A DNA stretch of 24,707 nt from a virus, in the IMG/VR virus record IMGVR_UViG_3300032208_000076, positions 1 through 24,707 of that record, one strand, 5' to 3'. Shown one piece after another: positions 1 through 24,707 of the stretch. The notes under the pieces are model-generated. The model did not search any database and was not told the DNA's origin. It worked only from the letters and a program-made list of their open reading frames with translations. The number at the start of each line of letters is the position of its first letter. The first letter of the stretch is position 1. The translations under genes and the position numbers were made by a program.

Positions 1-217
1 ACAGTCCGAACGCAGCTAAAGATCCAGAGAACACGGATGCGATAAAGGTAGGATCGAAATCTAAAATCTTTTGACCGTTTGGAAGTCTTACGTAAGAGAA
101 TGTGAGGAGAGAGGCAGACCAAATAAGTACAACAACTTTCACCAAATTACCAAGAACTTCACTTTTATCATCATCGTCTGCCTTTTCCTCTACGACTTTG
201 GACTTATCTTCCGCCAT
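1..217 (-). CDS. small predicted membrane protein, 3' end cut by the window edge
   Basis: A minus-strand reading frame opens with ATG at 217-215 and stays open for 72 codons to the edge. It starts MAEDKSKVVEEKADDDDKSE, a highly charged and acidic head of about 20 residues. A hydrophobic stretch follows at about 24-43 (VKVVVLIWSASLLTFSYV), then a polar turn, and a second hydrophobic segment begins near residue 59 (FIASVFSGSLAAFGL) and runs off the window. This is the layout of a small two-helix membrane protein. A late promoter motif at 239-246 lies about 22 nt upstream, and no other gene separates them, so it is probably a late gene. No strong Shine-Dalgarno is visible before the ATG. I do not recognise the function; small membrane proteins beside virion genes can be lysis or assembly factors, but nothing here proves that. 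Confidence 0.72.
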   Translation of the reverse strand, partial: MAEDKSKVVEEKADDDDKSEVLGNLVKVVVLIWSASLLTFSYVRLPNGQKILDFDPTFIASVFSGSLAAFGL

Positions 218-238
218 TATAGAGTAGCAAGGCAGCTC

Positions 239-246
239 TATTTATG
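239..246 (-). promoter_or_regulatory. T4-type late promoter motif (CATAAATA)
   Basis: The minus strand reads CATAAATA here, a 7/8 match to the T4 late consensus TATAAATA. The stop codon TAA of the 1115-aa structural gene (244-242) lies inside the motif. It sits about 22 nt before the ATG of the small membrane protein at 217. In T4-like phages this motif is read by the gp55-type late sigma factor together with the sliding clamp. Confidence 0.68.
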
Positions 247-3200
247 CCTGTGCTTCTGTCCAGGAGATACGTGCGTCAATCTTTGCAGATGAACTACCGA
301 TATTAGTAACTCGAATACCTACAACCTCAGGTCCGTCTGGGTAAATACCAGTTGGATCTGGTGCCGTTGTATTTTGATAGTCTTCTGTACCACCACCTAG
401 GATAGAGTTAGAGATCTCTTTAACGTCTGATAGACTATAACTTTCAGGAACAGCAGCATCTTGTGCTCCACCAGCGTAGAATCCGTAGATAACTTCTCCA
501 CCAACAAAGTCGATATTAGATTGACCATTCATATCTGAATACTGTGCTAGTGACGTACCACCAACAGGTTCCCAATCAACAGTAGATGTTGGAATAGGAT
601 TCAAGACTAGTTCTACAAAGAACTGTCCTTCAGATAGCACGTCCATGCTACGTAGAACTAACTGCATTCTATTAACAAGTTCTCTGGATCCGAATGTACC
701 GATGATACCATTATCAACTGATGGAGCTAGTCTAAGAGCAAGAACAGAACGTGTCTTATTACCACCAGTACCAATAGATCTTCTCAGTTTCGTACCAACC
801 GTGTAAACATATGCTCGGTCATCATCGTAGCGACCATCCATGATAACAGATGAACCCCAGTGTGAGATCTGTGGAACAGATGTCGCTTGTAGAAGTTCTA
901 CACTGGTAGGTTGTGTGTCGTCATAGTTAAATGTCTGTGCAGATCCAGAACCCAATGGAGGGAAATTAATATTAGTTGGGTTAGAAGAAGTAACTGCTCT
1001 GCTAAGTGCAATTGTTGTTCCACTAATAGATGCTACAGATGTGTCCGATGGAACACCAGTACCAATTACTCTTTGACCTACCTGAATATTAGTTCCATTA
1101 CTAATAGAACCAGAAGATGTATTTGTTGCCATGGTCAAATTAAGGCTAGTGTCTCCTGCTTTCTCTCTAGAAGCAATATTAAATGAACCAGCATACGCAC
1201 GAGATAGTGGAGACAAGGCAGAACCAACCTGAGTTGTCAGAGAGATACCTGTAGATGAACCTTGTGTAGTTGTAATCTGGAAAGTTGTTGCACTAGGAAC
1301 AGCAGCAATATAATATGTTTTGTTTGCAACAACATTAGAGAAAGGAGTATCAAACTTGATAGTTTGTTGACCGCCAGGAGCAAGTCCAGTTGTAGATGCT
1401 ACCTCAATAACATTACCAGCGTTTACGTTAATAACATCTTGAGTAAATACACTCTTTGAATCGTAAGTTACATACTCCTGAACACCAGCAGTCGAACCCG
1501 TTGTTCTCTTGATACGTAGAACTCCAGAGTCTGGGAAGTTTGTAGGAGCATCAGCAACATATAAAGTTGTATCAGAATTAGAGAATGTCTTGGAAGTTGT
1601 TGTTGTTGGAGGAATTGTATTAACTTCATAACGAGCAGGTAAGTTACCTGATCTCATGTATGCTTCAGTGTTCTGGTTGTTGTTAGGAATCTTGTGAGCG
1701 TAGATAACGTCACCATCCAGAGCACGGAATCCCCAACGAATAAATCCAGCACCATACCAAGAGTAGTCCATATAGAACATCTGCATCTTGGTTGGGTCAA
1801 GAGTGTAACCAGACTTACCAGTACCATCACAACGGTCAATGTTCCAGTCTGATTGTTTCCACTCTGTCTCTACAGTCTTGGTTACAATAAGATTGTTTGC
1901 TGAGAGTTGCCCAGCATCATTAGGACCACGATAATCAGGGAAGATAACCAACTGTGTATCAGAGATGATACCATCAACACGATAAGAAGAACCACGGATA
2001 ACAATATAGTCACCAGGCTTCAACTGCTTAGAGAACTTAGTGCTTTGACCGTTAGCAGAGGTGTAACTAGAAACTAAAGTGCTACCAAATGCTACAGAAA
2101 CTCTACCAGATATCTGGAACGTAGATGTTCTACGAACAACACTCAAAGTTTCACCAGACCAACGGAAGAAAATTCCATTCTGTTGATCCATCATACCAAT
2201 TTCAAGGTTTGTACCATAGGTATTGATTGGAGTAACAGAATATTCACCACCTGCAACAGATTCTGTTGGAGCAGTAGAAACAACGTACTGGAAAGTATAT
2301 GGATCAATTACATTAGAAACAGTTTGAACACCATTAAAAGCATTATCGTTTACACCACGAACATCAACTTTAGAATTTCTAGATACATTATGTGCATCTT
2401 CAGATACAACAGTAATTGTAGTACCAGATGACGTGATGCTATCAATGTTCAAAATTGCTGGTTCTAGAATAGAACCAGTGGAGAATGATACACCTTTACC
2501 AGACTGATAGCGGAAGTAACGTTTGGTCTGTCTGATTGCCTGTTGGTTCTTTGAGATAGAGTTGGTAGAGAATTTAACACCACCATCAAATGATCTATGA
2601 ATAGAAGAACCTTGTGGTCTAGGGAATAATTTTTTGGTTCCACCATCAATAGATCCAGAAGGAGCACCCAATGAAATGTCTGGATAGTAATAGAACGAAG
2701 TGGGACTATCTACTCTAGCAACTGTCCATGAACCATTTACATTGCTACCATTAGATCCAGTAATAGCAATCTCGTTTCCTACTTCCAAACCATGGGCTCT
2801 AGTGGTTTGAATATAAACAGCACCATTCATCACACTAGTGCCAGAAGAAATAGTAATGCCACCACCGATATCAGATCCAGTGAAATGAATAGCACTGTAA
2901 AGAGCAGTTCTAGCATTCTGCCAAATACCACCAGATGCAATAGTCCACTCAGATTTTGCTGTGTATGAAAAGTCAGTGCTACCCTGGGTATCATCTACAA
3001 TGAATACACCATTAGCAGCAGGGAATGTTGTGTCTTGAATATAAATTGCAGTACCTACATTAGGGCGTGTAGATAGAGTGGTGTTAACAGAAACAACAAT
3101 CTCTCTGCTTCCTTGTGTTGCCTGAACATCAGTAATGACGATAGGATCTTGAGACTTATAAGCAAATGGATTGTTGTTGATCATTGCCAACGCTTCCCAC

Positions 3201-3589
3201 TTGGTATCCTGAGTACCATACTCAAAGTCAGTATCGATTTGAGACTGTGGTTCAGCAACACGCTGCTTGTTAACAGCGTCCATGTAGGTTTCCGCTGGTT
3301 TAATAGTCTCTTCAAAATCATCATAGATGATCTGTAACTTATCAGTATCCGACATGCCTGTCGTATCATATGTCAAGACAACTCTAGTCGTCGTGACGTT
3401 ACGAATATCAGTCTGAATAGTATAGGTACTAGCAGTCAGTTCAGGATCCGAGAAGTTATAGATTACCTTATTGTCAGTAACGTTGGTAATAAGAATTAAC
3501 TGCTCCCTTTGGATACCACCAGGGATGATAACTTCACGCGCTGAAGCATCAAACAGGTAGTAGTTACTCTTAATGGATTTCCTTGCCAT
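242..3589 (-). CDS. large virion structural protein of cyanophage type (1115 aa)
   Basis: An 1115-residue protein starting MARKSIKSNYYLFDASAREV. It resembles the very large virion structural proteins commonly found in T4-like cyanophages; I recognise its overall style and the central segments RQTKRYFRYQSGKG (about 353-366) and KMQMFYMDYSWYGAGFIRWG rather than a Pfam domain. At least three related beta-rich modules occur at about 150-210, 254-302 and 385-437. Each has a pattern like 'hxT..AHxxxxGxxVxIxG....NG...V..V.sp.tFxY', suggesting repeated Ig-like or beta-sandwich units. The C-terminal third (from the GRYDDDRAYVYTVG segment on) is less repetitive. There is no signal peptide, membrane helix or enzymatic motif. 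It has its own late promoter (3625-3632), and its TAA stop is built into the next one. Probably a tail or baseplate-associated or fibre-connecting protein; the exact location is unknown. Confidence 0.85.
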   Translation of the reverse strand: MARKSIKSNYYLFDASAREVIIPGGIQREQLILITNVTDNKVIYNFSDPELTASTYTIQTDIRNVTTTRVVLTYDTTGMSDTDKLQIIYDDFEETIKPAETYMDAVNKQRVAEPQSQIDTDFEYGTQDTKWEALAMINNNPFAYKSQDPIVITDVQATQGSREIVVSVNTTLSTRPNVGTAIYIQDTTFPAANGVFIVDDTQGSTDFSYTAKSEWTIASGGIWQNARTALYSAIHFTGSDIGGGITISSGTSVMNGAVYIQTTRAHGLEVGNEIAITGSNGSNVNGSWTVARVDSPTSFYYYPDISLGAPSGSIDGGTKKLFPRPQGSSIHRSFDGGVKFSTNSISKNQQAIRQTKRYFRYQSGKGVSFSTGSILEPAILNIDSITSSGTTITVVSEDAHNVSRNSKVDVRGVNDNAFNGVQTVSNVIDPYTFQYVVSTAPTESVAGGEYSVTPINTYGTNLEIGMMDQQNGIFFRWSGETLSVVRRTSTFQISGRVSVAFGSTLVSSYTSANGQSTKFSKQLKPGDYIVIRGSSYRVDGIISDTQLVIFPDYRGPNDAGQLSANNLIVTKTVETEWKQSDWNIDRCDGTGKSGYTLDPTKMQMFYMDYSWYGAGFIRWGFRALDGDVIYAHKIPNNNQNTEAYMRSGNLPARYEVNTIPPTTTTSKTFSNSDTTLYVADAPTNFPDSGVLRIKRTTGSTAGVQEYVTYDSKSVFTQDVINVNAGNVIEVASTTGLAPGGQQTIKFDTPFSNVVANKTYYIAAVPSATTFQITTTQGSSTGISLTTQVGSALSPLSRAYAGSFNIASREKAGDTSLNLTMATNTSSGSISNGTNIQVGQRVIGTGVPSDTSVASISGTTIALSRAVTSSNPTNINFPPLGSGSAQTFNYDDTQPTSVELLQATSVPQISHWGSSVIMDGRYDDDRAYVYTVGTKLRRSIGTGGNKTRSVLALRLAPSVDNGIIGTFGSRELVNRMQLVLRSMDVLSEGQFFVELVLNPIPTSTVDWEPVGGTSLAQYSDMNGQSNIDFVGGEVIYGFYAGGAQDAAVPESYSLSDVKEISNSILGGGTEDYQNTTAPDPTGIYPDGPEVVGIRVTNIGSSSAKIDARISWTEAQA

Positions 3590-3624
3590 TACCTATGTTC
3601 CTCGGAATATTATTATGCTCTATC

Positions 3625-3632
3625 TATTTATC
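3625..3632 (-). promoter_or_regulatory. T4-type late promoter motif (GATAAATA)
   Basis: The minus strand reads GATAAATA, 7/8 to TATAAATA. Its first bases are shared with the TGA stop (3633-3631) of the 1268-aa gene. It lies 36 nt upstream of the ATG at 3589, the distance expected for a phage late transcript with a short leader. Confidence 0.7.
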
Positions 3633-6600
3633 AGAGACCGTACTTGGCACGGGTAGCATTGTAGTTTTGAAGGATTTGTGCTGCGGTCAGTTCTGTATTG
3701 TAGAATTGGAACTGACTAATTCTACCGTCAAGAAAATAATTACTATCGTCATCGCCTCTTTTACCAAGAACAAGTGGTTTTACTGAGTAAGAACCAGCAG
3801 ATGCTGATACTGCAACACTATCCGTCGTTCCATTACCATAACGATATAAAGTTCCAGTTTCTCCATTACAAGAGAACGCTACATAATACCATGTGGTTGC
3901 TGCAGTTGATGTAATAGCAGATGTACCAGTAGTATCGCCCCAGTAAATTCTAAGGTCACCATCACTTTCTACAATCAACTGGAAATTTCTAAAGGTTGCA
4001 GTATCAAAAAGATCAACCAAGCTATGGAAATCTTTGAGTAAATCCAATCTGAACCACATTGTAAATCCAAATTGATTTGCTGGTGTCCATTCTAGATTAG
4101 TGGTAATAGAATCATTACCACCAAACTGAATAGATCCATCACTATTCTGTGCGGGATCTCCATTGAGTGTACCAGTGTAAGAATTACTTGAAAGGTTCCT
4201 GACTTTAGTTGACAATGGAGAAGCAGTTCCAATTGTTGGAATATATCTACTAACTGTAGAAGTCTCATTTAGTTGGGGACCCCAGACATATAAAGTCGCA
4301 CCCAATTCCTCATGAAGAACTGGATAAACAGCAGTCTCATTGTTTCCTGCAAAAGACCAAGTAAATCTTTGCCACTTATCTGTAGCAGTGAAAACAGGTG
4401 AGAATGTTTGAACACCAGTCCCACTTAGATACATCTTGAAATCATGTTGTTCTCCATCTGCACACCTTACATACACAGACAAAGTATAATTAGTGTCTAA
4501 AGTAAATCCATTTTCATAAACATACTGTGCTGTTGTTACGTTAGCAGTCCATTTAGTAACAGTATAGTCTCCAATGGGAGAGAGAACATCTGTCGTATTA
4601 GTAGTAAGTTCATCAACAGAATTCCTGTTCCAGTAATTGCTATCACCATAGTAGGCACTTGCTGAAAGCATGTTTTCAGTACGATTATAAGTTCCTGTGT
4701 TTGCAAAATCATAGTTCAGAATCAAGTTGCTATTATATACAATCTCACTAGAACTAATCTTAGGTACTGTGACAGGCGCTTCATTATAAAACTCAGCTAA
4801 TCCAGCATTATAATTTTGGTATGCTTCTGTCTCTGTTAGCACTCTATCATACACACGAATCGAACCGATGTCTCCTCTCACACCTGATCCAACTTCAGGG
4901 TTTGTTTTATTACCAACAATTAGAGTTCCAAAAGCATTTGCATTATCATAATCATCTTGTCCTGTAAACTGCTGAACTCCATTTAAGTAGACAACATAAT
5001 CACTAGTAGCATTTGCTCCTAGTGGAGATCCAGAAGCTAAAGTATGAGTCATAATAATATGGTTCCATTGGTTTAATATAAACTCATCACTAGTTGCAAG
5101 GATTGTTTGAGTATCATTGTTATCCATTTTACTCAACCAACCAGAAGATCTAATACAAATTCCCCAGTTTGTATTTCCTTCTGAGTAATCAGCATTAAAA
5201 ATATAAGCTAGATTTCCAAACGAACCAGTGCTAGTATGACGCACCCATACTTCTACAGAGAATGTATTTCCAAGTTCTTCTACAGTGATTGGCGGACGAA
5301 TTGAATTGGAAGATCCAGTAGGAGAGCTCCAATATTTACCATCATCAGTAGCTTCACCACCGATAATGCCAGTGTCTCTGCCATTACCTGAACTATCGGA
5401 CCATCCTTTTTCCCTGACAATTACATAATCAATAATGATTCTCGAAGATGTATCAGAGTCTTCACCCATAAGACTGATATAAGTTTGATATGAAGTTGCA
5501 GCAAAAGTTCCCGATCCAAGTTCGTAGGAAACTCCTGGATCAATACCAGTTACATTTAATAAATCATTACCACCAACTGTTGTTCCAACTCTTATATTTG
5601 TAGTATTAAAGTATGTCGCACTTTCGTTGTTGTCTACAATACACATTACAAAAATTTCATAGTTTTTCCCAGGTTCAGTGTAAATAGATTGCCAAGCGTA
5701 TCCATTTACCTGACCATCATTCTGAATAGATAATGCCCTCGTAGACGAATCCATAAATCCACGTTCATTAGCAAGAATTGCATTATTGCCAGCTGTCCAT
5801 CCATCAAATGCATCTATCTCTGGGTTGGAATCCTGACCCATGCTGGAATTATAAACCAGATTATCATCAATACCAGTAACATTCCCTGGAATCAAATTTA
5901 ACATTTGGAAGTCAGCAGGTCTAATAGAAGGACTACCACTATATTCAAAACTGTCAGGACTATCCATCTGACGCCTCTTGTTTGCTACTGGTGTAGCAAG
6001 GTCATCAAAGACAAGTCTATTAGCAGTGAAAGGATATGTAATTAAATCACTGGTGTCATTTCTTACAGAACCATCAGATAGTCTACCAATTTTATTCTCT
6101 GCATTAGTAACAATAGTGTAATCAATAAGTGTTGGCGTACCATCATCATACTCAAAATCACCCAAACCATTACCAGATGTACTAACCTTACCAAAAGTAT
6201 ATTTGTCTGGTTCACCTGCTAGTCCATCAAGTTGCTGATCTCTAAAAATAAAGTAGTAGAATGATGGGTCAGCATCTAGAGAGGCAGCACCTAAATTTTC
6301 ATTACCTTTACTAATTCTTCTTCTGAAAACCAGTCTACCATTTCTAGAATACTTTGATATAAAAATATCAGAATCATTAAGAGCAAAAGATCCACGATCT
6401 TCTACAGATAAAACAACTGTCTGTCCTGTATTGCTATCAGATTTAACATCATATGGAATCATATTAGGGGCACCATCAGTAGGTAGAAAATGACTAGTGT
6501 TATTTTCTTTTTGCCATATCATATTTCCTTCAGGACTATACTTAACGAGGAATTCACCTACACCATTGTTAGTAGGAGAGTTACCATCAATGCTACCAAC

Positions 6601-7437
6601 AACATAGATTTGATCCTTATTATCGATATGACAAGCAGTACATTTTACATTAGCAGGTGCAATATCATCATTACTTTGTCCCACACCACCACCATATCCA
6701 GAAATATTTCTCTCTAGTGTTCTATCCCAGAGAATTTCCCCTGAGTTAGAATTAATCTTGACGATGTATCCTTTGTCAGCACTGTCATCTTCTAAGAATC
6801 CAACAGCAATCACTTCACCTCTAGCATTGGCAGAAATTTTTGTTAAGACAACATCTCTGCCCAACATCAATGCCGACTTACCCCACAGAGGATTGCCATG
6901 GGTATCATACTTTTCTACAAATGCTTGCGCTGATCCTGATGTTGGCGTGTTACCACAGGCATAATAACTTCCACTCGTATCGCAAGCGACACCAGTATAT
7001 TCTACGCTAGCAGAGCTGGATGTTGATGTCCATTGAAGCACACCAGCATTACTATACTTAGCAATCCAAGGTATATTACCATTCTTACCAACAACAATTA
7101 AATCATCGTTACCATCCAACTCCATAGCACGTAGAGTTGTATTCGTACCAAAAGATGTTGATACAATCTTTGTAGAATAATCTTCTGTGCGAGTTCCTGT
7201 TTCTAAATCATAGTCTTGTCTCTCTAACCACCCAAATGATTGAGAGTTACTATCTTGTGCGGATCCCGCAAGAACATATTTTTTATTAACATCAATATAT
7301 CTAATTTCATCTGGAACAAATACACCATCAGTTGTCGATGCCCTACTGATCGACTCAAAAAAGTTTGTTACTGCTTGTGTACCAGAAGAACCTAAGAGAA
7401 AAAGGTTTCTGGCGGGACCTGTATATCCTGCTGGCAT
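3631..7437 (-). CDS. tail-fibre-like protein with beta-propeller-like region and two LamG-like domains (1268 aa)
   Basis: A 1268-residue modular protein. Residues about 40-420 hold at least five repeats ending in a pattern 'hKYs..G...W' (WIAKYSNAGVLQW at 124-136, VEKYDTHGNPLW at 174-185, IVKINSNSGEILW at 225-237, LVKYSPEGNMIW at 297-308, ISKYSRNGRLVF at 360-371), typical of beta-propeller or SBBP-like repeats. A jelly-roll-like segment follows (about 520-675, NLVYNSSMG... with a WQSIYTEPGKNYEIFV strand). Two concanavalin/LamG-like domains come next, about 676-885 and 1078-1268, each ending in a similar tail (ETEAYQNYNAGLAEFY and AAQILQNYNATRAKYGL), with a second carbohydrate-binding-like segment between them. 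The expected role is host surface binding. It starts 10 nt after the 1189-aa gene (TGA-GGATAGATAA-ATG), with GAGGAT as ribosome site, and has no late promoter of its own, so it is likely co-transcribed with that gene. Confidence 0.83.
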   Translation of the reverse strand: MPAGYTGPARNLFLLGSSGTQAVTNFFESISRASTTDGVFVPDEIRYIDVNKKYVLAGSAQDSNSQSFGWLERQDYDLETGTRTEDYSTKIVSTSFGTNTTLRAMELDGNDDLIVVGKNGNIPWIAKYSNAGVLQWTSTSSSASVEYTGVACDTSGSYYACGNTPTSGSAQAFVEKYDTHGNPLWGKSALMLGRDVVLTKISANARGEVIAVGFLEDDSADKGYIVKINSNSGEILWDRTLERNISGYGGGVGQSNDDIAPANVKCTACHIDNKDQIYVVGSIDGNSPTNNGVGEFLVKYSPEGNMIWQKENNTSHFLPTDGAPNMIPYDVKSDSNTGQTVVLSVEDRGSFALNDSDIFISKYSRNGRLVFRRRISKGNENLGAASLDADPSFYYFIFRDQQLDGLAGEPDKYTFGKVSTSGNGLGDFEYDDGTPTLIDYTIVTNAENKIGRLSDGSVRNDTSDLITYPFTANRLVFDDLATPVANKRRQMDSPDSFEYSGSPSIRPADFQMLNLIPGNVTGIDDNLVYNSSMGQDSNPEIDAFDGWTAGNNAILANERGFMDSSTRALSIQNDGQVNGYAWQSIYTEPGKNYEIFVMCIVDNNESATYFNTTNIRVGTTVGGNDLLNVTGIDPGVSYELGSGTFAATSYQTYISLMGEDSDTSSRIIIDYVIVREKGWSDSSGNGRDTGIIGGEATDDGKYWSSPTGSSNSIRPPITVEELGNTFSVEVWVRHTSTGSFGNLAYIFNADYSEGNTNWGICIRSSGWLSKMDNNDTQTILATSDEFILNQWNHIIMTHTLASGSPLGANATSDYVVYLNGVQQFTGQDDYDNANAFGTLIVGNKTNPEVGSGVRGDIGSIRVYDRVLTETEAYQNYNAGLAEFYNEAPVTVPKISSSEIVYNSNLILNYDFANTGTYNRTENMLSASAYYGDSNYWNRNSVDELTTNTTDVLSPIGDYTVTKWTANVTTAQYVYENGFTLDTNYTLSVYVRCADGEQHDFKMYLSGTGVQTFSPVFTATDKWQRFTWSFAGNNETAVYPVLHEELGATLYVWGPQLNETSTVSRYIPTIGTASPLSTKVRNLSSNSYTGTLNGDPAQNSDGSIQFGGNDSITTNLEWTPANQFGFTMWFRLDLLKDFHSLVDLFDTATFRNFQLIVESDGDLRIYWGDTTGTSAITSTAATTWYYVAFSCNGETGTLYRYGNGTTDSVAVSASAGSYSVKPLVLGKRGDDDSNYFLDGRISQFQFYNTELTAAQILQNYNATRAKYGL

Positions 7438-7447
7438 TTATCTATCC

Positions 7448-10400
7448 TCAGCTGAAGTCTGTGTTGCCTTGTCCGAATACTTTGGTTACACCAGAGTTGT
7501 CACGGACAATAACGAAAGTAAGAATATCAGTATTAGATGTAGCGTCTGGTGGTGATCCTCCAGACCACTGAATTCCATTAGTAATACTTGCACCATCTAC
7601 AGTACATGCATCACCGTAAATAGCGGAGGTGTTTGCTGAAAGAATTAGAGTGACTGTCTTGGACTGACCATTTGACAAATTCACACCAGTAAATTCCCAC
7701 TCATCAATTGACTGTGCTGCAGGCGTTCCAACAATAGTGTTAGAACCAGCGAGGTTGATAAAAAGGATATTTGAAACAGGAGTTAGTGATGTCGTAAAAC
7801 TATTGAATACTTTTTCAGTAACCACACCACCAATAGTTACAGATCCAGCAACATCCAAACTACTTAAAGTTCCAACAGATTCAAGTGAAGAGTTTACAAC
7901 AGTAGGACCAAGGGTGTCTGTACTGAGAACTAATTGGTTACCGATAACCATTTTCTTACCAAAGGTAAGTTCTAGGTTCTCAGTCATCACCCAATACTTA
8001 TCAGTTCTTGAATGATCGTAATAGATTCTCTTATCACTAGTACCACGAACACGAATACCACCTTGATCTGCAGTCAAGTCTGTTGCACCAGGAGATGCAA
8101 ACGTTGCAGATCCTTCACCAGTAACAGAAGCAGAAAGAGTAAATGTGTTTCCACTAATGCTTTGAATAATAGTACCTGCAGGAACACTGATACCACCTGT
8201 TCCAGAGATAACTTCCATTCCAGGAATCAATCCAGCAGTAGGAGTAACACCTGTAATAACATTGCTACCAGAAACTACAGTTGCAGAGAAATTACTTGGT
8301 TCAACTGCTGCTAATGTAATCTCTTTGTCATCGACTTCCACGATGTTAGAGTTGATAGTTGTCAGAGTACCATTGACTGTAAGTGATCCACCAACTGTAG
8401 CATCTCCATCAACAGTCAAGTCATTTGGTACTGTTACTTTAAAAGCACTATCTCCTTTGATCCATGCTTCTGTTCCAGATGCAATAACTAAGTTTCTATC
8501 ACCAATAATATTGTAAGTCTGATCAGTAGAGTTCTCATTATCAGCAGGACCAATGATAACATTGCCATCACCTGCCAAAGAGTAACCAGCGTAGTGTCCA
8601 ATACATACGTTGGCATTACCACTGTTGTTTGTCTCTAGTGTATTGTTACCAACACCTACGTTCTTAATTCCATCTAGGGTGACAAGCATTGAGTCACGAC
8701 CGATGGCAACGTTATTAGCACCAACACCACATGCTCTCAGTGCTCTGTTACCTACTGCAGTATTAGCAGCACCTGTATTTGCTGTCAACAGTGCATCATA
8801 TCCAATGGCAGTGTTCTGAGATCCAGAAGAAATTGAGTTGAGAGTTCTTACACCAACTGCAGTGTTAGTGTTGACTGCTCCATTTCCTCTACCAACTTTC
8901 ATTGGATCACTAGATCCACCACGAATAAAGATATCAGAATTTTCAGAGTTAACAATACCATTGAGAGTAATGCTATCTGCAATGGTATTACCAACTGTCA
9001 GATCTTCATTGACTGTTAGGTTTTGATTGATAGTTGTAGTACCACCAGCAGCACCCATATCAATCGCTTGTGCGCCACCACCAAATTGAATGGAGTTAGC
9101 ACCAGAATTAATAAGACTAAATCCAACCGAGGTTGTTGAGATACCAGTAAGAATTGTAGGACTGGTCTGGAATACTAGGTTGTCTAGACCAGTTGTGCCT
9201 GAAATAACACCACGAAGTTGAGTAGCAGTTGTAGCAGCAAATGTTGCTAGGGTGTCAGATGTATACGCTACACTACCACCAGTTCTAAAGTTGATAGTAG
9301 CAGTGTTGTTTGGAACATCTGACTTTAATAGTAAGTCATTATCAACATCCAGTGTCTTTGCAGAAGCAATATCAAGGACTGCAGATGCAGTAGATGCAAT
9401 AGCAAGACCATTGATTGTTGTTGCAGTAGCAGCACCAATATCAGGGGCAGTTAAAGTTGGTGCTGTTAATGTTTTATTGGTTAGAACTTGTGTCTCGTTT
9501 TCAGTTACAAATCTATTGTCAATAGATCCATCAAAAGATCTCCAGTAACCACCAGAGTTATACCACTGAAGAGCTTGATAACCAGTTACAACATCACTAG
9601 CGTCTGTAGTTAGATTAACCTGAATTCCACCATCATCGGCAGTAAGATTTGTTCCCTTACGTAACTCGATAATATTATCTTCTACCTGAAGAACAGTAGT
9701 ATTCAAGATTGTTTGTGTTCCATCAACAACCAAGTCACCACCAATTGTAACAACAGATCCATTGTCACTAATCAAACTATTAGTCAGTTGTGAATTACTT
9801 GCGTCCCACTTCATTAACGTGTTGGACACAAAGTTACCAGAGTTCTTCAAAGAGAAATCAGTAGTAGATTTCAGAACACCACCACTTGCTGTAAAGGAAG
9901 CACCCGTGTCATCGTTTGCAGAACTAATAGTGATTGTAGTTACCCCAGAATTAGTAGACTGAGAAACCGTTGTTGCACCAGATTGAACAATTCTAAAGTC
10001 TCCAGCAGTTAAAGTGTTACCTGTACCAGTAGCAAGTCTAGTGATGGTATCATCATTCTGAGAGTCAATAGTAATTGTGTTACCAGATTGTCCTACAGTT
10101 ACATTGCCACCACTACCACCAGCAATAGTAATGTCCGCACCAGAAGTTGTTGCTGGTGTATATGTTCCTGTGGTTCCACCTCTCAGTCTGGTAATAGTAT
10201 CAGTGGAACTATAAGTAATTGTTCCATCTCCATTACCATCAACACCCTGCACAACAGAAGATGCACCAGTAGCAAGGAATGTGAAGTTACCAGGAGCAAG
10301 TGTCTGACCAATGGTTGCTCTAAGTTGCGTGATAGTATCAGTATCTTCACCATCAATAGTAATAGTAGTTCCAGACTGACTAACTGTAGTAAAGTTACCA

Positions 10401-11017
10401 CCAGCAATTGTGATTGCTCCAGACTGAGGCGATCCTCCAGTAGAAGATTGTAGTGTGGTTACTGTATTGTTATCTACTACAGTACCAGCAAAAATAATAG
10501 AGTCTCCTTGTCTTGATACTTCCAAAGACAATGCATTGCTACCTGCAGGAACAGATGCAGGAGTTCCCACAGCAAATGTCACAGAATCTGCAACTGCTGC
10601 ACTAGAAGTTAAAGTTAAAACTTTCTCAGTAGCACTTCCACCATCTCCAGCAGAAATTGTATACGTAGTATTATCATTTGGTGTAACTACACTACCACCA
10701 AGAGAAATTGGTGATCCATTAATATTAATACTAGAGTTTACAAGAGCATTATTTGGAATATTGCTTAGTGTATTATTTGTTCCTGAAATAGTACACTGTT
10801 CAAACGTTTTATTAGTTAGTGTTTGCGTCTGAGTAAGATACACATTTCCAGGTTCACCCCAGAAAACACTTACTCCATCGCTAGTAAGGTATTTCGTAGC
10901 ACCAGTGTCTCCGCTGACAATAATGCCATTACCCGTCAAATCTAAATTGTCACCTGCTACAAGTTCTTCAATCTTTTGAGAAACAGCATTGACAATAAGT
11001 GGGAAACGATCAGCCAT
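7448..11017 (-). CDS. tail fibre / adhesin with YadA-head-like repeats (1189 aa)
   Basis: An 1189-residue Gly/Ser/Thr/Asn-rich fibre protein. The N-terminus (MADRFPLIVNAVSQKIEELV) probably attaches to the virion. Residues about 182-375 contain four to five repeats of 44-50 residues, each opening with a 'DTITRLR' type motif (about 183, 227, 273, 323) and closing with 'QSGNTITI'. A module at about 425-505 (DLVVDGTQTILNTTVLQVED...) recurs in related form in neighbouring fibres. Residues 716-845 carry seven repeats with a 17-residue period (NTAVG, NTAIG, NTAVG, NVAIG, NVGVG, NVCIG, NVIIG), as in the left-handed beta-roll of YadA-type trimeric adhesin heads. A C-terminal domain of about 120 residues ends GVTKVFGQGNTDFS. 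No S74-type autocleavage chaperone is apparent. It is driven by the late promoter at 11052-11059; the Shine-Dalgarno is weak. A homotrimeric receptor-binding or side fibre is likely. Confidence 0.85.
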   Translation of the reverse strand: MADRFPLIVNAVSQKIEELVAGDNLDLTGNGIIVSGDTGATKYLTSDGVSVFWGEPGNVYLTQTQTLTNKTFEQCTISGTNNTLSNIPNNALVNSSININGSPISLGGSVVTPNDNTTYTISAGDGGSATEKVLTLTSSAAVADSVTFAVGTPASVPAGSNALSLEVSRQGDSIIFAGTVVDNNTVTTLQSSTGGSPQSGAITIAGGNFTTVSQSGTTITIDGEDTDTITQLRATIGQTLAPGNFTFLATGASSVVQGVDGNGDGTITYSSTDTITRLRGGTTGTYTPATTSGADITIAGGSGGNVTVGQSGNTITIDSQNDDTITRLATGTGNTLTAGDFRIVQSGATTVSQSTNSGVTTITISSANDDTGASFTASGGVLKSTTDFSLKNSGNFVSNTLMKWDASNSQLTNSLISDNGSVVTIGGDLVVDGTQTILNTTVLQVEDNIIELRKGTNLTADDGGIQVNLTTDASDVVTGYQALQWYNSGGYWRSFDGSIDNRFVTENETQVLTNKTLTAPTLTAPDIGAATATTINGLAIASTASAVLDIASAKTLDVDNDLLLKSDVPNNTATINFRTGGSVAYTSDTLATFAATTATQLRGVISGTTGLDNLVFQTSPTILTGISTTSVGFSLINSGANSIQFGGGAQAIDMGAAGGTTTINQNLTVNEDLTVGNTIADSITLNGIVNSENSDIFIRGGSSDPMKVGRGNGAVNTNTAVGVRTLNSISSGSQNTAIGYDALLTANTGAANTAVGNRALRACGVGANNVAIGRDSMLVTLDGIKNVGVGNNTLETNNSGNANVCIGHYAGYSLAGDGNVIIGPADNENSTDQTYNIIGDRNLVIASGTEAWIKGDSAFKVTVPNDLTVDGDATVGGSLTVNGTLTTINSNIVEVDDKEITLAAVEPSNFSATVVSGSNVITGVTPTAGLIPGMEVISGTGGISVPAGTIIQSISGNTFTLSASVTGEGSATFASPGATDLTADQGGIRVRGTSDKRIYYDHSRTDKYWVMTENLELTFGKKMVIGNQLVLSTDTLGPTVVNSSLESVGTLSSLDVAGSVTIGGVVTEKVFNSFTTSLTPVSNILFINLAGSNTIVGTPAAQSIDEWEFTGVNLSNGQSKTVTLILSANTSAIYGDACTVDGASITNGIQWSGGSPPDATSNTDILTFVIVRDNSGVTKVFGQGNTDFS
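8483..8872 (-). repeat. seven 17-residue YadA-head-like coding repeats
   Basis: Within the 1189-aa fibre the motif N-[TV]-x-[AVI]-G begins at residues 718, 735, 752, 769, 786, 803 and 819, giving spacings of 17, 17, 17, 17, 17 and 16. This regularity suits a parallel beta-roll in which each turn is one repeat. The translation shows it directly; the structure is inferred from YadA-type adhesins. Confidence 0.85.
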
Positions 11018-11051
11018 CTAACTTAACCAAATGGGTACTAGTGCTCGTGTT

Positions 11052-11059
11052 TATTTATG
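11052..11059 (-). promoter_or_regulatory. T4-type late promoter motif (CATAAATA)
   Basis: The minus strand reads CATAAATA, 7/8 to TATAAATA, beginning three bases past the TGA stop (11065-11063) of the 986-aa gene (TGA-GGA-CATAAATA). It is about 35 nt upstream of the 1189-aa gene start at 11017. Confidence 0.7.
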
Positions 11060-11062
11060 TCC

Positions 11063-14023
11063 TCAACTAATGACGATCTCTCCAAGCATACCAATATGAT
11101 ACTGACAAATGTAATAGTATGTTCCTGCTGTTACCCCTGTTGTATCCCAAGTTAAATCAAGTGTTTGTTGACCATTGTTTATCATAATACCTTGATCTGC
11201 TCTAGAACCAGGAACATCGTGAATTGCAATAACTTTTGAACAAGATGTGTTACCTGGGTCTGCAGAACAAGTTTGGTCAAACTGAATGGGACCAGGAGAA
11301 TTTGCAACTACACCAGCAATACCAGTGTCTATAGTATTGATCTTACTGACAAGCTTACCGCCCTGAGAATGACCGAACAGATAAACATCAGCGACCTCTT
11401 TAGTACCATTTAATGAAAGAATTGAATTAAAATCGTTCTTGATCCACTCAACTGCTGCTCTAGCATAAGGTAAGTTATCTCCCATAAGGAAGTCTGCCTG
11501 CTCTGTACCAACACCAGTTAAATTATATTGTTGTGATTGGGGGATATGATCCTGAGGATATGCAGCAGCAAAGACAATCTTATCTTTTAGGTTAAGGTTC
11601 GTAGTGTTTATGTCTGTAAATACATCAAGCATATATTCTGATGCCTGTGCAAGAGTAGTTCCACCACTTACAGTTCCATGGAAAACAACTATGGCATCAA
11701 TATTAGTTGTTAGTAAACCAGTGGGAACCCACAACGAACCCATGATTGGATACGATGTACCATCAATTGTGTAAGTATATCCCTGAGCAGGGGTGATAGT
11801 ATGAGTTGTACCAGAAACACTACCAGCAGGTATATTGTTTCCTCCAAAAAAGCTTCTAATTAATGCCTGAAGAGTAGCATCTGTTGTAAATGCATTGTGA
11901 CCACCATTGGCAACTGTCTCCAAATCTGCTGTGGCATTATTAGGATCTGATTGAACAGCTTGGACATAATCTTGCAGCCAAGTTACCTGATTACCACCAC
12001 CAGTATTATCATCTAATGCTTGAGTGAACATTATTGGTGCGTTGTGTGTACCAGTCCAACCCTCAAGACCAATGCCTTCCCACACTGGTGCATTACTACC
12101 AAGAACAGCGTTACCTGTGCCAGTGGTTCCTACTGTTTTAATCCAGAATGGATGAGATCCAGAAATAGAAAACTGAAATACTAATGTATCTCCAGCATTA
12201 CATCTAATTGTTGGATCTGCTGAATTATTAAACGTATTAAGAGAATCAGAACCAGTGAAGGTATAATCAGATGCTCCACTATTACCAACACTAAATGTAT
12301 ATGTATTTCCAGATGGTCCAGTAGAAGGAGCACCAGTTTCATAGTAAGTAGAAAATCTCGGGAAAGTCATTCCAGTAGTTCTATCCCCTCTAGTATCCTG
12401 CAAATATCCAACAGATTGTCTTGGATTTTCAATGTGCAAATATCTATTAGGACTTCCAAATCTACAAGTATTATCATCCAATCCACCACCAGATAGATCG
12501 AATGTCATATCATCTCTAATACAAAATTGATTCAGTAATCCACGGGCATCTTCTTGTGTAAATCTAACTTTGTTTGAAGCAAGACAAGCAATAACACCGC
12601 ATACTTGAGGAGATGCCATGCTAGTTCCATTGATCGGATAGAAGAAATTTCCAGCACTATACTTCTGGTCAGCAAGTCCAGTAGAATTAAACGTAGATAA
12701 GATATTATCACCAGGAGCAAAGATATCTACAGAGGGTCCAAATTGTGTGAAAGTAGATCTCCTAAAATCTGCTTGCTTACTTAAGGATCCGACATTAATA
12801 GCACCACTATCAGGTGTGTTTGGAGCACCTCCCCTATTGTAATAGAAGTTTCCAACACCATTCACTCCTAAAACATTATCATAATCTTGATCTCCTACTT
12901 CTGCCATCAATAAATTATCATTACCTGCTGCACCAATAACAACAATACCCTCCGCAATAGCATCTTGAATGTCAGCAGAAATAGCAGCAGAGTAACCAGG
13001 ATAATTTGGAAGACCAAATCTTACACCACAATCTGCCTCAAGTCCAGCCTCTGTCCATCCAGATGGGTTTGGATTGTTAGAATCATAAATTACACCACGG
13101 AATCTCACCAAAGTAACATCAGCAAAATCCAATCTATAGATAGGTTGCTCATTCTCATCTACACCTTTTTGTGGCATATTGATGATACTACCATAACTGT
13201 GGTTTGTAATAGTAGGATTCCTTCTTCCTGTTTCTGGATTAATTGGTTTAGTTTGATGGAATGCTCTTAAATAATCAAAAATTAACAACCCACCAAGAGA
13301 CTGTCCCGATGGCCATGTAGATGTCACCGCAATGTTATAGATATTTGCTTCTCTTGCCCACCCATAGTGTTGACCACAAGCAGTACCAGTTACATGATTA
13401 CCATGGTATTGTGGAATATTAGCACTCGTATCATATGTGATTGTTCCTGTTGGTAATGATTGTCCATCATCATCAATAGAAGAAACAAGACCATTCAGTT
13501 CATTAAACCACTGATACTGAACAAATCTAGTAAGTCCTGTTGATGGACTCAACCACTCTTCATTATCATACGATATACTATCGTCTACAATAACTACATC
13601 AACATTTCTACCATCATTGAATACATCAATACTTGTATTAAGTTGTTCAAATGTTGAACCAGAACCAAATTGATTCTTTCCTCTTTGGATAGCATCGCCA
13701 GCACAATGTACATGTCCCCATTGATAATCAAACGATGATACATTTGCTGGTGGTATAGTATCATCCTTCCAAAAATTTCCAGTGAGATTATATGGTTCGT
13801 TATTATTTTGTTGAGTTACAAAAATAATTTTGTCAACTTCTTCTACACCCCAAACTCTAGGGTCTTGACGCAATCTTTCTGCTTGCTCCTCAGTCATCAT
13901 GTAGTGAGTATTCCTACTAAGAGGACGCTTCTTGACTAATGGAAAGTTAGTCAACTTCATCTCATTATAAAACTTCTCCAGGTCTTCTTTCCTGTGAAGT
14001 GTTACGATATATTCCTTATCCAT
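11063..14023 (-). CDS. subtilisin-like protease fused to a cupredoxin split by an alpha/beta-hydrolase-like insert (986 aa)
   Basis: I choose the ATG at 14023 (MDKEYIVTLH) over the in-frame ATG at 14041 because GGAGG lies 6 nt before it. A charged region of about 70 residues (inhibitor_I9-like propeptide or anchor) comes first. A subtilase (S8) domain spans about 140-530: Asp147 in VIVDDSI, His207 in YHGNHVTGTACG, oxyanion Asn368 in GAAGND, Ser468 in NGTSMASP. At about 572-640 is the first half of a cupredoxin domain (YTFSVGNSGASDYTF, GDTLVF, ligand His624 in GSHPFWIKT). Its last strands return only at about 948-986, with ligands Cys973, His976 and Met979 in YYYICQYHIGMLGEI. The roughly 300 residues between them contain HG at 782-783 and the nucleophile elbow GHSQG (Ser886), as in alpha/beta hydrolases; I could not assign the acid and histidine with confidence. 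The start lies 1 nt after the TGA of the 388-aa fibre gene, with the ribosome site inside that gene, so the two are probably translationally coupled. A virion-borne protease/hydrolase acting on fibres or host surface is plausible but unproven. Confidence 0.87.
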   Translation of the reverse strand: MDKEYIVTLHRKEDLEKFYNEMKLTNFPLVKKRPLSRNTHYMMTEEQAERLRQDPRVWGVEEVDKIIFVTQQNNNEPYNLTGNFWKDDTIPPANVSSFDYQWGHVHCAGDAIQRGKNQFGSGSTFEQLNTSIDVFNDGRNVDVVIVDDSISYDNEEWLSPSTGLTRFVQYQWFNELNGLVSSIDDDGQSLPTGTITYDTSANIPQYHGNHVTGTACGQHYGWAREANIYNIAVTSTWPSGQSLGGLLIFDYLRAFHQTKPINPETGRRNPTITNHSYGSIINMPQKGVDENEQPIYRLDFADVTLVRFRGVIYDSNNPNPSGWTEAGLEADCGVRFGLPNYPGYSAAISADIQDAIAEGIVVIGAAGNDNLLMAEVGDQDYDNVLGVNGVGNFYYNRGGAPNTPDSGAINVGSLSKQADFRRSTFTQFGPSVDIFAPGDNILSTFNSTGLADQKYSAGNFFYPINGTSMASPQVCGVIACLASNKVRFTQEDARGLLNQFCIRDDMTFDLSGGGLDDNTCRFGSPNRYLHIENPRQSVGYLQDTRGDRTTGMTFPRFSTYYETGAPSTGPSGNTYTFSVGNSGASDYTFTGSDSLNTFNNSADPTIRCNAGDTLVFQFSISGSHPFWIKTVGTTGTGNAVLGSNAPVWEGIGLEGWTGTHNAPIMFTQALDDNTGGGNQVTWLQDYVQAVQSDPNNATADLETVANGGHNAFTTDATLQALIRSFFGGNNIPAGSVSGTTHTITPAQGYTYTIDGTSYPIMGSLWVPTGLLTTNIDAIVVFHGTVSGGTTLAQASEYMLDVFTDINTTNLNLKDKIVFAAAYPQDHIPQSQQYNLTGVGTEQADFLMGDNLPYARAAVEWIKNDFNSILSLNGTKEVADVYLFGHSQGGKLVSKINTIDTGIAGVVANSPGPIQFDQTCSADPGNTSCSKVIAIHDVPGSRADQGIMINNGQQTLDLTWDTTGVTAGTYYYICQYHIGMLGEIVIS

Positions 14024-14024
14024 A

Positions 14025-15191
14025 TCAAGCCTCCAGTGCAACGTAATGTAAGGTTACTCTGATTACTTCGTTGTTAGATGGATCTTTGTTTACAACTTTT
14101 AAGTATGCATTACTAGAAGGTGTACTGTCATCATTCCACCCTATTGTTCCTGGTGTAATTTTTTGTACAGTTGAACCCGTTGAAATTACTTCTGCAATTA
14201 CACCCGATCCTGGTAGAGGATCTGTTGTTTCATTTCTATTTGCATCAGCAGTTCTACTTGTTTGATCAGTATACAATGTCACCCATGCTGCTTTGTCTGT
14301 CTCAATCTTATGCAAAACATATGTCTTTGCTACAGTGATTGTAATGTAATCAGAAGAGTCTGGACTTAGAAGGTTAGTATCTTGGAAACTAGATGTTCTT
14401 GTCTGCAATCCACTAGAGTTACCCCACTGAACACCTGTAGCATTTCCACCGCCATCATTTCCAGTAGCAATCAATACTTGACCAGCAGTACCAGTAGAGT
14501 AATTGTTATCAGCGATAGCAACTGGATGACTACCACTACTTAGAATAAGTGCAGTGTTTGCTGAGTTACCTTCAATCTGAACTGAGTTACCAAAGTAAGC
14601 AAGGTTATTAGTAGAGATATTGAAGGGAGCGTTCTGCCACTTTGATGTAGTGCTGTTATAAAAGAGGTAATCGCCATCTGTCAATGGTGTTGCTGTCTGC
14701 CCAAGAGTATCAATGTCTGTATCAGTCAGGTCAGCAAGAGTGGATGTTGTACTGACACTTCCTGGTGCCCAGTTAGATCCATTCCAAACTAATGCATCAC
14801 CAGTGCCAGGAGCGGTAGTAACAACATCAGCTAACTCACTAAGATTAGATCCAGTATCTAATAACTGGGTCCACCCACCAGCATGTGCAAAGTATCCATG
14901 CCCAGTGTCATGAGCATGAGCAAACATACCATGATAAGTAGTTGCACTTACATTGTTTGTAAGATTTACAAGGGTATCCCAAACGTTACCGAAATATATT
15001 TTTCCAGTAGATGTAATATCCTGAGAAGTTGTTGCTCCTCTAGTCAATACATCATCTAACGTAGAAATTTCACTGTAAGCTGCTGAGGCAATCCAAGAAG
15101 TTCCATCCCATACGTATGTAATTCCACCTGCTGTATGTGTAAATGATCCATCAGTTGCCTCTCCAGCAGTATCAGGGAAATTGAATGCCAT
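14025..15191 (-). CDS. tail-fibre-like protein with shared C-terminal module and His-rich stretch (388 aa)
   Basis: A 388-residue fibre-like protein. The N-terminal 35 residues (MAFNFPDTAGEATDGSF..., then YVWDGTSW) resemble those of the 491-aa protein (MAIDFPTPTQTGETYTDG..., then WTWDGTTW) and probably form a common virion attachment motif. A histidine-rich segment lies at 86-107 (YHGMFAHAHDTGHGYFAH). Residues about 262-388 match the C-terminus of the 491-aa protein closely (IETDKAAWVTLYTDQTSRTA against IETSAAAWVKVYTNNTSRTA, and PGSGVIAEV in both). The late promoter at 15216-15223 lies about 25 nt upstream, and the ribosome site AAGGAAAG precedes the ATG. The gene ends 1 nt before the protease-cupredoxin gene and supplies its Shine-Dalgarno. 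Exact virion position unknown. Confidence 0.82.
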   Translation of the reverse strand: MAFNFPDTAGEATDGSFTHTAGGITYVWDGTSWIASAAYSEISTLDDVLTRGATTSQDITSTGKIYFGNVWDTLVNLTNNVSATTYHGMFAHAHDTGHGYFAHAGGWTQLLDTGSNLSELADVVTTAPGTGDALVWNGSNWAPGSVSTTSTLADLTDTDIDTLGQTATPLTDGDYLFYNSTTSKWQNAPFNISTNNLAYFGNSVQIEGNSANTALILSSGSHPVAIADNNYSTGTAGQVLIATGNDGGGNATGVQWGNSSGLQTRTSSFQDTNLLSPDSSDYITITVAKTYVLHKIETDKAAWVTLYTDQTSRTADANRNETTDPLPGSGVIAEVISTGSTVQKITPGTIGWNDDSTPSSNAYLKVVNKDPSNNEVIRVTLHYVALEA

Positions 15192-15215
15192 TGTTATTAT
15201 ACTTTCCTTCTTGAG

Positions 15216-15223
15216 TATTTATT
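15216..15223 (-). promoter_or_regulatory. T4-type late promoter motif (AATAAATA)
   Basis: The minus strand reads AATAAATA, 7/8 to TATAAATA. The TAA stop (15221-15219) of the 78-aa gene lies inside it. It is about 25 nt before the ATG of the 388-aa fibre gene at 15191. Confidence 0.68.
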
Positions 15224-15455
15224 GATTTCCACGAGGAAACAATTGCCCACCCCCAGGTCTACCAGGAGTATATGCATCCACAGAATTTCCCAGACCAGTT
15301 AATTGGTAATTAAGAGATGAATAAGTACCTGTTACTCTAGTATCTCCAGAGAAAATAGGAGTAATAACAGGTGTCGTAGTTGTTGGTTTATAAGTAACAC
15401 TCTTTGATCTCATATCAATAGCGTTACTGAGTCCAGATAAATTAAAGTTTGCCAT
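15219..15455 (-). CDS. small unknown protein within the fibre cluster (78 aa)
   Basis: A 78-residue protein starting MANFNLSGLSNAIDMRSKSV and ending GRPGGGQLFPRGNQ. It is polar, Thr/Gly/Pro-rich, with no membrane helix and no cysteine. Its two halves share a 'L(S/T)GLxN(A/S)(I/V)D' motif (residues 6-14 LSGLSNAID and 52-60 LTGLGNSVD), which hints at an internal duplication. It starts on the last base of the 775-aa gene's stop codon (TAATG), so the two are probably translationally coupled. Its own TAA is embedded in the next late promoter. I do not recognise the family. A small virion cement, fibre-attachment or assembly protein would fit the context, but that is guesswork. Confidence 0.72.
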   Translation of the reverse strand: MANFNLSGLSNAIDMRSKSVTYKPTTTTPVITPIFSGDTRVTGTYSSLNYQLTGLGNSVDAYTPGRPGGGQLFPRGNQ

Positions 15456-17782
15456 TAGGTTGTCCTCGCACAGAATGCAATACCTTTTGAGGTATTACTT
15501 GACAGACCATCTAATCCAACTTGCATAGTTTGATACGAGACTTTAATAATTTCATACACCTCACCAGCAGCAACAGTAATAGTATCCCCAGTCCTAAAGT
15601 TAGTAGCTCCAGGAGTAACTGCAAAATCAATTACCGTAAAATCATCTGGAAGATAGTATGGACATGGCATCATGCCATGGTGAATTGGCAAACCTTTAAA
15701 TGGTCTATAGTAATCTGCTGAAGATGATACGATATATTCGGTAGTAGCATCATTTAGATTACCAACAGTGGTTATAGTATCTGTGTATCTATCATAGGTG
15801 CTATTTCTATAATAACCAAGCACATTATTGGATGTGTTATCACCTTCAAATGCACCATAAATGTTATTATGGTACTCAGTTTGCCATTCACCTACACTAT
15901 CTCCATCAGCATCTCTAAAGTATCCATAGAATGCTTCTCTCCTAAGTCCGTCTCCATTTACATCCTCACCACCATAATAATCTAAGAGAGGAGCATTGAC
16001 AGAAAGAACAATTTTTTCACTAGCTCCAACTTCATAATCCAGATAAGAACCCATCCAAACATGGTTCAGGTCCCAAATCCCGTTACCAACATTAGTTCCT
16101 TTCAATAAGGTAAAAGAAAATGTAGGAACATCAATAGAATTTTGTGTGTATACAAACTGAACAACAGCAAAATTAGTATCTTGAGGAGACTGTGCCTGAT
16201 ATGTCACAATTTTCAATGGATACGACTTTGGTGTAGAAGATGTCGTAAAATCAAAATGTTTCGTATAAGTAGCACTAGCATCTAATGGCATACCACCAAT
16301 GTAAGCAGTGGTATAATCTAATCCTTTTTCTCCATCAAAAACTCCATTGCGATCTTTAGTGCCAGAAGAAGGATCATAGTTTATAAAACTCCAAGAAGGA
16401 CCAGAAGTTATATGAATTTGGTAGTCAAGATCAATCCTAAATCCCCAATAAGTATGACCATAAGTTTTATTTGAATCGTGCTCAAGTCTTAAGATTGCTC
16501 CTGGTTCAGTGTTAGTACCAAGTCTTTGATAAAATCCATTATTTCCATCGCCACCAAGATTAGTTACTTTTAGGCTAGCAATACCATTCCTATCATTTTG
16601 TTGTTGCGTTGTTCTACTGTTAGTACCAAACACCAAATCATTAGCAGGAGATGCCATACCAAAAGCAGTACCAGGGATTGTAAAAGCATCATCATCTTGC
16701 CACCCTTCTGCTTGATTTAAAATCTGAATTGCAGTTATATAATAAGCGTAATTATTAGATACACTAGCTCTATAAATTCTCAATTGCAAATCAGTTCTAC
16801 CAGCGCCAACACTAGAACCAGAAACAGTATAATCCCAGTAAGGTCTAAGAGCAGTAGAGTTTGTATTCTGTGAAGTGCTTGGTTGAAGCACAATAGTTCC
16901 ACCCATATTAGAATCTAACTGAGAAATATAATAATAGTTACCTTGCAACCAAGCACTTGTATTCCAACCAAATTGTCCATTCTCAATACCCTGATTTGTA
17001 GGATAGTTTCTATATGATATGCCAGAAGAATAGTTTGTGCTGTTAAGAATTCTATCTACATCATATGCGCCAGGTTGATCCTGAACATAGAAAGGATTTC
17101 CACTTGAAACAACATCAAAATATATGAGATCTCCTTGGTTAACATTAACCGTTGGATTTGTCCCAAGAGGTTGTGTAAAGGTTGACACATCAGTTCCAAT
17201 ACTAATATTGGAAGGTCCAAAATCAATATGAGTTCCAGCAGCTGCATCAGCAGGAGATGCTGCTAATTGAACCCAAGTTTCAGGATCCGAGAAACTACTA
17301 TTAACAATAACATAATATGTTTGTCCATCTACAATTCCATTAGGCATAGTGCTAGAATATGTACCCAGATTAAATGTAATTGCATCACCTGTACTAAGTC
17401 TATGACCATAAAGTCTTGTCGCACTAGGATAACTAGCGTTTGATTCAGCGTAAAAATAAAGACTCTCTTTCCATTTTCTTGTCCATTGATATGTGCTAGA
17501 CCCTGTGTCCACTACATCAAAATAAATGTTTCTTGCTGTTTCCATAGCTGATACAGTACCAGTTGCATACTGCCAAGCACTATTTTCTACATTGTTATTA
17601 TAAGGCGTGAATTCTCCTGGGGGAAATAAGGCACAGGGAACACCAGTTTTAGCAGTGCCACTATGCCATCCAGATCCACCATCCATCCCAGAAAATGCAT
17701 TCTCTAGGGCATCCATTACATCGCTCCTTGTCCACCCAGTGTTTCCACCGTTTACGGGATATTCATTCTTGACTACTGCCAT
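15455..17782 (-). CDS. large structural protein with degenerate cupredoxin-like domain (775 aa)
   Basis: A 775-residue protein, more aromatic (Tyr/Trp) and less repetitive than its neighbours. The N-terminus (MAVVKNEYPVNGGNTGWTRS) is followed by two beta-rich regions. Residues about 205-300 resemble a cupredoxin: the strand GDLIYFDVVSSGNPFYVQD pairs with GNYYYISQLDSNMGGTIVLQ, matching GDTLVF...GSHPFWIKT and GTYYYICQYHIGMLGEIVI of the 986-aa protein. The copper ligands are replaced: His to Asn229, Cys to Ser287, His to Asp290, with only Met293 kept. The central part (about 330-560) has segments such as YWGFRIDLDYQIHI. An acidic loop with the calcium-type motif DVNGDGL and then DADGDSVG occurs near 585-610. 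It begins 1 nt after the 491-aa gene with the ribosome site AGAGGTC, and overlaps the 78-aa gene by 1 nt. Probably a virion appendage protein; I do not recognise it as a whole. Confidence 0.8.
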   Translation of the reverse strand: MAVVKNEYPVNGGNTGWTRSDVMDALENAFSGMDGGSGWHSGTAKTGVPCALFPPGEFTPYNNNVENSAWQYATGTVSAMETARNIYFDVVDTGSSTYQWTRKWKESLYFYAESNASYPSATRLYGHRLSTGDAITFNLGTYSSTMPNGIVDGQTYYVIVNSSFSDPETWVQLAASPADAAAGTHIDFGPSNISIGTDVSTFTQPLGTNPTVNVNQGDLIYFDVVSSGNPFYVQDQPGAYDVDRILNSTNYSSGISYRNYPTNQGIENGQFGWNTSAWLQGNYYYISQLDSNMGGTIVLQPSTSQNTNSTALRPYWDYTVSGSSVGAGRTDLQLRIYRASVSNNYAYYITAIQILNQAEGWQDDDAFTIPGTAFGMASPANDLVFGTNSRTTQQQNDRNGIASLKVTNLGGDGNNGFYQRLGTNTEPGAILRLEHDSNKTYGHTYWGFRIDLDYQIHITSGPSWSFINYDPSSGTKDRNGVFDGEKGLDYTTAYIGGMPLDASATYTKHFDFTTSSTPKSYPLKIVTYQAQSPQDTNFAVVQFVYTQNSIDVPTFSFTLLKGTNVGNGIWDLNHVWMGSYLDYEVGASEKIVLSVNAPLLDYYGGEDVNGDGLRREAFYGYFRDADGDSVGEWQTEYHNNIYGAFEGDNTSNNVLGYYRNSTYDRYTDTITTVGNLNDATTEYIVSSSADYYRPFKGLPIHHGMMPCPYYLPDDFTVIDFAVTPGATNFRTGDTITVAAGEVYEIIKVSYQTMQVGLDGLSSNTSKGIAFCARTT

Positions 17783-17783
17783 T

Positions 17784-19259
17784 TTAGACCTCTAATTTAA
17801 TTGCTGTAAGGGTTACGGTAATTGATGTTGGTGATGTTAAACCAGTTCTATTTGTCACAGACACATATATGTCAGTTGTGGGTACATTATCATAATTAAA
17901 TCCAATGACACCAGGAGTAATCTGTATTGTCTCCGCTCCATTTGTTCTCACTTCAGCGATAACACCCGACCCAGGTGCGGGATCATTGCCCTCACTTCTA
18001 GTAGAATCTGCTGTTCTAGATGTGTTATTAGTATAGACCTTAACCCATGCTGCAGCAGATGTCTCAATAGAGAATAACGAATAGGCTTTGTATCCTGTAA
18101 TATTTAGATTTCCAGTTTCATTATCATTGAGTGATGATGCAGTACCAGACAATTCTTGTCTGCTGGCAAGAGTATTTCCGCCACCTACATTAACATCTAC
18201 TACTCCGTTTGCATCAATGGTAAGACCAGACCCAATCTTAATACCACCAAGTGTACTAGCAGATGCTATAGGAAGTGTATAAGATCCTGGGTCTGCATCC
18301 AATACGCCTGTTGTTGGGTTTATAGTAAGATTGTTACCTATTTTAACACCACCAAGTAGAGATCCAGATGCAATAGGTAATGTATATGCAGCTGGGATGG
18401 TTGGTTTGTTGAGAATTTCTGATAGTCCCGAGCTAGAATTCCAGTCAGCATTGACTGGTGCCGTACTACTAATCGTTACTTTACTAGAAGGACCATCCCA
18501 TGAGACTGTAGTACCACCAGAACCACCAAACTCCACAGAAGAAGTGTTTGTGTCTGTTCCAGTAATAGATATGATTGCCTGATTACTGGTGTTATTAGAA
18601 CCACCAATTTCATAGTAGTTTATGTTGTAGAAATCAGTTCCATTGTTGGTAAACTGCCATACATCACCAGTCTCGTTCCACTTAAGTGATACATCTGTAG
18701 AGGTTCCCCTATCAACCCTAAAGAAACCATCTGATGTAGGTGCTGTTGTAGTTCCGTCAAGGATAACAATTTCATTTGCAGAGACAGTATATGTTCCTAA
18801 CTGAGTAGTAGAACCCTGAACTGTCAAATCTCCAGTAACTTCTAGGTCAGCAACAGTTACATTCTCAGTTGTGCTAGCACCCCTAGCAGTTACGCTAGCA
18901 AGTGTGTCGTTTTCTGATGTGAGAAACGTTGATAGGTCAGCAGGAGTAAATGTAAAAACACCAGAGACCTGATTGTAACTTAGAGATCCACCACCAGATG
19001 CGGTAAGTTCATTTGAAGCACTCAGTCCAGTCTTTGCAACATAATTGTTAGCTGCATTATTCCAATCAGTAATATTTTGTGCGCTAATTCCTGCTGCTGC
19101 AGAAGCAGTAAATATAGGGTCGTTTTCTTGGGTTATACCTGTAGCACCACCACTACCATATCCCGTATTCCAAGTGGTGCCATCCCACGTCCAGACTCTA
19201 CCATTGCCATCAGTATAAGTCTCCCCTGTCTGGGTAGGTGTTGGAAAATCAATTGCCAT
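17784..19259 (-). CDS. tail-fibre-like protein (491 aa)
   Basis: A 491-residue fibre-like protein. It has an N-terminal attachment-type motif (MAIDFPTPTQTGETY, WTWDGTTW at 23-30), a partial copy of the DPIF.ASAAAGI..NITDWN repeat (about 47-67) seen in full in the 852-aa protein, and a DLEVTGDLTVQGSTTQ module followed by SANEIVILDG and a DRGTS..WNETGDVWQFTNNG segment at about 138-208. A NADWNSSSGLSEILNKPTIP segment follows at 270-289, then two copies of a 'YTLPIAS.S.LGG(V/I)KIG..LTI' repeat at 292-312 and 328-348. The C-terminal module (about 365-491) is shared with the 388-aa fibre. AAGGA precedes the ATG. It lies 24 nt downstream of the 852-aa gene with no promoter between, so it is probably on that late transcript. 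Confidence 0.83.
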   Translation of the reverse strand: MAIDFPTPTQTGETYTDGNGRVWTWDGTTWNTGYGSGGATGITQENDPIFTASAAAGISAQNITDWNNAANNYVAKTGLSASNELTASGGGSLSYNQVSGVFTFTPADLSTFLTSENDTLASVTARGASTTENVTVADLEVTGDLTVQGSTTQLGTYTVSANEIVILDGTTTAPTSDGFFRVDRGTSTDVSLKWNETGDVWQFTNNGTDFYNINYYEIGGSNNTSNQAIISITGTDTNTSSVEFGGSGGTTVSWDGPSSKVTISSTAPVNADWNSSSGLSEILNKPTIPAAYTLPIASGSLLGGVKIGNNLTINPTTGVLDADPGSYTLPIASASTLGGIKIGSGLTIDANGVVDVNVGGGNTLASRQELSGTASSLNDNETGNLNITGYKAYSLFSIETSAAAWVKVYTNNTSRTADSTRSEGNDPAPGSGVIAEVRTNGAETIQITPGVIGFNYDNVPTTDIYVSVTNRTGLTSPTSITVTLTAIKLEV

Positions 19260-19283
19260 TTTTTAATTCCTTATACTGTTTTC

Positions 19284-21842
19284 TCAAAGACTCATAATAG
19301 AATTCTTGAAGTCCTCAAAGGACGTTGCACTCATCATCATGTCCTTTAGATCTTGTAGCATAATAACATCGTCTCCACCCCAGGTTAGGTTTCCATTGTA
19401 GAAGGAAAGAGCATTACCGCTTTCAGTGTGAATTGATCCATCATTGACATACAAGTCACGAACTTTGTATTCAGCAGAACCAATGTCATATGAATCATTT
19501 ACTGCTGGAATCAAAGATCCCTGTGCCGTAATTCTCCAACGTACAGCAGTTGCTGTACCATTGTTTGTAGACAACTCAATAGCATCACCACTTGTAGATG
19601 AAGTAACTGCAACTTGATTGCCGTTATCTGCAATATCAGTTACTGTAGTTGGTACTGTTGGTGCTGCATCTACCCACTGTGAGCTGTCTGTATCTTGATA
19701 GTATACCTTCAGTTTACCTTCATCAGACTTCCACCAGAGGTCGCCGTCAGTAGGCGAGGATGGTGCAATATCAGAAGTAGTTACAGTAGCACCACCACCG
19801 CTTCCAGCAGGCGATGCATCGACCCACTGGGTAGTGTTGCCATCATCATAGTATATCTTGAGTACACCGTCATCAGACTTCCACCAGAGGTCTCCATCAA
19901 CAGGTGAGGATGGTGCTGAATCCTGAGTAGGTACATTAGCAGTGCTGCCACCACCCGTTGCTGTATCATCAGTTGCAGGTGCCCATGAAGTTCCATTGTA
20001 TTTTAAAACATCACCAGTGTTAACACCAGATGTATCTACATTACTTAAATCTCCTAGAGATTGTGATGTAATAGTAGTCAAATAACCTGCTGCAGAATGG
20101 TTACCCCAACCAAATGCTGTATTCCAATTAGTAATGTTGGCATTAGTAATACCACCAGCAGGGGATGAAGAGAATACTGGGTCAGTCTCAGTATATGATG
20201 TTAGATATGATGGAGTAAAGTTAACCCATTGTTGAGTAGTAGAATTATAACGAAGTAGTTGATCATTCTGCACACTCGAAATTGCTACATCATCAATTGT
20301 ACTTAAGTCTCCAACTGATGTTAGATACCCTGCTGTAGCATGATTGCCCCATCCATACGCTGCGTTCCAATTTGATAGTTCTGTGGTGGTAATTGCTGCT
20401 GCAGCGGATGCACCAAATACTGGGTCAGTCTCAGTGTATGATGTAATATATCCAACATCATTAGTTAAATCACCAAGAGTGATTGCTAATGGATAGTATG
20501 AACTTCCATCGTTAGTAAATGTCCAACGGTCATTTCCCTCATTCCAAAGCAATCTTACATTAGTTTGCAACCCTCTTTCTACTTCCACACCAGCATCTTC
20601 TGTTGGTGTTACCGATACATCATTGTTTAGTACAATCAGATTATCAGATACTGTAAGTTGTGTAGTATTAATCTCTGTTGTTGTTCCTGTGACAGTAAGA
20701 TTTGTACAGGTAAGATCTCCAAAGGTAGCAGCAAGACTAGTAGTTGCTCCTCTACCAACAACATCATCCAATGTATCAGATTCTGCAGTTAGATAACCAC
20801 CATTTGCATGGTTACCCCAACCATATGCTGTGTTCCAGTTGGTGATATCAGATGAACCAATACCAGCAGCAGCTGATGCAGCAAATACAGGGTCAGTTTC
20901 TGTGTATGATGTGAGGAATCCAGCGTTGTTTGTTAAATCATTTGTTCCAATTGGAATATTGTAATAAGTAGAACCATCATTAGTGAATTCCCAACGATCG
21001 GTAGTCTCGTTCCATCTAACAGAGGTATCTGCACTGCTGCCTCTATCAATCTTCAGTGTACCATTTAATGATGGTGCTCCAGTAACACCATCATTCATAA
21101 TAATTTCATTAGCAGACACGTTAAGTGTCGCTACATTGTTCTGTGAAGTGTTACCAACAACAGTAAGATCTCCATTAACTGTAAGATCTTGAACAGCAAT
21201 ATTATTATTGGTAGAATTTCCCCTGGTAGTAACACTATCAAGGGTGTCTGCTTCAGCAGTTAGATAACCTGCAACACTATGATCACCCCACCCATATGCA
21301 CTATTCCAGTTAGTTTTATTTGTGGTAGTAATACTTCCTGCAGGAGATGCACTGAATACAGGGTCAGTTTCAGTGTATGATGTTAGATAAACGCTGAGGT
21401 CTGGTTTACCACTGAGATCTGCATATACACCAGAGAATGTAGAGAATCCAGAGAGATCTGGTGGTGTATATGTAAACTCACCGTTGACATTATTATATGT
21501 TAAGTTACCACCACCTTGAGCAGGTCCCAAAGTCACCGAAGATTGTGGTGGAATAGTAGGTTTGTTTAAAATTCTTGCTGCTCCAGTAGAAGCATTCCAA
21601 TCAGAATTTACTTGTGCAGGTGGGATAGTAGGAAGTCCTGTAAGATCAGCGTATGCACCACTGAAATACGTTGGTGTAGACCACACTAAACCAGTTCCAT
21701 TACTGGCGAGAACCTGTCCTGGAGTTCCAGATCCACCATCAACTTGTAATGGTTTTCCAGCAGGGATATTCAAACCTTCCTTGATTTCAATTGGTGCGTT
21801 ATCAAGGTAGTTTGCAATTTGGTTTGCAAGAATTTTTGACAT
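19284..21842 (-). CDS. repeat-rich tail fibre protein (852 aa)
   Basis: An 852-residue protein starting MSKILANQIANYLDNAPIEI, an opening seen in cyanophage fibre-like proteins (attachment helix, then PLQVDGGSGTPGQVL). Four 43-residue repeats start with Y/F-(L/I)TSYTETDPVF and end with (Y/F)GWG(N/D)H...GYL at residues 152, 309, 465 and 546. They alternate with two 'TV.GDLTV.G...' plus 'R/NETTDRWEFTNDGS.YY' modules. Two tandem copies of a 35-residue 'PSSP.DGDLWWKSD.G.LK.YY....QWVDA' unit occur at 644-679 and 694-728. The C-terminal part (NDSYDIGSAEYKVRDLYV at about 782-799) resembles the segment that precedes chaperone domains in other phage fibres, but here the protein ends soon after in DLKDMMMSATSFEDFKNSIM. 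It has a perfect late promoter at 21880-21887 and GGAAGT directly before the ATG. Long trimeric fibre is the likely role. Confidence 0.85.
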   Translation of the reverse strand: MSKILANQIANYLDNAPIEIKEGLNIPAGKPLQVDGGSGTPGQVLASNGTGLVWSTPTYFSGAYADLTGLPTIPPAQVNSDWNASTGAARILNKPTIPPQSSVTLGPAQGGGNLTYNNVNGEFTYTPPDLSGFSTFSGVYADLSGKPDLSVYLTSYTETDPVFSASPAGSITTTNKTNWNSAYGWGDHSVAGYLTAEADTLDSVTTRGNSTNNNIAVQDLTVNGDLTVVGNTSQNNVATLNVSANEIIMNDGVTGAPSLNGTLKIDRGSSADTSVRWNETTDRWEFTNDGSTYYNIPIGTNDLTNNAGFLTSYTETDPVFAASAAAGIGSSDITNWNTAYGWGNHANGGYLTAESDTLDDVVGRGATTSLAATFGDLTCTNLTVTGTTTEINTTQLTVSDNLIVLNNDVSVTPTEDAGVEVERGLQTNVRLLWNEGNDRWTFTNDGSSYYPLAITLGDLTNDVGYITSYTETDPVFGASAAAAITTTELSNWNAAYGWGNHATAGYLTSVGDLSTIDDVAISSVQNDQLLRYNSTTQQWVNFTPSYLTSYTETDPVFSSSPAGGITNANITNWNTAFGWGNHSAAGYLTTITSQSLGDLSNVDTSGVNTGDVLKYNGTSWAPATDDTATGGGSTANVPTQDSAPSSPVDGDLWWKSDDGVLKIYYDDGNTTQWVDASPAGSGGGATVTTSDIAPSSPTDGDLWWKSDEGKLKVYYQDTDSSQWVDAAPTVPTTVTDIADNGNQVAVTSSTSGDAIELSTNNGTATAVRWRITAQGSLIPAVNDSYDIGSAEYKVRDLYVNDGSIHTESGNALSFYNGNLTWGGDDVIMLQDLKDMMMSATSFEDFKNSIMSL
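19659..19913 (-). repeat. two tandem DLWWKS coding repeats
   Basis: Residues 644-679 and 694-728 of the 852-aa fibre are near-identical (PSSPVDGDLWWKSDDG and PSSPTDGDLWWKSDEG, each followed by a KIYYDD / KVYYQD strand and QWVDA). They lie 50 codons apart and look like a recent duplication. Confidence 0.88.
20079..21389 (-). repeat. four 43-residue YTETDPVF/GWGNH coding repeats
   Basis: Copies lie at 21389-21261, 20918-20790, 20450-20322 and 20207-20079. Each begins with TSYTETDPVF and ends with GWG(N/D)H..(A/G)GYL. The spacing is 157, 156 and 81 residues, so the first three are separated by one long intervening module and the last by a shorter one. DNA similarity is visible too (the GGGTCAGT(C/T)TC.GT.TATGATGT run on the plus strand), which would favour recombination between copies. 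Confidence 0.88.
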
Positions 21843-21879
21843 ACTTCCAGTCCTGGAGACAGTTTCCCTAAGCTAGAAG

Positions 21880-21887
21880 TATTTATA
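21880..21887 (-). promoter_or_regulatory. perfect T4-type late promoter (TATAAATA)
   Basis: The minus strand reads TATAAATA, an exact match to the T4 late consensus. It starts three bases past the 3' end of tRNA-Gly and lies about 38 nt before the ATG of the 852-aa fibre at 21842. It is the first late promoter of the fibre cluster and the only exact match among the five. Confidence 0.82.
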
Positions 21888-21890
21888 AAA

Positions 21891-21961
21891 AGCGGGCAAC
21901 GGGGATCGAACCCGTGACTGGAGCTTGGAAGGCTCAGATGTTACCTCTACACCATGCCCGC
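21891..21961 (-). tRNA. tRNA-Gly (anticodon UCC)
   Basis: A 71-nt tRNA reading GCGGGCA...TGCCCGC plus discriminator T. The 7-bp acceptor stem is fully paired (21961-21955 with 21898-21892). The anticodon arm is TGAGC-CTTCCAA-GCTCC, giving anticodon UCC; the outermost pair is mismatched. The T arm is CACGG-GTTCGAT-CCCCG-type with the GTTCGA loop. The D arm contains AGAGGTAAC. U at position 73 fits bacterial tRNA-Gly. No CCA is encoded; the 3' end runs into TTTTT. It reads GGA (and by wobble GGG) codons, which are common in the Gly-rich fibre genes that follow. Confidence 0.93.
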
Positions 21962-21963
21962 AG

Positions 21964-21980
21964 AAAAACCCCGAAGGGTT
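21964..21980 (-). terminator. rho-independent terminator with UUCG tetraloop
   Basis: The minus strand reads AACCC-TTCG-GGGTT-TTT. The 5-bp stem is capped by the very stable UUCG loop and runs into five T. The stem overlaps the TAA stop (21981-21979) of the 183-aa oxygenase, so it should end the upstream operon just before the tRNA gene. Confidence 0.85.
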
Positions 21981-22530
21981 ATTTGAACTTAGGACCACCC
22001 ATCCATCCAACTAAAGAAATCCTTTTGCCAGACTTCAGGGGTCTTACTCTATGCATAGCATCAGAGGGGAAAACAATTACATCACCACAATTCATTTTAA
22101 AGGTCTGCATTTCATATGCTCCAACCATTATTTGAAATTCACCACCTTCATAATCATCATCAGAAGATAAACATAAACTCATGCTAAGTTTTCTTACGTG
22201 ACTTTTATCAAATGCAGAAGTCAAATTGTCAGTATGCCAAGCATAACCAGTTTGTTTTCCGTCATACACAGTATACTGTACATTACCACTCCAAAAATGC
22301 AAATCATATCCAAAAGAATTGATGTTTGCACAGTGGATGAAATGATACATCATACCAGAAATCCAATGATCTGTTGGTATTGCAGAAACCTTTGAATTCC
22401 TAACGTTTTTGTTACCACTAGTAACTTCTGAAGTGTACAGAGGTAAGTTTTCTAACTCAAGACAAATAGTCTCAGCAACTCGCTTAGAAATTCCAGAAGG
22501 AATTACATAAATTTCTTCGTGCTTAGACAT
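21979..22530 (-). CDS. 2-oxoglutarate/Fe(II)-dependent oxygenase (183 aa)
   Basis: A 183-residue protein with the iron and cosubstrate residues of the prolyl-4-hydroxylase-like 2OG-Fe(II) superfamily. His99 and Asp101 lie in AWHTDN, His160 in PSDAMHRVRP, and Arg170 (2OG binding) in GKRISLVGW. Strand motifs LSMSLCLSSDDDYEGGEFQI and CGDVIVFPS match the core jelly roll (PiuC/PF13640 style). The length suits a single catalytic domain. Such small oxygenases are frequent in T4-like cyanophages; the substrate is unknown, possibly protein or nucleic acid. The ATG at 22530 follows TTAAGATA, a weak ribosome site. It is separated from the upstream oxygenase gene by 232 bp. Its stop codon lies within the terminator stem, then comes tRNA-Gly. 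The two oxygenases in the window differ in their metal-site pattern and are not simple duplicates. Confidence 0.9.
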   Translation of the reverse strand: MSKHEEIYVIPSGISKRVAETICLELENLPLYTSEVTSGNKNVRNSKVSAIPTDHWISGMMYHFIHCANINSFGYDLHFWSGNVQYTVYDGKQTGYAWHTDNLTSAFDKSHVRKLSMSLCLSSDDDYEGGEFQIMVGAYEMQTFKMNCGDVIVFPSDAMHRVRPLKSGKRISLVGWMGGPKFK

Positions 22531-22762
22531 TATCTTAACTATAGAGGGTATGCAGGCTCGCCACCTGTTTTAGTTTAGTTGCAAAACAGGAAATCAACCA
22601 CACGGAAGGGGTCATTTGGATCCACCACTTATTCTTTGACTGGAAATAAGAAACCAGGCGGGAGAGTATCCCATCCGCACCACCAGTTCTTAAGGAAAAA
22701 CTGGAAACCCGAGGGGTCGTTAAACCCATCCCGACCAGGGCTAGTTTATAGTCATACCGAGA
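22531..22762 (-). other. 232-bp intergenic region with hairpins and a doubtful 64-aa ORF
   Basis: No convincing gene. On the minus strand there are three simple stem-loops: 22748-22766 (ATAGTC/GACTAT, 6 bp), 22683-22704 (CCAGTT/AACTGG, 6 bp) and 22564-22590 (CCTGTTTT/AAAACAGG, 8 bp, 11-nt loop). None is followed by a T run, so none is a clear terminator. A 64-codon ORF at 22729-22535 (MGLTTPRVSSFSLRTGGADG...) is possible but has no good ribosome site. Another frame reads like protein (FQFFLKNWWCGWDTLPPGFL, then DPNDPFRVVDFLFC, then GGEPAYPL) but is broken by two TAA codons and lacks an ATG. It could be an old coding remnant, a structured RNA or the leader of the downstream oxygenase. Confidence 0.5.
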
Positions 22763-23374
22763 CTATCCCACATGAGCATATGTAAGAGAGTCCTTAGTAC
22801 CAAAGTCTCCAATAGGAAAAGTATTGAAAGAAAGACTAATTCTATCTTGTTTACTAGTATTTCTAGTAACACAATGGCGAACGTAACTAGGAAATAGTAA
22901 CAACATTCTTTCAGTAGAACCAAACTCATAAGAACTATGAGTATACTTATTCCCAGGTCCATCAAGTGCTAGTTGGAACTGATCTTTTCTCTCATTAATT
23001 AAAATGAGAGGAGAAGTTCCATCAGACTTAAGATAGAATACACCACTAAGAACACTGTTTGGGTGATAGTGAAACAAATGTTCTCTATCTGTTTGCATTC
23101 TATTCAACCAAGATTGAGTCACTCTTAATTTTTGAGTAGACTGGTAAATTTCACGTATATATTCTTCAACAGAATCATTTACAAATGCCAGTAAATTTTT
23201 GAAAATGTCTTCATGAAGAATAGTATATGACTCAGAAGGATCTGGATATGTAATAGTATCTCTTATATCATATCTAGTCTCACTAGCATAAGTAACTAGA
23301 GAATCAAAATCAGATCTATTGTATCTTCGCACCATTAAAGGTGGCGGAGAAAACATTTCATAAAATTTTGTCAT
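22763..23374 (-). CDS. 2OG-Fe(II) oxygenase, HxHxN type (203 aa)
   Basis: A 203-residue protein that fits the cyanophage-rich '2OG-FeII_Oxy_5' (PF13759-like) family: LFHYHPNSVLSGVFYL at 100-115 carries the metal-site histidines (His102/His104) and Asn106, and MLLLFPSYVRHCV at 157-169 gives distal His167 followed by Arg178 in QDRISLSFN. A conserved-looking SWLNRM lies at 88-93. The family is known from phages and marine bacteria; the substrate is not established. The ATG directly follows the TAA of the 102-aa gene (TAAATG), so translation is probably coupled. It is the last tightly packed gene of the talC-led operon. Family assignment was made by eye from motifs. Confidence 0.85.
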   Translation of the reverse strand: MTKFYEMFSPPPLMVRRYNRSDFDSLVTYASETRYDIRDTITYPDPSESYTILHEDIFKNLLAFVNDSVEEYIREIYQSTQKLRVTQSWLNRMQTDREHLFHYHPNSVLSGVFYLKSDGTSPLILINERKDQFQLALDGPGNKYTHSSYEFGSTERMLLLFPSYVRHCVTRNTSKQDRISLSFNTFPIGDFGTKDSLTYAHVG

Positions 23375-23683
23375 TTACGTAAAAGAAATAGTATCATTAT
23401 TATTATCAGTAGTAATAACAGTATCTCCTCCAAAAGAAATAACGTTATCCATAGCATCTAGATCGCCACCAATACGGGCGTTGTTAAGATATGTAGAAGA
23501 CAAATCAAAACTATAGTTAGGATCAAAAGTAATCTTGTCCTGAACTTTTTTGTTTAGATCACTGATATGTTGATACTCGGCAAAGAGTTCACTAAGGAAC
23601 TGCTCATCGCCCTCAGCAAGAGCGTTGATCAATGCCTGACGCAGTGCTTCTTCAGCAGCTTGTACTTGTGATTTGACGCTCAT
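23375..23683 (-). CDS. small acidic protein of unknown function (102 aa)
   Basis: I start this gene at the ATG at 23683 (MSVKSQVQAAEEALRQALIN) because GAGGT lies 6 nt before it. The longer in-frame ORF to 23761 would run through the end of the neighbouring gene and has no ribosome site. The first 60 residues are helical and Ala/Glu/Leu-rich with a likely short coiled coil (EEALRQALINALAEGDEQFL, then SDLNKKVQDK). The tail is Asp/Asn-rich and ends NNNDTISFT. There are no cysteines, no membrane segment and no motif I recognise. It follows the 78-aa gene by 7 nt and abuts the oxygenase start. A Gly/Asp-rich C-terminus after a helical head is common in virion-associated phage proteins, but function is unknown. 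Confidence 0.75.
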   Translation of the reverse strand: MSVKSQVQAAEEALRQALINALAEGDEQFLSELFAEYQHISDLNKKVQDKITFDPNYSFDLSSTYLNNARIGGDLDAMDNVISFGGDTVITTDNNNDTISFT

Positions 23684-23690
23684 AATTACC

Positions 23691-23927
23691 TCAGTTGTAT
23701 TTACGATAGGCACCAACCTCAGGGTCAGGGTCCAACCACTTGGTGTACTCTGGATCCTCAAGGCAAGTGTCTAGTTGCATTTGGTTGTCAAGCAGGTACA
23801 TGTCGAAGTACCGCTTTTTCCACTCGTGAAACTTTTGAATACGGTAGTCTGGCATACCGTTGGTTTCTAGGGTGCCGCACTGCACGAAGCGGTACGGTCC
23901 TTGATCAAGAATGACGGTGGGTTTCAT
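23691..23927 (-). CDS. small unknown cyanophage-type protein (78 aa)
   Basis: A 78-residue soluble protein, MKPTVILDQGPYRFVQCGTL..., ending PDPEVGAYRKYN. Its short beta-strand-rich start is followed by a charged, aromatic helical middle (KFHEWKKRYFDMYLLDNQMQ) and an acidic Pro-rich end. It looks like a compact domain of the sort seen as short conserved hypotheticals in T4-like cyanophages; I cannot name it. The ATG overlaps the TGA of the membrane-protein gene by 4 nt (ATGA), which implies translational coupling. The stop TGA is followed at once by the GAGGT ribosome site of the next gene. Confidence 0.75.
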   Translation of the reverse strand: MKPTVILDQGPYRFVQCGTLETNGMPDYRIQKFHEWKKRYFDMYLLDNQMQLDTCLEDPEYTKWLDPDPEVGAYRKYN

Positions 23928-24268
23928 AGGTCTGTTGCTGACTCGTTAATTGTAGCATGGTCTCTGTGCTTTGGCAACTGGCGTGAGCACCAGAATGCCA
24001 TGGCAATCAGAGCAAAGTAGAAGATAGTATCATCAATCATCACAAGGAAGAAGATAATACTACCACCATACTTTAACCAGTCAGGAAGTCTGTTTGTCAG
24101 TCTGCCAATGACTGGTCGAACTTTATTCTCAAATTTAAAGTAAAGAATTGCTCCTAGTGTTACTGTAATCTCACTCATCGGAACGATGAAGTAAAGAGAT
24201 AAGATAACGAAGATAGGCCAATAATGCCTCTCTGGTATCTTATTCAGTAACTCAAGAACCTTCTTCAT
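23924..24268 (-). CDS. small multi-pass membrane protein (114 aa)
   Basis: A 114-residue protein with an amphipathic start (MKKVLELLNKIPERHYWP) and hydrophobic segments at about 17-47 (IFVILSLYFIVPMSEI then TVTLGAILYF) and 68-93 (GGSIIFFLVMIDDTIFYFAL...). A positively charged loop separates them (KFENKVRPVIGRLTNRLP), and the tail is polar (PKHRDHATINESATDL). This suggests three to four membrane helices. The ATG lies 17 nt inside the end of the antitoxin-like gene, and the stop overlaps the next gene by 4 nt. I recognise no family. A toxin partner for the upstream antitoxin is conceivable from position only; nothing in the sequence itself resembles a known toxin. Confidence 0.72.
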   Translation of the reverse strand: MKKVLELLNKIPERHYWPIFVILSLYFIVPMSEITVTLGAILYFKFENKVRPVIGRLTNRLPDWLKYGGSIIFFLVMIDDTIFYFALIAMAFWCSRQLPKHRDHATINESATDL

Positions 24269-24458
24269 GATCAGAATACATTTCAGTCAACTCATCAACC
24301 TCAGCAACAGTAGTAGCTGCTTGTTCATACTCAGCAGCAGGGACAGCAACCACTGCCCTGCCATCTGGTTGGCGAATCAAGAATGATTCACCTGCTTCGA
24401 TGCGATCCATGTATCCATCAAAGTCTTTTTCAAACTCTGCTACGCTCAACTCAACCAT
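24252..24458 (-). CDS. Phd/YefM-like antitoxin-type protein (68 aa)
   Basis: I start at the ATG at 24458 (MVELSVAEFEKDFDGYMDRI). The longer ORF to 24500 would lie inside talC. AAAGAGA lies just upstream, and the ATG overlaps the talC stop region by 8 nt. The first 45 residues match the Phd/YefM fold: a short strand and helix (LSVAEFEKDFDGYMDRIEAG), then ESFLIRQPDGRAVVAVPAAE, the pattern in which antitoxins read 'GE...I...G.PVAVLVP..EY'. The tail is acidic (EVDELTEMYSDHEEGS), the region that in this family binds the toxin. No RelE, Doc or similar toxin gene is adjacent, so it looks orphan. Possible roles are blocking a host toxin or acting as a DNA-binding autoregulator. Confidence 0.72.
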   Translation of the reverse strand: MVELSVAEFEKDFDGYMDRIEAGESFLIRQPDGRAVVAVPAAEYEQAATTVAEVDELTEMYSDHEEGS

Positions 24459-24707
24459 TAATCTCTTTAAAATCCTTTTCAAAAATTGCAAGTCCTGCAT
24501 CAGTCAGGACATGATTGTACATCTTGTCGAATACACCAGTAGGTAGTGTAACTACATCTGCACCGTACAAGAGACAGCGAGAGACGTGGTGAACGTCACG
24601 AAGACTAGCGGCAAGAACCTTAGTCTCCACTCGCTTAGCAGCATACAGACCACCAATAGCACGTACCAGTTCGACACCACTAAAAGAGTTGTCGTTCATG
24701 CGACCTA
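24451..24707 (-). CDS. talC: transaldolase TalC, C-terminal part (5' end beyond window)
   Basis: An open frame enters from the right edge (...GRMNDNSFSGVELVRAIG) and ends at TGA 24453-24451, giving about 84 C-terminal residues. GRMNDN, VETKVLAASLRDVHHV and GADVVTLPTGVFDKMYNHVL match the short, fructose-6-phosphate-aldolase-like transaldolase carried by many cyanophages. Those proteins are usually a little over 200 residues, so roughly the last 40 percent is here; the Schiff-base lysine lies outside the window. In cyanophage infection TalC is thought to push host carbon through the pentose phosphate pathway to make NADPH and ribose for nucleotides. Its last bases encode the start of the antitoxin-like gene (8-nt overlap). 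Confidence 0.92.
   Translation of the reverse strand, partial: GRMNDNSFSGVELVRAIGGLYAAKRVETKVLAASLRDVHHVSRCLLYGADVVTLPTGVFDKMYNHVLTDAGLAIFEKDFKEING

Follow-up and report, generated by a model that had tools for sequence, protein, structure and literature searches.

A derived, toxin-less protein of predicted Phd/YefM fold in marine cyanomyoviruses and its possible role in trans

Operator recognition by the antitoxin YefM has been attributed to dual conserved N-terminal arginines, according to PMC3920265. In cyanophages, the idea that antitoxins counter host toxins is already in print for S-CREM1, in the passages of PMC9964418 considered here. In Synechococcus WH8102, a toxin-like host gene, PIN-PhoH (SYNW1946), is reported to limit phage Syn9, and its authors thought an interfering factor in Syn9 possible, by their account then without evidence (PMC5490813). 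The small cyanomyovirus protein described here belongs to a family that Syn9 also carries.

The gene and its family

The window, meaning the whole stretch of DNA analysed, is itself a virus record of 24,707 bases; among named viruses it is closest to cyanomyoviruses of Synechococcus, for example S-H9-1, ACG-2014h and Sf-CH1b. A preliminary description of this DNA had pointed to an antitoxin-type ORF of 68 aa that overlaps the end of talC and, at its other end, overlaps by 17 nt a following ORF of 114 aa taken to encode a membrane protein. Both junctions were confirmed, the first as an overlap of 8 nt and the second at 24252-24268, with the 114-aa ORF running from 24268 to 23924. The features are as follows.

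24252..24458, minus strand: gene for the 68-aa acidic protein of Phd/YefM fold (phrog_375), from the ORF, the profile match and the predicted fold
24451..24705, minus strand: 3' part of talC (transaldolase), the upstream neighbour, from PF00923 and phrog_440
24451..24458, minus strand: 8-nt overlap of the end of talC with the start of the Phd-fold gene, ATGGTTGA, from ORF coordinates
23924..24268, minus strand: 114-aa phrog_1248 protein (the membrane protein of the preliminary description), a variable neighbour
23691..23927, minus strand: 78-aa phrog_481 / T4-GC250 protein, widespread in cyanomyoviruses
24429..24431, minus strand: codon for Glu10, which aligns with Arg10 of E. coli YefM, from the HMMER alignment and a column count
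24255..24272, minus strand: codons of the C-terminal tail, DHEEGS, the conserved motif of the talC/GC250-linked clades

The order on the minus strand is the 3' part of talC, the genes for the 68-aa, 114-aa and 78-aa proteins, phrog_604, two 2OG-Fe(II) oxygenases and the tail-fibre genes. The talC frame has its stop at 24451 and its 5' end outside the window; matches to PF00923 (E 3.5e-10; 40.1 bits, cut-off 27) and to phrog_440 (E 1.1e-33) support its identity. The Phd-fold ORF runs from 24458 to 24252 with an ATG start and a TGA stop. An alternative in-frame upstream ATG would give an 82-aa version; the annotated relatives start where the 68-aa version does, not the 82-aa one. The 8-nt overlap suggests translational coupling of talC and the Phd-fold gene. 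The tail-gene region of the window also holds a 992-aa ORF (11063-14041), and one of the genes in the aligned region of the relative S-H9-1 bears the annotation 'subtilisin-like serine protease'.

The 68-aa protein matches phrog_375, 'Phd-like antitoxin', with an E of 9.1e-21 over profile positions 4-72 of 74. It stays below the cut-offs of Pfam PF02604 PhdYeFM_antitox (27.8 bits against a curated 29.8) and NCBIfam phd_fam (13.1 against 20.8); with PF02604 the S-SSM4 copy scores 14.5 bits and the Syn33 copy gives no match at E<=1. A phmmer search of the window protein against the PDB returned nothing at E<=1. An AlphaFold2 model built with 73 relatives from virus contigs predicts a beta-alpha-alpha-beta-beta-alpha fold, with pLDDT of about 89-93 for residues 1-40 and of 54-72 thereafter. 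The 23 structures ranked highest in the comparison are all Phd/YefM-type antitoxins with Z from 7.0 to 4.9, all Z values being below 8, and the one listed after them has Z 3.5; the best Foldseek E, 3.5e-3, is above 0.001. The nearest solved structures are those of P1 Phd and YefM-type antitoxins (for 4zlx_A, Z 6.9 and an rmsd of 1.5 over 47 residues), and the core of the predicted model matches them as expected for the Phd/YefM fold superfamily. The fold proposed in the preliminary description is therefore borne out by the model, the structure comparison and Foldseek.

The name is not new, as the protein is an ordinary member of phrog_375, an already annotated family, and many records already label the gene 'Phd-like antitoxin' or 'PhDYefM tox-ant domain'. 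The gene is real and under selection, since the pooled pN/pS of its core is 0.235 (41 distinct 67-aa copies, unsaturated pairs, those with pS over 0.6 being excluded). Its two clades are treated as one family on the strength of phrog_375 and of the S-SZBM1 copy, to which the profile of the first clade has a weak match (E 6e-05).

Occurrence and changing neighbours

Exactly one phrog_375 match was found in 24 of 25 whole cyanomyovirus records and none in P-SSM2; 20 of the 25 had been picked by their Phd match, which applies equally to the phrog_662 and phrog_1248 counts below. Among the five records not so picked, Syn33, S-RIM2, ACG-2014d and S-SSM4 have the family and P-SSM2 does not. Syn9, which was retrieved for a different purpose, also has an annotated member (gp22). 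By tblastn, the window query matched 85 records at E<=10, weak matches included, and the Syn33 query 278 records at E<=1e-3. Phages of Prochlorococcus that match the family are P-HM1, P-HM2 and MED4-213 (host MED4), P-SSM7 (NATL1A), and P-RSM3, P-RSM6 and P-TIM40 (all NATL2A). One locus of the set (L349:1815-2563) is alone in having two tandem Phd-fold ORFs, both bearing the tail described below. Another lies on a contig binned with a Euryarchaeota MAG (TMED129; L114), on which psbA is 95% identical to that of cyanophage S-CAM1; this is probably cyanophage contamination of the TMED129 bin.

The gene is found at two addresses. At address A it lies between tRNA genes and tail-fibre genes and is followed, with zero to few genes between, by GC250; the gene upstream varies and may be talC, talC with glutaredoxin, peroxiredoxin (S-SSM7) or a tRNA gene (Bellamy, S-SM2). 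Redox genes, such as glutaredoxin or the S-SSM7 peroxiredoxin, are often just upstream at this address, and in Sf-FS3 a thioredoxin-domain gene lies two features upstream. At address B the gene follows gp5 (baseplate hub, tail lysozyme) and DUF7294. Neighbours were counted at 292 viral loci, the matches listed from five queries with at most 80 from each, so that the counts mirror the queries; for overlaps, the start codon nearest to the profile start was used. Among these listed loci talC is upstream in 115, DUF7294 in 64 and glutaredoxin in 45, and GC250 is downstream in 179. An 8-nt overlap with talC occurs in 53 of the 72 listed loci that have talC but no glutaredoxin upstream, glutaredoxin overlaps the gene in 33 of its 45, and DUF7294 does so by exactly 4 nt in all 64 of its listed loci (for example L210). 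What recurs is a close junction with the gene upstream, whichever gene that may be.

The link to talC drawn in the preliminary description thus holds for close relatives, at 53/53 well-flanked loci found with a close-relative query (A3), but not as a special coupling. The Phd gene is single-copy in 24/25 records at different addresses; in Syn33, S-RIM2 and ACG-2014d it lies near 17 kb, with talC elsewhere. A talC-coupled auxiliary metabolic operon would call for a constant association, and talC is upstream in only the 115 of 292 listed loci. Coupling to talC as the functional key was accordingly rejected, since several other genes can take the upstream place. As to infection timing, PMC5082946 places the auxiliary metabolic genes of P-HM2, talC among them, in the middle cluster; the Phd gene goes unmentioned in that text, and in P-HM2 it is not beside talC. 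Chemostat evolution of S-PM2d yielded mutations in the overlap of nrdC1 and the Phd gene (L006:3489-3504) in 2/3 replicates, according to PMC9910659; these are only suggestive, because the overlap bases belong to both genes.

That no recognisable toxin lies beside the gene, as first described, agrees with PADLOC (0/4 proteins), Pfam (7 proteins) and NCBIfam (4 proteins), none of which found a toxin or defence family among the neighbours. An adjacent cognate toxin, as expected for a type II antitoxin, is thus missing among the neighbours tested, and an unrecognised one is possible. The 114-aa membrane protein, earlier put forward as a possible partner, was rejected as a variable neighbour: it is within 600 nt downstream in only 33 of the 292 listed viral loci. 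Its family, phrog_1248, matches 12/25 whole records at E<=0.01, ten clearly and two weakly (E 0.0025 with internal stops; E 0.009), and in the ten clear records it adjoins the Phd gene in four and is apart in six. DUF7294 (phrog_662, PF23966) was tempting as a hidden toxin, given its 64/64 4-nt overlaps in the listed loci. It was rejected because it is missing from 13 of the 24 Phd-gene records and apart from the gene in four; in all, phrog_662 matches 12/25 records, of which seven have it beside the Phd gene and one, P-SSM2, has no Phd gene.

GC250 was also considered as a hidden toxin. Its family (phrog_481) was found in 461 phage records at E<=0.01 and has 17 invariant columns in 39 sequences. 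The GC250 model (pLDDT 84.6) has no clear relative or fold match, with a best Z of 4.7 and no Foldseek E<=0.001; RelE, Doc and other toxin folds are not among the structure matches listed, which does not exclude them. Near the Phd gene GC250 was seen in 0/40 of the well-flanked Syn33-type loci listed, and it lies elsewhere in such genomes. A recent host origin of the Phd-fold gene was rejected too, since a scan of genome_contigs for a close relative gave 481 pattern matches, none confirmed, and plasmid relatives were discarded after 12 weak matches with a best E of about 1.

Differences from host YefM and the C-terminal tail

For comparison with bacteria, 18 of the 20 best-scoring loci were kept from 201 genomes of the family of Synechococcus sp. 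UW140, and set against 214 distinct phage copies. The best relatives in these genomes match the core only, and they are YefM-like, as nine of the ten best are followed directly by a YoeB match. The operator arginines of YefM we take to be Arg10 and Arg31. None of the 214 phage copies has a basic residue at the Arg10 column, which holds Glu in 138 and Gln in 76 of them, whereas 11 of the host relatives have Arg there, 6 have Lys and one has a gap. Arg occupies the Arg31 column in 18/18 host and 51/214 phage copies. An independent HMMER alignment, free of gaps, also sets Glu10 opposite YefM Arg10. The N-terminal operator arginines expected of a type II antitoxin are therefore not a property of the phage family. 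In the C-terminal region, with which antitoxins of this type bind the toxin, the segment HLLRSPxN that follows the core in 12/18 host YefMs was found in 0/214 phage copies, many of which have a different conserved tail.

The phage proteins are also more acidic. Over the full length their median net charge is -10 (n=214), and over the first 45 residues it is -6; the host set (n=18) has medians of -4 and -1. The window protein as a whole has a net charge of -14. Per residue, the family median of -0.175 is reached by 3/89 other small phage CDS and the value of the window protein, -0.206, by 2/89, the baseline being the CDS of 12 of the isolate loci. Judged from its sequence, the Phd-fold protein is probably not an autorepressor, because the N-terminal operator-linked arginine is missing. 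The loss of that arginine does not prove a loss of DNA binding.

The ending H[DEN][DEN][GA][SCAP] is present in 123 of the 214 distinct complete copies, and is unevenly distributed: 68/83 copies linked to talC/glutaredoxin, 51/73 linked to GC249/GC250, 3/15 others and 1/43 linked to DUF7294. A looser tail pattern matched 18 of 1782 ORF segments, all 18 of them Phd ORFs, so the tail was rejected as a common C-terminal tag on other phage proteins. It was equally rejected as a mark of the whole family, given 1/43 in the DUF7294-linked clade. As the DUF7294-linked copies end otherwise, the tail H-x-x-[GA]-[SCAP] is a branch feature, with most copies in the talC- and GC250-linked clades. In the 67-aa set pN/pS is 0.77 for the linker and 0.323 for the last nine residues, next to the 0.235 of the core. 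The corresponding core, linker and tail values are 0.192, 0.731 and 0.289 in the 56-aa set and 0.242, 0.419 and 0.229 in the 58-aa set. The tail is thus constrained and the linker before it far less so, a contrast that is sharpest in the 67-aa set. For the changed arginine column or the tail, no description was found in the open-licence literature searched, which is no proof of novelty.

A possible role in trans and its alternatives

Given the above, we tentatively favor the reading, quite possible though far from secure, that the family is a stand-alone Phd-fold protein which was freed from operator binding and acts in trans on a host protein. Under this scenario, a small, very acidic protein would be translated together with whichever gene lies upstream, here talC. 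Having lost the N-terminal operator-linked arginine, it would not repress its own transcription, and it would bind and block a host protein by itself, presumably as a dimer. The short C-terminal tail H-x-x-[GA]-[SC] would be the likely contact in the clade of the window; the motif cannot explain the function of the whole family, as it ends only 1/43 DUF7294-linked and 3/15 other copies. The most likely class of target would be a host growth-control or RNA-cleaving enzyme of toxin type. Two further observations speak against this reading: the family is matched by phages of Prochlorococcus, whose strains are reported to lack toxin-antitoxin genes, and the post-core segment common among host YefMs is missing. 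The arginine loss fits a protein that left its operon, because DNA binding would be unneeded where there is no toxin gene to be controlled, and a lone binder of a host protein is favored since the scaffold and the putative binding tail were kept and the operator arginine was lost. If the protein does neutralize a host protein, it would be a widespread single-gene factor for host takeover or counter-defence in marine cyanomyoviruses, and its target would lead straight to host systems that escape detection by homology.

A narrower form of this idea, taken from the Dmd-like role that the preliminary description thought possible, is a canonical YefM/Phd-type antitoxin that neutralizes host toxins of the YoeB, RelE, ParE or Doc type. 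The predicted fold is consistent with it, as are the matches over cut-off to YoeB (50), ParE (58) and Fic (78) among the 201 genomes and the role proposed for the S-CREM1 antitoxins in PMC9964418. PIN-PhoH is a further point in its favor, as that gene limits Syn9 (PMC5490813) and Syn9 carries the family; Syn9 gp22 is a concrete candidate for the factor that interferes with PIN-PhoH. However, we consider the canonical form unlikely, as the phage copies have neither HLLRSPxN nor an Arg10-type residue, both features of host YefM, the genome_contigs scan confirmed no close relative, and Prochlorococcus hosts are reported to be without such toxins, although a few small genomes among the 201 do match ParE or Fic. 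Were it nevertheless correct, the result would be a modest extension of the proposal already in print. The operator-arginine loss gives a clean prediction that separates the anti-toxin reading from one in which the protein kept the Phd fold and regulates genes of the phage or the host by binding DNA. Phd is a fold that binds DNA, and operator-bound P1 Phd (4zm2, 4zm0) is among the closest structure matches, but with no basic residue at the Arg10 column in any of the 214 copies and with the excess of negative charge over the host relatives, in the first 45 residues as in the whole protein, such a regulator seems improbable.

Just as improbable, in our judgment, is a small protein associated with the virion or its assembly. 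Both addresses border tail genes, address B following the gp5 baseplate hub and DUF7294 and address A lying between the tRNA and tail-fibre genes, but address A also holds talC, glutaredoxin and oxygenase genes, and no structural family among the Pfam and PHROG profiles matches the Phd-fold protein. We regard as very improbable that the protein is half of a phage-encoded pair whose other member is DUF7294, GC250 or the 114-aa membrane protein. The invariable 4-nt overlap with DUF7294 where that gene is upstream and the frequency of GC250 downstream, both among the listed loci, would suit a pair. Against it, each candidate partner is dispensable: 13/25 records have the Phd gene without DUF7294 and four have both apart, the membrane gene is apart in 6/10 clear cases, and GC250, with no clear fold match for its model, is absent near the gene from the 40 well-flanked Syn33-type loci listed.

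The favored reading, a lone binder acting in trans, has a bolder form that concerns Prochlorococcus. Toxin-antitoxin genes are stated to occur in none of 38 strains in the relevant part of a review (PMC12413379), similar statements of absence are made in parts of PMC5498466 and PMC2518516, and the latter suggests RNA-based candidates for MED4. This absence may be incomplete, since a few small genomes among the 201 of the host set do match ParE or Fic. It is conceivable, if rather doubtful, that a near-universal cyanomyovirus protein of antitoxin fold, having dropped operator binding, is a general factor of host takeover whose target in Prochlorococcus is an unrecognized growth-control or defence enzyme. 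The target would reveal such an enzyme because the gene is kept in phages of Prochlorococcus, which is without recognized toxin-antitoxin systems. If true, it would do so in the ocean's most abundant photosynthetic cells.

Among known systems, T4 Dmd and TifA are, like the Phd-fold protein, phage proteins without a toxin of their own, and their purpose is possibly the same; for them neutralization has been demonstrated, according to PMC10853763, while for the Phd-fold protein it is putative. The S-CREM1 YefM, TacA and MazE are likewise orphan antitoxin genes in a cyanomyovirus, with the same proposal of countering host toxins (as presented in PMC9964418). P1 Phd of Phd-Doc shares the core fold (4zlx_A) and the phage origin, but the protein described here has no adjacent Doc gene and is no part of a plasmid-addiction pair. 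With YefM of YefM-YoeB, from host picocyanobacteria or E. coli (2a6q), it shares the core fold and a recognizable core sequence; it differs in lacking an adjacent toxin gene and HLLRSPxN, in having Glu or Gln at the Arg10 column, and in being shorter and more acidic. Its own family is phrog_375 / T4-GC859 'PhDYefM tox-ant domain' of S-RSM4, S-PM2, S-CAM4, Syn33 and Syn9. Nothing essential sets the window gene apart from that family: the Sf-CH1b copy is 88% identical, and close relatives have their Phd-like gene in the same place after talC. The family as a whole is a derived, toxin-less variant of the Phd/YefM kind.
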